From positions 434,001 to 498,000 of the forward strand of contig NC_015125.1 in NCBI RefSeq assembly GCF_000202635.1: a DNA stretch of 64,000 nt, read 5' to 3'. How positions within the stretch are numbered: position 1 is the first letter of the stretch; the number at the start of each line of letters is the position of its first letter. The position numbers and the translations under genes are program-made. The stretch is from Microbacterium testaceum StLB037 (lineage in GTDB: Bacteria > Actinomycetota > Actinomycetes > Actinomycetales > Microbacteriaceae). A model generated the notes under the pieces. The model saw only the letters and a program-made list of their open reading frames with translations, made no database searches and had not been told where the DNA came from. This document shows positions 1-64,000 of this stretch, piece by piece.

Positions 1-1
1 G

Positions 2-79
2 GCGACGTTGCTGTCGATCGCCGCGCAGCTCGAGGAGCGTCGCGGGCCGCTCCCCCACCCGCCCGCGTGGGACGCGTGA
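2..79 (+). CDS. C-terminal end of an unidentified protein (5' end outside window)
   Basis: An open plus frame runs in from the left edge and ends in TGA at 77-79. The last residues read ATLLSIAAQLEERR...HPPAWDA. The ATLLxxAAQLE pattern is reminiscent of the tail of amidase-signature hydrolases, but 25 residues are too few to name a family. The gene converges on prfA, whose stop lies 20 bases away. The opposite strand shows no comparable reading, in particular no start of prmC, which often follows prfA. Confidence 0.4.
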   Translation, partial: ATLLSIAAQLEERRGPLPHPPAWDA

Positions 80-98
80 CCGCTCGCCTCGCGAACGT

Positions 99-1205
99 TC
101 AGTCGCCGGCGAGGGCCGCGAGCCGCGCCTCTTCGTCGGCGGTGATCGCCGACTCGATGATCGGACCGAGGGCGCCGTCCATCACCTGATCGAGGTTGTA
201 GGCCTTGTACCCGGTGCGGTGGTCGGCGATGCGGTTCTCGGGGAAGTTGTACGTGCGGATGCGCTCCGAACGGTCCATGCCGCGGATCTGCGAGCGCCGC
301 GCGTCGGCGGCCACCGCGTCCCGCTCCTCCTGCTGCTTCGCGAGCAGGCGGGCGCGCAGCACGCGCATGCCCGCCTCGCGGTTCTGCAGCTGCGACTTCT
401 CGTTCTGCATCGACACGACGATTCCCGTGGGCACGTGGGTGATGCGCACGGCGGAGTCGGTCGTGTTGACAGACTGCCCGCCGGGGCCCGACGAGCGGAA
501 CACGTCGATCTTGAGGTCGTTCGGGTCGATGGCGACCTCTTCGGGCTCGTCGACCTCGGGGAACACCAGGACGCCGGTGGTCGAGGTGTGGATCCGCCCC
601 TGCGATTCCGTCGCGGGCACGCGTTGCACGCGGTGCACACCACCCTCGTACTTCAAGTGCGCCCACACGCCCTGGGCGGGGTCGCTCGAGGAGCCCTTGA
701 TCGCGACCTGGACGTCCTTGTAGCCGCCCAGGTCGGATTCGGTTCGTTCGAGCAGCTCCGTCTTCCAGCCCATGGACGCCGCGTACTGCAGGTACATGCG
801 CAGCAGATCGGCCGCGAACAGCGCGCTCTCGGCCCCGCCCTCGCCGCCCTTGATCTCCATGATCACGTCGCGCGCGTCGTCGGGGTCGCGCGGGATGAGC
901 AGGCGCCGCAGACGCTCCTGCGTCTCGGAAACCCTCTCCTCCAGCGCCGGGATCTCGGCGGCGAACGCCTCGTCCTCGCGGGCGAGTTCGCGTGCCGCTT
1001 CGAGATCGTCGGATGCCGAGACCCACGCCTGGTAAGCGTGCACGATGCGGTTCAACTCGGCGTAGCGCCGATTGACGCGCTTCGCGCGCGCCGCGTCGGC
1101 GTGCACGGCCGGGTCGTTGAGCTCGAGCTCGATCTCCCGGTGCTCATCGATCAGCCCGCGGACGGACTCGAAGATGCCGGACGCTTCGGCAGGCTCAGCG
1201 GACAC
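99..1205 (-). CDS. prfA: Peptide chain release factor 1
   Basis: Class I release factor that recognises UAA and UAG in the ribosomal A site and triggers peptidyl-tRNA hydrolysis. The 368 residues match the usual RF1 length. The codon-reading tripeptide PAT is at residues 197-199, within [18 protein letters not shown], and the catalytic GGQ is at 242-244 within [17 protein letters not shown]. The PAT tripeptide separates RF1 from RF2, which has SPF. The start is GTG, three bases after the rho stop, so the two genes are probably translated from one mRNA. An 11-residue extension precedes the [13 protein letters not shown] segment where many homologues begin. Confidence 0.97.
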
Positions 1206-1208
1206 GGG

Positions 1209-3350
1209 TCAGCGAATGCTGTTGTCGTCACCGCCGCGCGAGGGCGCCGGGATGGACTTCTGCATCTGCACGAGGAACTCGACGTTCGACTGCGTCTCCT
1301 TGAGCTTGCCGAGCACGACCTCGAGGGCCTGCTGGGGCTCGAGACCGGCCAGGGCACGGCGAAGCTTCCAGGTGATCTTGACCTCGTCGGGCGACAGCAG
1401 CATCTCTTCGCGGCGGGTGCTCGACGCGTTCACGTCGACGGCCGGGAAGATGCGCTTGTCGGCGAGCTGGCGGCTCAGGCGGAGCTCGCTGTTGCCGGTG
1501 CCCTTGAACTCCTCGAAGATCACGTCGTCCATCTTCGAGCCGGTCTCCACCAGAGCGGTGGCGAGGATCGTGAGCGAGCCACCGTTCTCGATGTTGCGCG
1601 CGGCACCGAAGAAGCGCTTCGGCGGGTAGAGCGCCGACGCGTCCACGCCACCGGTGAGCACGCGGCCCGAGGTGGGCGCCGACAGGTTGTAGGCGCGGCC
1701 CAGACGGGTGATCGAGTCGAGGAGCACGACGACGTCGCGACCGAGTTCGACCAGACGCTTGGCGCGCTCGATGGCCAGCTCGGCGACCGTGGTGTGGTCT
1801 TCGGCCGGGCGGTCGAACGTCGAGGCGATGACCTCGCCCTTGACCGTCCGCTGCATGTCGGTGACCTCTTCGGGGCGCTCGTCGACGAGCACGACCATGA
1901 GGTGGACCTCGGGGTTGTTGTGCGCGATGGCGTTCGCGATCTGCTGCAGCACGATCGTCTTGCCTGCCTTGGGCGGCGCGACGATGAGACCGCGCTGGCC
2001 CTTGCCGACGGGGGCGACCAGGTCGATGATGCGCTGGGTCAGCTTCTCGGGTCCGGTCTCGAGGCGCAGGCGCTCCTGCGGGTAGAGCGGCGTGAGGTTG
2101 TTGAACTCCACGCGCGTCGCGGCGTCGTCGACCGACAGGCCGTTGATCGAGTCGACCTTGACCAGAGCGTTGTACTTCTGGCGGCTGGACTGCTCGTTCT
2201 CGCGCGGCTGCTTGATGGAGCCGACGACGGCGTCGCCCTTGCGCAGGTTGTACTTCTTGACCTGGCCGAGCGAGACGTAGACGTCGCTGGGTCCGGGCAG
2301 GTAACCGGTGGTGCGCACGAAAGCGTAGTTGTCGAGCACGTCCAGGATGCCGGCGATCGGGACGAGAACGTCGTCCTCGCTGATCTCGGAGTCGAACTCG
2401 TCGCCCGTCGTGTTCGGGCCGCGGCGCTTGTTGCGCTGACGGTTGCGGTTGCTCGTTCCGCCCTGCTGCTGCGCCTGCTGACCGTTCTGCGAACCGCCGT
2501 CGCGCTGACCGCCCTGCTGGGGGGCCTCAGCCTCGTCGCCGCCCGTGGCGGGCTGCGCCTCGGGCTTGTCGGCGGCGTCGGGCTTGTTGCGGTTGCGGTT
2601 GCGTGACCGGTTGCGGCCACGCCCACGGGCCGGCGTCTCGTCGGCGGTGTCGTCGGTCGCGGGGGTTTCCGCGGCGTCGGAAGCGGTCTCGCTCGCGGTG
2701 TCCTCGCTCGCGGTTTCCTCGCTCGCGGCGTCCTCGGGCGCGGCGGCGTCAACGGAAGCGGCGTCCTCCGCGGGAGTTGCTTCGGCCTCGTTGACGGCCG
2801 GCGTCTCCTCCGTCGCGGCGGCGTCATCCGCGACGTCGGCGGCGGTGGTCACGGGCGTCGTGGCCTCGGGGGCGACGACGGCCTCCGGAGCGGCCTCGGC
2901 CTCGGGAGTGGCTTCTGCCTCGGCGGAAGCAGCGGCTTCCGCAGCGGCGGCTTCGGCAGCCGCCTTCTCCTTGGCCGACGCGGTGGTGGCGCGACGGGGC
3001 GCACGCTTACGCGGGGCCTTGACGGGCTTCTCCGCGACAGCGGGCTCGTCGGCAGCAGGCTCCGCGGCGGGCTCGGTCGACGCCTCGGCGGCGGGGGTGT
3101 CAGCGGCGGGTTCTTCCACCGCCGGCACCTCTGCGGTGAGGGTGTCGTCGGTGAACAACGCCTCGGGCTGCGCGGCGTCCGCAGGCGCGGCCTCGGTGTC
3201 CGAGGCGTCTACGCCCTCGGCATCCGGGGTCTCGACGGCCGCTTCGGCCTGGTCGGTGTCAGTGCCCTGCGCCTCGGCCGAAAGCTCTTCGGCGGGGATC
3301 TCGGCGCCCTCGGGCGCGTCGACGGGCTGGGTCTCGGAGATGGACTCCAC
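1209..3350 (-). CDS. rho: Transcription termination factor Rho, actinobacterial long form
   Basis: Hexameric RNA-dependent ATPase that terminates transcription. GTG start with an AGGAG ribosome site 6-7 bases upstream. The 713 residues comprise a long Ala/Glu/Pro-rich acidic region (about 1-230), an Arg/Asn/Gln-rich low-complexity stretch (about 235-320, GRGRNRSRNRNRN and NRNRQRNKRRG), the cold-shock-like RNA-binding domain (about 325-395) and the RecA-type motor. Walker A (APPKAGKT) is near residue 456, followed by LVDERPEEV and the SGRVLTGGVDA Q-loop region. The N-terminal helix bundle (Rho_N, LxxLRxxELRxxAxxLG) that most Rho proteins carry before the insertion is not visible. Extended low-complexity inserts are known in high-GC actinobacterial Rho. 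Confidence 0.96.
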   Translation of the reverse strand: MESISETQPVDAPEGAEIPAEELSAEAQGTDTDQAEAAVETPDAEGVDASDTEAAPADAAQPEALFTDDTLTAEVPAVEEPAADTPAAEASTEPAAEPAADEPAVAEKPVKAPRKRAPRRATTASAKEKAAAEAAAAEAAASAEAEATPEAEAAPEAVVAPEATTPVTTAADVADDAAATEETPAVNEAEATPAEDAASVDAAAPEDAASEETASEDTASETASDAAETPATDDTADETPARGRGRNRSRNRNRNKPDAADKPEAQPATGGDEAEAPQQGGQRDGGSQNGQQAQQQGGTSNRNRQRNKRRGPNTTGDEFDSEISEDDVLVPIAGILDVLDNYAFVRTTGYLPGPSDVYVSLGQVKKYNLRKGDAVVGSIKQPRENEQSSRQKYNALVKVDSINGLSVDDAATRVEFNNLTPLYPQERLRLETGPEKLTQRIIDLVAPVGKGQRGLIVAPPKAGKTIVLQQIANAIAHNNPEVHLMVVLVDERPEEVTDMQRTVKGEVIASTFDRPAEDHTTVAELAIERAKRLVELGRDVVVLLDSITRLGRAYNLSAPTSGRVLTGGVDASALYPPKRFFGAARNIENGGSLTILATALVETGSKMDDVIFEEFKGTGNSELRLSRQLADKRIFPAVDVNASSTRREEMLLSPDEVKITWKLRRALAGLEPQQALEVVLGKLKETQSNVEFLVQMQKSIPAPSRGGDDNSIR

Positions 3351-3482
3351 GAGTGCTCCTCAGAAAATGAAACGTGATCAGATCGCGCTTCGCCATGCAG
3401 AACGCAGACGAAGAGACACCAGCGGTTCGGGAGACTGCAGCCGATACCGGGTTCGCGATGTGTTGCGGATTTCGCAGGTGGT

Positions 3483-3521
3483 GCAGAGGCTCAGATTCGC
3501 GACTTACGCGGAACCCTCTGC
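3483..3521 (-). terminator. Inverted repeat over the thrB stop, possible weak terminator or rho leader element
   Basis: GCAGAGG at 3483-3489 pairs with CCTCTGC at 3515-3521, and the thrB stop lies in the loop. There is no T-run on the minus side; five T follow on the plus side at 3523-3527. The 153 bases between thrB and rho hold no gene and could carry a separate rho promoter. Since rho is often autoregulated, a leader structure is possible, but nothing decisive is visible. Confidence 0.3.
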
Positions 3522-4436
3522 GTTTTTCACTGTACCACCCTTGACGTCGACGGCGAGCATGAGCGCCTGCCACGGGGTGTCGACGACGGATGCCATGAGA
3601 TCCGCCGCGGCCAGGCGCTGCCCCGGACCGTCGGCGAGCACGAGCACGCTCGGCCCCGCACCGGAGACGACGGCCGCATATCCGGCGGCGCGAAGGGCCC
3701 GCACGAGCCGATCGGTCTCGGGCATCGCCTGCGCGCGGTAGTTCTGGTGCAGCTTGTCTTCCGTCGCCGCCATGAGCAGCTCGGGGCTCTGCGTCATCGC
3801 GGCGATCAACAGGGCCGAGCGCGACACGTTGAACACCGCGTCCTCGCGCGGCACCTGCAGCGGCTGCAGGCTGCGCGCGACGGCGGTCGACATCGTGAAG
3901 CTCGGCACGAAGACCAGCGGCGACACACCGCGGTGCACGATGAGCTGCTTGTGCTGGGGGCCTTCGGCATCCATCCACGCGATGGTGAGTCCGCCGAACA
4001 GGCCGGGCGCGACGTTGTCGGGGTGACCCTCCAGCTCGGTGGCCAGGCGCAACAGGTCGACGTCGGTGAACGCGACCTCGCCCTCGAGCAGGCCCTTGGC
4101 GGCCAGGATGCCGGCGACCACCGCCGCACCCGAGGAGCCCATCCCCCGCCCGTGCGGGATGACGTTGTGCGCGGTCAGCCGCAACCCGGGGAGGGTGCGG
4201 CCGACCGAGGCGTACGTGTGGGCCATCGCGCGGACGACGAGGTGCGAGGCGTCACGGGGAACGTCGGCCGTCCCCTCGCCCTCGACCTCGATCTCGAGAC
4301 GGTCGCCGTCGAGCTGCTCGACGACGAGCTCGTCGTAGACGCTCAGCGCGAGGCCGAGGGTGTCGAAGCCGGGTCCGAGGTTCGCGCTGGTGGCGGGAAC
4401 ACGGACCGCGACCCGACGGCCAGGGCCTGAGCTCAC
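3504..4436 (-). CDS. thrB: Homoserine kinase (GHMP family)
   Basis: Phosphorylates homoserine with ATP, the step before threonine synthase. 310 residues. The N-terminus [21 protein letters not shown] is the standard GHMP opening, and the phosphate loop [12 protein letters not shown] is at 94-105. The C-terminal GHMP motif is seen in [14 protein letters not shown]. The GTG start at 4434-4436 overlaps the thrC stop in a GTGA, so translation is coupled. A longer in-frame reading to 5372 exists but runs antisense-like through thrC and lacks family sequence, so the GTG is preferred. Confidence 0.96.
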
Positions 4437-5515
4437 GCGGTCACCGGCTGCAGGTCGAGCACCGATGCGACCTCGGACGTGGTCGCGTCGACGACGGTGG
4501 GGGTGACGTCGGTGCCGTCGGACTGGCGGAGGGCCCACTGGGGGTCCTTCAGGCCGTGGCCGGTGACGGTCAGCACGACCTTGGCGCCGGCGGGGACGAC
4601 CCCGGCCTCGGCCCGCTCGAGCAGGCCCGCGACGCTGATCGCCGAGGCGGGCTCGACGAAGATCCCGACCTCGCCGGCGAGGATCTTCTGCGCCTCGAGG
4701 ATGCGGGCGTCGTCGATCGCGCCGAAGTAGCCGTCCGTGGCGTCGCGCGCTTCGAGCGCGAGCTCCCACGAGGCGGGGTTGCCGATGCGGATCGCGCTGG
4801 CGATCGTCTCGGGGTTCTTCACGACCTCGCCGCGCACGAGCGGGGCGGAACCGGCGGCCTGGAAGCCGAACATCCGGGGAACGCGCGTGGCGACGCCGCG
4901 GGCGGCCTCTTCGCGGTAGCCGCGCGAGTACGCGGTGTAGTTTCCGGCGTTGCCGACGGGGATGAAGTGGAAGTCGGGGGCGTCGCCCAGGACCTCGACG
5001 ACCTCGTAGGCCGCCGTCTTCTGCCCCTCGATGCGGTCGGGGTTCACCGAGTTGACGAGGTGGACCGGGTAGTGGTCGGCGAGCTCGCGTGCGATCTCGA
5101 GGCAGTCGTCGAAGTTGCCGCGGATCTGGATCAGGCGCCCGTTGTGGGCGACGGCCTGGCTGAGCTTGCCCATCGCGATCTTGCCCTCGGGCACGAGCAC
5201 CGCGGCGGTGATCCCGGCGTGGGCGGCGTAGGCCGCCGCCGAGGCCGAGGTGTTGCCGGTCGAGGCGCAGATGACGGCCTTGGCCCCGTGCTCGACGGCA
5301 CGGGAGAGCGCGACGGTCATACCGCGGTCCTTGAACGAACCGGTCGGGTTCATGCCCTCGTACTTCACCCACACATCGGCACCGGTCCGGCGCGAGAGCG
5401 CGGGAGCGGGCAGGAGCGGCGTGCCGCCCTCGCCGAGGGTGACGACGGTGGAGGCGTCGGTGACGCCCAGCCGGTCGGCGTATTCGCGGAGGACTCCGCC
5501 CCAGAGGTGAGCCAT
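4433..5515 (-). CDS. thrC: Threonine synthase
   Basis: PLP enzyme converting O-phosphohomoserine to threonine. 360 residues, normal for the short class found in actinobacteria. The PLP lysine is K62 in [11 protein letters not shown]. The phosphate-binding region [17 protein letters not shown] and the glycine-rich [11 protein letters not shown] segment follow. ATG start at 5513-5515, two bases after the hom stop, and a 4-base overlap with thrB. It forms the hom-thrC-thrB threonine operon. Confidence 0.97.
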
Positions 5516-5517
5516 GA

Positions 5518-6840
5518 TCAGTTCCCTTCCACGCGCAGCACGGAGACCACGCGCTCGACGACGCCGCTCGCGGCGAGACGCTCGACGGTCTCGCTCAGGT
5601 CCTGCTCGCGGGCTTTGTGTGTTCCGATGACCAGGCGGGCGGACCCGCCGGTCTGAGTCTTCTCGTCCGCCTCGATGACGGTCTGCTCGACGGTCGCGAT
5701 CGACACGCGTCCTTCGCTCAGGATGCCGGCGACCGTGGCGAGCACGCCCGGCTTGTCATCGACCTCGAGCGTGATCTGGTAGCGCGTGATGACGTGACCG
5801 ATGGGGACGGCGGGGAGGTTCGCGCGGGTCGATTCGCCCACGCCCACACCACCGGCGATGTGCCGGCGCGCGGCGGAGACGACGTCACCGAGCACGGCGG
5901 AGGCCGTCTGCACGCCACCGGCGCCGGCGCCGTAGAACATGAGGTCGCCGGCGGCCTCGGCCTGGACGAACACGGCGTTGTTGGCGCCGTGGACGCTCGC
6001 GAGCGGGTGGGTGCGGTCGACGAGCGCGGGGTAGACGCGAACGGAGATGGACTCCGCGCCATCGGCGGCCGTCAGGCGCTCGCACACGGCGAGCAGCTTG
6101 ATGACGTAACCGGCGTGACGCGCGGACTCGATCATCGCGGCGTCGACCGACGTGATGCCCTCGCGGTGCACGGCATCCAGAGGAACCGTGGTGTGGAAGG
6201 CGAGGCTCGCGAGGATCGCGGCCTTCTGCGCGGCGTCGTAGCCCTCGACGTCGGCCGTCGGGTCGGCCTCGGCGTAGCCGAGCGCCTGCGCCTGCGCGAG
6301 CACGTCGGCGAAGTCGGCACCCTCGGTGTCCATGCGGTCGAGGATGTAGTTCGTCGTGCCGTTCACGATGCCCATGATCCGCACCACGCGGTCGCCCGCG
6401 AGCGAGTCGCGCAGCGGACGGATGATGGGGATGGCGCCCGCGGCGGCGGCCTCGTAGTAGACCTCGGCCCCGACCTGGTCGGCGGCTTCGAACACCTCGG
6501 AGCCATGGGTTGCCAGCAGCGCCTTGTTGGCGGTGACGACGTCGGCGCCCGAGGCGATCGCGTGCAGCACCTGCGTGCGGGCGGGCTCGATGCCGCCCAT
6601 CAGCTCGATGACGATGTCGGAGCCGACGATGAGGGTCTCGGCATCCGTCGTGAAGAGTTCCTGAGGCAGGTCCGCGTCGCGCTTGGCGTCGAGGTTTCGC
6701 ACCGCGATGCCGGCGAGTTCGAGCTTGGCTCCCGCGCGGTCGGCGAGTTCGTCGCCGTGCTTGAGCAGCAGGTCTGCGACCTGCGAGCCGACGGCGCCGG
6801 CGCCGAGGAGCGCCACGCGGAGCGTGCGGTAGTCGGTCAT
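5518..6840 (-). CDS. hom: Homoserine dehydrogenase with C-terminal ACT domain
   Basis: Reduces aspartate semialdehyde to homoserine, the branch point to threonine and methionine. 440 residues. The NAD(P)-binding loop GAGAVG is at 13-18, the catalytic region carries [14 protein letters not shown] and [22 protein letters not shown], and an ACT domain (about 362-432, starting [19 protein letters not shown]) suggests allosteric control by threonine. Start ATG overlaps the lysA stop in ATGA, so lysine and threonine branches are expressed together. Confidence 0.97.
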
Positions 6841-8267
6841 TCGGTGTCTCCGTGGGGGGTGTCGGTCGAAACGGATGCCGGGATCCCGGCGTCGCGAGAG
6901 AGCAGGTCGTCGACGGTCTCGCCGCGGACGATGACGCGAGCCTGACCATCGCGCACGGCGACGACCGGCGGACGCGGCGTGTAGTTGTAGTTGCTCGCGA
7001 GCGAGAAGCAGTACGCGCCGGTCGCGGGCACCGCCAGCAGGTCGCCGGGGGTGACGTCGGCGGGAAGGTACTCGGCATCCACGACGATGTCGCCGGATTC
7101 GCAGTGACGCCCGACGACGCGCGAGAGCGCCGGGGTGGCGGAGCTCGTGCGCGAGACGACGCGTGCCGAGAAATCGGCGCCGTAAAGGGCAGGGCGGGCG
7201 TTGTCGCTCATGCCGCCGTCGACGCTGACGTACGTGCGTTCAAGGTTCTCGGTCGCGGTCACGGTCTTGACCGTCCCGACCTCGTACAGCGTGACCCCGG
7301 CCTGGCCGACGATCACGCGGCCGGGTTCGGTGGCGACGTCGGGCATCGGGATACCGCGCACCGCGCACTCGTCGGCGATGGCATCCAGGATGCCGTCGGC
7401 GATCTCCTCGATCGGCTTCGGGTCGTCGACCGAGGTGTAGGAGATGCCGAAACCGCCGCCGACGTTGAGCACGGGGATCTCTCCCCCCGCGAGCAGGTCG
7501 GCGTGCAGGTCGACCAGGCGTGCGGCCGACTCGCGGAAGCCCGAGGAGTCGAAGATCTGCGAACCGATGTGCGCGTGAAGACCCACGAAACGCAGACTGG
7601 GCAGCTCGCGGATGCGCGCGACCGCCTCGGCCGCCCCCTCGAGCGAGAAGCCGAACTTCTGGTCTTCGTGCGCGGTCGCGAGGAAGGCGTGGGTCTCGGC
7701 ATGCACGCCGGTGCGGACGCGGACGAGCACCGACTGCACGACGCCGCGACGGTCGGCGATCGCGGCCAGGCGCTCGATCTCGATGGGGCTGTCGATGACG
7801 ACCGAGCCGATGCCGACCTCGACGGCCCGCTCCAGCTCGCCGACGCTCTTGTTGTTTCCGTGGAAGCCGAGTCGGGCGGGGTCCGCGCCCGCGGCGAGAG
7901 CGACCTCGAGCTCACCGCGCGTGCACACGTCGACCGCGAGTCCCTCGTCGACGACCCAGCGCACGACCTCGGTCGACAGGAACGCCTTGCCGGCGTAGTA
8001 GACGCGGGCCCGGATGCCGTGACGCTCGGCTGCGGAGTCGAACGCCGCACGCGCACGACGAGCATGAGTGCGCACCTCGTCCTCGTCGAGGACGTACAGC
8101 GGGGTGCCGAAACGGTCGCGCAGATCGAAGACGGAAACGCCACCGATCTCGACGGAGCCGTCGTCGACACGGCGGGCGGACGCGGGCCAGACAGGGGCGA
8201 CGAGCTCATTCGCTTCAGCCGGGGCGGTGAGCCACTCGGGCACGAGCGCGGAGTGCGAGGCGGACAC
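6837..8267 (-). CDS. lysA: Diaminopimelate decarboxylase
   Basis: Decarboxylates meso-diaminopimelate to lysine, the last step of lysine synthesis. 476 residues. PLP lysine K94 lies in YYAGKAFLS, followed by GFHGNNKS, the HIGSQIFD loop, the GGGFGI phosphate cup and the EPGR motif. The second-subunit residues appear in VVGRHCESGDIV and GAYCFSLASNYN. The GTG start at 8265-8267 has no purine-rich ribosome site upstream. In related genomes lysA follows argS closely; here a 12-kb insertion separates them, so lysA probably depends on its own promoter near 8350. Confidence 0.96.
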   Translation of the reverse strand: MSASHSALVPEWLTAPAEANELVAPVWPASARRVDDGSVEIGGVSVFDLRDRFGTPLYVLDEDEVRTHARRARAAFDSAAERHGIRARVYYAGKAFLSTEVVRWVVDEGLAVDVCTRGELEVALAAGADPARLGFHGNNKSVGELERAVEVGIGSVVIDSPIEIERLAAIADRRGVVQSVLVRVRTGVHAETHAFLATAHEDQKFGFSLEGAAEAVARIRELPSLRFVGLHAHIGSQIFDSSGFRESAARLVDLHADLLAGGEIPVLNVGGGFGISYTSVDDPKPIEEIADGILDAIADECAVRGIPMPDVATEPGRVIVGQAGVTLYEVGTVKTVTATENLERTYVSVDGGMSDNARPALYGADFSARVVSRTSSATPALSRVVGRHCESGDIVVDAEYLPADVTPGDLLAVPATGAYCFSLASNYNYTPRPPVVAVRDGQARVIVRGETVDDLLSRDAGIPASVSTDTPHGDTE

Positions 8268-8591
8268 GGAGGAACCAATCGGGTTTTGCGGCGACGCGAC
8301 GGCCGCGGATCACGGCTGCCACCCCCGCGGAGAGTCACGCGGCAGGCAGCCCTAGCAGTCTAGGGCACCGCGTATGCCGCTCCCTTCCCGCGACGGCGCC
8401 GAGAGCGGTCACTGGGAGGAGGGCGGTGCAACGAGCCACCGATCACACGATGTAATTGTGACCGGTTTGGAGTGGCCGTTCCTCCCGCACGGACGAGCTC
8501 GGCGTCCCCCTGGAAGGAGACGACCCCCGATGCGAAGCATCGAGGGTCGTCACGCCGAGGAGGACGAGCCGCCGCGGTACGCGCATCGGAC
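8268..8591. other. Intergenic region upstream of lysA at the left border of the insertion
   Basis: No coding sequence is supported in these 324 bases. On the minus strand a possible -10 (TAGACT, 8357-8362) lies inside the inverted repeat CCCTAG-CAGT-CTAGGG (8350-8365), which could be an operator or the start-site region for lysA. TCACA (8443-8447) and TGTGA (8457-8461) form a further small inverted repeat. The terminator of the large RCC1 gene is listed separately. No direct repeats or integrase sites marking a junction were recognised. Confidence 0.5.
8520..8550 (-). terminator. Hairpin terminator after the RCC1/Ig-repeat gene
   Basis: A 14-pair stem (ACGACCC...CGATGC with GCATCG...GGGTCGT) closes on a 3-base loop. 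The only mismatch on the plus strand becomes a U-G wobble in minus-strand RNA, which supports minus orientation. It begins 41 bases after the stop at 8592. Only a short pyrimidine stretch follows rather than a clear T-run. Confidence 0.6.
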
Positions 8592-11500
8592 TCAGACGAC
8601 GAGGAAACACCCCTCGGCAGAGACGCCGGCGTCCAGACGCGCAACGGATCGCGACCCCAGGCCGCCCATCTGTACCGGGGTCGGACGGTTGGTTGTGGTG
8701 CCATCGCCGAGTTGTCCAGAGTCGTTCTTGCCCCAGCCCCAGACTTGACCATTGCCGAGGGTCGCATATCCGCCACCCCATCGAGCCGCGATCCTCGCGA
8801 CACCGCCGAGGCCGCTTACCGCGGTGGGGCTCAGCACGGTCGACGAACCGCCGTTACCAATCTGCCCGACATCGTTCGCACCCCACCCGGCCACGGTTCC
8901 GTCGGCCTGCAGCACGTGGAAGAAGCCGAATCCGACCGCGAGGGCCTGCACGTTCGCCAAGCCGGCCACCTGAACGGGCGACGCGCTGGTCGCGCCATCT
9001 CCGTTGCCGAGCGTGCCGCTCACAGCGCTGCACGCCCAAACCGTGCCGTCCGTGCGGAGCGCGGCCGTCTGCTGGTGGTCGCCTCCGATGTCGCTCACCG
9101 TTCCCCAGGCCGAGACCGAGACAGGACTGAGGCGCTGGGTGGTGGTGCCATCGCCGAGGCTGCCCCCATCGTTCTTACCCCATGCTTTGACGGAGCCGTC
9201 GCCCATGATGGCGAAGCACGAGCGGTAGGCACCACCGAGGCGCTTCACGCCCGACAACCCCGGAACTTTGAGGGGCGAGGACTGATCGGTTGTCGTCCCG
9301 TTCCCGATCTGCCCGTTCGCGTTCCACCCCCAGGCGTAGACGGTGCCGTCGGCCGTCAGCGCGTAGACGGTAGCGCGTCCTCCGGTGATCTGCACGACGT
9401 TGGCGGGCAGATTCGGAACGCGCCCCCATGTTGCACGTCCCGCGGAACCGTTGGAGCCGTCGTATACGGGAACGGAGGGATCACCGAGCTGGCCATAGTC
9501 GTTGCGGCCGACCGACCACACCGAGCCGTCGGCCAGCAAGGCCACGCCGAAGATGAAGCCGCTGTAAGCCTGGACGACGGGCGATGAGAAAGCGCGCGAG
9601 GTCTGTGTCGCGGTGGTCGCGTTGTTGTTCGTTCCGTCGCCGCCCGCTCCCCAGAGACCGTACCCGGCGTGCATCAGGTTGGATCCGATGACCGTGTAGA
9701 CGTCCGCCGCAGTGCTCGACCCATTCGCCGCGGTCACACTGAGCGAGGCCCCGGGACGGGTCCACACATCGGGGGTGACCGTCGTGACGAGCTGACCGGA
9801 CGAATTCGTCTGTCCCGAGGATGCCGCAAGCACAGCCGCGCCCGAGGCGGTGAGCGACACGGCAGCCCCCTCGACAGGGGTCGAACCCGTGGAGACGGTC
9901 GCCGTCACCTGGTTCGCGGAGCCCGCGATGGCCGGAGAGGCGACATCGACCGCGACCGTGGACTGACCGATGACGAAGAGCGGCGCTTCCATGCGAGCGC
10001 CTGTGGCCAGGGAGGTCACCGGCTTCCCGTTGAGCCCCTGAACCGTGACCGGCGACGCGCTCTGCGTCGACGAGTTGTTACCGAGCTGGCCGGCGTCGTT
10101 ACGCCCCCATGCTTTCGCCGACCCATCGCTCTGCAATGCGTAGCCGTTGTAGTAGCCCCCGGCGAGCTGCACGACGTTCGACAGACCGCTGACCGGCACG
10201 GGTGACCAGCGATCGGTCGTCGAGCCGTCGCCGACCTGACCGTAGGCGTTGCTTCCCCATCCCGAGATGCTGCCGTCGCTCAACTGCGCATAACCGGCGT
10301 CGCCACCGCGAGCGATGTCTTTCACCCCCGTGACACCGCTCAGCTTCACGGGCGTCAGACGGGTGACGGTGGTGCCGTCGCCCACCTGGCCGTTCGCGTT
10401 CGCGCCCCACGCCCAGACCGATCCGTCACTCAGCAGAGCGGAGTGGGTGTCGTTACCACCCGCGAGCTTGACGACACCGGAGATGTTCGAGATGACGACC
10501 GGCGTGGAGCTGTTCGAGGTGGATCCGTTACCGAGTTGACCGCTTGCGTTGCTCGCACCCCACGCCATCGCGGTGTTGTCCTCGAGCACGACCAGGCCGT
10601 TGACCCGACCGGCCACGAGCGAGATGACCTTCTTCGGCAAGCCGATCACCGCAACAGGACTGTAACGGTCGGTGTTCGTTCCATCACCGCACTGGCCCCA
10701 GATGTTCCAGCCCCACGCCATGACGGTCCCATCGGACAGCAACGCATACGAGTTGTTCCAGCCCGCTGCGATCTGCGTGACCCCCGAGAGGCCCGGCACC
10801 TGGCCCCACTGCGTACCCGGAACCGTCGACGTGCTGCGACCGAGCCGCCCATAGTCGTAGAGACCCGCCGTCCAGACCGATCCGTCTCGCAGCAGTGCCA
10901 TCGCGTGGACGGCTCCACTCGATACCTGCACCACCGGGCTCGGGAACGCACGGTTGACCTGGACGGGCATGAGCGGAGTGCTTCCCGAGTTGTCGATACC
11001 CAGGTGTCCCTGCCCGTCGAACCCGGACGCGAGCATGTTGGCACCCAGCACGAGGAACGTGTCCTGCGCCGAGCCGGAGTTCGCGGATGCCGTGACCCGC
11101 ACCACGTCCCCGGGCGTCGTCCAGCGGTCCGGCGTCACCGTCGTCTGGAACACGCCGGAAGAGTCCGTCGCGCCCGATGTCGCCGCGATCGCGGCGTTGT
11201 CCGTCGCCGCGAGTGTGACGGCCGCGCCGGCCACCCCCTTCGACCCGGTCGCGACCTTCGCCTGAACCGCAGATGCAACGCCCGCCGCGACCTGGGTGTC
11301 AGCTACGTCCACCGAGATCGAGGTCGGCGAGCTGAGGGCGAACATGCGGAACGTGACCGGCGAGTACGTCATCAGTCCTGTCACGGCGAGACCGTCGAGA
11401 CCGGTGACCGACACGGGGGTGGCACGGTTCGTCGTCGTCCCGTCGCCGAGCTGGCCGCAGGAGTTGTCACCCCACGCCACCAAAGTCCCGTCGCTCTTCA

Positions 11501-14294
11501 GCGCGTACCCCGAGAGGCCCGAGGACGAGATCAGGGTGACGCCGGACGTGAGACCCGACACGGCGGTCGCGGACGAGCGGGAAACAGACCCGCCGTCCCC
11601 GATGGTGCCGCTCTGGCCGTCGCCCCATGCGTACACCGCACCGTCCGACGTCAGCGCGAGCGCCCCGCCGCCGTAGCTGGAGATCGACGTGACCGTCTTG
11701 CCTGACAGTCCGACGACCTTCGCGGGCGTGGCGGAGCTGTAGTCGGGCACACCCTGGCTCCACCGAGGCGGAACCGGATTCGTTCCCTGACCGAGAGCTC
11801 CGGAGTAGTTGCCGCCCCACGACCACACCGTGCCATCGCTCTTCAGCGCGTAGGTCCCCGCCACCTGGATGACATCGGTCAGCCCCGAGACCTGCACCGG
11901 AGTCGACGCATCCGGCTCGTTGGCGTTCCCCGTTCCCAGGCCCGCGCCGCCTCGACCGAGGGCCCACACGGTCTTGTCCTTCAGGAGGAAGAACGAGTTC
12001 TGGCTGCTGGAGCTGATCTGCGCGACGTTCGACAGCCCGGGGATCGCCACCGGGGTGTACGCGCGCCCTTGAGCCGCGGTGTTCGTGCCGATCTGACCGA
12101 AGTAGTTGTCTCCCCACCCGATCACGGTCCCGTCGGACAGAAGCGCCAGCACCGTCTGATTGCCGGCGGTGATCTGCTTCACATTCTCGACACCCGGAAT
12201 CTGCGTCCACGAGGTGTGGTAGTTCGCGACGCCGTCACCGATCTGGCCGTGGCTGTTCCCGCCGATGGCCCAGACCGACCCGTCGCGGAGCAAGACGAAC
12301 GACGCGTTGTAACTGTAGTAGGAGTCTGCGGAGTACCCCGTTGACACCATCTGAACGATGGGCGAAGGGAAGATGCATGTGAGCTGCGACGGAGTCACCC
12401 GCGAGATGGAGCTGGTTCCCGACTGCGGCCCCGCAGCACCGTTGTCACCGAGCTCGCTGCCGGTATCGCGCCCGAAGCCGAGGGCGTTGGCGCCGAGCAC
12501 GGTGTAGCCGTCGACGCTACTTGCCGCATCCGTCGAGGCACGCACCTGCAGCTGGGCCCCTGGCACCGTCCACCGATCGGGCGTGACGGACGTCTGAAAA
12601 ACACCCGCCGCGTTCGTCTGACCCAAGCTCGCACCGAGCACCGCGTTGCCGGACGAAGTGAGCGAGACCTCCGCGCCGCCCACGCCACTCGAACCCGACG
12701 ACACCGTCGCAGTGACGGTCCCCGCCGTACCGGCCGCCACCTCTGTCTCGACCACGTCGACGTTCAGCGTCAATTCGCCCGAAATGGCGAAGCGCGCACC
12801 GCCATCGGCGCTGCCGCCGATCGCGGTGACGGGAATGCCCGCGGGCAGACTGACCTGCACCGGGACGTTGCTGTTCGAGGCGCTCGAACCGTTGCCGAGT
12901 TGGCCCTTATCATTCGGGCCCCAGGCCCAGACGGTGCCATCCGTCTTCAACGCATAGCCGGAGCCGATGTTCGCCACATCGGACAGGCCCTGAACGGCCA
13001 CGACGCTGGGGGACGCGGCCGATGCACCGTTACCGAGTTCGCCGTTCTCCCCGTCACCCCACGCCACCACCGTCTTGTCCGCGAGAAGGGCATAGCCGGT
13101 CTGACTCGCCGCGGCGATGCTCGCCGCGTTCGAGACACCCACGACCGGTGTCGGGGTGTAGTGGTTGCCGGACTGCGTGGACCCGTCTCCCTGCTGCCCC
13201 TTCCAGTTACCACCCCACGCCATGATCGACCCATCGGTGCGCAGGGCGTATCCGGCGACTGACGTCGCCGCGACCTGGATGACATCGGAAACGCCCGACA
13301 CGGAGACGGCCGTCGGTCGGTTCTGGTTGGTGGTGTCGCCGAGCTGGCCGGCGCCGTTGCGACCCCATCCCATGACAGTGGCATCCTTCAGCAAGGCGAG
13401 ACCGAACCACGATCCGCCCGCGACCCTCGCGGCGTTCGATACGCCCGACACCGTGACGACCGAAGTGGAGAAGGACTTCTGCGCGTAAGTCGTGCCGTCC
13501 CCGAGCGCGGACTCGTAGTTCGACCCCCACGAGCGAACGGTCCCGTCCGGCATCACCGCGTACCCCGTCGAGTAACCGGCGGCGATATCGACGACGTTCG
13601 ACAGTCCCGCGATCTGCTGCGGCGGCCAATACCGGTCGGTCGTCGTGCCGTCCGCGAGCTGGCCATCCCCGTTGCGTCCCACCCCCCATACGTCACCGTT
13701 GCTCAGGCGAAAGAGCGTGAAGTTGTATCCGCCCTGCGCCACCTGCACCACAGGCGACGGGAACACCTGCATCACCTGACGCGGCGTGGGCGCGTTGTCC
13801 GTCGTACCGAGCCCCGCCATTCCGAAGAGGCCCGATCCCCATCCGAGCACGTTCGCACCGAGAACACCGAAAGATTGCGACGCGTTGCTGCTGCCCGACA
13901 CCGCGGCCACCGTCACCGTGCTCCCGGGCGTCGCCCATGGCTTGTTCAGGTTGAAGTTCGTCGTGTACCGGCCCGCACCGTTCGTCACGCCATCAGAAGC
14001 GCTGAAGGTCGCCCCGTCCGGCCCGCTGAACGACACCGGCTGACCCGCCTGCGGTTGCCCCTGCGAGTCCTTCACGGTCACCGTCATCGGGACCGCAGCC
14101 GACGCCGGAACGCCCGACGCCGGACCGGCGATCGTCATGTTCGACACCGACGACCCGTTCGCGAACGCGGGAGTGGCGGATGCCAACGACACCGCCGATA
14201 CGCCCCACGCGGCACCAGCGACAACGGTTCGACGAGAGACGGTCGATGACAACGGGACGGAGGGGGCCGGGCGGCTGGATTCTTGCAGGGTCAC
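8592..14294 (-). CDS. Giant Tat-exported protein: four Ig-like domains alternating with four RCC1 seven-blade propellers
   Basis: The GTG at 14292-14294 follows GAGGAG by 6 bases and starts a 1900-residue protein. An upstream in-frame ATG (14519) has no ribosome site and no signal-like sequence, so it was rejected. Residues 19-45 form a twin-arginine signal (SRRTVVAGAAWG...PAFA). Four modules follow, each an Ig/invasin-like domain (about 48-147, 506-600, 988-1085, 1444-1539) then an RCC1 propeller (148-505, 601-987, 1086-1443, 1540-1900). I count seven W/G-type blades (AWGxNxxGQLGDGTT) in each, 28 in total. No LPxTG or membrane anchor is present. RCC1 propellers bind proteins or surfaces; the ligand here is unknown. 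Probably secreted or surface-associated, perhaps an adhesin. GC appears lower than in neighbouring housekeeping genes. Confidence 0.85.
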   Translation of the reverse strand: MTLQESSRPAPSVPLSSTVSRRTVVAGAAWGVSAVSLASATPAFANGSSVSNMTIAGPASGVPASAAVPMTVTVKDSQGQPQAGQPVSFSGPDGATFSASDGVTNGAGRYTTNFNLNKPWATPGSTVTVAAVSGSSNASQSFGVLGANVLGWGSGLFGMAGLGTTDNAPTPRQVMQVFPSPVVQVAQGGYNFTLFRLSNGDVWGVGRNGDGQLADGTTTDRYWPPQQIAGLSNVVDIAAGYSTGYAVMPDGTVRSWGSNYESALGDGTTYAQKSFSTSVVTVSGVSNAARVAGGSWFGLALLKDATVMGWGRNGAGQLGDTTNQNRPTAVSVSGVSDVIQVAATSVAGYALRTDGSIMAWGGNWKGQQGDGSTQSGNHYTPTPVVGVSNAASIAAASQTGYALLADKTVVAWGDGENGELGNGASAASPSVVAVQGLSDVANIGSGYALKTDGTVWAWGPNDKGQLGNGSSASNSNVPVQVSLPAGIPVTAIGGSADGGARFAISGELTLNVDVVETEVAAGTAGTVTATVSSGSSGVGGAEVSLTSSGNAVLGASLGQTNAAGVFQTSVTPDRWTVPGAQLQVRASTDAASSVDGYTVLGANALGFGRDTGSELGDNGAAGPQSGTSSISRVTPSQLTCIFPSPIVQMVSTGYSADSYYSYNASFVLLRDGSVWAIGGNSHGQIGDGVANYHTSWTQIPGVENVKQITAGNQTVLALLSDGTVIGWGDNYFGQIGTNTAAQGRAYTPVAIPGLSNVAQISSSSQNSFFLLKDKTVWALGRGGAGLGTGNANEPDASTPVQVSGLTDVIQVAGTYALKSDGTVWSWGGNYSGALGQGTNPVPPRWSQGVPDYSSATPAKVVGLSGKTVTSISSYGGGALALTSDGAVYAWGDGQSGTIGDGGSVSRSSATAVSGLTSGVTLISSSGLSGYALKSDGTLVAWGDNSCGQLGDGTTTNRATPVSVTGLDGLAVTGLMTYSPVTFRMFALSSPTSISVDVADTQVAAGVASAVQAKVATGSKGVAGAAVTLAATDNAAIAATSGATDSSGVFQTTVTPDRWTTPGDVVRVTASANSGSAQDTFLVLGANMLASGFDGQGHLGIDNSGSTPLMPVQVNRAFPSPVVQVSSGAVHAMALLRDGSVWTAGLYDYGRLGRSTSTVPGTQWGQVPGLSGVTQIAAGWNNSYALLSDGTVMAWGWNIWGQCGDGTNTDRYSPVAVIGLPKKVISLVAGRVNGLVVLEDNTAMAWGASNASGQLGNGSTSNSSTPVVISNISGVVKLAGGNDTHSALLSDGSVWAWGANANGQVGDGTTVTRLTPVKLSGVTGVKDIARGGDAGYAQLSDGSISGWGSNAYGQVGDGSTTDRWSPVPVSGLSNVVQLAGGYYNGYALQSDGSAKAWGRNDAGQLGNNSSTQSASPVTVQGLNGKPVTSLATGARMEAPLFVIGQSTVAVDVASPAIAGSANQVTATVSTGSTPVEGAAVSLTASGAAVLAASSGQTNSSGQLVTTVTPDVWTRPGASLSVTAANGSSTAADVYTVIGSNLMHAGYGLWGAGGDGTNNNATTATQTSRAFSSPVVQAYSGFIFGVALLADGSVWSVGRNDYGQLGDPSVPVYDGSNGSAGRATWGRVPNLPANVVQITGGRATVYALTADGTVYAWGWNANGQIGNGTTTDQSSPLKVPGLSGVKRLGGAYRSCFAIMGDGSVKAWGKNDGGSLGDGTTTQRLSPVSVSAWGTVSDIGGDHQQTAALRTDGTVWACSAVSGTLGNGDGATSASPVQVAGLANVQALAVGFGFFHVLQADGTVAGWGANDVGQIGNGGSSTVLSPTAVSGLGGVARIAARWGGGYATLGNGQVWGWGKNDSGQLGDGTTTNRPTPVQMGGLGSRSVARLDAGVSAEGCFLVV

Positions 14295-14625
14295 GAGAGG
14301 CTCCTCAAAGCTGAACGAAGCGGGTGGGCCGCAGAAAGTACGTTCGGCACGGTAAGCGTGCACACATGCTTTGAGATCGTTTCCATTCGAGGAGCAGAGC
14401 GGGTGACGCGATGCAGCGCGGCCGCATGACCGACACGTCAGAAAACACCACGGGGCAGCCTGCGCCTCATGTATGGGTGCCTCTCTGCGCACTCGACACC
14501 CTCGAGTGACGAAAGACACGATCCGCGAAGAAGCGCGTGAAGTTCACCCGAAGAGCCACCCGCCCACGGCAAACGACCGGGAGCGCGGGCCGACCGTGTA
14601 CAGCACCGGTCGACCAGCGCGTCAC
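14295..14625. other. Intergenic region between the two repeat-protein genes
   Basis: No gene is supported in these 331 bases. The part next to 14294 holds the ribosome site and leader of the RCC1/Ig gene. The conserved upstream element at 14387-14425 is listed separately. No convincing terminator follows the gene that ends at 14626. Apparent open frames on both strands are continuations of the repeat genes and lack starts or family features. Confidence 0.5.
14387..14425 (-). promoter_or_regulatory. Upstream element shared by the two repeat-protein genes (copy 1)
   Basis: TCGAGGAGCAGAGC (14387-14400) and GCAGCGCGGCCGC (14413-14425), separated by 12 bases, recur upstream of the second repeat-protein gene at 16851-16875, where the two blocks overlap. 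Thirteen of 14 and 13 of 13 bases agree. The element is 93-131 bases upstream of the GTG at 14294. Shared control, for example by the adjacent AraC-type regulator, is an inference. Confidence 0.4.
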
Positions 14626-16818
14626 TCAGCAGGCCACTTGTACGGCGTACGAGCCTTCGGACCCTTCCCCGGCGCCGGGGTTGCCGGCCAGGCCGTATGC
14701 GGAGGTCACGTTCGAAGTCACCAGCGTGTCCCACAGGTACAGCGCGCCCGCCGCCGTGAGGAAGTACCCCGCGCCGACCGGAAGCGTTGCCGCACCCGCC
14801 GCCGCCGTTCCCGCCGAACCCACGTTCGTGCCATCCGTGGTGAACAGCTTCCCGTCGGAGGTGACGAAGTCCGCCTGGTACGTCCACGCCGCGTTCACCC
14901 ACGCCCGCGCCGCCACGACATTGGATGCCAACTTCGTCGCATCCCGATACAGATCCCCGTTCGCCGCGATGAAATACGACTGCCCCACCGGCTTCGCCGC
15001 CTTGACCACCGACTCCACCGGAACGGACGCGTACTGCGTCGGGGCCGCCGATCCCAGCGCCAGCCAGGACTTGGCATCCGAGGTCACGAACGAACCCTCG
15101 GACCCTTCCCCGGCGCCGGGGTTGCCGGCCAGGCCGTATGCGGAGGTCACGTTCGAAGTCACCAGCGTGTCCCACAGGTACAGCGCGCCCGCCGCCGTGA
15201 GGAAGTACCCCGCGCCGACCGGAAGCGTTGCCGCACCCGCCGCCGCCGTTCCCGCCGAACCCACGTTCGTGCCATCCGTGGTGAACAGCTTCCCGTCGGA
15301 GGTGACGAAGTCCGCCTGGTACGTCCACGCCGCGTTCACCCACGCCCGCGCCGCCACGACATTGGATGCCAACTTCGTCGCATCCCGATACAGATCCCCG
15401 TTCGCCGCGATGAAATACGACTGCCCCACCGGCTTGATCGCCTTGCTGGTCGGTATGGCCGAGTAGGTCTTATCGACAGCACCGTTGAGGATGCGCTTGG
15501 GGACACCGTCCGAACCGACGAAGTCGATCGCCTCGCCCGTCGCCGTGATCCGATATCCCCACGCCGTCACGACACCCGTCGCCAGCACCGTGTTGCCGTA
15601 GTAGAGGTCGCCGTTGGGCGCGAGGAAACCCACACCGCCCACCGCCTTCGACCCCACCGGCACCGCCGGATAACTGTCCACGATCGACCCGAACTGCGCC
15701 TGCTTCGCCCCACCCGACGACAGCACGAAACACACCCCCTTCGCCCAATTCGTCGTGAACCACCCCGCCGCCGACGCCACACCCGACGCGATCTTCGTGT
15801 TCTCGAAGAACAAATCCCCCGACGCCGTCAAGAAATGACGATTCCCCACCGAGGTCCCCGGGTTCGGAACGCTCGTCGGTATGGCCGAGTAGGTCTTATC
15901 GACAGCACCGTTGAGGATGCGCTTGGGGACACCGTCCGAACCGACGAAGTCGATCGCCTCGCCCGTCGCCGTTATCCGATATCCCCACGCCGTCACGACA
16001 CCCGTCGCCAGCACCGTGTTGCCGTAATAGAGGTCACCATTGGGCGCGAGGAAACCCACACCGCCCACCGCCTTCGACCCCACCGGCACCGCCGGATAAC
16101 TGTCCACGATCGACCCGAACTGCGCCTGCTTCGCCCCACCCGACGACAGCACGAAACACACCCCCTTCGCCCAATTCGTCGTGAACCACCCCGCCGCCGA
16201 CGCCACACCCGACGCGATCTTCGTATTCTCGAAGAACAAATCCCCCGACGCCGTCAAGAAATGACGATTCCCCACCGAGACTCCGCCTGCGGCGGACGCG
16301 TAGGTCTTGGACACGGAGGTTCCCAGAGCGAGAGTCGCCTGGGTGTTGAGGTTCACCGTGACCGACGCGCTGGCGGACGTCGACACCGTGGCCGCCACGG
16401 CCGTCAACGTGACCGTGCCGCCCGTCGAGGGAGTGACGATGTCCGGCAGCGCGACGACCCCCGACGCGTTGGTCGTTCCGGTGTACGTCGTCGCTCCGGT
16501 CGGATAGCTGAAGCCGCGAGGAAGGGTGACGGAGATGCTCAGCCCTGCCACCGGACGACCATCGGTGCGGTTCGTCGCCGTAACGGTCGCGCCGGTGATC
16601 GGCTGGCATCCCGTCGCCACGTACTGGACCTTGTCGAACGCGAGGTTCACGGTCTGCGATGCCGCGGCGTAGGCCGGAGCGGCGGTCGCGATCATGATGA
16701 CCGGCAGGCCCCATGCGGCCCCCGCCACGACGGTCCGGCGGCGCACCGCCCAACCTCCCGCCTCGCTTCGATCCGCCTTCCGGTCGATATCCGAGTGGCT
16801 GTCAGCGCTCACGGTCAT
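14626..16818 (-). CDS. Tat-exported protein with Ig-like domain and eight propeller-like repeats in duplicated pairs
   Basis: ATG at 16816-16818 with GAGGAG 8 bases upstream; 730 residues. A twin-arginine signal (RRRTVVAGAAWG...APAYA, about 26-51) nearly repeats that of the RCC1 protein. An Ig-like domain (about 55-170) is followed by eight units of about 70 residues, each around the core GDLYxxxTxLAxxVxxAxG and an aromatic/DG turn. The order is 1-2-1-2-3-4-3-4, because units 1+2 (142 codons) and 3+4 (147 codons) are each tandemly duplicated almost without change. The last unit ends early in YAVQVAC. No anchor is seen. The family is not recognised; beta-propeller is an inference from unit length and spacing. 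The pairing of signal and Ig domain links it to the RCC1 protein. Confidence 0.8.
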   Translation of the reverse strand: MTVSADSHSDIDRKADRSEAGGWAVRRRTVVAGAAWGLPVIMIATAAPAYAAASQTVNLAFDKVQYVATGCQPITGATVTATNRTDGRPVAGLSISVTLPRGFSYPTGATTYTGTTNASGVVALPDIVTPSTGGTVTLTAVAATVSTSASASVTVNLNTQATLALGTSVSKTYASAAGGVSVGNRHFLTASGDLFFENTKIASGVASAAGWFTTNWAKGVCFVLSSGGAKQAQFGSIVDSYPAVPVGSKAVGGVGFLAPNGDLYYGNTVLATGVVTAWGYRITATGEAIDFVGSDGVPKRILNGAVDKTYSAIPTSVPNPGTSVGNRHFLTASGDLFFENTKIASGVASAAGWFTTNWAKGVCFVLSSGGAKQAQFGSIVDSYPAVPVGSKAVGGVGFLAPNGDLYYGNTVLATGVVTAWGYRITATGEAIDFVGSDGVPKRILNGAVDKTYSAIPTSKAIKPVGQSYFIAANGDLYRDATKLASNVVAARAWVNAAWTYQADFVTSDGKLFTTDGTNVGSAGTAAAGAATLPVGAGYFLTAAGALYLWDTLVTSNVTSAYGLAGNPGAGEGSEGSFVTSDAKSWLALGSAAPTQYASVPVESVVKAAKPVGQSYFIAANGDLYRDATKLASNVVAARAWVNAAWTYQADFVTSDGKLFTTDGTNVGSAGTAAAGAATLPVGAGYFLTAAGALYLWDTLVTSNVTSAYGLAGNPGAGEGSEGSYAVQVAC
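14658..14994 (-). repeat. Repeat A, copy 1 (about 337 bp)
   Basis: Appears identical base for base, by reading, to 15099-15435 at an offset of 441 bases (147 codons). It encodes repeat units 3 and 4 of the exported protein. The frame is preserved between copies. Confidence 0.85.
15099..15435 (-). repeat. Repeat A, copy 2 (about 337 bp)
   Basis: Second copy of the 14658-14994 sequence, in the same orientation and frame. The 104 bases between the copies encode the unit linker that ends in TQYASVPVESVVK. Confidence 0.85.
15450..15853 (-). repeat. Repeat B, copy 1 (404 bp)
   Basis: Matches 15876-16279 at an offset of 426 bases (142 codons). I find five single-base differences, all synonymous (for example I ATC/ATA, Y TAC/TAT, N AAC/AAT). 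It encodes repeat units 1 and 2. Confidence 0.85.
15876..16279 (-). repeat. Repeat B, copy 2 (404 bp)
   Basis: Second copy of repeat B. The purely synonymous divergence indicates a recent duplication with selection on, or gene conversion of, the protein sequence. Confidence 0.85.
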
Positions 16819-17145
16819 GACGTCTTCTCCTCGATGGGTCTCAGGGGCTCTCGAGGAGTAGAGCAGCGCGGCCGCGTGAGTGACCAGCCGGATATCCGAT
16901 TCTCGTGGCTCTGTTCCGTTTTCCGCATGCGAGACGTGTGCCGCACCGAGCTTCCGACCCGATCGCGAAGGTCGTGTGGACGAGATGAACGACCGCGTCC
17001 CGTGCCTTCGTTCGAAGGGTGATTTTTCGCCGCACGGTTGCCCTCCTCGGGCCGGAAGGCTCCGATCGACCCGTGGCTCTTGTGAGCATGTTGGACCTCG
17101 ACGGTAAGAGAAGGGATGCCATCCACCGTGCTTGAGGATCAGACG
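16819..17145. other. Divergent control region between the 730-residue repeat protein and the AraC-type regulator
   Basis: No gene is supported in these 327 bases. It must contain the promoters of both divergent genes. A plausible operator for the regulator would lie here. I see the shared element at 16851-16875 but no unambiguous -35/-10 pair. An open reading on the minus strand continuing upstream of 16818 lacks a ribosome site and coding character. Confidence 0.5.
16851..16875 (-). promoter_or_regulatory. Upstream element shared by the two repeat-protein genes (copy 2)
   Basis: TCGAGGAGTAGAGC (16851-16864) overlaps GCAGCGCGGCCGC (16863-16875). Both blocks recur at 14387-14425. Located 33-57 bases upstream of the ATG at 16818. 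Confidence 0.4.
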
Positions 17146-18294
17146 ATGACCGCCCCGCTCGAACCGTCCGCCGTGACGATCGAGCGCAGGGTGCACCGCC
17201 GGGGCTCGCACGCCTACGAGTGGCTGCGGCAGCGCGGCTGGGGGGCCGAGGGCGGGCTGCGCAGCGACGCGATGATCCACGCCGACGAGTTGCGGACCTC
17301 ATCCGTCGTCGCGCGGCGATTACGGACGAGTGCGCTCGGGCTGCAGTCGCTCGCCGCGAACACCAACCACGCCTTCTTCGTGCTCCAGATCGAGGGGAGC
17401 ACGGATGTGTTGTTCCGCGACGGCTCCGTCTCCCGGGTCGGTCCCCTGGGGTTCCTGTCCTGCGCCCTTCGTGACGTCGCGGCGATTCGCTCGCACGGTC
17501 CTGTTCGGCGCATCGAGGTGATCGCCGTCCTTCCGCTCTTCATCTCCACGTCCGCATCCTCGTCCGCTCATGTCCCCCACCCGTCGGCCCCGGGCGGCCT
17601 CGGGACGGGACTCCCCCCCCCCCCCCCCCCCCCGCCAGCGTGGGCACTGGTCACGTCTGTCGTCGACGTCATCCTGGGTTCGACGCTCACGTCGGACAGC
17701 GCCGCTGTCGCGCCCCTCGAGGCATCCCTTCTGCACGCCCTCACCGCACTCATGGTCGAGGCGCGCGGCGGCGTCACCGCGCAGAGGGCCACGCTCCTCT
17801 CGCGCGCGCAGGACATCATCCGGCGTCGCGTGACGCAATCGGACTTCACCGTGGAACAGCTCGCCGCATCGCTGAACGTCTCCAGCCGGTACCTGACGCA
17901 GATCTTCCGCGAAGCCGGCACCTCGCCCGGCCGGGCCATACGCGCCGCCCGCCTGTCCCAGGCGCAGCTCGTCCTTCACGGGGGTGCGTCGTCGGACCCC
18001 GCCGTTGTCGCGCGGGCCGCCGGCTTCTCGTCCGTCCGAGCGATGAAAGAGGCGTTCCGTCGCGCCGGCCAGCCCCTTCCTCTCCCTGCGGCCGTCCGGA
18101 CACCACCCGTCGCCGGACAGATCACGACCACGAGCCCACGAAGGACGAATCGAGAAGCCGCTGATCGCTGTGATTTGGACGGCGTATGCCGTTTGTCTTC
18201 CCGCGTCGACCGACGTCCACCCTCCGCAGCCCGTGGCCGCGCGTCACACGACGAAGCGTCCGTTCCGGATCGACACGTTCTGCGGGGTGGATGA
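17146..18294 (+). CDS. AraC-type transcriptional regulator with a 21-base poly-C tract
   Basis: 382 residues from the ATG at 17146, which has a GAGG site 8 bases upstream; an ATG at 17116 in the same frame is the alternative. The N-terminal half (about 1-150) resembles a ligand/dimerisation domain (FFVLQIEGSTDVLFRDG). An eight-proline stretch near residues 156-163 is encoded by 21 consecutive C. The double helix-turn-helix of the AraC family is at about 215-315 (FTVEQLAASLNVSSRYLTQIFREAGTSPGRAI and DPAVVARAAGFSSVRAMKEAFRRAG). As sequenced the frame is intact. Loss or gain of one C would stop translation near 17833 or 18164 and remove the DNA-binding domain. The 3' end overlaps the convergent M60 gene by 51 bases. 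It likely controls the neighbouring exported proteins. Confidence 0.85.
   Translation: MTAPLEPSAVTIERRVHRRGSHAYEWLRQRGWGAEGGLRSDAMIHADELRTSSVVARRLRTSALGLQSLAANTNHAFFVLQIEGSTDVLFRDGSVSRVGPLGFLSCALRDVAAIRSHGPVRRIEVIAVLPLFISTSASSSAHVPHPSAPGGLGTGLPPPPPPPPAWALVTSVVDVILGSTLTSDSAAVAPLEASLLHALTALMVEARGGVTAQRATLLSRAQDIIRRRVTQSDFTVEQLAASLNVSSRYLTQIFREAGTSPGRAIRAARLSQAQLVLHGGASSDPAVVARAAGFSSVRAMKEAFRRAGQPLPLPAAVRTPPVAGQITTTSPRRTNREAADRCDLDGVCRLSSRVDRRPPSAARGRASHDEASVPDRHVLRGG
17613..17633 (+). repeat. Homopolymer of 21 C inside the regulator gene
   Basis: Counted directly: 21 consecutive C between T at 17612 and G at 17634. The tract sits in the linker between the putative sensor and DNA-binding halves and encodes prolines in the intact frame. 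No other homopolymer close to this length occurs in the window. Read-length error in such tracts is common, so the exact count needs checking. Confidence 0.95.
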
Positions 18295-20541
18295 CAAGGT
18301 GCCCACCCGTTCGCCGTCCTGGTAGATCCGGACGCGCGAAGGCTCCGCGGCGTTCACACGGAGGCGATAACCCGACGACACCGCCACCCCGTTGAGAGCC
18401 GCCACGACCTTGTCGTGCGTGTCGTCGCCGTTCACCGTGACCGAGACGAGGGTCTGCCGTGCGGCGTTCTGCAGGATCACCTGGTAGTACAGCTTCCCCC
18501 GGAAGTAGTAGTCGTGGGGCGCGACGCCGGTCGAGGTGACGACGAGTCGCTTGCCGTCCTTACTCATGCCGATCCAGCCGGCCCGGATGTCGTAGATCCC
18601 GACGAACTCGAGCGCCGAGGTGACCGTGACGGGGACCGTCCGCCAGAGCGCCTCCGGCGTGGCATCCGGAGCCCGAAGAAGGGCGAGGACGCGCCCCTCC
18701 CGCGGGCCGACGTTCGCCGCGGACGATTCCCGACCCGCCACCGAACTCGGCGACCCGTCGAGGGTGGACAAGCCGGAGACGTCCCCGACAGAGGAGGTGG
18801 CTTCTCCCAGATACAGCGTGACGTTCCGCGCGGAGAGCACGCCCACCGGGAGGTTGTATCCCACCGTCCGCTCCCGGTGCGCATCTCGGGAGTCGATGGC
18901 CGTCCAGATCTGGTTCTGCAGCGCAGGGTAGGTCCCGAGTGAAGAAAGAACGGATGCCGCGATCGGAACGCCCCAGGCGGTGAAGAACGGCCCGAGGTCG
19001 CGGTCCGCCACCTGGGAGGCGATCTGCGCGAAGAGGTCCTTCTTCTCTTGATCGGTGGACGGCATCGCCAGACCCCGAATCCGGCGTACGCGGTAGGCCT
19101 GGCTCACAGCGGGATAAAAGCCCTCCCCGAACGACTGACGCAACTGGTCGAAGAGGAACAAGGGGTAGAAGGGGTCTTCGTCGGTCAGTTGCGAGAAGCT
19201 CCGGTCACCGACCGCCTGGGAGAAGTAGCGCGTGATGCGGTCTTTCGCCTCCGGCCACTGATCCAGCCGATGCTCGCCGGTCAGCCGCTGCTGCAGCGCG
19301 AGCGACGAGATGTTGACGGTGACCTCCCCCAGCCCCGACCACGTGTAGGCGGGTGTCTGGAAGGTGTGCCCGACCTCGTGCCACGTGCCCCAGTTGTCGG
19401 GAGTGGTGAGAAGAGCCTCGCTCGCGCCGGTGTCGACCTGGAAGCACAGCCACTGGTTCGTGGCGAACGCCCATCCGGCGCCTGAGTCCGGACCGGAGAA
19501 GTACACCCGGCCCGGATACTTGTGCGCGATGCCGACCGCGGCGTAGGTCAGACCGTAGACGTCGCAGGTGTATGACAGCACGCGGTCCAGGCGGAGGACG
19601 ACATCGGCCGGATCCCACGACACCCCACGCGTCCCCAGATCATCGACCACGCGGCGCTGGACATCGACGACGACACGGTCCCCGACCAGGCTCACCACGG
19701 GTGCCGACGTCCACGCCGCGAGCTGGTCGGCGAACTCTGTCGCAGTCGTCCGGTTCTTCACCCACACGGGATGAGGCGATCCCCCTGACAGCGACACCTC
19801 TGCCGCGGTCTCCGACGAGGTGTTCCTGACGAAGACGATGCCGTCCTGCGCGGCCGCCACGCTCTGCTGCCCTCGGGACAGCGACACCGTCTGGAGGTCC
19901 GTCGTCTGCCCGCTGTTGAAGCCGCGCCACGGCCCACGCGCGCCGATGAACAGCGACAGCGTGGCCGGGGCGTCGGCGTCCACGACCACGTCGATCACCT
20001 CGCCACGGGAGACGTGGCGCCCCGTGGGCTGGAGGTCGCTGTGCGCGAATCCGCGGTTCTCGAGGGTCATCACCTCGTCCTGGCTGCCGTGCGACAGGGC
20101 GATCACACGGGTCGAGGCGCCGTCCGCCGCGTGCATGACGACCGCGACGGGACGCACCTCGAAGGTCGCCGACGCGACACTCGCGGCGGAGCTGCCCGTC
20201 AGCGTGCCTATGCCGGAGGCGGCGTCGCTGCGGATCCGCAGCGACGTCTCATACACCCCCGCGCCATCGGTCACCCCCGAGGGCTGGTCGATCACTCCCC
20301 GGGACGGATCGTCCAGCGTGAGGGTGACGGGGTCACCGGGACGCGGCCGCCCGGCATCATCGCTCCTGGTCACCCGCACGGTGGTCGCCTCGTCGGGGTA
20401 CAGCCGAGAACGTTCCGTCACGACGGTGAGCGTCCCGGTCGGGCTGGCGACCGAGGAGGGCACCAGGACGGCAGATCCCATGACCGGCAGAGCCCACGCC
20501 CCGGCCGCAAGAACGCTCCGTCGCGTGGCATCCAGAGTCAT
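18244..20541 (-). CDS. Tat-exported M60 (enhancin-like) metallopeptidase with Ig-like and mucin-binding type domains
   Basis: ATG at 20539-20541 with GGAGGA 9 bases upstream; 765 residues. A twin-arginine signal (TRRSVLAAGAWALPV, residues 6-32) matches those of the two repeat proteins. An Ig-like domain follows (about 36-125). The gluzincin site is HEVGH at 388-392 with a downstream glutamate at 406 in GLGEVTVNI, the HExxHx(n)E signature of the M60 family. Residues about 640-740 (FVGIYDIRAGWIGMSKDGKRL through YRLRVNAAEPSRVRIYQDG) resemble the mucin/carbohydrate-binding domain that accompanies M60 enzymes. M60 enzymes cleave O-glycosylated mucin-like proteins; the substrate here is unknown. 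Probably secreted. An in-frame start at 20628 lacks a ribosome site. Confidence 0.88.
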   Translation of the reverse strand: MTLDATRRSVLAAGAWALPVMGSAVLVPSSVASPTGTLTVVTERSRLYPDEATTVRVTRSDDAGRPRPGDPVTLTLDDPSRGVIDQPSGVTDGAGVYETSLRIRSDAASGIGTLTGSSAASVASATFEVRPVAVVMHAADGASTRVIALSHGSQDEVMTLENRGFAHSDLQPTGRHVSRGEVIDVVVDADAPATLSLFIGARGPWRGFNSGQTTDLQTVSLSRGQQSVAAAQDGIVFVRNTSSETAAEVSLSGGSPHPVWVKNRTTATEFADQLAAWTSAPVVSLVGDRVVVDVQRRVVDDLGTRGVSWDPADVVLRLDRVLSYTCDVYGLTYAAVGIAHKYPGRVYFSGPDSGAGWAFATNQWLCFQVDTGASEALLTTPDNWGTWHEVGHTFQTPAYTWSGLGEVTVNISSLALQQRLTGEHRLDQWPEAKDRITRYFSQAVGDRSFSQLTDEDPFYPLFLFDQLRQSFGEGFYPAVSQAYRVRRIRGLAMPSTDQEKKDLFAQIASQVADRDLGPFFTAWGVPIAASVLSSLGTYPALQNQIWTAIDSRDAHRERTVGYNLPVGVLSARNVTLYLGEATSSVGDVSGLSTLDGSPSSVAGRESSAANVGPREGRVLALLRAPDATPEALWRTVPVTVTSALEFVGIYDIRAGWIGMSKDGKRLVVTSTGVAPHDYYFRGKLYYQVILQNAARQTLVSVTVNGDDTHDKVVAALNGVAVSSGYRLRVNAAEPSRVRIYQDGERVGTLSSTPQNVSIRNGRFVV

Positions 20542-20671
20542 CGTCGCGTGTCCTCCATGTCGGGCGCGCGCCGACAGATGAGTGGGCGCACGCCTCCGCA
20601 CGGTAGGACGTTCGGCGTTCGGTCTCACGCAGAGGACTGGGCTCTCCGCGAGGGTGAAGGCGTGGATGGAC

Positions 20672-21445
20672 TCAGCCGCAGGACCCGTCCCGTTGGAGAG
20701 CAGGGTCGTTCAGCACTCCACCGTCGATGGTGAACCCGGCCACCAGATCCTGGCCCTGCACCGTGGCGGACGTCAGCGTGAGGGCGGCCGGAAGGCGATC
20801 GGCGATGCACAGGCTCTGCGTGCCGAGGATCGAGTCGGCCACTCCCCCGAACTGCGCGCGAAGCGTGTCGGCGTCGATTCTGTTGCCGCCGAGCTCGAAG
20901 CCCGCGGGGGTCAGCGTGAGATCGCCGTTCGACGCACCCGGGGTCACGGAGACCCCGACGGGAATGCCGACGCCGAAGACCGACAGTTCGTTGGTGAGCG
21001 TCAGGTCGGGCGCCGCCATCTGCACCGTTCCCGAGGGGAAGCCGGGGATCTGGGAGAGCAGCGTGCGCAACTGATCCTGATCCAGCCGCACCGACGCCGT
21101 TCCTCCGTCCGCCGCAGTCCCGCCGGAAGTGGGCACACCCTGCATCTCGACGCGCACGTCGCCCGTGATGGGGCCCAGGGTGACGTCGTTCGACGTGATC
21201 GTGACGTCGTCGAGGCGCCCACCGAGCAACTGCGGGAGCACGATGCCGGCGACGCTCACATCGACGTTCTGATCCTCTGGGAGTCCCACGTTCTTCACGA
21301 CGAGCGAGCGCACCGTGCTGGCGACGACGGAACGGGCGATGAACTCGGCGGCGACCACCGCACCCCCCACCAGCACGAGGACCACGATGAGGATCGCGAT
21401 CCAGCGGCCGGTCTTGCGCGGGCGCGGGGCCGTGGCATCCGTCAT
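20672..21445 (-). CDS. DUF2993 / LmeA-like phospholipid-binding membrane-anchored protein
   Basis: 257 residues with one N-terminal membrane segment (about 15-37, WIAILIVVLVLVGGAVVAA), the rest predicted outside the membrane. The body shows the DUF2993 pattern: a SxVxNVGLPEDQNVDVSVAG region, GGRLDDVTITSNDVTLGPITGDVRVEMQGVP, and repeated beta-strand segments. The mycobacterial relative LmeA is a periplasmic phospholipid-binding protein involved in mannan maturation. ATG start lies 4 bases after the argS stop, so it is co-transcribed with argS. The insertion lies directly downstream. Confidence 0.8.
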   Translation of the reverse strand: MTDATAPRPRKTGRWIAILIVVLVLVGGAVVAAEFIARSVVASTVRSLVVKNVGLPEDQNVDVSVAGIVLPQLLGGRLDDVTITSNDVTLGPITGDVRVEMQGVPTSGGTAADGGTASVRLDQDQLRTLLSQIPGFPSGTVQMAAPDLTLTNELSVFGVGIPVGVSVTPGASNGDLTLTPAGFELGGNRIDADTLRAQFGGVADSILGTQSLCIADRLPAALTLTSATVQGQDLVAGFTIDGGVLNDPALQRDGSCG

Positions 21446-21449
21446 CCGC

Positions 21450-23114
<1,665 letters not shown>

Positions 23115-23153
23115 AGCCCTGCAATTCTAGGGCGCAGCGCCTGAGAGCCCGCG

Positions 23154-23963
23154 TCAGGCGATCTGCACCAGAGCTTCGTGGTCGTCGGGGGGCGTGGCAT
23201 CCGGGATCTCGTTCTCCAGGACCGCGTCGACGTGCAGACGTTCGAGGCCGACGTAACCGCCGTGATAGCTGAGGAAGGCGCAGTCGGCGGCGTCGCGACC
23301 CGTCGCGATGCGCACCAGCGAGCGACGATCGGCGAGCCGGGTCGCGTCGACGACGTACCAGGCGCCGTCGAGGTACGCCTCGGCGACGGCGTGGAAGTCC
23401 ATCGGCTCGAGGCCCGGGGCGAAGCAGGCGGCGTAGCGGGCGGGCATGTCCATCGCGCGCAGGAGGGCGATCACGACGTGCGCGTAGTCCCGGCAGACGC
23501 CCTGCCCGGTCATGAGGGTCGTCACGGCGCTGTCGGTTCCGAGGCTGAGGCCGGGCGTGTACGTCACGGTCGTGGCGACGAAGTTCGACACGGCCGCGAG
23601 CAGTTCGACACCGGCGAGACCGCGGAACTGCCGACGCGCCTGCGCGAACACCTCGTCGGACTGGCAGTACCGGCTCGGGCGCAGGTAGGTGATGGTCTCC
23701 AGATCACTCGTGCGCGGGGTCTGAGAGGCTCCCTGCACCACGGCGTCGTACCGCACGGCGAGCGGACCTTGCTCGGCCGTGAGGCGGTGGAGGCGACTCC
23801 CCGACTGGTCGACGATCTCGGTCGGGGTGTAGAGACGATCACCCTGCGAGAACGTCAGACTCTCGCTCGCCAGGGGGACGCCCTGGGCAGCGGTGATCTG
23901 GAAGATGAGGTCGACGGACGCCCCCAGATCGAGGTCGAGTTCAGCGGTCACCCGGCGCGGCAC
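23154..23963 (-). CDS. Transglutaminase-like cysteine peptidase-fold protein
   Basis: 269 residues. GTG start with GAGGA seven bases upstream. The transglutaminase-like core has Cys157 in GQGVCRDYAHVVIALLRAMDMPARY, His191 in DFHAVAEAYLDG and Asp206 in WYVVDATR, the expected Cys-His-Asp triad. An N-terminal beta-rich domain precedes it. No signal peptide is visible, so it is probably cytoplasmic. Such proteins are usually taken as peptidases or amide hydrolases; the substrate cannot be told. It precedes argS on the same strand by 39 bases. Confidence 0.85.
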   Translation of the reverse strand: MPRRVTAELDLDLGASVDLIFQITAAQGVPLASESLTFSQGDRLYTPTEIVDQSGSRLHRLTAEQGPLAVRYDAVVQGASQTPRTSDLETITYLRPSRYCQSDEVFAQARRQFRGLAGVELLAAVSNFVATTVTYTPGLSLGTDSAVTTLMTGQGVCRDYAHVVIALLRAMDMPARYAACFAPGLEPMDFHAVAEAYLDGAWYVVDATRLADRRSLVRIATGRDAADCAFLSYHGGYVGLERLHVDAVLENEIPDATPPDDHEALVQIA

Positions 23964-24017
23964 CGGGCAATCCTCGCATGTCCGAAGGGTGCTTCGGCCC
24001 GCGGCGCGTGAACCGGG

Positions 24018-24521
24018 TCAGCCGTCCTTCTTACCGGGGCCCCCGCCGGACCCCGGGCCTTGATCGTCCTTCCCCGGCCCCTTGCCTTTGCCGTTCCCAC
24101 CCGGGCCCTGATCGCCGGGGTTCGCCGGTTCCTCGTCGTCGGCTCCGCCGTCCTCCGAGATCGTCGGCTGCTCGTCCGGCATCGGCTCGGCCGTCGGCGT
24201 GGGGGTCGGCGTCGGCGTGGGGGTCGGCGTCGGCGTGGGTGTCAGCGACGACAGATCGGCGCGGACCGCGGCGATCCGACTCAGGATGCCATCGGCGTCG
24301 CCCGCGGACAGGGTGCCCGCGTCGCGGCGGGAGACGACCTCGGCCTCGAGCGCGTCGAGGGTTGAAAGAGCGGAGGCATAGTCGCCCGCCGAGGCCTGGT
24401 TCGCGACCATCTGCACGGTGCTCTGCCAGGCAGTGGGCTGGGCCTCCGGAGGCGTGCAGCCGGTGAGCGCGAGCGTCGCAGCGAGCGGCAGGCCGGCGGG
24501 GAGGAGAATGCGCCGCCTCAT
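24018..24521 (-). CDS. Lipoprotein with Thr-Pro repeat and glycine/lysine-rich tail
   Basis: 167 residues. The lipobox LALTGC gives a diacylglyceryl cysteine near residue 21. A helical segment (about 25-93) is followed by a Thr-Pro repeat of about 16 residues encoded by 18-bp DNA repeats, then an acidic and Gly/Lys/Pro-rich tail ending GPGKKDG. The Thr-Pro stretch could cross the wall or carry phospho-threonine. Its ATG overlaps the kinase stop in ATGA, so it is translationally coupled to the Ser/Thr kinase and is a candidate partner or substrate. Function unknown. Confidence 0.8.
   Translation of the reverse strand: MRRRILLPAGLPLAATLALTGCTPPEAQPTAWQSTVQMVANQASAGDYASALSTLDALEAEVVSRRDAGTLSAGDADGILSRIAAVRADLSSLTPTPTPTPTPTPTPTPTAEPMPDEQPTISEDGGADDEEPANPGDQGPGGNGKGKGPGKDDQGPGSGGGPGKKDG
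24193..24243 (-). repeat. 18-bp tandem repeat encoding Thr-Pro
   Basis: Almost three copies of an 18-base unit starting GTCGGCGTGGGG on the plus strand. It encodes the Thr-Pro stretch of the lipoprotein. Copy number may vary between strains. Confidence 0.75.
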
Positions 24522-25648
24522 GGCCCGACCTCCGTCCACAGCTCCCCGAGATGCTGGTCCAGCGGCGAGGGGAGCGCGGGGAGATCCGGTGCGGCGCTCG
24601 AGGGCGAGCCGGCCAGCGCGACGGCGGTCGCGATCCCTCCTCCCACGAGCAGGACGGCGAGGACGGATGCCACGACGAGCATCCGCCGTGACCGTCGCGG
24701 GCGTTCCTTCTCGAGGACACGCGTGGGGGTGGTCTCCTTCGGGAGGACCCGGGTCCGCGTTGCGCCTCCTCCGGACGGGACCGACGCTCCGGCCCCGGTG
24801 TGCCCGGCGAGCGGGCGGAGCGCGGCGATGAGGCCCGCGGCATCCGGTCGCTCCGCGGGGTTCGTGGCGGTCATCCGTTCGAGGACATCGCGCCACGGAC
24901 CCGGGAGGTGCGCGGGGATGTCGGGGGCGGCCACCAGGCGCGCGGCGAGCGCCTCGTGCGGGGTTCGTCCGGCGAACGGACGGCGGCCCGTCAGCGCCTC
25001 CAGCAGGACGAGGCCGAGCGAGTAGACGTCGCTCGCGGGAGCCGCCGGCATTCCCCGAGCCTGCTCCGGGCTCAGGTACGCGGCGGTGCCGACGACCGTC
25101 TCGGCTTTGGTGAGGCGGGTCGAGCCGACGAGCGACGCGATGCCGAAGTCAGCGAGCGTCGCGCGCGGTGTCTCACCGGCATGCGCACCCGGCCGCACGA
25201 GGATGTTGGAGGGCTTGACGTCGCGATGGACGATTCCGCGGGAGTGGATCACCGCGAAGGCCTCGGCGATCTCGGCTCCCGTACGTGCGACGTCGGGCTC
25301 GGCGATCGGTCCGCGCGCGATCAGATCGGCGAGCGTGGGGCCGGCGATGAGCTCCATCGACAGGTACGCCGGAGTCGAGGCCAGACGAGCGTCGTAGAGG
25401 GTGACGAGTGAGGGATGCGAGAGCGAGGCGAGCAGGCGGATCTCGGATCGGACGCGGGCGGCATCCTCCGGGTCAGCCCCCTCGCCGTCGATCACTTTGA
25501 GGGCGACCGTTCGACCGAGAGAGGTGTCGACCGCTTCATAGACGCGGGCGTAGCCCCCGCGACCGAGCACGCGGCCGAGGCGGTAGCGCCCGTCGAACAG
25601 GTCGTCGACGGGGGCGTCGTAGGGCGCGGTGGGCATCGATTCGGTCAT
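24518..25648 (-). CDS. Membrane-anchored serine/threonine protein kinase
   Basis: 376 residues. Kinase domain about 20-280: glycine loop LGRGGYARVYEA, ATP lysine K51, catalytic HRDVKPSN with D143, DFG with D167, and the activation segment LTKAETVVGTAAYLSPEQARG. A juxtamembrane linker leads to one membrane segment (about 322-346), and only about 30 residues lie outside, with no PASTA repeats. It is therefore a PknB-type kinase lacking a large sensor domain. ATG at 25646-25648 with GAGAAAG upstream. The downstream lipoprotein overlaps by 4 bases and may supply the outside function. Confidence 0.93.
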   Translation of the reverse strand: MTESMPTAPYDAPVDDLFDGRYRLGRVLGRGGYARVYEAVDTSLGRTVALKVIDGEGADPEDAARVRSEIRLLASLSHPSLVTLYDARLASTPAYLSMELIAGPTLADLIARGPIAEPDVARTGAEIAEAFAVIHSRGIVHRDVKPSNILVRPGAHAGETPRATLADFGIASLVGSTRLTKAETVVGTAAYLSPEQARGMPAAPASDVYSLGLVLLEALTGRRPFAGRTPHEALAARLVAAPDIPAHLPGPWRDVLERMTATNPAERPDAAGLIAALRPLAGHTGAGASVPSGGGATRTRVLPKETTPTRVLEKERPRRSRRMLVVASVLAVLLVGGGIATAVALAGSPSSAAPDLPALPSPLDQHLGELWTEVGP

Positions 25649-25682
25649 GATCGCTTTCTCGGGGCCGGTGACCCCGAGCGCA

Positions 25683-25937
25683 TCACACGAGGTCGTCGTT
25701 CGAGGAACGCGTCGTGGAGCGGGTGACCTGCGCTCCCCCGGCTCCTTCGGTCCGCGTGACGGTGTCGGTCTGGCGACGACGCGCGAGCAGGACGATCCCG
25801 ATGACGAAGACGACGAAACCCGCGCCCATCATGATGTACCCGATCATGCTGAGGTTCACGAAATCGTTCGGCAGGTTCACGGCGAAGGCGAGGATGGCGC
25901 CGATGACGAACAGCGCGATGCCGGCTCCGATGCTCAT
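25683..25937 (-). CDS. DUF6458-type small membrane protein
   Basis: 84 residues with two membrane segments (about 3-20 and 30-51), then a basic LARRRQ and a polar tail ending SSNDDLV. The opening MSIGAGIALFVIGAILAFAV and the GYIMMGAG motif are those of the DUF6458 family, common in actinobacteria and without known function. ATG at 25935-25937 with AAGGGG six bases upstream. It precedes the kinase gene by 34 bases. Confidence 0.8.
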   Translation of the reverse strand: MSIGAGIALFVIGAILAFAVNLPNDFVNLSMIGYIMMGAGFVVFVIGIVLLARRRQTDTVTRTEGAGGAQVTRSTTRSSNDDLV

Positions 25938-26121
25938 GGAAGACCCCTTTCGAGAGATGTTCCAGCATCCCAACCGGGCATGAATACGCCGGATGGTCTT
26001 GACAACGCCGTGCGCGGCGGGGTTCACCCGTCCGGCCCGGTCGGCGGGCGGGCGTGCGTGCCCGACGCGGTCCGACAGACTCTCGCCGGTGCCGGCCCCC
26101 GCGCGGCACGAGGAAGGCCCC

Positions 26122-27231
26122 ATGATCCCGCGCGCCGCCGGCGACCACCCTCTCGATGTCGATGCTCTCGGCGTCTCGATCCGCATCGACGACAGCGGTC
26201 TTCCCCCCGTGGATCGCGAGCATCTCGCCGAGGCATGGTCGGGTGCCCGCTCGACGACTGAGAGGTCGCCCGCGGGCATCGTGACACCGCGCCCGTCCTT
26301 CCACTTCGACGACACCGTCGCCGACATCACGACGCAGGTGACACTCGCCGCCCTCGCGGCGCGGCGCGGGGGGTTGTGGATGGTGCACGCCGGAGCCGTC
26401 GCCGACGAAGACGGGCGGGTGGTGATGTTCTCGGGCCGGTCGGGGATGGGGAAGACCACGCTGATGTCGCGGCTCGCCCGTGAGTTCGCCTACGTGACCG
26501 ACGAGAGCGTCGGCATCGACGCGGAAGGTGACGTGCTGCCGTACCGCAAGCCGCTGTCCATCATCGACGATCGGGCCCGCGCGAAGCGTCAGGTCTCCCC
26601 CGACCGTCTAGGGCTGCTCCCGCTCCCGGACGTGCCGCTGCGGTTGCACGCGATCGTCGTCCTGGATCGCACCGAGGTCGACACCCCCGCCCGGCTCGGC
26701 GCCCTCGACGTCGCGGACGCCCTCGGCGCCCTCGCCCCGCAGTGCAGCTATCTCTCCGATCTTCAGGCACCCCTGCAGACGATCGTGGGCCACATCGAGA
26801 GGGTCGGCGGTGCACTCCGCCTGAGGTACCGCGAGGCGGAGGACACGATCGGGCTCGTGCGCGCCGTCTTCGCCGAGGCGCGCGGCGCGTTCCCGGCATC
26901 GGTCGCCCCCCAAGCGGTGACGCCCGCGCGCGGGAAGGAGGGGTTCGCACGCACTCCGGTCCTGGATGCCGTCGCCCTCGGCGAGGACCGACTCGCGCTC
27001 CTCCGTCGCGCGGCGCCGGACGAAACGGCCGTGCACATCATCGACGGTGTCGGCCCCTCGCTCTGGCAGGCGGCGGACGGCGTCTCGTTCGACGAGCTGG
27101 TCGCGGCCGCCGTGCGTCGTCATGGCGCTCCGGTCGAGGGCGATGCGTCGGATGCCGTGCGGGCGGCCGTCGAAGCTCTGTGCAGCGCGGGCCTGCTCGA
27201 GGAGCGGCCGGGAACCCGACGAGCCAGGTGA
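26122..27231 (+). CDS. HPr-kinase-like P-loop protein fused to a PqqD-like domain
   Basis: 369 residues. ATG at 26122 with GAGGAAGG five to six bases upstream; an upstream in-frame ATG at 25993 lacks a site and was rejected. The HprK-like domain has a Walker A loop GRSGMGKTT at 105-113 preceded by WMVHAGAVADEDG, the usual form in these proteins, and a Walker B-like IVVLDR. Residues about 275-369 (PVLDAVALGEDRLALLRR...LWQAADGVSFDELVAAAV...LCSAGLLEE) resemble the PqqD family, which often acts as a peptide-recognition element in RiPP pathways. No precursor peptide, radical-SAM or cyclase partner lies nearby. Whether it modifies a peptide is unknown. GC-rich and native in appearance. Confidence 0.75.
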   Translation: MIPRAAGDHPLDVDALGVSIRIDDSGLPPVDREHLAEAWSGARSTTERSPAGIVTPRPSFHFDDTVADITTQVTLAALAARRGGLWMVHAGAVADEDGRVVMFSGRSGMGKTTLMSRLAREFAYVTDESVGIDAEGDVLPYRKPLSIIDDRARAKRQVSPDRLGLLPLPDVPLRLHAIVVLDRTEVDTPARLGALDVADALGALAPQCSYLSDLQAPLQTIVGHIERVGGALRLRYREAEDTIGLVRAVFAEARGAFPASVAPQAVTPARGKEGFARTPVLDAVALGEDRLALLRRAAPDETAVHIIDGVGPSLWQAADGVSFDELVAAAVRRHGAPVEGDASDAVRAAVEALCSAGLLEERPGTRRAR

Positions 27232-27296
27232 AGTTGGGCATCGGTTCGGGTGAACCGGTGCGTCTGGCCTCGAAGAGCTCGCACTCACGGAACGAC

Positions 27297-27325
27297 GAAG
27301 GCCGCGATCATCGACCGCGGCCTTC
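27297..27325 (-). terminator. Terminator of the tRNA-Arg gene
   Basis: Perfect 10-pair stem GAAGGCCGCG / CGCGGCCTTC with a 9-base loop, 8 bases downstream of the tRNA 3' end on the minus strand. The stem itself ends in CTTC rather than a long T-run. Confidence 0.75.
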
Positions 27326-27332
27326 TCTCGTG

Positions 27333-27405
27333 TGCCCCCGACAGGAATCGAACCTGCGACCTTTGGTACCGGAAACCAACGCTCTATCCCCTGAGCTACG
27401 GAGGC
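27333..27405 (-). tRNA. tRNA-Arg, anticodon CCG
   Basis: The 73-base cloverleaf folds: acceptor GCCTCCG pairs with CGGGGGC (one U-G pair), D arm TAGCTCAGGGGATAGAGC, anticodon stem TTGGT/ACCAA with loop TTCCGGT (anticodon CCG, reads CGG), and T arm with GGTTCGAATCC. The discriminator is A and CCA is not encoded, as usual in actinobacteria. Confidence 0.97.
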
Positions 27406-27494
27406 GGACGGTCAAGGTTATCACCGCACCGTGCCCGCCCCGGACGCCAGAGGACCCCGTCGAACGGGGCGGCGTCGGGGGCGTGGCATCCGGG

Positions 27495-27668
27495 TCATTC
27501 GTCTCCGATGACGCCGATCCCGGTGGCCTGGTGGTCGACGTTCGGGTCGTCCTTCTTCGGCGCCTTGGAGGCCTCGTCGGGGTCGTTCTCCTGGCTGGGC
27601 TTGACCGTGGGGTCGTCGCCGAGATCGGCGGCGTCGTCGGCGGGTGCGGAGTTCTGGGGGTCGCTCAT
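27495..27668 (-). CDS. Small acidic hydrophilic protein
   Basis: 57 residues, ATG at 27666-27668 with AGAGGA seven bases upstream. The product is rich in Asp, Pro and Lys (ADDAADLGDDPTVKPSQENDPDEASK) and ends GIGVIGDE. No membrane segment or known domain. Probably disordered and cytoplasmic. Function unknown; a good ribosome site and clean frame support it being a gene. Confidence 0.7.
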   Translation of the reverse strand: MSDPQNSAPADDAADLGDDPTVKPSQENDPDEASKAPKKDDPNVDHQATGIGVIGDE

Positions 27669-27751
27669 GGCATTCCTCTCGTCGCGTGCGCCTCTAGCCT
27701 GGCAAGACGGCGGCGCAAACCCGAGAGGCTTGACCCGGACGGCGGTCGGGC

Positions 27752-28201
27752 CTATCGCCCGAACAGCCCCTTCACGCGGCGACCGAGCGAGGGCGCCAGC
27801 ACGACGGGTCGTCCGTTCACGTCCACCGTCACCGTCGTTCCCCCGAACACGCCGGCGCGCGTCGGCTCGGCGTCGCCGCGGACGTACGCCTCCGCGATGT
27901 CGACGTACACCGCCAGCAGGCGCGCGCTCTCGTCCTTCGACGACGTGGCATCGACGAGCTGTGTGCGGTGCCCCGTGTCGGTCTCGACGGAGAACCAGCG
28001 CGATCCGGGCGTAGAGACGACCGCCCACCGCTGCCCACGGGCGAAGCGCGCACGGGCAGCCCCGTCACGCAGCTCCGTGGTGATCTGGAGGTCGGTGTGG
28101 GCGATCGCGAGCACCTCGAGCATGGCCAGCGCCTCCGCGGCGGTGACGTAATCGGCGCGGTCGGCACTCAGGCCGCCCCACTCGAACTTCCGCTCACCCA
28201 T
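27752..28201 (-). CDS. Uncharacterised cytoplasmic protein
   Basis: 149 residues, ATG at 28199-28201. The sequence MGERKFEWGGLSADRADYVTAAEALAMLEVLAIAHTDLQITTELRDG continues with a strand-rich middle containing QRWAVVSTPGSRWFSVETD and ends basic (LGRRVKGLFGR). No signal, membrane segment or catalytic motif is seen. I do not recognise the family. Divergent from the membrane protein starting at 28304. Confidence 0.7.
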   Translation of the reverse strand: MGERKFEWGGLSADRADYVTAAEALAMLEVLAIAHTDLQITTELRDGAARARFARGQRWAVVSTPGSRWFSVETDTGHRTQLVDATSSKDESARLLAVYVDIAEAYVRGDAEPTRAGVFGGTTVTVDVNGRPVVLAPSLGRRVKGLFGR

Positions 28202-28303
28202 GCGACCTCCCGCCTCGCGTCCCCCGAGCGTAACCCCGGCGTCGGAGGGAGGCATCCGGAATCCGAACCTGAAGAAGAGCTGGGAGACCTCTACGATGAG
28301 CCC

Positions 28304-28699
28304 ATGCACACTTCGAGCCCGTACTCCATCACCGATCAGACGTCGATCTTCGCGCTCAGCGCGACCAACTCGCTCATCGGTCTCGCCGTCTACGTGCTGC
28401 TCGTCGTGGCACTGTGGCGCGTGTTCACCAAGGCCGGGTACCCCGGCTGGCTCGCGATCATCCCCATCGTGAACCTCGTCTTCCTGACCAAGATCGCCGG
28501 GTTCTCGGGGTGGTTCGCGCTCCTGTACCTGATCCCGATCGTCGGGTTCGTGTTCTACATCATCGTGTCGATCCGCGTCGGACGGGCCTTCGGCCACGGC
28601 TGGTTCTTCTCGATCGTGCTGCTGGTGCTGCTGCACGTCATCGGTTACCTGATCCTCGCGTTCAGCAGCGACACGTACCGCGCCGAGCGCATCCGCTGA
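28304..28699 (+). CDS. DUF5684-type membrane protein, probably leaderless
   Basis: 131 residues with three to four membrane segments (about 20-38, 48-66, 70-88, 98-118). The motif WRVFTKAGYPGWLAIIPIVNLVFLTKIAGFSGWFALLYLIP is that of small DUF5684-type membrane proteins of unknown role. No ribosome site precedes the ATG. Instead TACGAT lies exactly six bases upstream, as expected of a -10 box serving a leaderless transcript. Confidence 0.75.
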   Translation: MHTSSPYSITDQTSIFALSATNSLIGLAVYVLLVVALWRVFTKAGYPGWLAIIPIVNLVFLTKIAGFSGWFALLYLIPIVGFVFYIIVSIRVGRAFGHGWFFSIVLLVLLHVIGYLILAFSSDTYRAERIR

Positions 28700-28722
28700 G
28701 CGCGATCCCGGATGCCGGCCCC

Positions 28723-28762
28723 AAGGCCCCGACGAGCGCGACCGTGCGCCCGTCGGGGCCTT
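28723..28762. terminator. Bidirectional terminator between convergent genes
   Basis: Stem AAGGCCCCGACG (28723-28734) / CGTCGGGGCCTT (28751-28762), 12 perfect pairs with a 16-base loop and TTT after the plus-strand copy. Lies between stops at 28699 (+) and 28781 (-), so it can serve both. Confidence 0.85.
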
Positions 28763-28780
28763 TCCCGTTCGGGGTGAGCG

Positions 28781-29050
28781 TCACGCGGGGCGGAGGCCGT
28801 CGTCGGGGTGGAGGCTCCGCAGGCGCACCGACCCCTCGAGAATCGCGCGCAGGGCGCGGGGACTGAGTTCGAGCTCGGCCGAGACACGCTCGAGTCCCGC
28901 TCCCGACGACACCGCCGTTCGCAGGGCGGCCTCGGCATCGCGCGCGGCGTCTTCGACGTCACCGGCCGTGCTCGTGATGAAGGCCGCCAGGCGCGCCTGT
29001 GCCGCACGGATGGCGGTGCGCTGGCGCTCCCGGGCGCTCGCGGCGCTCAC
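28781..29050 (-). CDS. Small helical protein with helix-turn-helix-like segment
   Basis: 89 residues from a GTG at 29050; a longer in-frame form begins at the ATG at 29167 and adds a poorly conserved-looking basic stretch. Neither start has a clear ribosome site. The product is mostly helical and Ala/Arg/Glu-rich (RERQRTAIRAAQARLAAF), with AGLERVSAELELSPRALRAILEG looking like a helix-turn-helix. Could be a small DNA-binding protein; not recognised further. Confidence 0.55.
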   Translation of the reverse strand: MSAASARERQRTAIRAAQARLAAFITSTAGDVEDAARDAEAALRTAVSSGAGLERVSAELELSPRALRAILEGSVRLRSLHPDDGLRPA

Positions 29051-29253
29051 GCGAGAACCCCGAGGGATTTCCCGGCGGTGGGCGATGAGTTCGTGACGAC
29101 GGTGGAGGGCATGAGTGTGCTCCGAGGGGCGATTCGTCGCGCACACGGGGCGGCGGCGACTCTCCATGTTCTCGAACGAAGGTGAACGGGCACATCCACC
29201 TCAGGGTGTATTCCTCTCCCCTGATCGGCGGGGCCCGGCTCGGGGAGCGTCCC

Positions 29254-29883
29254 CTATGCCGAGCGGTAGATGTCGACGCTGTCGGGACGCTCCGACGCCG
29301 CGGCGACGAGCGCGACGACCCCCAGCCCCAGAGTCGGCGCGAGCGCCGAGACGACGCCGATCATGTTCGCGACCACGAGAACGTCTTGCCCGGCCCCGGC
29401 TCCGAAGAGCACCGACACCGTGATGTATTGCACCGCGGCCGCCCCGACGGTCAGGCACAGGGCCCACATCGGCATCCATCGCCACCGTGGCGGCACGGCG
29501 CCCAGGCGGGCGATCTGCACCGCGGCGACGAGCCCGGCGGCCGCCGAGACGATCCACCCGCCCCAGGAGACGACGGATATCGCAGCGATGACCGGGTCAT
29601 CGGCGGAAAACGCGTCGGGCAGGGCGGTCATGACGCCGTCGGACACGAGAGGAGTCGCCGCGGCGATGACGAGCGCCGTCATCCCGAGCGGGCGACGCGC
29701 GACGACACTCGCGTCGCGGGAGAATCCCACCGCGAAGACGACGACCCCCGCTGCCCAGACAAGATCGATCACGAGTCTCAGGGCGAACGCGTTCACCATG
29801 TACTGCCCGGCCAGAAGGGTCAGCACTCCCGCGACGCCGAGCAGGATCCCCCCGGTTCTCCACGTCCTCGTTCGCGCGCGCAT
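29254..29883 (-). CDS. Integral membrane protein, probably leaderless
   Basis: 209 residues with about six membrane segments (around 13-30, 36-55, 68-85, 98-122, 137-158, 168-192). The loops are short and there is no recognisable catalytic motif. The family is unknown to me. A -10-like TAGCCT is exactly six bases before the ATG at 29881-29883 and no ribosome site is present, so translation is probably leaderless. Confidence 0.7.
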   Translation of the reverse strand: MRARTRTWRTGGILLGVAGVLTLLAGQYMVNAFALRLVIDLVWAAGVVVFAVGFSRDASVVARRPLGMTALVIAAATPLVSDGVMTALPDAFSADDPVIAAISVVSWGGWIVSAAAGLVAAVQIARLGAVPPRWRWMPMWALCLTVGAAAVQYITVSVLFGAGAGQDVLVVANMIGVVSALAPTLGLGVVALVAAASERPDSVDIYRSA

Positions 29884-29916
29884 TCCCCCAGGCTATTCGG
29901 CCGGGCCGAGAACGAC

Positions 29917-29952
29917 GGATGCCACGGACGCGGGGTCGCGTCCGTGGCATCC
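29917..29952 (-). terminator. Terminator of rtcB
   Basis: Perfect 16-pair stem GGATGCCACGGACGCG / CGCGTCCGTGGCATCC with a 4-base GGGT loop, starting 2 bases after the rtcB stop. No T-run follows on the minus strand. The stem base uses the over-represented GGATGCC word. Confidence 0.8.
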
Positions 29953-29954
29953 AC

Positions 29955-31124
29955 TCAGTCCCCCTTCACGTTGACGATCTGCCGCAGCGTGTGACGCACG
30001 GTCACCAGGTCGGCGGCATCCGCCATGACCCGGTCGATCGGCTTGTACGCCTGCGGGATCTCGTCGATGAACGCGTCCGTGTCGCGGTACTCGATGCCCA
30101 CCATCGCCTCACGCAGCTGCTCGTGTGTGAAGGTCTTGCGCGCCGCGGAGCGGGAGTACTCCCGGCCCGCGCCGTGCGGCGACGAGTTGAGCGCCAGGGG
30201 ATTGCCGAGCCCCTCCACGACGTACGACGCCGTGCCCATCGACCCGGGGATGAGTCCGGGACGACCGGCATCCGCCATGATCGCGCCCTTGCGCGACACC
30301 CACACCTGCTTGCCGAAGTGCCTCTCGGACTCGGTGAAGTTGTGGTGGCAGTTGATCCGCTCGCGTTCCTCGACGGGGGTGTCGAGGAACCGGCCGAGCT
30401 GGTTGGCGACGCGGTCCATCATCTCCTCCCGATTGAGCAGGGCGAAGTGCTGCGCCCACCGGAGCTCGCGGATGTACCGGGTGAACTCCGGAGTCCCCTC
30501 GACGAGGTAGGCCAGGTCGGGGTGCGGAAGCTCGATCCACCACTGCTTCGCGAGGCGCTGCGCGACCTTGATGTGGTGCTGTGCGATGCGGTTGCCGACA
30601 CCCCGGGAGCCCGAGTGCAGGAACATCCACACGTCGTCGTTCTCGTCGAGCGAGATCTCGATGAAGTGGTTGCCGCTGCCCAGCGACCCGAGCTGGTGCC
30701 TCCAGTGACCGGCGTACGTCCCCGGGTCGAACTCGGCCTTCTCGGCCAGAGCCTCCAACTCGGCGACACGCGGTTCGGCGGTCGCGACGATCTTGCGGTT
30801 GTCGCGACCGGCCGACAGCGGGATGGCGCGCTCGATCTGCTGCCGCAGCTCCGCGAGGTCGCGGCCATCGAGGTCGGAGGCGTGGAACTGCGTCTTGACG
30901 GCGATCATGCCGCAGCCGATGTCGACGCCGACAGCCGCGGGCATGATCGCGCCGAGGGTCGGGATGACCGAGCCGACCGTCGCGCCGAGGCCCAGGTGGG
31001 CGTCGGGCATCAGGGCCAGGTGGGGGTGGATGAACGGCATGCGCGACGAGGTGCGGGCCTGCTCGATGGTCTTGTCATCGATCAGGCTCGCCCACGACAC
31101 CAGTCGTTCGGTGAGCTTCTGCAT
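29955..31124 (-). CDS. rtcB: RtcB-family RNA ligase
   Basis: Joins RNA ends bearing 2',3'-cyclic phosphate or 3'-phosphate and 5'-hydroxyl, using GTP and Mn2+. 389 residues. ATG at 31122-31124 with AAGGAAAGG upstream; an in-frame ATG at 31193 lacks a site. The metal ligands are seen in VGVDIGCGM, LGSLGSGNHFIEI and LHSGSRGVGN, and the guanylated histidine in the motif SPHGAGREYSR. NCHHNF supplies further active-site histidines. Neither archease nor an RtcR-type activator is nearby. Instead a 32-codon ORF and a strong terminator lie directly upstream, suggesting attenuation. Confidence 0.95.
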   Translation of the reverse strand: MQKLTERLVSWASLIDDKTIEQARTSSRMPFIHPHLALMPDAHLGLGATVGSVIPTLGAIMPAAVGVDIGCGMIAVKTQFHASDLDGRDLAELRQQIERAIPLSAGRDNRKIVATAEPRVAELEALAEKAEFDPGTYAGHWRHQLGSLGSGNHFIEISLDENDDVWMFLHSGSRGVGNRIAQHHIKVAQRLAKQWWIELPHPDLAYLVEGTPEFTRYIRELRWAQHFALLNREEMMDRVANQLGRFLDTPVEERERINCHHNFTESERHFGKQVWVSRKGAIMADAGRPGLIPGSMGTASYVVEGLGNPLALNSSPHGAGREYSRSAARKTFTHEQLREAMVGIEYRDTDAFIDEIPQAYKPIDRVMADAADLVTVRHTLRQIVNVKGD

Positions 31125-31210
31125 GGGTCCTTTCCTTCGGGTGGTGCGCTGTCGCGCGATGAGTGAGCCACGGATCGGAGCACACTCCCCCACTCGGGTG
31201 GAAAGAGAAA

Positions 31211-31235
31211 CGCCCCGACCTGACGGTGCGGGGCG
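31211..31235 (-). terminator. Rho-independent terminator between the 32-codon ORF and rtcB
   Basis: Stem CGCCCCG / CGGGGCG (7 pairs) with an 11-base loop, followed on the minus strand by TTTCTCTTT. It lies 15 bases after the stop of the small ORF at 31251 and 87 bases before the rtcB start, so it may end a short leader transcript. Confidence 0.8.
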
Positions 31236-31250
31236 TGAGAAGACGGGTGT

Positions 31251-31349
31251 CTAGACGACCGGCGCCGGAGGGTACGACGAGAGGAGGAACGGCAGGTACT
31301 GCTCCTGCTGCCCTTGCTGCTCCGTGCGGCGATCGCGATTCGCGGTCAT
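31251..31349 (-). CDS. 32-residue peptide, candidate leader peptide of rtcB
   Basis: ATG at 31347-31349, stop TAG at 31251-31253. A GAGGA site lies about 11 bases upstream, a little far. The peptide has a charged N-terminal half (TANRDRRTEQQGQQEQ, five Gln in seven positions) and a hydrophobic C-terminal half YLPFLLSSYPPAPVV. A strong terminator follows at once. It could be a leader peptide controlling rtcB, or an independent small peptide. TTGCGC (31421-31426) and TATGTT (31397-31402), with an 18-base spacer on the minus strand, are a possible promoter. Confidence 0.55.
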   Translation of the reverse strand: MTANRDRRTEQQGQQEQYLPFLLSSYPPAPVV

Positions 31350-31404
31350 CGTCTCGTCTTTCCTCGGCTTCCCGCGCCGGATGGCGCGGACTTGCGAACA
31401 TAAC

Positions 31405-31440
31405 GGATGCCGCGGACTCGGCGCAAGAGTCGCGGCATCC
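31405..31440 (-). terminator. Terminator after the 107-residue protein gene
   Basis: Stem GGATGCCGCG(G)ACTC / GAGTCGCGGCATCC, 14 pairs with one bulged G and a 7-base loop, 31 bases after the stop at 31471. No T-run. Partly overlaps the candidate promoter for the 32-codon ORF. Confidence 0.65.
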
Positions 31441-31470
31441 GGATCCCCGAGGATCGCCTCGGGCGGGGGT

Positions 31471-31794
31471 TCAGGCCTGGGTCGGCTGGTCGAAGTCCCA
31501 GTCGATGGCCCCGTCGTCGTCGACATCCGGGTCGGGTTCCACCATGCGCAGCTGCGTATGGGGGTAGAGGCGGTGGTCCTTGAGCTCCTTGGCGGCGGAC
31601 GAGAAGTCGGGCTCCTCGTCGTCCCATTCCACGGGGGCGGACAGGACGTCGTTTCCCACACCGATCACGAGTTCGGCCTGCGCGACCTTCTTGTCGCCCG
31701 TGACGATCGGGATGCTCACCGCTTCCGCCTGGCCCTCCTTGGCGACGGCCGCCGTCAACTCGATCAGGGACGATGCAACGTCGTCGGTGGTCAT
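31471..31794 (-). CDS. Uncharacterised acidic protein
   Basis: 107 residues from the ATG at 31792-31794, chosen for its GGAGAG site six bases upstream; earlier in-frame ATGs at 31827 and 31950 are less well placed. The sequence has a helical start (TTDDVASSLIELTAAVAKEG), strands around AELVIGVGNDVLSAPVEWDDEEPDF and a very acidic end (EPDPDVDDDGAIDWDFDQPTQA). No membrane segment. Not recognised. Confidence 0.65.
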   Translation of the reverse strand: MTTDDVASSLIELTAAVAKEGQAEAVSIPIVTGDKKVAQAELVIGVGNDVLSAPVEWDDEEPDFSSAAKELKDHRLYPHTQLRMVEPDPDVDDDGAIDWDFDQPTQA

Positions 31795-31898
31795 CACGGT
31801 CTCTCCGGCATATGTCACGCAGCGCATCCCTTCACCCTGCGGTCCCGCCGTCGGGCCAGGGGGGTGGGTTGCTCCGATGGGAACCGTGCGGTAGGCCC

Positions 31899-32078
31899 TC
31901 AGTCGCGACGTTGAGCCGACCGGAACATCGCTTCGTCGAGCTCGAACCACACCGCGCGGACGGTCTCGAACTCCCCGAACGGTTCGGGCGGCGGATCCGC
32001 GAGGGAGAGGCGATAGCCGCGAGGAAGGTCGTCCACGTGCTGTCCGTCGCGCGGGCCGCCGACGAGCACGTAGATCAC
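31899..32078 (-). CDS. Small protein coupled to the MarR gene
   Basis: 59 residues beginning MIYVLVGGPRDGQHVDDLP and containing EPFGEFETVRAVWFELDEAMFRS. The GTG start at 32076-32078 overlaps the marR stop in GTGA, which is the main support for the gene. The start region IYVLVGGPRDGQ resembles short phage-type or housekeeping proteins of unknown function. Probably cytoplasmic. It is easily missed because of its size. Confidence 0.65.
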   Translation of the reverse strand: MIYVLVGGPRDGQHVDDLPRGYRLSLADPPPEPFGEFETVRAVWFELDEAMFRSAQRRD

Positions 32079-32617
32079 GAGGACTCGTCCGCCGCGCCCT
32101 CGATCGCGACCCCGTCGACGGCGTCGCTCATCCGACGGAGGAAGGCCACGACGACCGCGGACTCCTCAGGGGTCATGTCGACCACGGCCGCCAGCATGCG
32201 GCCGTGCATGTTGCCGAGGGTCTGACGCACCTCGGCGTCGGCGCGCGGGGTGGACTGGATGAAGACGCTCCGGCGGTCACCGGGATTGGCGACGCGGACG
32301 ATGTGTCCGGAGCGTTCCAACCGGTCGAGGAGAGCTGTCGTCGACGCGGTCGAGAGGCCGAGGTAGCGGGTCAGCTCACCGGGACGCACTCCCCCGGACG
32401 TGTCGCGGAGGAGGTAGCGAAGGACGAGGAGCTCGTTCTCGCCCATCGACATCGAGTCCCGCGTGCGACGGCGCATGGCCACCTCGGCGGCGCGGTAGAT
32501 GCGGAGGGCTTCGAGAACGGCCTTGTGGCGCTGTCGGCGATCCGAGACGGTCTCGCCGTACCAATAACTCGATTCGGTGGCGGTCGCGCCGGGATTCGCG
32601 AGATCGACGTCGGTCAC
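32075..32617 (-). CDS. MarR-family transcriptional regulator
   Basis: 180 residues. GTG start with GGGAGG upstream. The winged helix is at about 55-125: ENELLVLRYLLRD, VRPGELTRYLGLSTASTTALLDRLERSGHIVRVANPGDRRSVFIQ, with the wing DRR motif typical of MarR. Dimerisation helices flank it. It is divergent from 32731, with an AT-rich region between that carries a repeated TAGTTA. It likely represses itself and the divergent genes. The ligand is unknown. Confidence 0.9.
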   Translation of the reverse strand: MTDVDLANPGATATESSYWYGETVSDRRQRHKAVLEALRIYRAAEVAMRRRTRDSMSMGENELLVLRYLLRDTSGGVRPGELTRYLGLSTASTTALLDRLERSGHIVRVANPGDRRSVFIQSTPRADAEVRQTLGNMHGRMLAAVVDMTPEESAVVVAFLRRMSDAVDGVAIEGAADESS

Positions 32618-32659
32618 GGCACACCTCCCCTCGGTTGGGGTGACTATACCTCAGAATAA

Positions 32660-32693
32660 TAGTTAGGCGAGCTAGTTACTAAGCGAGTATGTT
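32660..32693. promoter_or_regulatory. AT-rich divergent promoter and candidate MarR operator
   Basis: TAGTTA occurs at 32660-32665 and 32673-32678, the second within the palindrome TAGT-T-ACTA. TATGTT (32688-32693) may be the -10 box of the plus-strand gene at 32731. The stretch is strikingly AT-rich for this chromosome and lies between the divergent starts at 32617 and 32731. Confidence 0.5.
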
Positions 32694-32730
32694 CTAAGGG
32701 AAGCTAAACGCTCGCGAAAGGAGCAAACCC

Positions 32731-33111
32731 ATGGGAACGGTGACTCACCGCTCGTCGGCCGAGTCGGTCATGATCGCGGATCGACCTGCTCCTTCCGTCG
32801 CGACGCCGTCCGCACGCACGATGTGGGCCAAGGTCGACACCGGCTTCTGGGTGGCTCATCGCGCCGGCGAGTACTTCGGCTGCGTCGACGAGGTGGCGGG
32901 AGGCTACGTCTCGCGTGACGCCCACGGCATCCCGATCGGTCGATACGACGGCCTCGAGGAGGCCAAGGCGTCGCTGCGCAGCACGACACACCCCCTGAAC
33001 GTCGCCCGTCGCCGCCGTGCGGAACGCGTATCGCTCGCCGCCGCGACCGCCGTCGGCGTGACCGCCCTCGGCTTCGCTCTGACCGCCGGTGCCCTGGCGC
33101 CCTTCCTGTGA
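32731..33111 (+). CDS. Uncharacterised protein with C-terminal membrane segment
   Basis: 126 residues, ATG with AAAGGAG six bases upstream. The middle part (MWAKVDTGFWVAHRAGEYFGCVDEVAGGYVSRDAHGIPIGRYDGLEEAKASL) looks like a small folded domain with the shape of a 'DUF' beta-alpha unit. A basic ARRRRAERV precedes a hydrophobic tail (about 104-125), probably a tail anchor with the body in the cytoplasm. Likely controlled by the divergent MarR protein. Function unknown. Confidence 0.7.
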   Translation: MGTVTHRSSAESVMIADRPAPSVATPSARTMWAKVDTGFWVAHRAGEYFGCVDEVAGGYVSRDAHGIPIGRYDGLEEAKASLRSTTHPLNVARRRRAERVSLAAATAVGVTALGFALTAGALAPFL

Positions 33112-33209
33112 ACGATATGGACGACATCGACCTGCGCGACGACGCGGACGACTTCGAAGACGCGGCCGCGGCCGCGTTCACCGAGCGGTACGGCGTCAGT
33201 CCGCTGTGA
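33108..33209 (+). CDS. Very small acidic protein
   Basis: 33 residues from a GTG at 33108 that overlaps the upstream stop in GTGA; an ATG at 33117 is the alternative start. The sequence is acidic (MDDIDLRDDADDFEDAAAAAF) and ends TERYGVSPL. Overlap coupling and codon use like the neighbours support it, but no family is recognised. Confidence 0.5.
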   Translation: MNDMDDIDLRDDADDFEDAAAAAFTERYGVSPL

Positions 33210-33306
33210 AGCCGATGTCCCGGCGTCGACCCCCTGGACACACCGGCGTCACCGTGCGAACGTCGCTCGCGGATCGTGGAAGCGATCCCCGACGGATGGA
33301 GACAGC

Positions 33307-33456
33307 ATGACGAATCACGACGGTCGCGCGGACGACGCTCCGGACCAGGACTCGAACGGCGCCGGAAGCGAATCGCCCGAAGAGGGTGCGGCGGCCCAGC
33401 AGGACGCCGATGAGGCGGCGACGACGTCGGACTCCCCCACGGGCGACATCTCGTAA
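33307..33456 (+). CDS. Small acidic, probably disordered protein
   Basis: 49 residues, ATG with GGAG six bases upstream. The composition is Asp/Glu/Ala/Ser/Gly with no hydrophobic core (for example DAPDQDSNGAGSESPEEGAAAQQD). It ends six bases before the convergent SPL-like gene stop, with no visible terminator. It resembles the acidic small proteins at 27495 and 38887. Function unknown. Confidence 0.55.
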   Translation: MTNHDGRADDAPDQDSNGAGSESPEEGAAAQQDADEAATTSDSPTGDIS

Positions 33457-33462
33457 GCACCC

Positions 33463-34533
33463 TCAGAACGCGTAGCGAACGCGGCAGTACGGCAAGCGCT
33501 CGGCGATCAGTGCCGTGAGCGCATCGACGCTCTGCGCCTTCAGAGGGTGCCGATACCGCACGTTGATCGCGCCGTTCTGAGACCGCTTCTGCTCCTGTTC
33601 CGTCGGCGTCCAGAGCAGGTCTTCGCCCCGGGGGTGCCAGCCGAGGTTGACCTCGTGCAGAGCCTCGTTGTGCGTGAGGAAGATGACCTCGCACGCGAGT
33701 TGCGCTTTCGCGCGCGGGTGGAGGATCGCGTCGATCTCGTCGAACAACTCGGCCCAGTCCGCGAGCCACGTCGGGGTGAGGATGACCGGTGAGAAGTTGA
33801 CGTGCACCTCGTACCCGGCGTCGACGAAATCGTTGATCGCGGCAATGCGCTCGGACATGGGGGACGTGCGAAGGTCGGTGACCCGCGCCGTCGCGGCCGG
33901 CATGAGGGAGAAACGGATGCGGGTTCGACCGGCCGGATCCCACGCGAGGAGGTCACGGTTGACGAACTTCGTGGCGAACGACGCTTTCGCCGTCGGCGTC
34001 ATGCGGAAGAGATCGCAGATGTCGCGCACGTTCTCGCTGATCATCGCGTCGACGGAGCAGTCCCCGTTCTCGCCGATGTCGTAGACCCATGCCTCGGGGT
34101 CGCATTGGTTGGGTTCTGTCTTGGGTCCTCGCGCGGCGACATGCCGGGCGAGGTGCTTCGCGATCTGCTCGATGTTCGCGAACACGGTGATCGGATTGCT
34201 GTACCCCTTGCGTCGCGGCACGTAGCAGTAGCTGCAGGCCATGGCGCAGCCGTTCGACAGGGACGGCGCGATGAAGTCGGCCGACCGACCGTTCACCCGC
34301 GTGGTCACGCTCTTCTTCACGCCCAGGACGAGAGCCTCGGTCTTGATGCGCACCCACCGGGCGACATTGGTCTCGTCGCCGTGGACCTCGGGGATCTGCC
34401 AGTGCGAGGCGACCGGAACGATATCGGCATCGGGCCAGCGCGCCACGATCTCGCGCCCCCGCTCGAGCTCGAGCGCCGCGTCCTCCGCGTAGATACGGGT
34501 GACGCGCAGCAGGTTCTCGCGATCGACGGCCAT
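33463..34533 (-). CDS. Radical-SAM protein of the spore photoproduct lyase type
   Basis: 356 residues. The iron-sulphur cysteines C96, C100 and C103 form CAMACSYC, the CxxxCxxC radical-SAM motif followed by YVPRRKGYSNPITVF. Later segments (YDIGENGDCSVDAMIS, VHVNFSPVILTPTWLADWAELF) match the SPL-like family that occurs in many non-sporulating actinobacteria. Spore photoproduct lyase repairs a UV thymine lesion in Bacillus spores; in this organism the substrate is uncertain. It follows nei by nine bases, which suggests a role in DNA repair. Confidence 0.85.
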   Translation of the reverse strand: MAVDRENLLRVTRIYAEDAALELERGREIVARWPDADIVPVASHWQIPEVHGDETNVARWVRIKTEALVLGVKKSVTTRVNGRSADFIAPSLSNGCAMACSYCYVPRRKGYSNPITVFANIEQIAKHLARHVAARGPKTEPNQCDPEAWVYDIGENGDCSVDAMISENVRDICDLFRMTPTAKASFATKFVNRDLLAWDPAGRTRIRFSLMPAATARVTDLRTSPMSERIAAINDFVDAGYEVHVNFSPVILTPTWLADWAELFDEIDAILHPRAKAQLACEVIFLTHNEALHEVNLGWHPRGEDLLWTPTEQEQKRSQNGAINVRYRHPLKAQSVDALTALIAERLPYCRVRYAF

Positions 34534-34542
34534 CGTTCCGTT

Positions 34543-35376
34543 CTACTCCGGGGCTCCGACATCGGTGCCGACAGGAGGCCCCGGCATTGGCTGGCAGAGC
34601 GGACACCACCACGTGCGACGCTGCTCGGGATCACCCGCGACCTCCTCGCGCACGAGGATGCGCGTTCCGCAGCGGAGGCACGGACGCCCCGCGCGACCCG
34701 CAACCCAGTGCGACGAGCCCCGGCGACGATCGCCCGTCGTCACCTGGTACATCCGCGGCACGGTGGCGGATATCCGCAGACATCGCGCGGCCAGCGCGGC
34801 GAGAGCGTCGAGATCGGTCGTCCCGATGGGGGCGAACGGATGGATGCCACGCAGGAACGCGAGCTCGTTGACCCAGAGGTTGCCGAGACCGGCGATGCGC
34901 GTCTGGTCGAGGAGAGCAGCGACGAAGGCCCGCTCGGGCCGGGAGGACAACCGCCGGACCGCGTCCGCGGCATCCCAATCCTCCCTCAGCGGATCCGGTC
35001 CGAGATGCCCGATGACATCGCGCTCGCGGGGAGTGGGCACCAGCTCGACCACGGGGAGGTCGAGTCCCCACACCTCGCGGCCGTCGTCGAGACGGAGGCG
35101 GACCCGCGCCTTCTCGCGCACGGGCGTCGGGAGCGCGCGCCCTGCTCGGGTGATCGCCCAGCTGCCCTGCATGCGCAGATGGGTGTGGAGGGTCGTGCCG
35201 TCGTCGAAGCGGGTGAGCAGATGTTTGCCGTGGGTGTCGTAGCCCACGATCCGCCGGCCCGCGAGCGAGGTCCCGGCGGCCGAGCCCGACCGCAGCTCCC
35301 CCTCTCGCACGCGGTGTCCGGTCGTCGCGGCGTCGAGGCGCTGCCGCAACCGGTAGACGCTGTCCCCCTCCGGCAC
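34543..35376 (-). CDS. nei: Fpg/Nei-family DNA glycosylase (endonuclease VIII type)
   Basis: Removes oxidised bases and nicks the abasic strand. 277 residues. The start was set at the GTG of PEGDSVYRLRQRLD so that the catalytic proline follows the initiator methionine, as the mechanism requires; a longer frame upstream would block it. The H2TH region reads LLDQTRIAGLGNLWVNELAFLRGIHP, and the C-terminal zinc finger is CLRCGTRI...WWCPLC (about 247-270). Nei rather than Fpg is inferred from PEGDS (Fpg usually PELPE). Two bases separate it from the oxidoreductase stop. Confidence 0.92.
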   Translation of the reverse strand: MPEGDSVYRLRQRLDAATTGHRVREGELRSGSAAGTSLAGRRIVGYDTHGKHLLTRFDDGTTLHTHLRMQGSWAITRAGRALPTPVREKARVRLRLDDGREVWGLDLPVVELVPTPRERDVIGHLGPDPLREDWDAADAVRRLSSRPERAFVAALLDQTRIAGLGNLWVNELAFLRGIHPFAPIGTTDLDALAALAARCLRISATVPRMYQVTTGDRRRGSSHWVAGRAGRPCLRCGTRILVREEVAGDPEQRRTWWCPLCQPMPGPPVGTDVGAPE

Positions 35377-35378
35377 GG

Positions 35379-36860
35379 TCAGGAGGTCGGCGGCACGAGC
35401 TGGTCTTCGCGCGGGGCCAGATCGGGCCGAAGGCGCGTGCCGAACTCGTGACGCAGGGCGCTGAGCGCCGCGTGCCACCCCGCCAGCCCGTGGACACCGG
35501 GTCCGGGACTCGTCGACGACGAGCAGAGATACACACCCTTCATAGGAGTGCGCCAGGGGTCGGGGCTGTAGACCGGGCGTCCCACGAGCTGCAAAAGCGT
35601 CGGAGCTCCCGCGGAGATGTCACCACCCGGGAAGTTGGGGTTCCACGCCGCGATGTCCTCGGCCGTGCGCGAGGTCGAGGCCAGCACGGTGTCGCGGAAG
35701 CCCGGGGCGAAGCGCTCGATCTGGCGGACGATCGCCTCCTCGCGGTCCGCCGGGCTCCCCGCCGGGACATGCGTGTACGCCCAGAGGACGTGCTTTCCCT
35801 CCGGGGCGCGCGTTCCGTCGAAGAGCGTGGGCTGAGCCGCGAGCACGTACGGCGCATCCGGAAGGTCACCGCGGACGACGGCGTTCTCGGCGGCGGCGAT
35901 CTCGGCGCGCGTGCCGCCGATGTGAACCGTGCCGGCGCGGGCGATGTCGGCGTTCGCCCACGGCACCGGATCGCTCAGCGCGAAGTCGACCTTGGCGACC
36001 CCACCGCCGTAGCGGAACCGCTCGAGCATACGACGGTAGGCCGGCGGCATCCGGTCTCCCGCGAGCCGGATCAGAGCCCGCGGGGTCGTGTCGAGAAGGA
36101 CGACGCGCGCGGGCGGGAGCTCGTCGAGGGAGGTCACCTCGACGCCGGCGTGCAGCACGCCCCCGTGCGCGCGGATGTCGGTGATCATCGCATCGGCGAT
36201 CGACTGGCTGCCGCCGATCGGGATCGGCCAGCCGCGTCCATGGCCGTAGGTGGCGAGCACGAGCCCCGCTCCTCCGGCGGCGAGGCTCGGCTGACGCAGG
36301 ATCGTGTGCGCGGAGACGCCGGTCATGAGCGAGGGCGCGACCTCGTCGCGGAACCGGGCGTTCCACCACGGGCCACCCTGTTGGAGAGAGCGGATGCCGA
36401 AGAAGAACGCGGCGAGAGGATCGCCGGGGATACGCAGCAGCGCATTTCCGGTGAAATCGGCGACTCCGCGCAGGTGTTCGACGAGCGGGCGCATGATCCG
36501 CTCGTAGGCAGGGCCGTCGACGCCGAGGGTGTCGGATGCGCGCTCGAGGTCGCGGAACGCCAGCCCGGCGCGGCCCCCGTCCAGGGGATGCGCGTACGAG
36601 ATCTCCGGCACCACGAACGGCACGCGACGATCGAGCCCGAACTCGCGGAAGAACCACGACTCGAGAGCCAGCGGGTGCACCGCCGACCCGACATCGTGCC
36701 GGAAGCCGGGGAGCGTCAGCTCCGCGGTGGAGGCCGCTCCCCCGAAGGTGTCCGCGCGCTCGTAGACCGCCACCGAGAGACCGGAGCGGGCGAGGGTGAC
36801 GGCGGCGGCGAGACCGTTGGGCCCCGAACCGACGACGATGGCGTCGTAGCTCTCACTCAT
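35379..36860 (-). CDS. FAD-dependent oxidoreductase of the phytoene-desaturase-like group
   Basis: 493 residues. The N-terminal dinucleotide fold has the motif AIVVGSGPNGLAAAVTLARSGLSVAVYERADTFGGAAST. The family C-terminal FAD signature appears in YLCSSSTSPGPGVHGLAGWHAA. This is the NAD(P)/FAD-dependent group related to CrtI, but no other carotenoid gene is nearby, so a carotenoid role is not supported. ATG start overlaps the SRPBCC stop in ATGA. Likely one mRNA with the SRPBCC protein, nei and the SPL-like gene. Confidence 0.85.
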   Translation of the reverse strand: MSESYDAIVVGSGPNGLAAAVTLARSGLSVAVYERADTFGGAASTAELTLPGFRHDVGSAVHPLALESWFFREFGLDRRVPFVVPEISYAHPLDGGRAGLAFRDLERASDTLGVDGPAYERIMRPLVEHLRGVADFTGNALLRIPGDPLAAFFFGIRSLQQGGPWWNARFRDEVAPSLMTGVSAHTILRQPSLAAGGAGLVLATYGHGRGWPIPIGGSQSIADAMITDIRAHGGVLHAGVEVTSLDELPPARVVLLDTTPRALIRLAGDRMPPAYRRMLERFRYGGGVAKVDFALSDPVPWANADIARAGTVHIGGTRAEIAAAENAVVRGDLPDAPYVLAAQPTLFDGTRAPEGKHVLWAYTHVPAGSPADREEAIVRQIERFAPGFRDTVLASTSRTAEDIAAWNPNFPGGDISAGAPTLLQLVGRPVYSPDPWRTPMKGVYLCSSSTSPGPGVHGLAGWHAALSALRHEFGTRLRPDLAPREDQLVPPTS

Positions 36861-37360
36861 CGATCGATCGGCTCCCGCTCTGCGGTGGATTCGTGACCGC
36901 GCGCGGCGGAACCGCCGCTCGTACCCGGCGCACCACCCTCGGCGAGGTAGGCGAGCCGGTGCAGCGTCTCGGCGTTGCGCCACCGGGTGATCGCGTCGAA
37001 GACGACGTGCGGCAACAGCTTCGTCGGCCCGGTGACGGGCTCCTCCTGGATGCGGACGACGCACATGTCGCCGCGGGGCTTCACGTCGATGGCCACGCGT
37101 GCGATCCCGATCGGACCGCCATGGGGTTCGAGGACCGCACGCCGCGGCGGATCCCACACCCGCATGATCGTCGTGTCGTTCACGAGCGCCGGCCACGACC
37201 CGAAGGAATGGTGGAGCGTCGAGTCCTCCGCGGGCCACTCCTCGGCGACGTCGCGCATGCGCGAGGCGCCGACGACCCAGAGGGGGTACAACCAGCCGTT
37301 CGCGAGGACGCGGAAGACGTCGTCGGGGGCGCATCGCATCAGTCGTACATTGCGGGCCAC
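36857..37360 (-). CDS. SRPBCC-fold (polyketide cyclase/START-like) protein
   Basis: 167 residues. GTG start with AGGAG five bases upstream. Begins MARNVRLMRCAPDDVFRVLANGWLYPLWVVGASRMRDV, the typical opening of SRPBCC proteins, then strands (TTIMRVWDPPRRAVLEPHGGPIGIARVAIDVKP) and a long C-terminal helix (DAITRWRNAETLHRLAYLAE). These fold around a hydrophobic pocket. First gene of a four-gene unit with the oxidoreductase, so it may bind the same hydrophobic compound; this is an inference. Confidence 0.85.
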   Translation of the reverse strand: MARNVRLMRCAPDDVFRVLANGWLYPLWVVGASRMRDVAEEWPAEDSTLHHSFGSWPALVNDTTIMRVWDPPRRAVLEPHGGPIGIARVAIDVKPRGDMCVVRIQEEPVTGPTKLLPHVVFDAITRWRNAETLHRLAYLAEGGAPGTSGGSAARGHESTAEREPIDR

Positions 37361-37457
37361 GGTCGCTCCTCCTCGTCGTCGGGATGTGCGTCCACGCTAC
37401 GGGCACGCCACGGGGCTCGTCGCGACGGTTGCGCTCAGGCGGTTCGCCCGGTACCCG

Positions 37458-38633
37458 TCACGCGGCGCTCGGCAGGACGAACCACGCGCGCGTTCCGCCC
37501 TCGGGCGACGCGTCGAGGCCGATCGAGCCGTGGTGGGCGTCGACGATCCGCCGGCAGGTCGCCAGGCCGATGCCGATGCCCGGTACATCGGCTCCGTGAC
37601 CGCGCTGCATCGGTTCGAACACCCGATCGCGGAGTTCGGGCTCGACCGCCTCGCCGTTGTCGTCGATGTTCACGCGCCACCCGTCGGGCAGCGTCTCGAC
37701 CGTGACGCGGATGCGCGGCACGCGCTCGGCGGCGACGGTGAACTTCACGGCGTTGGCGATGAGGTTCTGCAGCAGCACCCGCAGGAGGGTGTCGTCGGCG
37801 CGGACGACGGTCGACACGTCGACCGTCACTTCGGCCCCCGTCCTCACCACGGCCCCGTCGAGGTCTTCGAGGACCGCGTCGACGGTGTCGGCGACGTCGA
37901 CGTCGGTGATGCTCGGCCGCGTGCCCCCCATGCGGGCGAAATCGAGGAGGTCGGTAACCATCGAGGTCATCCGCCCCGCGGCGGCTTCCGCGCGCGCGAG
38001 GGACTGCGCCGCGCGCGGTGCCTCCGCCATCTCCGGGCTGTCGGCCGCGAGCTCGATGAATCCGGCGAGCGCCGTAAGGGGGTTGCGCAGGTCGTGGCTC
38101 ACCTGAACGGCGAACTGCTCGAGCTGGGCGTTGGACTCCACGAGCTCGCGCTGGATGCGGCGGAGTTCGAGGACGTCGATGACCTGGTGCGCCAGCAGAT
38201 CGAGCGCGTGGCTGCTGGCATCCGAAAGCTCCCCGACGACGTCGTCGAAGACGCACAACGTGCCGATCGCCACGCCCGCGGGAGTGATGAGCGGACTCGA
38301 CGCGTAGAACCGCACGTTCGCGATCTCTCCCGTCACGAACGCATTCTGCGCGAACCGGGGGTCGAGCTGGGCGTCGGGGACGACGACGCGCCCCGGGTTG
38401 GTGATGACCGCGGCGCACATCGAATCCTCGCGGGAGCAGGATGCCGCGGCGAGACCGACAGCCGCGACCTGGTGCTGCATCCGGTCGTCGATGATGTTGA
38501 TGACCGCGGTCGGGACACCGCAGATCGTGGCCGCCAGCTCGACGAGGCCCTGGAGATCGGGCTCGGACGGCTCCCCGATGAGCCGGTACTGCGCGATCGC
38601 CTCTCGTCGCGTGACGTCATGCGCCGTGGACAT
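37458..38633 (-). CDS. Cytoplasmic GAF-domain sensor histidine kinase
   Basis: 391 residues. ATG with AGAGGGGG upstream. GAF domain about 25-158, HisKA phospho-acceptor H180 in VSHDLRNPL, then an ATPase domain about 285-390 with N-box NLIANAVKF and G-boxes DDNGEAV and GIGIGLATC. No membrane segments or signal, so it senses an internal cue. No response regulator gene is adjacent, so it is an orphan kinase in this window. Confidence 0.92.
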   Translation of the reverse strand: MSTAHDVTRREAIAQYRLIGEPSEPDLQGLVELAATICGVPTAVINIIDDRMQHQVAAVGLAAASCSREDSMCAAVITNPGRVVVPDAQLDPRFAQNAFVTGEIANVRFYASSPLITPAGVAIGTLCVFDDVVGELSDASSHALDLLAHQVIDVLELRRIQRELVESNAQLEQFAVQVSHDLRNPLTALAGFIELAADSPEMAEAPRAAQSLARAEAAAGRMTSMVTDLLDFARMGGTRPSITDVDVADTVDAVLEDLDGAVVRTGAEVTVDVSTVVRADDTLLRVLLQNLIANAVKFTVAAERVPRIRVTVETLPDGWRVNIDDNGEAVEPELRDRVFEPMQRGHGADVPGIGIGLATCRRIVDAHHGSIGLDASPEGGTRAWFVLPSAA

Positions 38634-38746
38634 GTCGTCCCCCTCTTTGTGGTACTCCCCTCCTATCGAGCCTAGTGCGATTACACCCGGGGCGGCCGGT
38701 GCGAAAGGGGGTCGCGCGCGCGTTCCGAGGCCCCGAGAGTGGCGCC

Positions 38747-38890
38747 ATGAGTACTCCCGCGCCCTTCCCCCAGACGCCCACCGAGCCCGGAACGCCGACG
38801 ACGCCCGAGCCGCTCGCCCCGAATCCCGCGGAGCCCACGGTGCCGCTTCCCCCCGAGACCGCCCCGGCTCCTTCCGGGGACGCGCGATGA
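38747..38890 (+). CDS. Small proline-rich protein, possibly leaderless
   Basis: 47 residues, composed largely of Pro, Thr, Ala and Glu (TPEPLAPNPAEPTVPLPPETAPAP). No ribosome site; GAGAGT lies six bases before the ATG and could be a -10 box for a leaderless mRNA. Its stop overlaps the next small gene in ATGA. Disordered; function unknown. Confidence 0.5.
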   Translation: MSTPAPFPQTPTEPGTPTTPEPLAPNPAEPTVPLPPETAPAPSGDAR

Positions 38891-39030
38891 GCGGCAGGCC
38901 GGACGACGACACCGCAGGAGCGTTCGCCGAGGACGAGGCGGACGCCGTCGGCACGGCGGAGATGCATGCCGACAACCCGGTCGAGGAGGACATGATCGAG
39001 GCCGTCGACCCCGGCGGCAGTCCGGACTGA
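38887..39030 (+). CDS. Small acidic protein
   Basis: 47 residues, ATG overlapping the upstream stop. Acidic and disordered-looking (DDDTAGAFAEDEADAVGTAEMH, NPVEEDMIEAVDPGG). A strong terminator 12 bases downstream supports expression. Similar in character to the acidic small proteins at 27495 and 33307 but not clearly homologous. Confidence 0.6.
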   Translation: MSGRPDDDTAGAFAEDEADAVGTAEMHADNPVEEDMIEAVDPGGSPD

Positions 39031-39041
39031 CACGGCGGAAC

Positions 39042-39080
39042 GATGAGGGGGCGGTGCCGTCGCGGCACCGCCCCCTCATC
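39042..39080. terminator. Perfect 18-pair bidirectional terminator
   Basis: GATGAGGGGGCGGTGCCG (39042-39059) pairs without mismatch with CGGCACCGCCCCCTCATC (39063-39080) around a TCG loop. Lies between convergent stops at 39030 (+) and 39099 (-). Confidence 0.95.
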
Positions 39081-39098
39081 GTGCGGGGAATCGACGGA

Positions 39099-40421
39099 TC
39101 ACGGGTTCCCGCGGGTCCAGAGCAGAAGGATCGCGACGACCTGGAGCACGAGGCATCCGGTGACGATCGCGACGCGCCGGCGCGGCGTCGAGGACCACCG
39201 CTCGTCGGCCATCATCGGCGCCATCGGCATGAGGAGGCGGAACGTGCTCTGCTGCGGAAGGAACACCGCCAGGATGTAGACCCCGTAGCTGAAGGCGTAG
39301 GACACGACCATGAGCCCGAGGCGACGGACCGGACGCGACCACATCAACGCGAGGAACGCGACGATGAGGGCGATCACGAGCACGATGCCGACGACGCCCA
39401 GGTGCGTTCCCGCCTGACGGAACCACGGCGTGAACGGGGTGAAGGCGTCGTTGCCGACGTAGTCCAGCCACCAGCCGAGCTCGGTGCGAATGTAGGCGTT
39501 GTGGGTCCCGGTCACGTACTGCGCGATGTGGTTCCACGACAGACCCGCGACGGCGATCGTGCCACCGGTGACCATGAGCGACGCCCACTCCCGCACGGGG
39601 AACGGGTCGACGCGGCGACGGAAGAAGCGCACGAGGAACACGATCCCGAGGGCGAGGCCCAGGGCGAGCACACCCGGGCGGGTGTAGGCGGTGACCAGAC
39701 CGATCGGCATGATCCACAGGTACTTGCGCTTGATGGCGAGCAGCATGGCGCCGAACATGAGCGCCATGAACAGGCCCTCGCTGTAACCGATCACGAAGAG
39801 GAACGACATCGGGGCGAAGGAGAAGAAGACAACCGCCCACCAGGCGGGCTGCGGCTTCGTGACCGTGCGCAGCAGGAGGAAGAGCAGCCAGGTCGCTCCG
39901 AGGCTCGCGCCCAGGCTGAGGAGGATCGCGATGGGCTGCCAGCCGAGGCCGGTGGCATCCGAGAGCACCCGGACGAGGCCGGGGAACACCGGGAGGAACG
40001 CCCAGTTGTTGGGGAGGATGTCGCCCGAAACGTTCATCGGGAGCGACATCGGGTAGCCCTGCGCCGCGATCTGCCCGTAGCGGTCGGCGTCCCAGCCCGT
40101 GAGGTAGTCGAAGAAGGTGCCGAGGCGCTCGCTGTCGGGCCCGAAGCCCCAGCGGGCGGCTTTGGCGATGGAGTAGAAGCCCCAGAGGAAGCCGAAGTTG
40201 ACGGCGCGGGCGACGGCCCACAGCAGCAGCACACGGGTGAAGGACCCGCGCTCCACGGGCACGACGCCCTGCGGCGGGCGCAGGACGTCTTCGCCGTACT
40301 GGCGCAGCGCGCGGCCGATGCGCGACCCGCGCAGTCGGTCGAGACGGCGGTATCGACTCGGGCGCTCGATGACGCGCGAGGGACGCGTCGGGGAGGCAAG
40401 CTCGCTCGGCGGTGCGCTCAC
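39099..40421 (-). CDS. PIG-V-like multi-pass membrane mannosyltransferase
   Basis: 440 residues with a polar cytoplasmic start and about eight to ten membrane segments from residue 63 on. The early loop FFDYLTGWDADRYGQIAAQGYP carries the WDxxxY/F pattern seen in GPI-mannosyltransferase (PIG-V) type enzymes, where the Asp is catalytic. Such enzymes use polyprenyl-phosphate-mannose for wall glycolipids or protein glycosylation. GTG start with GAAAGG six bases upstream. Substrate not determinable. Confidence 0.8.
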   Translation of the reverse strand: MSAPPSELASPTRPSRVIERPSRYRRLDRLRGSRIGRALRQYGEDVLRPPQGVVPVERGSFTRVLLLWAVARAVNFGFLWGFYSIAKAARWGFGPDSERLGTFFDYLTGWDADRYGQIAAQGYPMSLPMNVSGDILPNNWAFLPVFPGLVRVLSDATGLGWQPIAILLSLGASLGATWLLFLLLRTVTKPQPAWWAVVFFSFAPMSFLFVIGYSEGLFMALMFGAMLLAIKRKYLWIMPIGLVTAYTRPGVLALGLALGIVFLVRFFRRRVDPFPVREWASLMVTGGTIAVAGLSWNHIAQYVTGTHNAYIRTELGWWLDYVGNDAFTPFTPWFRQAGTHLGVVGIVLVIALIVAFLALMWSRPVRRLGLMVVSYAFSYGVYILAVFLPQQSTFRLLMPMAPMMADERWSSTPRRRVAIVTGCLVLQVVAILLLWTRGNP

Positions 40422-40551
40422 TCGGAACCTTTCACAGGGGAAGATGTGGGCGAGTGACGACGGTGTCGGGCCCGGACAAGTGCAGTGAAGCCAGATCGTA
40501 GCGGATCAACCCGAACGTTCCATCCGGTTGACTTTCAGGAAAAGTCCCTGG

Positions 40552-40875
40552 TCAGTGGGTGTCGCTGACGAGTTTCAGGCCGATCACGCACCCCACCAGC
40601 CCGAGCACCAGCAGCACCTTGACCACCGAGAGCGCCTCGGCGCCCGTGACCATGGCGAAGACGACCGTCAGCGCGGCACCGATTCCAACCCACACGGCGT
40701 ACGCGGTTCCGGTGGGGATCTCGCGCATCGCGAAGGCGAGTCCGCCCATGGATGCCACGAGGGCGACGCCGAAGATCACCGTCGGCCAGAGCTTCGTGAA
40801 GCCCTCCGAACGACCGAGCGCGGTGGCCCAGACGGACTCGAGGACGCCGGACAGGATGAGGACGATCCACGACAT
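40552..40875 (-). CDS. Small multidrug resistance (SMR) exporter of the SugE/Gdx type
   Basis: 107 residues, four membrane segments, as the family requires. MSWIVLILSGVLESVWATALGRSEGFTKL carries the conserved membrane Glu (E13) and the GxTxxxP region, and MREIPTGTAYAVWVGIGAALTV matches the second conserved block. The GRSEGFTKL segment favours the SugE/Gdx subgroup, known to export guanidinium, over the EmrE subgroup. ATG at 40873-40875 with AAGGAGC upstream. No convincing guanidine riboswitch was found. Confidence 0.88.
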   Translation of the reverse strand: MSWIVLILSGVLESVWATALGRSEGFTKLWPTVIFGVALVASMGGLAFAMREIPTGTAYAVWVGIGAALTVVFAMVTGAEALSVVKVLLVLGLVGCVIGLKLVSDTH

Positions 40876-41002
40876 GACAGTGCTCCTTGGCCAGTCTTGT
40901 CGCGCGCCGGGTACTGATCCCTCGTCCGGGGACGCGGAGGGCGTCCGGTTCCGAGGATAGCGAGCCGACCTGGGCGGAACCCGGGCATCGCGGCATCCCG
41001 GA

Positions 41003-41863
41003 TCAGATCAGGAAGATCGACGCCGCACCCGGATTGTGCGCGTGGACGAGCACGCCGAAGACGACGGCGTCGAAGAGCAGGTGCACCGTCACGACGTACC
41101 AGAGCGAGCGCGTCCTCAGGAAGAGGAAGCCCTGCACGATCGCGAAGGGGATCGTGAGCAGCGGTCCCCACGCCTGGTAGCCGAGCTCCCACAGGAACGA
41201 CACGAACACGATCGCCTGCAGGAGGTTCGCGGTGAGGTCGGGGAAGTGCCGGCGCAGCAGCACGAAGACCGTGCAGATGAAGAAGAGCTCGTCCCAGATG
41301 CCGACCGCGCCCACGCCCACGAACAGCCGGGCGATGAGCTCGGGCGTGGTCACCTCGGGCCAGTTCCGGTAGACGCCCGAGGTGATGAAGTAGAACGGCA
41401 GGATCAGGTAGCCGAGCATGATGACCCCGCCGAGCCACGCCCACTGCCACCAGGTCCAGCGCCCGCCGCCGCGCCACGGGAACGAGATCGCGCGGTCGCG
41501 ATAGACGAAGCGCGAGATCACATAGGGCACCACGACGGCCCCGCCGAGAGCGAGGGTGAACCGCACGAACGCGGCGTTGTCGAGTTCCGCGTGCAGCGGG
41601 ATCAGGCTGACGATGAACTGACCGATCGCGACGAGCGAGACATCGCGGGCGATGCTCGGCTCCTCGCCGCGGGCGAGGGCGACACCGTTTCGCCGGTCGA
41701 CGAAGATTCCGGATGCCACGGCGAGCGCGAGCAGCATCCAGCCGAGCCAGACGATCTGCACGATGAAGAGCGCCGGGGCGGCGAGGCACACCAACAGCGC
41801 CGGGAGGAGCTTGGGCGTCCACGTGGAACGCTCGCGGACCGGCACCGCGGTGTGCGCGGTCAC
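41003..41863 (-). CDS. CPBP-family (Abi/CAAX-type) membrane protein with atypical motif
   Basis: 286 residues with about eight membrane segments. Second half resembles the CPBP intramembrane protease family. The first motif, normally EExxxR, reads WDELFFICTVFVLLRR, so one Glu is Asp and the Arg is not at its usual position. A later LHxLLFDAVVF region stands where HxxxD/N is expected. It may therefore be inactive or act differently. GTG start overlaps the trmB stop in GTGA. Confidence 0.75.
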   Translation of the reverse strand: MTAHTAVPVRERSTWTPKLLPALLVCLAAPALFIVQIVWLGWMLLALAVASGIFVDRRNGVALARGEEPSIARDVSLVAIGQFIVSLIPLHAELDNAAFVRFTLALGGAVVVPYVISRFVYRDRAISFPWRGGGRWTWWQWAWLGGVIMLGYLILPFYFITSGVYRNWPEVTTPELIARLFVGVGAVGIWDELFFICTVFVLLRRHFPDLTANLLQAIVFVSFLWELGYQAWGPLLTIPFAIVQGFLFLRTRSLWYVVTVHLLFDAVVFGVLVHAHNPGAASIFLI

Positions 41864-42645
41864 GGCGAGACCCGCGTGTAGGTCAGGTCGCGGATGTCAC
41901 GACCGACCCGCAGGCCTTTGCGTTCGAAGGCGGTGAGCACCCGACCCTCGAAGCGGTCGGCCCACTCCCCCGCGAAGGCCCGCTCGAAGCCGGGGGCCTC
42001 GTCGAGGACGTCGCGCATCTGGTCGGCGTAGTCCTGCCAGTCGGTGGCGAGGCGCAGGGTGCCGCCCGGGCGGAGAGCCTGAGCGGCGATCCGGGCGAAC
42101 TCGGGAGCCACGAGCCGGCGCTTGGTGTGCTTGTTCTTGTGCCAGGGGTCGGGGAAGAAGACCCAGAGCTCGTCGACGGATGCCGCCGGCAGCATATGCT
42201 CCAACACCTCGGGGGCGTTGGCCTCGACGAGGCGGAGGTTCTTCACGCCCTCGCGGTCGGCGTCGAGCATGGTGCGCGCGAGACCCGCGGTGAAGACCTC
42301 GACGGCGAGGAAGTCGGTGTCGGGGTCGGCGGACGCGGCCGAGACGATCTGATGACCCTGACCCGAGCCGATCTCCACGACCAGGCGGGCCGCGCGGCCG
42401 TAAACGTGCTCGAGATCGGCGGCGGTCCCGGCCTTCACGCTGGTCGCGGCCGCGGCGCGCTCGACCGGCAACAGATAGACCGGCGAGAGCTCGGCCCACG
42501 CCCGGTCCTGCGCTTCCGACATGCGGCCGCTGCGGCGCACGAACGACACCGGCTTGTCGCGGAAGACGGGCGCGGTGTCCCTGGCATCCGGGGTGTTCGG
42601 CTGCCCCTCGGGGGTGTGCCGCACCGGCACCTTGCGGCCGCTCAC
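41860..42645 (-). CDS. trmB: tRNA (guanine-N7-)-methyltransferase
   Basis: Adds N7-methyl at G46 of tRNA with S-adenosylmethionine. 261 residues. SAM site LVVEIGSGQGHQIV, then FLAVEVFTAG, and the family block FFPDPWHKNKHTKRRLV with LRPGGTLRLATDW. The GTG start at 42643-42645 overlaps the DUF3097 stop in GTGA; a longer in-frame reading antisense over DUF3097 was rejected. An N-terminal arm of about 55 residues precedes the usual start of homology. Confidence 0.95.
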   Translation of the reverse strand: MSGRKVPVRHTPEGQPNTPDARDTAPVFRDKPVSFVRRSGRMSEAQDRAWAELSPVYLLPVERAAAATSVKAGTAADLEHVYGRAARLVVEIGSGQGHQIVSAASADPDTDFLAVEVFTAGLARTMLDADREGVKNLRLVEANAPEVLEHMLPAASVDELWVFFPDPWHKNKHTKRRLVAPEFARIAAQALRPGGTLRLATDWQDYADQMRDVLDEAPGFERAFAGEWADRFEGRVLTAFERKGLRVGRDIRDLTYTRVSP

Positions 42646-43475
42646 GGGACGGTCACGAAATCGATGAGTTCCTCGACGCGGCCGAGGAGCGCCGGCTCGA
42701 GGTCGCGGAAGGTGGTGACCTTCGACAGGATGTGCTGCCACGCCCGCGCGGTGTCGGCCTGCTCCTCGGCGGGCCAGCCCAGGGCGCGGCACACACCGAC
42801 CTTCCACTCGATCCCGCGCGGCACCTCGGGCCACGCGGCGATGCCGAGAGCGCGGGGCGTGACGCACTGCCACACGTCGACGAAGGGATGGCCGACGATG
42901 CGCACGTGGGCGCCGTGACGGCCCCGGGCGATTCTCTCGGCGATGCGCGACTCCTTGGAGTTCGGCACGAGGTGGTCCACGAGCACGCCGTAGCGTCGCT
43001 CGGCGGTCGGGGGCTCGGCATCCAGAACCTGCTCGAGAAGGTCGACGCCCTCGAGGAACTCGACGACGACTCCCTCGGCGCGGAGGTCGGCGCCCCAGAC
43101 CTTCTCGACGAGTTCGGCATCGTGCTTACCCTCGACGAAGATGCGGCTCGCGCGCGCGGTGCGCGCGCGCTGATCTTCGGCCGCGAAGGAGCCGGATGCC
43201 GTGCGCGTACGGCCCTTCGGAGCGGCGGAGGGGGCTTTCAGCACGACGGGCTTGCCGTCGACGAGGAAACCGCCCCCGAGCGGGAAGAGGCGGCGCTTGC
43301 CGAAACGGTCCTCGAGCTCGACGTTCATGCCCTCGACACGCGTGACCGCGCCGACGTAGTCGGTGCCCGCGACCTCGACCACGAGATCGACGGATGCCGC
43401 GACCTCGGCGGGCTTGATGCGTCCGGCATCGCGCCACCCGCGGGCGAGCACGTCCGTTCCGTAGCGGTCGTCCAT
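42642..43475 (-). CDS. DUF3097 protein
   Basis: 277 residues, ATG at 43473-43475. The opening DRYGTDVLARGWRD and the block IFVEGKHDAELVEKVWGADLRAEGVVVEFLEGVD are characteristic of DUF3097 of actinobacteria. The VEGKHDAEL...G segment resembles a TOPRIM-type metal site, and VLVDHLVPNSKESRIAERI and VRIVGHPFVDVWQ follow. A role in nucleic-acid processing is an inference. First of three overlapping genes with trmB and the CPBP protein. Confidence 0.85.
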   Translation of the reverse strand: MDDRYGTDVLARGWRDAGRIKPAEVAASVDLVVEVAGTDYVGAVTRVEGMNVELEDRFGKRRLFPLGGGFLVDGKPVVLKAPSAAPKGRTRTASGSFAAEDQRARTARASRIFVEGKHDAELVEKVWGADLRAEGVVVEFLEGVDLLEQVLDAEPPTAERRYGVLVDHLVPNSKESRIAERIARGRHGAHVRIVGHPFVDVWQCVTPRALGIAAWPEVPRGIEWKVGVCRALGWPAEEQADTARAWQHILSKVTTFRDLEPALLGRVEELIDFVTVP

Positions 43476-43599
43476 GGTGTACCTCCGAGCGTCCGAGCCT
43501 ATGCGTCCCGTCTGTGCGCTGAGAGCGGACGCGCCGCTCCTACCCCGGTGTCGGAGGTCGTTTATAGAGTGGACGGGTCCGGCAGCCGAAGGGGGAGGG

Positions 43600-45639
43600 A
43601 TGCGAAAGCCCAGTGCCGCGAAAGCGACGGTGGCTCTGCTCGTGCTGGTCGCCGGAGTGCTCGGGTGGCCGCTGTCCGCCGCGGCCGTTCCGCCACCTTC
43701 CCTGGGGTCGAGTTTCGTCCTCGATCAGGCCGACGTCCTCACCAACGCGCAAGAGGCCGAGGTGCAGTCGCGCCTCGTGCGTCTCACCACCGACACCGGC
43801 TTCGACATGTGGGTCGCGTACGTCGATGAGTTCACGCAGCCCGAGGCGGCCGAGGAGTGGGCCAACGAGACCGCGAACCGCAACAACCTCGGTCCCCACC
43901 AGTACCTGCTCGCCGTGTCGGTCACCGGTCGCGCGTACTACCTCTCGGGTGACGTCGACGACGGCGCCCTGACCTCGGCGCAGCTGGCCGACATCGAGCA
44001 GAACCTCGTGCAGCCCGCGCTCGCGAGCGGCGACTGGGCAGGCGCCGCGGTGAAGGCCGCGGACGGGCTCACCTCCGCCGAGCGCGCCGCCCCGGCGCCC
44101 TCCCCGCCGACACCCGCGGGCAGCGGTCCGGATTTCGGCCTGATCGTGCTCCTCGTGCTGCTCGCGCTGGGTATCGTCGGCAGCCTGCTGTGGTTCGGGC
44201 TGCGGCGTCGGCGCGCGGCATCCGGGGGTCCCGCAGCCGCGGTCGAGGACATCGACGACCTCGCCCGCCGCGCGGGGTCGGCGCTCGTCGCGACGGACGA
44301 CGCCGTCAAGAACAGCGAGCAAGAACTCGGTTTCGCGCGCGCCCAGTTCGGCGACGAGGCGGCCGCTCCGTTCGTCGAGGTCCTGGCGCAGGCGAAGGCC
44401 GATCTGGACCGCGCCTTCACCATCTCGCAGCAGCTCGACGACGAGACGCCCGAGACCCCGGAGCAGCGTCGCGCCGGCTACACCGAGATCCTCCGCCTGT
44501 GCGCCTCCGCCGATGAGGCTCTGGATGCCAAGGCGGCGGCGTTCGAAGAGCTTCGAGCGCTCGAGGCCGAGGCTCCCGAGGCCCTCGCCCGCGTGCAGCA
44601 GCAGCACGCCGCCGCGGCGGCAGCCCTCGCGGGGGCGGACGCCGAGCTCGCTCGACTGCGCCAGCGGTACGCCGACAGCGCGCTCGCACCCGTGTCCGAC
44701 AACCCCGCGCAGGCCCGGGCGCGTCTCGACCTCGCGGCGCAGCAGATCGCGGAGGCCTCGACGGCGCTCACGGCCGGGGAACGCGGTGACGCCGCTGTGG
44801 CTCTTCGGGCGAGCCAGGTGGCCGTGAGCCAGGCCGAGACCCTTGAGAAAGCGATCTCGACGCTCGCGGACGACCTGGGAGCAGCGGAGCGCCGCTCGGC
44901 CGACCTCGCGGCCGAGATCGACGGCGACATCGCCGCGGCGGGAGCGCTCCCCGACCCGGACGGGCGGATCGCGGGAGCGGTGGCTGCGGCAACCGCCCAG
45001 CGCAACGCCGCACGCGCGTCGCTCGGCGGCGAGCGGTCCGACCCGCTCTCGGCCCTCGCCACCCTCGAGCAGGCCAACACCACGATCGACACGGTGCTCG
45101 CCGCGGCCCGAGACGAGGCGGAGCGTCAGCGGCGCGCGGCCGCGCAGCTCGACAGCACCCTCGCCCAGGCGCGGGCGCAGGTTTCATCGACGGAGAGCTT
45201 CATCGCCGCGCGGCGGGGAGCGGTCGGGCCCACGGCGCGCACGCGCTTGGCCGAGGCGGGCGCCGCGCTCGTGCAGGCCGAGCAGCTGCGCGCGACCGAT
45301 CCCGGCGCGGCACTCTCGCTCGCCCAGCGCGCCGCCCAGCTCTCGAGCGAGGCCGGCTCGCTCGCGCAGAACGACGTCGGGGGCTTCGGGGGCGGATCCG
45401 GTGGGGGCACCGACATGCTGGGGGCGATCCTGGGTGGCATCGCCGTCAACTCCCTCCTCGGCGGCGGGTCGCGCTCGCGCGGCGGGTTCGGCGGTGGGTT
45501 CGGCGGAAGCTTCGGGGGCGGCGGCTTCGGTGGGCGCTCCGGAGGGTCGCGGTCACGCTCCAGCGGCGGCGGTATGCGCTCGGGAGGCTCGCGCAGCAGC
45601 GGCGGCGGCCGGTCACGCCGCGGAGGCGGGCGCTTCTGA
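43600..45639 (+). CDS. TPM-domain membrane protein with coiled-coil and glycine/arginine-rich tail
   Basis: 679 residues, ATG with GGGGGAGG upstream. Signal/anchor 1-30, then a TPM domain (about 35-170: FVLDQADVLTNAQEAEVQSRL, DMWVAYVDEF, YYLSGDVDDGALTSAQL), one membrane segment (about 183-205), a long helical coiled-coil region rich in Ala/Glu/Arg (about 220-590), and a Gly/Ser/Arg tail (GGFGGGFGGSFGGGGFGG). It sits upstream of pspA, as in other members of the family, suggesting a shared envelope-stress role. The TATAGA 32 bases upstream is a possible -10. Confidence 0.85.
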   Translation: MRKPSAAKATVALLVLVAGVLGWPLSAAAVPPPSLGSSFVLDQADVLTNAQEAEVQSRLVRLTTDTGFDMWVAYVDEFTQPEAAEEWANETANRNNLGPHQYLLAVSVTGRAYYLSGDVDDGALTSAQLADIEQNLVQPALASGDWAGAAVKAADGLTSAERAAPAPSPPTPAGSGPDFGLIVLLVLLALGIVGSLLWFGLRRRRAASGGPAAAVEDIDDLARRAGSALVATDDAVKNSEQELGFARAQFGDEAAAPFVEVLAQAKADLDRAFTISQQLDDETPETPEQRRAGYTEILRLCASADEALDAKAAAFEELRALEAEAPEALARVQQQHAAAAAALAGADAELARLRQRYADSALAPVSDNPAQARARLDLAAQQIAEASTALTAGERGDAAVALRASQVAVSQAETLEKAISTLADDLGAAERRSADLAAEIDGDIAAAGALPDPDGRIAGAVAAATAQRNAARASLGGERSDPLSALATLEQANTTIDTVLAAARDEAERQRRAAAQLDSTLAQARAQVSSTESFIAARRGAVGPTARTRLAEAGAALVQAEQLRATDPGAALSLAQRAAQLSSEAGSLAQNDVGGFGGGSGGGTDMLGAILGGIAVNSLLGGGSRSRGGFGGGFGGSFGGGGFGGRSGGSRSRSSGGGMRSGGSRSSGGGRSRRGGGRF

Positions 45640-45729
45640 TACGCCGCCGCAAGCCGCTCCCGGCCGTCACAGAAAATTCGTAGCATTCGACACCAGACTC
45701 GACATCGTCGCCTTAGGAAGGAACCCCGC

Positions 45730-46485
45730 ATGGCCAAGCAGTCCATCTTCGGTCGCATGACGACCCTCGTCCGCGCGAACATCAACGCGCTCCTCGACCA
45801 GGCCGAGGACCCGCAGAAGATGCTGGATCAGCTCGTCCGCGACTACTCCAACTCGATCGCCGACGCCGAGTCGGCCATCGCCGAGACCATCGGCAACCTG
45901 CGCCTTCTCGAGCGCGACCACCAGGAAGACCGCCAGGCCGCCGCGGAGTGGGGCAACAAAGCCCTGGCCGCGAGCCGCAAGGGCGACGAACTGCGCTCGT
46001 CGGGCAACGTCGCCGAGGCCGACAAGTTCGACAACCTCGCCAAGATCGCCCTGCAGCGTCAGATCACCGCCGAGGGCGAGGCGAAGGCCGCCGAGCCGAC
46101 GATCGCCGCGCAGACGGAGGTCGTCGACAAGCTCAAGGACGGCCTCAACGGCATGAAGAGCAAGCTCGAGCAGCTGAAGGCGAAGCGCAACGAGCTCACC
46201 GCGCGTGCCAAGGTCGCCGAGGCGCAGAACAAGGTGCACGACGCGGTCAGGTCGATCGACGTCCTCGACCCGACGAGCGAGCTCGGCCGCTTCGAAGACA
46301 AGATCCGCCGCCAGGAGGCCCTGGCCGCCGGCAAGCAGGAGCTGGCGGCGTCGAGCATCGACGCCCAGTTCAACGCGCTCGAAGACGTGGGCGAGCTGAC
46401 CGAGGTCGAGGCACGCCTCGCGGCTCTCAAGGTCGGCGGTCCGCAGCGGGCCGCGATCGACGCACCCAGCCCCGACCAGGTCTGA
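45730..46485 (+). CDS. pspA: PspA/IM30-family membrane-stress protein
   Basis: 251 residues, ATG with AGGAAGG upstream. Almost entirely helical: MAKQSIFGRMTTLVRANINALLDQAEDPQKMLDQLVRDYSNSIADAESAIAETIGNL is the family opening, with an amphipathic N-terminal helix that binds membranes. PspA forms ESCRT-III-like polymers that protect stressed membranes. The partner genes pspBC are absent, as usual in actinobacteria. 90 bases after the TPM gene. Confidence 0.95.
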   Translation: MAKQSIFGRMTTLVRANINALLDQAEDPQKMLDQLVRDYSNSIADAESAIAETIGNLRLLERDHQEDRQAAAEWGNKALAASRKGDELRSSGNVAEADKFDNLAKIALQRQITAEGEAKAAEPTIAAQTEVVDKLKDGLNGMKSKLEQLKAKRNELTARAKVAEAQNKVHDAVRSIDVLDPTSELGRFEDKIRRQEALAAGKQELAASSIDAQFNALEDVGELTEVEARLAALKVGGPQRAAIDAPSPDQV

Positions 46486-46550
46486 TCCGTTCCGAGAGTG
46501 CATCGCCCGGTCCGCCGGGCGGTGCACTCTCGTCTCTCCCGGAGGTACCC

Positions 46551-47363
46551 ATGGCGCGTTTCATCGTCGCTCCGCAGTGGCAGGGCTCGTCCTCGTCGCG
46601 CGCGATGCAGCTCATCGACGGTGCCGAGGCGATCGCGGGCGACCTGCCGCGCGCCTCGACCACCGTCCTCGACGCGGTGCCCGAAGCCGGAGACGCGCAG
46701 GGAACGGGCGTGCATCGCCTCAGTGCCCTGATGCGGATGCGCGAGCGGATCGAGGACGCCGTGCGCGCCGGTGACGAGCCCGCGATCGTCATCGGGGGCG
46801 ACTGCGGCGTGGCCCTCGGCTCCGTCTCCGCCGTCGCGGGCGACGACCTCGCCGTGGTGTGGATCGACGCCCACGCCGACCTCAACACCCCGGCCTCCTC
46901 CCCCAGCGGCGCGTTCCACGGCATGGTCCTGCGCGCGATCGCGGGAGAGGGCGACGACCTCCACCGCCTCGAACCCGGGATCACCCCCGGACGAATCGTG
47001 CTCGCCGGGACTCGAGCCCTGGATGCCGAGGAGCAGCGCTTCATCGAGCATCACGGCGTGCGGGTCATCGCCCCCGATGACCTGGCCGATCCCGACGTGC
47101 TGGCCGAGGCGGTCGTGGCGACGGGAGCATCCCGCGTCTACGTGCACGTCGACCTCGACGTGCTCGACCCGGCGGAGATGACAGGCGTCGCCCTTCCCGA
47201 ACCGTTCGGTGCGCGCACGGCCGACGTCGTGGCATCCATCCGTCGCCTGCGCGAGCGCCTGCCGCTCGCGGGGGCGACGCTCACCGAGTTCTCTCCGTCG
47301 TCTCCCGCCGCGGCCGTCGATGACCTCGGAACGATCCTGCGCCTGATCGGGGCCCTGGCGTGA
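46551..47363 (+). CDS. Arginase/agmatinase-family metallohydrolase, substrate uncertain
   Basis: 270 residues, ATG with GGAGG upstream. Metal motifs: IGGDCGVALG (82-90; family consensus GGDHxxxxG, here Cys replaces His), WIDAHADLNTP (105-113), and VDLDVLDPAE near 199. The His-to-Cys change occurs in some actinobacterial ureohydrolase relatives. Could act on formiminoglutamate, guanidinobutyrate or another guanidino compound. GTG-start neighbour overlaps by 4 bases. Confidence 0.88.
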   Translation: MARFIVAPQWQGSSSSRAMQLIDGAEAIAGDLPRASTTVLDAVPEAGDAQGTGVHRLSALMRMRERIEDAVRAGDEPAIVIGGDCGVALGSVSAVAGDDLAVVWIDAHADLNTPASSPSGAFHGMVLRAIAGEGDDLHRLEPGITPGRIVLAGTRALDAEEQRFIEHHGVRVIAPDDLADPDVLAEAVVATGASRVYVHVDLDVLDPAEMTGVALPEPFGARTADVVASIRRLRERLPLAGATLTEFSPSSPAAAVDDLGTILRLIGALA

Positions 47364-47815
47364 GCCCGATCCCCCGGCCTCCGGCGGGGTGGCGCGAGCG
47401 CGCGGACCGGGCCGTCGCCCGCGGACGCGCGTGGGACCGACTCATCCCCGGCTTCCTCCTCGACTCCCCAATCAGCCGCCTCGGCTACTGGTACGGCTGC
47501 ACCGTCGGCTGGGTGTGGGGTTCGCTCTGGAGCACCGGGCGGATCGAGAAGCGCCACGGTCTCTGGATTTTCCGGGGGCTCCCCCGGTGGGCCTTCCCCC
47601 GCGGCGGCGTGTGCGTGGGCGGGTGCTTCCTCACCGGGGACGACCGCCCGACCGGCACCGTGCTCGGCCACGAGGCCGTGCACAAGCGGCAGTGGCAGCG
47701 CTACGGCTTCCTCATGCCGGTGCTCTACGCGCTCGCGGGCCGGGACCCGCTCCGGAACCGTTTCGAGATCGAAGCCGGCTTGGCCGAGGGCAATTACGTG
47801 CCGCGAGGGAGCTGA
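47360..47815 (+). CDS. Small protein with HExxH motif
   Basis: 151 residues, GTG start overlapping the upstream stop in GTGA. Contains HEAVH at 104-108 in LGHEAVHKRQWQRYG and a downstream ENYxExEAGLAEG-like segment (NRFEIEAGLAEG), as in zincin metallopeptidases. The first 95 residues are aromatic-rich (LGYWYGCTVGWVWGSLWSTG) and include two cysteines (VCVGGCF), perhaps part of a metal or membrane interaction. No signal peptide. I do not recognise a defined family. Confidence 0.65.
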   Translation: MSPIPRPPAGWRERADRAVARGRAWDRLIPGFLLDSPISRLGYWYGCTVGWVWGSLWSTGRIEKRHGLWIFRGLPRWAFPRGGVCVGGCFLTGDDRPTGTVLGHEAVHKRQWQRYGFLMPVLYALAGRDPLRNRFEIEAGLAEGNYVPRGS

Positions 47816-47861
47816 GAGCGGCGACGTGGCCTGCGCAACGCCTGCGACGGCAGGAGAATCC

Positions 47862-47881
47862 GGGAGCGGAGGACCGCTCCC
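47862..47881. terminator. Hairpin terminator
   Basis: GGGAGCGG (47862-47869) pairs with CCGCTCCC (47874-47881), 4-base loop AGGA. Follows the stop at 47815 (+) and precedes the minus-strand SIP gene stop at 47960, so it may serve either. No T-run. Confidence 0.6.
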
Positions 47882-47959
47882 TGCCTCCGGCATCAGCCCG
47901 GGAAGTCCTCCCGCCGTGACTCGCGGGCTCAGCGCGCGGCGATGACGTGCGCCGTCGGA

Positions 47960-48424
47960 TCAGCGCGCGGTCGCGAGCCCGAAGCGCTCGGGGGTGTGGA
48001 TCGCCTGGGCGTCGACGCCGTGGCGGGCCACCAGGTCATCGACGATCTCGGCGGTGCCGAGGTATCCGCCGAGGAGGAAGATGCGGGTGTCGTCGTCGTC
48101 GCAGCACAGCATCTCGCCCGCCCAGCCCGAGACGGCGCGGGCGAGGGCCTCACCCGGCGCGCAGGAGCGGCCGGTTCCGGGCGCCCCACCGCGACGCGAG
48201 CGATCGAGCCAGCTCAGCGTCATGCGCGCGGGAGCGGCGATGCGGCCGACCCAGGACGCGTCAGGGACCTCGATGAACACGCGCCCCGTCGAGCAGATGG
48301 GCAGCGTCGCGAGCAGCGTCTCGAGCTCGACGAGAGACGTCTCGTCGGCGGTCACGAGGTGCTGCACGCGGGTGTGCCGCGACGCGCGGCAGGCGGCGTC
48401 GTTGTGCTCGGAGGAGGGGGCCAT
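47960..48424 (-). CDS. Stand-alone SIP-domain (siderophore-interacting protein C-terminal) protein
   Basis: 154 residues, ATG at 48422-48424; a GTG at 48436 is the alternative but lies in the -10 box. The sequence LVTADETSLVELETLLATLPICSTGRVFIEVPDASWVGRI and LSWLDRSRRGG match the NADPH-binding C-terminal domain of siderophore-interacting ferric reductases. The N-terminal FAD domain is missing. An iron-box-like sequence overlies the promoter, so iron repression is likely. The -10 TATAGT lies about 11 bases before the ATG, so the leader is very short. Confidence 0.85.
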   Translation of the reverse strand: MAPSSEHNDAACRASRHTRVQHLVTADETSLVELETLLATLPICSTGRVFIEVPDASWVGRIAAPARMTLSWLDRSRRGGAPGTGRSCAPGEALARAVSGWAGEMLCCDDDDTRIFLLGGYLGTAEIVDDLVARHGVDAQAIHTPERFGLATAR

Positions 48425-48434
48425 GATGGCATCC

Positions 48435-48468
48435 ACTATACCCGCGGTGAAGGGTTGCCTAACCTGAG
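48435..48468 (-). promoter_or_regulatory. Promoter with DtxR/IdeR-type iron box upstream of the SIP gene
   Basis: On the minus strand TTAGGC (48457-48462) and TATAGT (48435-48440) are separated by 16 bases. AGGTTAGGCAACCCT (48451-48465) matches the core of the DtxR/IdeR iron box (AGGTTAGGCTAACCT) at 13 of 15 bases, and it covers the -35 box. Repression by an iron-bound DtxR-type protein fits the product. Confidence 0.7.
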
Positions 48469-48501
48469 TTCCCCCTTTGTATCCCGACGTCGAGGAATCG
48501 G

Positions 48502-49212
48502 TCAGTCGACGAGGACCTCGCGCAGGCGCCGCAGTTCGGCGTCACTCATCCCGTGCGCGCGGAGGTACCCGGCGGGCGAGCCGTACTCGCGGTCGAGACG
48601 CGCGAGGAGCGCGCGCATCACCGGCGCGGGTGAGAGGGTCGCGAGCGCCTCGGCGTGCACGTTCTCGGGGTGGAACGCCCGGATCGCGCGCAGCACGGCG
48701 GCATTGCGCTCCGGCGGCAGCAGGGCCTCGGTGCGGGCGTAGTCCGCGACCACCGCCTCGCGGTCGACACCGGCCGCGGCGAGCGCGATCGCCACCGTCA
48801 CGCCCGTGCGGTCCTTGCCGACCGTGCAGTGCACGAGAACGGGCTGGGCGCTCAGGATGCCACGCACCACCGCCACGACCCGGTCGGCGGACTCGTCGAC
48901 GATCGACGCGTACAGCTCGTCGAGGCTGACGTCGCGCGCGAAGAACGAGTCGACGGATCCGAGGAACAGCGGCTCGTGCTGCACCTCGACGGGGAGGTCG
49001 TCGAAGCGGCTCGGTGCGTGCGTCACCTCGGTCTCGTCACGCAGGTCGATCACCCGCCGGATGCCGAGAGAACGCAGCGCCTCGATTCCCGCGTCGTCGA
49101 CAGCCACGAGATTGCCGGATCGGAAAAACACGCCCTCGCGGGTGCGTCCCTCCCCCGCCGGCAGACCGCCGACATCGCGGAAGTTCGCCGCGCCGGACAC
49201 CAGCGAGGTCAT
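48502..49212 (-). CDS. Tyrosine/lipid phosphatase of the CX5R type
   Basis: 236 residues, ATG at 49210-49212 overlapping the AhpD-like gene stop. The signature HCTVGKDRTG puts the catalytic Cys at 129 and Arg at 135. The opening NFRDVGGL and the IDLRDETEV block are typical of bacterial tyrosine-phosphatase-like proteins of the MptpB type. It acts in the cytoplasm, or is exported without a classical signal in pathogens. Substrate unknown. Confidence 0.9.
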   Translation of the reverse strand: MTSLVSGAANFRDVGGLPAGEGRTREGVFFRSGNLVAVDDAGIEALRSLGIRRVIDLRDETEVTHAPSRFDDLPVEVQHEPLFLGSVDSFFARDVSLDELYASIVDESADRVVAVVRGILSAQPVLVHCTVGKDRTGVTVAIALAAAGVDREAVVADYARTEALLPPERNAAVLRAIRAFHPENVHAEALATLSPAPVMRALLARLDREYGSPAGYLRAHGMSDAELRRLREVLVD

Positions 49213-49730
49213 GCGGACTCCCCGCCGTGATCGTGCGGGACCGGCTCGGTCGCGGGAGCGGGCGCCGCACTCCGCGGCGGGACCGGATACCGCCCCGCGA
49301 TCGCCACCCGGTTGAAGGAGTTGATCGCGACGAGGACCCAGCTGAGGGCGACGTACTCGGCTTCGCTCAGGATGCCCCCGGCGTGGTCGTACACCTCGTC
49401 GGGGATGCCATCCTCGTGGATGAAGGTGAAGGACTCGGTGAGCTCGAGGGCGGCGCGCTCTCGCTCGTCGAACACGCCCGACTCGCGCCAGGTCGCGATC
49501 TGCGCGATCACGTCGGCGTCGAGTCCCGCCTTCACCGCCGCGTCGACGTGCACGCGGACGCAGTACGCGCACCCGTTCAGCTGAGAGGCGTGGATCTGGA
49601 CGATCTCGCGCAGGCGCGCGTCGATGCCCGCCTCGGCGGCGAGCCGCCCGACCGTGCTCGAGAACGACCGCAGCGCGGCGTACGCCTCCGGTGCCTTCTT
49701 CGACAGGTGCACGCGCTTCTCCTCGCCCAT
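49209..49730 (-). CDS. Carboxymuconolactone decarboxylase / AhpD-like protein, leaderless
   Basis: 173 residues. C54 and C57 in NGCAYCVRVHVDAAVKAG with H61 form the CxxC-x3-H site of AhpD-type peroxidase or thiol proteins. ELTESFTFI and SWVLVAINSFNRVAIAGRYP are typical of the YciW/AhpD-like group. TAGGCT lies six bases before the ATG at 49728-49730 and no ribosome site exists, so a leaderless mRNA is likely. Overlaps the phosphatase gene in ATGA. Confidence 0.9.
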   Translation of the reverse strand: MGEEKRVHLSKKAPEAYAALRSFSSTVGRLAAEAGIDARLREIVQIHASQLNGCAYCVRVHVDAAVKAGLDADVIAQIATWRESGVFDERERAALELTESFTFIHEDGIPDEVYDHAGGILSEAEYVALSWVLVAINSFNRVAIAGRYPVPPRSAAPAPATEPVPHDHGGESA

Positions 49731-49835
49731 GGCGACAGCCTACGGCGGCCCCGCCGTGCGGGTCCGGTATCCGCGGGCCCGGTCGTGGCGCCGCGCGGTG
49801 GCGGCGCACGGGCGCGGGGTGCGAGGCTGGATCCC

Positions 49836-50753
49836 ATGCCCGAGGTCGACGAGTTCTCGTTCCTTCCCGCCCAAGCCGCCGACATCGGCCGGCCGACCCC
49901 GACCGTCGAGCGCGTGCAGCTCACCCTCGACGACGGACGGACCCTGAGCGGTCTGCGCTGGGGAGACGCTCCCCCGGCCGTGACGCTGCTGCACGGCGCG
50001 GGGCTGAACGCCCACACCTGGGACACGACCCTGCTGCACCTCGGCCTCCCGGCCCTCGCGCTCGATCTCCCCGGGCACGGCGACTCCTCGTGGCGCGATG
50101 ATGCCGCGTACGTCGCACGCGTCCTCGCGCCCGACGTGGTCACCGCGCTCGAGGCGTGGACGACGCGTCCGCAGACGCTGGTGGGGCACTCCCTCGGCGG
50201 TCTCACGGGCGCCGCGGTCGCGGCATCCCGTCCCGACCTCGTCGAGCGCCTCGTCGTCGTCGACATCACCCCGGGGATCGACCCGAGCGGCGGCCCCGCT
50301 CAACTGCGCGCGTTCTTCGCCGGCCCCACCGACTGGGCCTCGCGCGACGAACTCGTCGAGCGTGCCCTGTCGTTCGGCCTGGGCGGCTCGCGGACCGCGG
50401 CGGAGCGCGGGGTGTTCCACAACTCGCGCGTGCGCCCGGACGGACGCGTCGAGTGGAAGCACCACTTCGCCCACCTCGCGGCAGCCGCGGTGAATGCGGG
50501 AGCGGACCCGTCGACCCCGGATGCCGTGCGCGCGGTCCTCGCGACGACGGGCTGGGATGACGTGGCTCAGGTCACCACCCCCCTCACCCTCGTCCGCGGC
50601 GAGCGCGGATTCGTCACGGCGGACGACGCCGACGAGTTCGTCCGTCGCGCTCCGGCGGCGGAGGTCCGGACGCTGGCCACGGGCCACAACGCCCAGGAGG
50701 AGGACCCCGCGGGGCTCGCTTCGCTCATCCGCGAGGTCGCGCCGCTCGGCTGA
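49836..50753 (+). CDS. Alpha/beta hydrolase
   Basis: 305 residues, ATG at 49836; GAGG about 9 bases upstream, or GAGGCT acting as a -10 box seven bases upstream. Oxyanion region LLHGAGLNAHTWD, nucleophile S119 in LVGHSLGG, and a late TGHN motif supplying the His (about 287). Lid region about 150-240. An earlier in-frame ATG at 49014 runs antisense through other genes and was rejected. The substrate is unknown. Confidence 0.88.
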   Translation: MPEVDEFSFLPAQAADIGRPTPTVERVQLTLDDGRTLSGLRWGDAPPAVTLLHGAGLNAHTWDTTLLHLGLPALALDLPGHGDSSWRDDAAYVARVLAPDVVTALEAWTTRPQTLVGHSLGGLTGAAVAASRPDLVERLVVVDITPGIDPSGGPAQLRAFFAGPTDWASRDELVERALSFGLGGSRTAAERGVFHNSRVRPDGRVEWKHHFAHLAAAAVNAGADPSTPDAVRAVLATTGWDDVAQVTTPLTLVRGERGFVTADDADEFVRRAPAAEVRTLATGHNAQEEDPAGLASLIREVAPLG

Positions 50754-50888
50754 CGTCGCAGCGGGCGGCGGACGTCGCACAATGTCACGAACGGCGTGGG
50801 GGGAATACCGGTGAAAGTAGGCTGTTTCCACCCCTGCACGGCATCCACAGCACTCGGATGCCCCGGCCTGCGAAAGGACATCCCCGCA

Positions 50889-52400
50889 ATGCTGCGCCGC
50901 ACCGCCCTCGCCACGAGCGCGCTCCTGATCGGAGCACTCCTGCTCACCTCGTGCACAGCCTCGAGCAACGATCCCGCCCCGAGCGGCGAAGCCGACCCGA
51001 ACGCCACGCTGACCGTGCGTCTGTCGCTCGAGCCGTCGAACCTCGACATCCGTCACACGAGCGGCGCCGCGCTCGAGCAGGCCCTCATCGACAACGTGTA
51101 CCAGGGCCTCGTGACCCGGGACGGCGATCAGAACAACGAGATCGTCCCCGCTCTCGCCACCGAGTGGACCGTCTCCCCCGACGGTCTGACGTACTCGTTC
51201 ACCCTGCGCCAGGGCGTGACCTTCCACGACGGCAGCGCCCTCACCGCCGACGACGTCGTCACCTCGCTGCAGACCGCGAAGGACGACGCGACGATCCAGA
51301 ACAGCGCCGACCTCGCGAACGTGGCATCCATCTCCTCCCCGGATGCGTCCACCGTCGTGCTGACGCTCGCGAAGCCGAACATCGACTTCCTCTTCGCCCT
51401 CACCGGTCGCGCCGGCCTGATCTTCAAGAACGGCGACACGACGGCCCTCCAGACCGCGGAGAACGGAACGGGTCCCTTCCGCGTCGAGACGTGGAACACG
51501 GGTCAGAGCCTCACGCTCTCCCGCTACGACGGCTACTGGGGCGAGAGGGCGGGCGTGGCGCAGGTCGTGCTCGACTACATCCCCGACCAGAGCGCCGCGA
51601 CCAACGCCGCGGTCAGCGGCGACGTCGATGTCGCGCTCGAGATCGACCCCGAGCTGCAGAGCCAGATCGAGGGCACCGGCAACTTCACGATCGAGTCGGG
51701 CCTGACCACCGACAAGGGCATCCTCGCGTTCAACAACCAGCGCGCTCCCCTGTCCGACCAGCGCGTGCGCGAGGCCCTGCGCCTCGCGGTCGATCACAAC
51801 GCCCTCGCCGAGACCCTGATCACCGCTCAGCCTCTGAACGGTCCGATCCCGCCGCTGGACCCGGGATACGAAGACCTCACCGGCAGCATCTCGTACAACC
51901 CCGACCGGGCCCGCGAGCTCCTCGCGGAGGCCGGGGCCGACAACCTGAGCCTCACGCTGACGATCCCCAACGTCTACCCCGGCACCCTGACCACGTTCCT
52001 CGTGTCGGCGTACGCCGACGTGGGCGTGAAGCTGCAGGTGAAGCAGGTCGACTTCTCGACGTGGCTGACCGACGTCTACACGAACCACGACTACGACCTG
52101 AGCTTCGTGCGTCACGTCGAGGCGCGCGACTTCGGCAACTGGGCGGACCCGACGTACTACTTCGGCTTCGACAACGCCGAGGTGCAGAGTCTGTACGCCC
52201 AGTCGCTGGCGACCACGGATGCTCAGCAGTCCTCCGACCTGCTCGCCGAGGCGGCCCAGATCGTGGACGACCAGGATGCCGCCGACTGGCTGTTCCTCTC
52301 GGCTCCGCGCGCCGCCGTCGGCACGAACGTGGCGAACTTCCCGAAGAACTCCCTCAACGTGCGTCTGCCGCTGGCGGGCGTGACGGTCGCGTCGGAGTGA
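50889..52400 (+). CDS. Peptide ABC importer, substrate-binding lipoprotein (family 5)
   Basis: 503 residues, ATG with GAAAGGA about 9 bases upstream. The signal ends in a lipobox LLLTSC (C near residue 21). Family 5 hallmarks: LEPSNLDIRHTSG, VYQGLVTRDGDQNNEIVPALATEWTVSPDGLTYSFTLRQGVTFHDGSALTADDVV, and NNQRAPLSDQRVREALRLAVD. This is the outside receptor of a Dpp/Opp-type importer. The overlap (GTGA) with the first permease gene starts a five-gene operon. Confidence 0.95.
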   Translation: MLRRTALATSALLIGALLLTSCTASSNDPAPSGEADPNATLTVRLSLEPSNLDIRHTSGAALEQALIDNVYQGLVTRDGDQNNEIVPALATEWTVSPDGLTYSFTLRQGVTFHDGSALTADDVVTSLQTAKDDATIQNSADLANVASISSPDASTVVLTLAKPNIDFLFALTGRAGLIFKNGDTTALQTAENGTGPFRVETWNTGQSLTLSRYDGYWGERAGVAQVVLDYIPDQSAATNAAVSGDVDVALEIDPELQSQIEGTGNFTIESGLTTDKGILAFNNQRAPLSDQRVREALRLAVDHNALAETLITAQPLNGPIPPLDPGYEDLTGSISYNPDRARELLAEAGADNLSLTLTIPNVYPGTLTTFLVSAYADVGVKLQVKQVDFSTWLTDVYTNHDYDLSFVRHVEARDFGNWADPTYYFGFDNAEVQSLYAQSLATTDAQQSSDLLAEAAQIVDDQDAADWLFLSAPRAAVGTNVANFPKNSLNVRLPLAGVTVASE

Positions 52401-53347
52401 CCCGCTACGCGCTGACACGGCTGGGCCTGCTCGTGCTGGGCCTGGTCGTGGCCAGTGCGCTGATCTTCGTCTCGCTGAGGGTGCTCCCCGGTGACGTCGC
52501 CCAGCTCGTCGGCGGCACCCAGGCGAGCCCCGACCAGGTCGCGGCCCTGCGCGAGAGCCTGGGTCTCAACATCCCGCTGTGGCAGCAGTACGTGGAGTGG
52601 ATCGGCGGCCTCTTCCGCGGCGACCTCGGTACCTCGCTGCTCACCGGCACTCCCGTCGTCACGGAGCTTGTCGCCAAAGCGCAGGTGACGCTGCCCCTCG
52701 CGGCGATGTCGCTCATCGTCGCGCTGGTCGTCGGCATCCCGTTCGGGGTGCTGTCGGCTCTCGGCCGTCGCCACGCGGGCGGAACCGCGTTGAGCGTCGG
52801 AGCGCAGGCACTCGCGGCCGTGCCGGTGGTGTGGGCGGGAATGATGCTCGTCGTCGTGTTCGCCGTCTGGCTCGGGTGGCTGCCCCCGCAGGGGTTCCCG
52901 CGCGCGGGGTGGAACGACCCGGGTGCGGCGTTCCGGGCGCTCATCCTCCCGGCCGTGACCATCGGCGTCGTCGAAGGCGCGATGCTGTTGCGGTTCGTCC
53001 GCAGCGCCACGCTCCAGGCGATCGGACAGGACTACGTCCGCACCGCCGCGGCGAAGGGCCTCACCCGCACGCGGGCGCTGCTGCGCCACGGCCTCCCCAA
53101 CGTCGGCCTGTCGATCATCACCGTGCTGGGCCTGCAGATCGCGGGGATCATCGTCGGCGCGGTGGTCATCGAGCAGCTGTTCACCCTCCCGGGCGTCGGG
53201 CGCATGCTCGTGGCGGACGTGGCCGCCCGTGACCTGCCGAAGGTCCAGGGCGAGCTTCTCGCGGTGACCGGGTTCGTGCTCGTCGTCGGATTCGTGGTCG
53301 ACCTGCTGCACCGTCTCATCGACCCCCGGCAGCGGGAGGCGTCGTGA
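52397..53347 (+). CDS. Peptide ABC importer, permease 1 (DppB type)
   Basis: 316 residues, GTG start overlapping the binding-protein stop. Six membrane segments. The DppB-type extended first loop (LPGDVAQLVGGTQASPDQVAALRESLGLNIPLWQQYVEWIGGLFRGDLGTS) is present, and the cytoplasmic EAA-like loop reads VRTAAAKGLTRTRALLRHGLPN. Forms the channel with the following DppC-type subunit. Confidence 0.94.
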   Translation: MTRYALTRLGLLVLGLVVASALIFVSLRVLPGDVAQLVGGTQASPDQVAALRESLGLNIPLWQQYVEWIGGLFRGDLGTSLLTGTPVVTELVAKAQVTLPLAAMSLIVALVVGIPFGVLSALGRRHAGGTALSVGAQALAAVPVVWAGMMLVVVFAVWLGWLPPQGFPRAGWNDPGAAFRALILPAVTIGVVEGAMLLRFVRSATLQAIGQDYVRTAAAKGLTRTRALLRHGLPNVGLSIITVLGLQIAGIIVGAVVIEQLFTLPGVGRMLVADVAARDLPKVQGELLAVTGFVLVVGFVVDLLHRLIDPRQREAS

Positions 53348-54213
53348 GCACCCTGAAGCGCCTGTGGGGCCTCGGCACCGGCCGATTCGGCATCCTGATC
53401 GTCGTTCTGCTCGTCGTGGTCGCGATCGTGTCCTTGTTCTGGACCCCGTTCGATCCCGGCGCGGTCGACGTCCGCGCGCGCTGGGCCGACCCCTCGTGGC
53501 CGCACGTCCTCGGCACCGACAACAACGGTCGGGACATCGCGAGCCTGCTCATGGCGGGAACGCGCACGACGATCCTCGTCGCCGTGGGCGCGGGCATCGT
53601 CGCCTCGGTGCTCGGGATCGCGCTCGCAGCGCTCGGCTCGCTCACGGCGCGGTGGATCCGCGAGAGCGTGGCGGTGCTGGTGGACATCCTCATCGCCTTC
53701 CCCGTGCTGATCATCGCCATGATGATCTCGGCCGTCTGGGGCGGCTCCCTCGCCGTGGTCATCTGGGCGGTGGGGATCGGCTTCGGCGTCAACATCGCGC
53801 GCGTGACCCGGCCGGAGCTGCGTCGCGTGCTGCAGAGCGACTTCGTCCTCGCGGGCCGGGCGAGCGGGCTGACCGCGTGGCAGAACCTCACCCGACACCT
53901 GCTGCCGAACGTCGCCCCGGTGTTCATCGTGCAGTTGTCGTGGGGCATGGCCGTCGCCGTGCTGGCCGAAGCAGGACTGTCGTACCTCGGCTTCGGCGCC
54001 CCGATCACCCAGCCGTCGTGGGGCGTGCTGCTCAACGACCTCCAGGCGTACATCGCCGTTCACCCCCTGACGGTGGTGTGGCCGGGGCTCGCGATCACCC
54101 TCACCGTCCTGGCACTCAACCTCCTCGGCGACGCGCTGCGCGAGGCCGGCGACCCCACGCTCGCCGATCGCGCGCCCGCCGCCCGCACGCACGTGCCGGG
54201 GGTGGTCGCATGA
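53344..54213 (+). CDS. Peptide ABC importer, permease 2 (DppC type)
   Basis: 289 residues, GTG start overlapping the upstream stop. Starts cytoplasmic and has six membrane segments. DppC features: HVLGTDNNGRDIASLLMAGTRTTILVAVGAG and the ATPase contact loop VLAGRASGLTAWQNLTRHLLPN. AEAGLSYLGFGAPITQPSWGVLLND is the conserved late segment. Confidence 0.94.
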   Translation: MSTLKRLWGLGTGRFGILIVVLLVVVAIVSLFWTPFDPGAVDVRARWADPSWPHVLGTDNNGRDIASLLMAGTRTTILVAVGAGIVASVLGIALAALGSLTARWIRESVAVLVDILIAFPVLIIAMMISAVWGGSLAVVIWAVGIGFGVNIARVTRPELRRVLQSDFVLAGRASGLTAWQNLTRHLLPNVAPVFIVQLSWGMAVAVLAEAGLSYLGFGAPITQPSWGVLLNDLQAYIAVHPLTVVWPGLAITLTVLALNLLGDALREAGDPTLADRAPAARTHVPGVVA

Positions 54214-55076
54214 GCCTGCGGGTGACCGACCTGCGCGTCGAGATCGCCGGACGCGCGGTGGTGGACGGGGTCTCGTTCGAGGTGCCCGACGGCGCCCGCG
54301 TGGGGCTGATCGGCGAGTCGGGCTCGGGCAAGTCGCTCACCGCCCTCGCGATCCTCGGGCTGCTGCCCGACGGCGCGCGCGCCACCGGGAGCGTCCGCTG
54401 GAACGAGCGCGAGATCCTGGGCCTCCCCGATCGCGAGCTCGCGGCCCTGCGCGGCGACGACATCGGAATGGTCTTCCAGGAGCCCCGGACCGCTCTCAAC
54501 CCCCTCCACACGGTCGGGCGGCAGATCGGCGAATCCGTCCGGATCCACGAGGGCGTCTCGCGCCGAGAGGCCCTGTGGCGGGCGATCGCCGAGGCGGAAC
54601 GGGTCGCGCTTCCCGACCCCGAGCGCATCGTGTCGCGCTACCCGCACCAGCTCTCCGGGGGTCAGCGCCAGCGCGTCGCGATCGCGATGGCTCTCGCCTG
54701 CCGGCCGCACCTGCTCATCGCCGACGAGCCCACGACGGCGCTCGACGTGACCATCCAGGCCGGCATCCTGTCGCTGCTGCGCTCCCTGGTCCAGGATGCC
54801 GGCATGTCCCTCGTCTTCATCACCCACGACCTCGCGGTCCTCGCGCAGGTCGCGACGCACGCGGTCGTCCTCGACCGCGGACGTGTCGTCGAGGAGGGCG
54901 AGGTGGGCGCCCTGCTGCGCGCACCGTCGTCCCCGATCACGCGCGCGCTCGTGCGGGACGCGACGGCGACGCTGTGGCATCCGGAGATCGCGGGGGCGGA
55001 TGCCGGGACACCGGCGTTCCCCGCCGGGCCGGGGCCTTCGCACGGCGAGGCGGCGAAGGGCGAGGAGACGCCGTGA
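54210..55076 (+). CDS. Peptide ABC importer, ATPase 1 (DppD type)
   Basis: 288 residues, ATG overlapping the upstream stop in ATGA. Walker A GESGSGKS (35-42), Q-loop VFQEP, signature LSGGQRQR, Walker B LLIADEP, and switch His in ITHDL. The C-terminus after residue 240 ([19 protein letters not shown]) is polar and lacks the four-Cys oligopeptide tail found in some DppD proteins. Confidence 0.94.
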
Positions 55077-55864
55077 CCGAGACGCTCATCCAGGCGCGCG
55101 GTCTCTCGCGCAGCTATCCCGCGCCCCGCCGGGGCTTCGGCCGCCCGGAACGCACCGTGGGGCTCGACGACGTCGATCTGTCGGTGCGCGCGGGCTCGGC
55201 GGTCGGGATCATCGGCGAGTCGGGGTCGGGCAAGTCGACGCTGGTCCGTCTGCTCCTCGGTCTCGACGTCCCCACGGCGGGCACCGTCGAGGTCGACGGT
55301 CGGGCCGTCGACGCGCGCAGTTCGGCGCGGTCGCTGCACGGGCTGCGGCGGGCGACGGGGATCGTGTTCCAGGACCCGTACGCCTCGCTCGATCCCCGCA
55401 TGAGCGTCGGACGCATCGTCGGCGAGCCGCTCTGGGCCCTCGGCATCGACGGCGATCGCCGCGCGCGCGTGCGCGAGGTCCTCGAGCAGGTGGGGCTCGA
55501 CGCCGACATGGCGGCCCGCTTCCCCCACGAGTTCTCCGGCGGTCAACGTCAGCGCATCGCCCTCGCGCGGGCGATCGTGCACCGCCCGCGCATCCTCGTG
55601 GGCGACGAACCGCTGTCCGCTCTCGATGTGACCGTGCGGGCGCAGATCCTCCGACTCCTCGCGCGCCTGCGGGCCGAGGAGGACCTGACGCTCGTGCTCG
55701 TCTCGCACGACATCGGCGTGGTGCAGAACGTGTGCGACCACGTCGTCGTCATGAAGGACGGCCGGGTGGTCGAACAGGGACCGACCGAGAAGGTGCTGCT
55801 GCAGCCGCAGGCGGCGTACACGCGGCAGTTGCTGGCATCCATTCCGACACTGCCTCGCGGGTAG
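55073..55864 (+). CDS. Peptide ABC importer, ATPase 2 (DppF type)
   Basis: 263 residues, GTG overlapping the upstream stop. Walker [10 protein letters not shown] (48-56), signature FSGGQRQR, Walker [13 protein letters not shown], switch His in VSHDIGVV. Together with the other four genes this gives a complete importer. Whether it carries di- or oligopeptides, or another solute, cannot be told. A regulator gene follows after five bases. Confidence 0.94.
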
Positions 55865-55869
55865 TCGCC

Positions 55870-56208
55870 ATGGCGAAGGATTCTCGGGAGGACGGGAGAG
55901 CCGCGTCGGTCGAACCGCGGTTCGACGAGGCGATCCACGCGCCGACGCGGCTGCGGATCTGCGCGATGCTGCGACCGCTCGCCGAGGCGGATTTCGCGGA
56001 CGTCAAAGCGGCCCTCGACCTCAGCGACGCCAACCTCTCCAAGACGCTCCGCGCTCTCATCGAGCTCGGGTACGTGAGGACGACGAAGCAGTCGTCGCCC
56101 GAGCGGGCGGACGGGCGCCGGACTACGCGTCTGAGTCTGACGCCCCTCGGCCGCGACGCCTTCGACGCGCATTTCGCCGCTCTTCGAGCGATGGCGCCGG
56201 GGCCGTGA
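55870..56208 (+). CDS. Small winged-helix transcriptional regulator (HTH_34/ArsR-like)
   Basis: 112 residues, ATG at 55870. The DNA-binding domain reads [57 protein letters not shown] with the wing [21 protein letters not shown], as in the HTH_34 family. No metal cysteines, so it is not a metal-sensing ArsR. Five bases after the importer's last gene, so probably part of the operon and its regulator. Confidence 0.85.
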
Positions 56209-56269
56209 GCCGATCGTGGCTGTGGACAAGGGATGCCACGATGTCGGAGGTCGGCGCTAGCCTCGGCGC

Positions 56270-57328
56270 ATGATCCCCGGCATCGTTCCCCCCTTCCTGC
56301 TCGATCGGCTCGCCTCGACAGACGATCCGCGTCTCGCCCGTGCGGCGGCCGCCGCGCGCAAGACCCTCGCGATGCCGCGGCCGTCGCGGCCGACGCGCCG
56401 ACGGCTGCGGCTGTCGATCGACGGCGACGCGCTCGTCGCGGAGGCCGTTCCCGCCCCCGACCGGGTCATCTCCGACGCGCGGAACACCGAGAACCTGCCC
56501 GGTCGCCGCGTCCGCAGCGAAGACGAGCCTCCCTCCGGCGACAGCGCGGTCGACGAGGCCTACGAGGGGCTCGGGGCCACCTACGACTTCTTCTGGGACG
56601 CCTTCTCGCGCGACGGCATCGATGCGGCCGGCGGCTCGCTGCTGGCGACCGTGCATTTCGGCGACGACTACGACAACGCGTTCTGGAACGGCGAGCGCAT
56701 GGTGTTCGGCGACGGCGACGGCGACGTGTTCGTCGGCTTCACGCGGTCGCTCAGCGTCATCGCGCACGAACTGGGGCACGGGGTGACCGAGGCCGCCGGC
56801 GGCCTCGAGTACCAGGGTCAGTCGGGCGCCCTGAACGAATCCCTGTCCGACGTCTTCGGCGCGCTCGCCGAGCAGCACCATCGCGGCGAGCGCGCCGACG
56901 AGGCGTCGTGGCTGATCGGGGCCGGGATCTTCGCCGAGGCCGTGCAGGGCGAGGCGCTGCGGTCGATGAAGGCGCCGGGCACCGCCTACGACGACGACGT
57001 GCTCGGGAAAGACCCGCAGCCCGGCCACATGCGCGACTACGTCGAGACCGACGACGACAACGGGGGCGTGCACATCAACTCGGGCATCCCCAACCGGGCG
57101 TTCTTCCTCGTCGCCACCCGGCTCGGGGGGTTCGCCTGGGAGCGCGCGGGACTCATCTGGTATCGCACGCTGACGGCGGGAACCCTCTCCCCCACCGCGG
57201 ACTTCGCGGCGTTCGCACGGGCCACCCTGGTCGCCGCGGCCACCGAGTACGGTGAGGAGTCGGAGGAGGTCGCCGCCGTCCGCGCCGCGTGGGCCGGGGT
57301 CGGCGTCGAGGAGGATGCCGCAGGCTGA
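56270..57328 (+). CDS. Protealysin-like M4 metallopeptidase, leaderless
   Basis: 352 residues with no signal peptide. The start MIPGIVPPFLLDRLA resembles the PPxLL segment of the short protealysin-type propeptide. Zinc site HELGH at 166-170 with third ligand E190 in NESLSDVFG; the catalytic histidine region is DDNGGVHINSGIPNRAF. Protealysin-like enzymes are mainly intracellular or released without a signal. TAGCCT lies six bases upstream of the ATG and no ribosome site exists, so the mRNA is probably leaderless. It overlaps the emfourin gene by 14 bases. Confidence 0.92.
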   Translation: MIPGIVPPFLLDRLASTDDPRLARAAAAARKTLAMPRPSRPTRRRLRLSIDGDALVAEAVPAPDRVISDARNTENLPGRRVRSEDEPPSGDSAVDEAYEGLGATYDFFWDAFSRDGIDAAGGSLLATVHFGDDYDNAFWNGERMVFGDGDGDVFVGFTRSLSVIAHELGHGVTEAAGGLEYQGQSGALNESLSDVFGALAEQHHRGERADEASWLIGAGIFAEAVQGEALRSMKAPGTAYDDDVLGKDPQPGHMRDYVETDDDNGGVHINSGIPNRAFFLVATRLGGFAWERAGLIWYRTLTAGTLSPTADFAAFARATLVAAATEYGEESEEVAAVRAAWAGVGVEEDAAG

Positions 57329-57626
57329 CGACGACGAACGCTTCGCGATCCTCGTCGTGCGTTCGGGCGGTATCGCGGGCCTGTCGAAGCAGTGGCGCGC
57401 GGAGCCCGATCCCGAGCGCGCCCCGCACTGGCGCGAGCTCGTCGAGAGCTGCCCGTGGGACGCTCCTCCCGCCCCGACCGCCGGAGCCGACCGCTACCAA
57501 TGGCGCATCGAGGTGCACCGCGGCGACACCGCCGTGCACCGCGCGCGGCTGAGCGATGCGCAGGTCGAGGGGCCGTGGCGCTCGCTCGTCGATGAGGTGC
57601 GCCAGGCCGCGTCGCCCGGGCGCTGA
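57315..57626 (+). CDS. Emfourin-type protealysin inhibitor
   Basis: 103 residues, ATG at 57315 inside the 3' end of the peptidase gene. The start FAILVVRSGGIAGLSKQWRAEPD matches the pattern of emfourin, the slow-tight inhibitor encoded beside protealysin-like peptidases, with the conserved GG[IF]AG. The D...YQW and HRGDTAVHRARL segments follow. Overlap coupling would keep inhibitor and enzyme balanced. The assignment rests on motif and position. Confidence 0.82.
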   Translation: MPQADDDERFAILVVRSGGIAGLSKQWRAEPDPERAPHWRELVESCPWDAPPAPTAGADRYQWRIEVHRGDTAVHRARLSDAQVEGPWRSLVDEVRQAASPGR

Positions 57627-57770
57627 ATCGCGCCCGAATTCTTGCGCCGCGACGGGGCGGGCCACACTCCTGACATCTGCGAGCGCCGCCTCGTCGCGGT
57701 GCCGGTTGTGGGCGCAGGGACGCCGAATCTCAGGAGCCCGGCCCGGCTGCGGCTCATCGGCCGAAACCTC

Positions 57771-58475
57771 TCACCGGGTGGACCGCACGCCGCTCACGGG
57801 GTGTGACGTCCGAGGCGGCTCCCCCACTTCCTGGACGGTGTGGCCGCTGCGCTCCTCAGCGAGGACTGTGGCTCGCTCGACCCGCTCGAGGGCGAACCAC
57901 CGCATGGCCTCCCGCAGACGGCACCACCCGATGAGGAACCATCGGCCTTCCCGCGACGCGAACAGGACCGGCTCGATGTCGCGCGTGGTCGTCTGCCCCG
58001 CAGCCGTCGTGTACCTGACGCGGACGACGCGTTGGTCGGCCAGCGCCTCCTCGAGCGCCGACCGCACCGCCCGTGACGCGGACACCGGAGCATCGACCCA
58101 CACGCGCGCGGCGAGCTCTTCGGCCCGAGCCCGTGTCCGGGGATCGACGACGTCGAGGATCTTCGCCACCCCCGCCCGCGCCAGATCGTTGTACGGCGCG
58201 TCGGGATTCGCCGCGACCGCCGCCAGGAGGGCGACCGCCTGCGCGGACGACAGGGTGACCGGGGGGAGGGATGAGCCCACGGCGAGTCCATAGCCGCCAC
58301 CCGGGCCGGGACGCGACCAGATCGGCGTCCCGCTGCGCTCGAGCGCCGCCAGGTCACGTTTGACCGTACGGACCGAGACGGAGAATTCGCGCGCCATCCT
58401 CTCCGCCGAGCACCCGCGGGCGCCGTGACGACGGAGCATCTCCGTCAGCGCGTGCAGGCGCTCCGCGCGCTTCAC
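57771..58475 (-). CDS. YafY-type regulator (HTH + WYL domain)
   Basis: 234 residues from the GTG at 58473-58475, chosen because VKRAERLHALTEMLRRHG is the usual YafY opening. No ribosome site; upstream frames reach 58793 but enter the divergent gene. An HTH_11-type domain (ARGCSAERMAREFSVSVRTVKRDLAALERSG) is followed by a WYL domain (VRVRYTTAAGQTTTRDIEPVLFASREGRWFLIGWCRLREAMRWFALERVE). Divergent from an alpha/beta hydrolase that it probably controls. Confidence 0.88.
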   Translation of the reverse strand: MKRAERLHALTEMLRRHGARGCSAERMAREFSVSVRTVKRDLAALERSGTPIWSRPGPGGGYGLAVGSSLPPVTLSSAQAVALLAAVAANPDAPYNDLARAGVAKILDVVDPRTRARAEELAARVWVDAPVSASRAVRSALEEALADQRVVRVRYTTAAGQTTTRDIEPVLFASREGRWFLIGWCRLREAMRWFALERVERATVLAEERSGHTVQEVGEPPRTSHPVSGVRSTR

Positions 58476-58497
58476 GGGAGAGAAACCCGAACATTCA

Positions 58498-58514
58498 TGA
58501 CAAAAATAGTGACA
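58498..58514. promoter_or_regulatory. AT-rich direct repeat, candidate YafY operator
   Basis: TGACA at 58498-58502 and 58510-58514 with an AT-rich spacer, unusual for this genome, between the divergent starts at 58475 and 58549. A 12-base period suits a helix-face-aligned dimer. Confidence 0.4.
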
Positions 58515-58548
58515 TACCGTTGCTCGCGCCCTGGTCGATTCTGGGGCA

Positions 58549-59265
58549 ATGAACATCACCACCGGCACCCCGCCCCTCATCTTCCTTGCCGGCCACTGGC
58601 TCGGCGCGTGGGCGTGGGACGACCTCCTCGCCCACCTTCCCTCCACCCGTACCATCGCCCTGACGCTGCCGGGTCTGGACCCCGACGATCCCGACCGTAC
58701 GAGCAGGGCGGTCGACGACCAGGCCGCCGCGATCATCGATCTCCTCGCGCGTCTCGACTCGCCGGCGGTCGTCGTCGCGCACAGCGGCGCCAACGCTCCC
58801 CTGAGCGTCGTGCTGGATCGGCATCCGCAACTCGTCCGCCGCGTCGTCTGGGTCGACTCGGGGCCCTGGAACGGAAGGGCTTTCGCGCCCGAACTGCCGG
58901 TAGACGTGAGAGAGCTGGCCCTTCCGCCGTTCGACGTCCTCGCTCAGCAGGCCAGCCTCGCGGGGCTGACCCCCGACCTGCTCGAACGGTTCCGCGCTCG
59001 CGCCGTTGCCGAGCCGGCCCCCGTCCTGCGGCAGGCCGTGGAGCTGACGAACGACTTGCGTCACGATGTTCCGACGACCCTCGTGTGCTGCTCGCTCCCG
59101 AGCGCACAGGTGCACGAGCTCGCGGACGCCGGCCACCCGATGTTCGCTGACGTCGCCCGGCTCACGCGCGTCGAGAGCGTGGACCTCCCCACCGGACACT
59201 GGCCGATGTGGAGTCGCCCGAGCGACCTGGCCGCGGTGATCCTCGCGGCCGCACGTCAGGACTGA
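58549..59265 (+). CDS. Alpha/beta hydrolase controlled by a divergent YafY-type regulator
   Basis: 238 residues, ATG at 58549 with GATTCT six bases upstream, probably leaderless. The oxyanion loop is AGHWLGAWAWDDL, the nucleophile S79 is in VVVAHSGANAP, and the final His is in PTGHWPMW near 219. The sequence LTLPGLDPDDPDRTS fits small esterase-like hydrolases. Substrate unknown. Confidence 0.85.
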   Translation: MNITTGTPPLIFLAGHWLGAWAWDDLLAHLPSTRTIALTLPGLDPDDPDRTSRAVDDQAAAIIDLLARLDSPAVVVAHSGANAPLSVVLDRHPQLVRRVVWVDSGPWNGRAFAPELPVDVRELALPPFDVLAQQASLAGLTPDLLERFRARAVAEPAPVLRQAVELTNDLRHDVPTTLVCCSLPSAQVHELADAGHPMFADVARLTRVESVDLPTGHWPMWSRPSDLAAVILAAARQD

Positions 59266-59269
59266 CGAA

Positions 59270-59359
59270 GCGGGCGAAACTCCTGAGGAACCGGACGTCC
59301 AGCGTCGCAAGAGCGCCGCTCATGGCATCCGGGACCGATAACTCAGGAGTTTCGCCCGC
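59270..59359. repeat. Long perfect intergenic inverted repeat
   Basis: GCGGGCGAAACTCCTGAG (59270-59287) is the exact reverse complement of 59342-59359, with a 54-base centre that also contains GGCATCC. It lies just after the hydrolase stop (59265) and 60 bases before the convergent GNAT stop (59419). It could be a bidirectional terminator, a small RNA, or a dispersed intergenic element. 59266-59418 holds no gene. Confidence 0.8.
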
Positions 59360-59418
59360 CGCGCGCGGCATTCGGACATCGGAGCGCGGGCTCGGGCCCT
59401 CGGCCTCCGAGCGGCGCA

Positions 59419-60030
59419 TCAGCCGAACAGCTTCCGCTTCTTCTTCTTCGATGGGATGCTCTTCTGCAGGTAGACGACGCCGAGCCAGCGGCCGAACTTG
59501 AAGCCGACGCGGCCCATGCGGCCCACCTCGGTGAAACCGAGCTTCTCGTGCAGGGCGATGGACGCGTCGGCGCCCTTGTCGCTGATCGCGGCGACCATCT
59601 CGCGGATGCCGAGATCCTGGCACGCGGCGATGAGTGCCTCGAGAAGCGCGCGGCCGAGGCCCTTCCCCGCGGCCGCCTGGCCGAGGTAGATCGAGTTCTC
59701 CACGGTGTAGCGGTACGCCGACTTCGACTGCCACGGCTGCACGAGGGCGTAGCCGAGGACCTGTCCGCTCGGCGACTCCGCGACGAGGAACGGGAGTCCC
59801 AGCCGCTTCAGCGTGGCGAACTTGTCGCGCCACTTCGCGATCGACCAGGCCTTCTCGTCGAAGGTCACGACGGAGTTGCGCACGTAGTAGTTGTAGATCT
59901 CGCGGATGTCGGGGATGTCCGCCTCGGTCGCGGGACGGATCTCGTACGAGAACGGCCGCTCCGGCTCGGGCGCACGACGCAGGTGCGCGGGCAGACGCCG
60001 ACGGCTCTTCTCGTACTCTTCTTCCAGCAC
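59419..60030 (-). CDS. GNAT N-acetyltransferase (phosphinothricin/amino-acid type)
   Basis: 203 residues from the GTG at 60028-60030; TAGAGT lies seven bases upstream, which suits a leaderless start. GNAT body: EIRPATEADIPDIREIYNYYVRNSVVTFDEKAW, acetyl-CoA loop QAAAGKGLGRALLEALI, then HEKLGFTEVGRMGRVGFKFGRWLGVVYLQKS. This is the Pat/phosphinothricin-type pattern. The C-terminus SKKKKRKLFG is strongly basic. A GTG at 60037-60039 is the alternative start. Confidence 0.87.
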   Translation of the reverse strand: MLEEEYEKSRRRLPAHLRRAPEPERPFSYEIRPATEADIPDIREIYNYYVRNSVVTFDEKAWSIAKWRDKFATLKRLGLPFLVAESPSGQVLGYALVQPWQSKSAYRYTVENSIYLGQAAAGKGLGRALLEALIAACQDLGIREMVAAISDKGADASIALHEKLGFTEVGRMGRVGFKFGRWLGVVYLQKSIPSKKKKRKLFG

Positions 60031-60092
60031 GCTCGCCACTCTACGCACGAGGGTGTTTCCCCCGGGTGTCCCCGGGCCGTGCGGCGACGACC

Positions 60093-60779
60093 TCAGGACG
60101 GAAGACGCCAGTCCACGGGCGGGGCGCCCTGCTCCTCGAGGAGCGCATTGACGCGCGAGAACGGCTTCGAGCCGAAGAACCCGCGGCTCGCCGACAGCGG
60201 CGACGGGTGCGGCGACGACACGATCGCGGTGTCGCCGAGCAACGGCGCCAGGTTCATGGCATCCCGACCCCACAGCACGGCCACGAGCGGCGCCTCACGA
60301 GCGGCCAGGGTGTGGATCGCATGTTCGGTGACGCGTTCCCATCCCCACCCGCGGTGGGATGCCGGGGCCCCGGGCGCCACGGTGAGCACCCTGTTCAGCA
60401 GCATCACGCCCTGCGCCGACCACGCCGAGAGGTCGCCGTGCGGGGCGGGGGCGATGCCGAGGTCGTCGGAGAGCTCCCGGTAGATGTTCGACAGGCTCCG
60501 CGGCAGCGGGCGCACGTGCGGGTCGACGGCGAACGACAGCCCGATCGGGTGACCCGGGGTCGGGTAGGGGTCCTGACCGACGATCAACACGCGCACCGCG
60601 TCGAGAGGGGTGCGGAACGCGCGCAACACGAGGTCTCCGGCCGGCAGGTACGGCTTCCCCTCACTGCGCAACCGCTCGCCGACCGCGGCGATGTCCGCGG
60701 CCACCGGAGCCAACGGCTCGACCCAGGAACGGTCGATCAGCCCGGCGTCCGCGAGTTCGGCGAGGGACTTCGCCGTCAC
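60093..60779 (-). CDS. ung: Uracil-DNA glycosylase, family 1
   Basis: Removes uracil from DNA. 228 residues. Catalytic Asp in [31 protein letters not shown]; catalytic His in [22 protein letters not shown]. The GTG start overlaps the phosphoribosyltransferase stop in GTGA. Confidence 0.97.
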
Positions 60780-61261
60780 GCCGCGTCTTCCTCGTGCACC
60801 GATCCCTGGAACGACCAGGGGAAGTCGATCCACAGGTCGGTGTTCTTCCACGAGTAGTCGGGCGTGATGATCGTGGAGGGCTTCGTGTAGATCACGGCCG
60901 AGCGCGCCTCGGCTCCGTGCCGGTCCAGGAGCTTCACGGCGAGGTCGAGCGTGCGGCCGCTGTCGGCGACATCGTCGACGAGGAGCACCCGGCGCCCGCT
61001 CAGGTACGACAGGTCCAGGGCCGGAGGCAGCACCTCGGGGGCGTCGAGCACCGTGCCCACGCCGGTGTAGAACTCCACGTTGAGCGCGCCGCAGTTCTTG
61101 ACGCCGAGGCCGTAGGCGATCGCGCCGCCGGGCAGCAGTCCGCCGCGGGCGATGGCGACGACGACCTCGGGATGGAACCCGTCGGCCACGATCGCTCGCG
61201 AGATGTCGCGGGTCGCCGCGCCGAAATCGTCCCAGGTCAACCGCTCGCGCTCGTCCGTCAC
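60776..61261 (-). CDS. Phosphoribosyltransferase (hypoxanthine/xanthine-guanine type)
   Basis: 161 residues, GTG start with GAGGAG upstream. PRPP site [14 protein letters not shown] at 92-105; [19 protein letters not shown] and [27 protein letters not shown] match the gpt-like group. Base-salvage role is likely; the exact base cannot be fixed. Coupled to ung by a 4-base overlap. Confidence 0.85.
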
Positions 61262-61390
61262 ACCGGACTCCTCTCTCGACTGCCTTCAACCCTAGGGCGT
61301 CGGCGTCGCGGCCCCTCCGCGCGGAGTCCCCCTCGGGCGCGCAGAGGCAGGATCCCGGATGCCACGCCCCCGCGGTGCTATCGTCGCGCC

Positions 61391-62890
61391 ATGTCGCGCG
61401 TCTCCGGCGCGGTCGGTCGGGTGCGTTCGTCGGCACTCGGGGTGACCGCGGGTCTCATCGGCTGGTTCGTCGTGGTGGAGCTCGTCAGCGGCATCCTGCA
61501 GGGGTTCTACGTGCCCCTGCTGCCCGACATCGTCGTGCACCTCGGGATCCGCGATGCCGACGTCAACTGGTTCGAGGCCGCTCAACTGTTGCTGTCGGCG
61601 CTCGTGCTGCCGGTGCTGGCCAAGCTCGGCGACATGTTCGGCCACAAGCGGATCCTGCTCCTCTCGGCGCTCGCGACGGCGGCGGCCAGCTGGTGGCTCG
61701 TCTTCGCCGACTCGTTCACCTCGTTCCTGCTCGCGTGGGCGCTGCAGGGGTTCTACGTGGTGTGGCTTCCGCTGGAGATCGCCCTCATCTTCGACCGGGG
61801 TCGCCGTCTGCAGCGAGGGGTCTCGCGCACGCGCAGCGCCGCCGGATTGCTCGTCGTCGGTCTGCAGGCCGGGGCGATCATCGGAGCCCTCGCCGCGGGA
61901 CGCCTGTTCGCCGCGACCGGCGGGAACCTCCGGCTCGCGCTCATGGTCCCCGCGGTGGCGGTCACCCTCGTCTCCCTCGTCATCTGGCTGGGCGTGCCCG
62001 AGTCCGAGCGCTCCCCCGATGCGCGGCGTCTCGACGTGGGCGGCTTCGCGATCCTCGCGGGCGCTCTGCTCTGCGTGACGGGGGCGCTGTCGTTCGTGCG
62101 GCTTCCCGAAGGCCCCGGTCCGCTCGCGATCACGGCCCTGCTCGTCGCGGGGGTCGCCCTCCTCGTGGTCTTCGTGTGGTTCGAGCTGCGCCAGAGCGAC
62201 CCGGCGGTCGACATCCGCGTGCTCCGCCGCCCCGAGATGTGGCCCGTGCAGACCACCGCCTTCCTCGTCGGCATCAGCCTCCTCGGTGCCCAGGGGCCGC
62301 TCGCGACCTACGCCGGCACAGACCGCGCGCTCGGATATGGGCTGGGATTGGATGCCACCGACCGGTCCAACGTGATCGGTGTCTACCTCGTGTCGCTCAT
62401 CGTGGGAGCGGTGCTGTTCGCCGTGACCTCGCGCCGCGCGAGTCCCCGCGCGGTGCTCATCGGTGCGGCCGTCCTCGTGGGCGCCGGCTACGCCCTCCTC
62501 CTGCCCCTCCACGTCGAGCTGTGGCAGGTGCTGCTGTGCCTTGCGATCGCCGGTCTCGGATCGGGAGCGCTCGTCGCGGCGATGCCCGCGGCCGCCGCGG
62601 CCGCCGCTCCGCGCGGGCAGACGGGCGTGGCATCCGCTCTCACCAACACCACGAAGACCGTGGGCGGCACGATGTCGTCCGCGGTGTTCGGCGTGGTGCT
62701 GGCCGCGGGGGCGGGATCGGCGGTGGCGGCGACGGCGGCACCGCTCGCCGGTTACCTGACCGTCTGGGCGATCTGCGCGGCGGGCGGCTTCGCGGCGGCG
62801 GTTCTGCTGCTCTTCGTGCCCAAGGTCGCGTTCGCCGATCGGGCTGAGGCCGAGGTGGACGCGCAGGCGGCGCGCGGCGAGGTGAGCTGA
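61391..62890 (+). CDS. Major facilitator superfamily exporter (14-segment drug:H+ type), leaderless
   Basis: 499 residues with 13-14 membrane segments. Motif A-like [14 protein letters not shown] follows segment 2, and [46 protein letters not shown] is typical of the 14-segment drug exporter group. TATCGT lies six bases before the ATG and no ribosome site exists. Substrate unknown. Confidence 0.88.
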
Positions 62891-62902
62891 CTCTCCCTCC
62901 GC

Positions 62903-63982
62903 TTACGGGCGTCCGAGGAGGAAGAATCCCACGGTGAGGACCGCGACGAGGGCGAACGACACCCACGCCGCAAGCCCCCACGACGTCCGCAGGCGACGAC
63001 CCGCCGGCGCGACCTGCGCCAGATCGAGCCGGGTCTCGTCGACGGCGGGGTCGTCTCGCAGCTGGGTCTCGCGCCAGCGCTCCCACTGCTCGAGTTTCGT
63101 CGCGAAGACATCCGCGGTGCGCATCACTTCGGCCCATCGCGCGGGATCGGTCGTGACGACGTCGCGCGGGTGCACGAGGATGAGCAGGTCGTCGACGATC
63201 TCGATGTCCCATCCACCGGCGTCGTCGATCGCCTGCGCCATGACGTCGGGCGTGAAGAGGTAGAGAGCATCCGCCTCGTATCCCTCGGGGCAGTACAGGT
63301 CGAAGTGCTCGTCGAAGTCTCCCTCGAGCGAGAGCCGCTGCCCGGAATCGGGAACGGCCGCCACCGCGAATGCCCGGGTTCCGCGCCGAGTGGCGCGCAC
63401 GATGATGTGCGGCAACGGGCGTCGGAGGCCGATCTTGATCCATCCGCCCACCGGTGGGTAGGTGAACCGGCGCGTGGCGTTGCGGATCTCGTAGTCCGCC
63501 CACTCGACCGTTCGCCCGTCGGCGTTCTCGCGCGTCATCGCGCGGGCGACGGTGTGCCCCGTGATGCTCCACCAGGCGCGCATGGTTCCCGACCGCGGCC
63601 CCGGGACGTACTCGAGCCCGTTGTCGTCGGCGAAACGGGCAAGCGCCCAGTGTTCGCGGGGGCGCGTGCGTCGCTTGCCGGTGCGGACGATGCCCCACAC
63701 GCTGAAGACGAGCACCCCGAGGAACAGGAACACGAAAAGGAACATAGGTCGAACCTCGTCGGAGCCGCCCTGGCGCATCTCCGCCGCGATGTTCGCCCAC
63801 ATCCCCAGGGCACCGACCGTCGAGGTGATCAGGAGGAAGGTGAAGACAGCCCGCCGCCCCCGCCTCTCGGAATCGCGGACGCGCGGATACTCCTGACGGA
63901 ATCGCGCCCAGAACCGCCGAAGCTCGGCGCGGCTCGGGTGGGCGCGCAGCGCCTCCACGTCGAGCGTCGTCGATGCGGTCAT
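62903..63982 (-). CDS. Uncharacterised membrane protein with cytoplasmic domain
   Basis: 359 residues. Two N-terminal membrane segments (about 46-68 and 80-100) and one at the C-terminus (about 336-357) enclose a soluble domain (105-335: FADDNGLEYVPGPRSG, YPPVGGWIKIGLRRPLPHIIVRA, LSLEGDFDEHFDLYCPEGYEADALYLFTPDV). It resembles DUF3137-type proteins of unknown function. ATG at 63980-63982. Confidence 0.75.
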   Translation of the reverse strand: MTASTTLDVEALRAHPSRAELRRFWARFRQEYPRVRDSERRGRRAVFTFLLITSTVGALGMWANIAAEMRQGGSDEVRPMFLFVFLFLGVLVFSVWGIVRTGKRRTRPREHWALARFADDNGLEYVPGPRSGTMRAWWSITGHTVARAMTRENADGRTVEWADYEIRNATRRFTYPPVGGWIKIGLRRPLPHIIVRATRRGTRAFAVAAVPDSGQRLSLEGDFDEHFDLYCPEGYEADALYLFTPDVMAQAIDDAGGWDIEIVDDLLILVHPRDVVTTDPARWAEVMRTADVFATKLEQWERWRETQLRDDPAVDETRLDLAQVAPAGRRLRTSWGLAAWVSFALVAVLTVGFFLLGRP

Positions 63983-64000
63983 ACCGGCAGGATCGGCTCA

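Follow-up and report, generated by a model that had tools for sequence, protein, structure and literature searches.

Interdomain C/G tract in an AraC-type regulator gene of Microbacterium testaceum as a probable slipped-strand switch beside a divergent exported repeat protein

Results

A 21-C tract separates the two halves of an AraC-type regulator gene

The window, i.e., the whole 64-kb stretch of Microbacterium testaceum StLB037 DNA analyzed here, contains an AraC-type regulator gene that is divergent from a gene for a Tat-type exported protein and convergent with a gene for an exported M60-like peptidase; an exported RCC1-repeat/Big_1 protein is encoded beyond the divergent gene (Table 1). 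Alignment made the ATG at 17146 a likelier regulator start than the upstream in-frame ATG at 17116 (ORF 17116–18294). Pfam searches of the window regulator returned only HTH_18 (E 7.9e-11) and HTH_AraC (E 1.3e-7), both on the C-terminal side, and no two-component sensor kinase. No Pfam cupin match was obtained in the sensor domain of the window regulator alone; Cupin_6 was detected in 6 of 27 scanned family members (best E 5.1e-6), and a profile of the regulator family gave weak matches to solved cupin-type chains (best E 0.001). The single-sequence structure model of the regulator had a mean pLDDT of 48.7, and only its C-terminal HTH part included blocks exceeding 70; that of the divergent exported protein had a mean pLDDT of 39.0. 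The regulator runs about 70 residues beyond the end of its orthologue in G267 (18082–18294), and this 3′ extension reaches into the 3′ end of the M60 gene, which is convergent with it. The repeats inside the divergent exported gene (14646–16279; 426 and 441 bp) are multiples of three and could alter the length of this gene by recombination.

Table 1. Features of the window and the two other long C runs of its genome (G000, contig C1)
Feature	Position	Strand	Remarks
Exported RCC1-repeat/Big_1 protein	8592..14276	-	Start approximate; Pfam
Divergent Tat-type exported protein, 730 aa	14626..16818	-	Likely target; no Pfam family found
Direct repeat, spacing 441 bp, 99%	14646..15386	-	Inside exported gene
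Tandem repeat 426 bp x 2, 98%	15445..16279	-	Inside exported gene
GGGTGA candidate half-site	17017..17022	+	Within divergent promoter region 16819-17145
AraC-type regulator CDS	17146..18294	+	In frame with 21 C; ORF and alignment
N-terminal sensor domain of regulator family	17173..17544	+	Cupin-like in several members
C21 homopolymer tract	17613..17633	+	Between sensor domain and HTH domain
HTH_18 DNA-binding domain	17860..18066	+	Pfam; lost in two of three frames
Exported M60-like peptidase, Tat-type, putative mucin-binding module	18244..20541	-	Pfam; convergent with regulator
C15	G000:C1:46878-46892		At or near 3′ end of carboxypeptidase-like gene (by eye); ORF reads through
C14	G000:C1:283101-283114		Between gluA- and gluB-like genes (by eye)

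The tract consists of exactly 21 C and is the sole C or G run longer than 6 in the 64-kb window; elsewhere in the window, we found no C/G run longer than 6 and no A/T run longer than 5. According to a first-order Markov estimate, 1.3e-7 runs of at least 21 C are expected per window. A preliminary description of this DNA, made from the sequence, had placed a 21-C tract between the sensor and DNA-binding halves of a full-length regulator, and examination of the sequence and its ORFs confirmed that the tract is real and in frame. The frame closures that it had given, at 17833 with one C fewer and at 18164 with one C more, were reproduced by frame computation, as was the accompanying loss of the HTH domain, which is gone in two of the three frames; the addition of three C retains the frame.

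A search of the genus with the window protein yielded one close orthologue, in G267 (51% identity, E 8.2e-88), the next match having an E value of 1.3e-19; a search of named genomes for relatives of the window regulator found none. Since the G267 orthologue aligns on both sides of the tract, the in-frame reading corresponds to the real protein, in agreement with the proposal that the regulator is full length at 21 C. The G267 gene itself has no tract; its divergent exported gene is retained, and two genes located further downstream in the window are also present there, as judged by eye. The M60-like gene is missing at the corresponding place in G267; in G280 (L175), a gene whose product has a similar N-terminus to the M60-like peptidase (by eye) lies about 3.7 kb from a family member.

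Long C/G runs are common in the genus and mostly lie outside gene bodies

The window genome (3.98 Mb, single contig) has three runs of 12 or more, namely 15, 14, and 21 C. C/G runs of at least 12 were present in 168 of 295 genus genomes and runs of at least 18 in 102 of 295, so within the genus such runs cannot be called rare. The earlier statement that such tracts are uncommon in actinobacteria thus did not hold here, given also that variable C/G-type runs are reported, in the accessible parts of the sources, for Propionibacterium acnes (PMC4746626), Gardnerella (PMC11287997), and Mycobacterium tuberculosis (PMC11898584). The background rate was 0.27 per Mb (73 runs of at least 12 in 267 Mb), calculated from 75 single-contig genomes sorted by hand, with 18 genomes of unsorted contig number left out. 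Many draft genomes of the genus show clusters of paired G and C runs, some at contig ends, which may be hairpin-like arrays or products of assembly.

We screened 28 distinct tract loci by codon composition (26 from other genomes and two from the window genome, chosen among the fetched loci, with contig-end loci omitted). None of them was clearly inside a gene body, and two were unclear: L072, with masked bases, and the C15 run of the window genome in L018, located near the C-terminal end of a carboxypeptidase-like ORF. A long ORF covered the tract at L061, L065, L068, L084, L106, and L113, where the likely gene start is downstream (by eye), and the screen detected no ORF at 8 of the 28 loci (L059, L060, L074, L082, L083, L085, L117, and L121). 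What looks unusual about the window tract is therefore its location inside a gene body, not the run itself. The notion that long tracts mark regulators or surface genes across the genus was not borne out by this screen.

Interdomain tracts recur in one regulator family of the genus

When 366 genus genomes were searched with a profile of the N-terminal domain (A2), 39 matches were listed, distributed over 29 of them. We counted as the family the 29 matches with E values up to 8.3e-15, which come from 21 genomes, and all 29 were read; ten weaker profile rows were omitted, one of which (G296) was fetched and had no tract. For two of the 29 members the contig ended within the linker, so that 27 were complete. 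Six of these 27 carry a tract of 14–42 C/G between the sensor and DNA-binding domains, namely (on the sense strand) the window regulator with C21, G103b with G14, G247a with G14, G247b with G22, G197a with G19, and G356b with G42, while the background rate given above predicts about 0.008 interdomain tracts of at least 12 in 27 members. The G197 homologue was also seen among the weaker matches to the window protein, with its halves in different frames and 19 G between them. A seventh run, C11 in G170, lies just before the matched N-terminal domain. In G247, two regulator/exported gene pairs adjoin each other (L153:3684-9542), with G tracts of 14 and 22, both OFF in the assembly.

A wider search covered 377 genomes of the taxonomic family, same-genus ones included, and provided 53 members from 12 genomes of other genera, all of which were read. 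No member among these 53 had a tract of at least 11 near the domain, and one had G10. The difference between the genus (6/27) and the sister genera (0/53) gave a Fisher p of 0.001, or 0.003 with the window excluded. Even when the recurrence is counted as three origins only, its Poisson probability is about 1e-7. The sister genera have up to 11 family members per genome among the matches listed (G583), and 5 of their 53 members (L180–L235) had no HTH match despite having no tract.

Position, base, and phylogeny point to at least three origins

The window C tract lies immediately before a conserved 'AW.L.S.VN.' motif, the G tracts of G103b, G247a, G247b, and G197a immediately after it, and G42 of G356b further along, adjoining the HTH domain. 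The tree was built from 31 rows (28 genus family members including G296, and three sister-genus members; the two cut members were omitted). In this tree, G103b, G247a, G247b, and G197a form one clade with a support of 100/100, so these four G-tract genes were counted as one origin. The window regulator pairs with the tractless G267 orthologue (100/99). G356b falls outside the G clade and joins the window regulator and G267 at 92/83, below the firm-support mark of the tool; because of this weak placement, it is the position and base of the tracts on which a count of three mainly depends. Taking position, base, and tree as the basis, the simplest reading is that the tracts would have arisen at least three separate times.

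Another clade has 10 members, 7 of them with a divergent exported gene, and no tract, so the switch is optional. In a further G-clade member, G166, the contig stops some 10 bases short of the tract site, and in G053 a contig break divides the gene at the position corresponding to the tract of the window. These breaks fit assemblies broken by a tract but prove nothing.

Mixed frame states and conserved coding downstream of the tract

With each half read in its own frame, the window regulator and G103b are ON, and G247a, G247b, G197a, and G356b are OFF; two of six in frame is what random lengths would give, and these calls use assembled lengths, which may err at long runs. The orthologues G247b and G103b share 83% nucleotide identity over 966 bases, including 45 identical bases that precede the tract. 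The tract, at 22 (OFF) versus 14 (ON), is the sole coding length difference between them. For this pair, dN was 0.090 and dS 0.563 in the sensor half (dN/dS 0.16), and dN was 0.060 and dS 0.598 in the HTH half; the HTH half, which is downstream of the tract, is thus under purifying selection (dN/dS 0.10). The OFF/OFF pair G247a/G197a gave dN/dS values of 0.17 in the sensor half and 0.26 in the HTH half, and none of the four OFF copies has a stop inside the halves used for the tree. Judging from these coding sequences, the OFF copies do not appear to be in decay.

The divergent exported gene is the likely target

A motif screen combined with inspection by eye indicated that, for at least 19 of the 29 family members, the divergent neighbor encodes a protein with a signal of the twin-arginine type. 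Among the six members with a tract, five have such a divergent exported gene; none was found for G356b, the member with 42 G. Tandem arrays with periods of 198–450 bp, all multiples of three, were present at 10 of 18 family loci scanned, examples being 198 bp x 3.9 (99%) at G197a, and 402 bp x 2 (99%) and 240 bp x 5.9 (100%) in G247.

The hexamer GGGTGA, which we first spotted by eye, occurs in 28 copies in 15 of 17 promoter regions, compared with a mean of 2.1 in shuffled sequences, and was never reversed; G053 and G044 were omitted from this test, so that 17 of the 19 divergent pairs entered it, and the shuffle control overstates the excess because the promoter regions share descent. GGGTGA ranks first among all 6-mers by the number of these 17 regions in which it is found. 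Two copies are spaced 33–34 bases apart in five regions of the G-tract clade and 55 bases apart in five tractless pairs.

In the window, GGGTGA is present as a single copy in the 327-base region between the regulator and exported genes, once in the 351 bases upstream of the M60 gene, and once per orientation in the 336 bases upstream of the RCC1-repeat gene. These counts single out none of the three genes, and a direct link of the switch to the M60 or RCC1-repeat gene is unsupported. The preliminary description had noted that the adjacent genes encode exported proteins, the usual targets of such switches. The likely target of the regulator is the divergent exported gene; what connects the other two genes to the regulator is proximity alone.

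Mismatch repair and a model of the switch

No MutS match was found in the window genome, while a control search found MutS in 11 of 14 genomes. NucS is present in the window genome, and the accessible part of one source (PMC8228993) states that NucS leaves short indels uncorrected. Because MutS is absent and NucS ignores indels, a slipped-strand change of the run would escape mismatch repair.

On these sequence data, we consider it likely that the tract is a slipped-strand phase (contingency) switch acting through a local regulator. The C/G run would slip by one or a few bases during replication. A tract length divisible by three would then give the full AraC-type regulator (ON), and the other two frames would lose the HTH domain (OFF). 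The regulator probably binds the GGGTGA repeats in the divergent promoter region and would set transcription of the neighboring Tat-exported repeat protein, so that a clone would come to contain both cells that control this surface or secreted protein and cells that do not. The sequences themselves show the tract and its frames, the recurrence in the family, the mixed frame states, the coding constraint, and the promoter motif; that the run slips in vivo, that the regulator binds DNA, which gene it acts on, and in which direction are inferred.

Discussion

The designation of the tract as a probable phase switch in the preliminary description is supported by the family tracts with at least three apparent origins, the mixed frames, the orthologue pair of unequal tract length, and the purifying selection downstream of the tract. 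One may suppose instead that slippage simply lengthened the C run because the proline-rich linker is unconstrained, and that any switching is accidental. The linker is indeed among the least conserved parts of the protein, the nearest orthologue (G267) is without a tract, and long C/G runs abound in the genus, for the most part outside gene bodies. Neutral growth, however, sits poorly with the recurrence in one family, improbable even at three origins, and with the lack of tracts in all 53 sister-genus members; moreover, the G clade has kept the tract in the same place despite 17% nucleotide divergence, its frames are mixed, and the coding sequence downstream is conserved. We therefore regard neutral expansion as unlikely. 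A different possibility is that the tract tunes the length of the linker in steps of three, which would alter the linker with the frame retained, or that ribosome or RNA polymerase slippage yields both protein forms; CCC runs are prone to +1 slippage of tRNA-Pro. Five of the six tracts are G on the sense strand and four are not in frame, so the tracts cannot share the function of a linker rheostat. We rate tuning or recoding as quite improbable.

The assembled sequences themselves could also mislead, the true run being much shorter or of another length. Long homopolymers are error-prone, the 42 G of G356b look extreme, and the draft assemblies of G166 and G053 break in the linker of the regulator gene. 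Yet long tracts occur in five separate assemblies, including the single-contig G000 and G247, and an error in exact length changes the ON/OFF call, not the presence of a tract; an artefact accordingly seems very improbable to us. A search of named genomes with the G103b protein found a single record, that of Microbacterium testaceum NS283 (L236); since this assembly is identical with G103, it gives no independent check of the tract. As for gene decay, in which the frame-shifted copies would be pseudogenes in the course of being lost, four of the six tract-bearing copies are out of frame, but the low dN/dS of the HTH half in both the OFF/ON and the OFF/OFF pair and the stop-free halves of the four OFF copies make this account hardly credible. 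We thus retain the switch acting through a local regulator as the preferred reading.

Among known systems, Spy1336/R28-Spy1337 of Streptococcus pyogenes is the closest in design, and bvgS of Bordetella pertussis is the closest in switch type. In the former, as the accessible part of the report describes (PMC7098570), an AraC-family regulator is divergent from a surface protein with identical tandem repeats, and a variable-length homopolymer at the pair changes the transcript levels of both genes. The window has the same kind of arrangement, in that its AraC-type gene and an exported gene containing tandem repeats are divergent; it lacks the intergenic homopolymer, and its tract lies in coding sequence. 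According to the same text, the streptococcal tract is T, intergenic, and acts on the transcript level, whereas the Microbacterium tract is C/G, coding, and would act via the frame; the two systems belong to different phyla and are likened by gene arrangement alone. In bvgS, a coding C run in a key regulator (C6/C7) is such that one extra base truncates the protein, which is alike; as far as the available portion of that report goes (PMC1891110), bvgS encodes a sensor kinase and its run is 6–7, whereas the Microbacterium regulators are one-component AraC-type proteins beside a likely target with runs of 14–42.

Actinobacterial parallels differ in other respects. Homopolymer indels at espR of M. 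tuberculosis alter the level of a regulator and the secretion dependent on it, a similarity to our locus, but in the excerpted account (PMC11898584) the tract is upstream, in the 5′ UTR, and acts on protein abundance, with no interdomain frameshift, unlike that in the window. In P. acnes and Gardnerella, variable C/G tracts likewise occur between or inside genes, and those of Gardnerella are often near surface-protein genes (PMC11287997); the accessible parts of these two reports (PMC4746626, PMC11287997), unlike the Microbacterium data, describe no recurrent tract in one regulator family. No description of the present switch was found in the literature searched, whose coverage left most subscription journals outside. 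The available text of a review (PMC11868660) withholds the term phase variation where reversibility lacks demonstration.

We lean, by a modest degree, toward a broader view in which the locus represents a recurrent two-layer module, comprising an AraC-type regulator that gains a C/G linker switch and a divergent exported protein that can be resized via in-frame repeats; it would be an independent actinobacterial counterpart of the R28-Spy1337 pair in which the regulator itself contains the switch. If this is true, the two adjoining pairs of G247 would give four combined states.

Most known cases of homopolymer phase variation come from host-adapted bacteria, and most concern surface genes themselves or methylases. 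In the present genus of actinobacteria, switches seem to have been gained at least three times within a single family of one-component regulators. This raises the questions of why switching affects the regulator instead of the surface gene, whether such loci change at high rates in actinobacteria that lack MutS, and what the exported repeat proteins encounter, be it phages, hosts, or neighbors.
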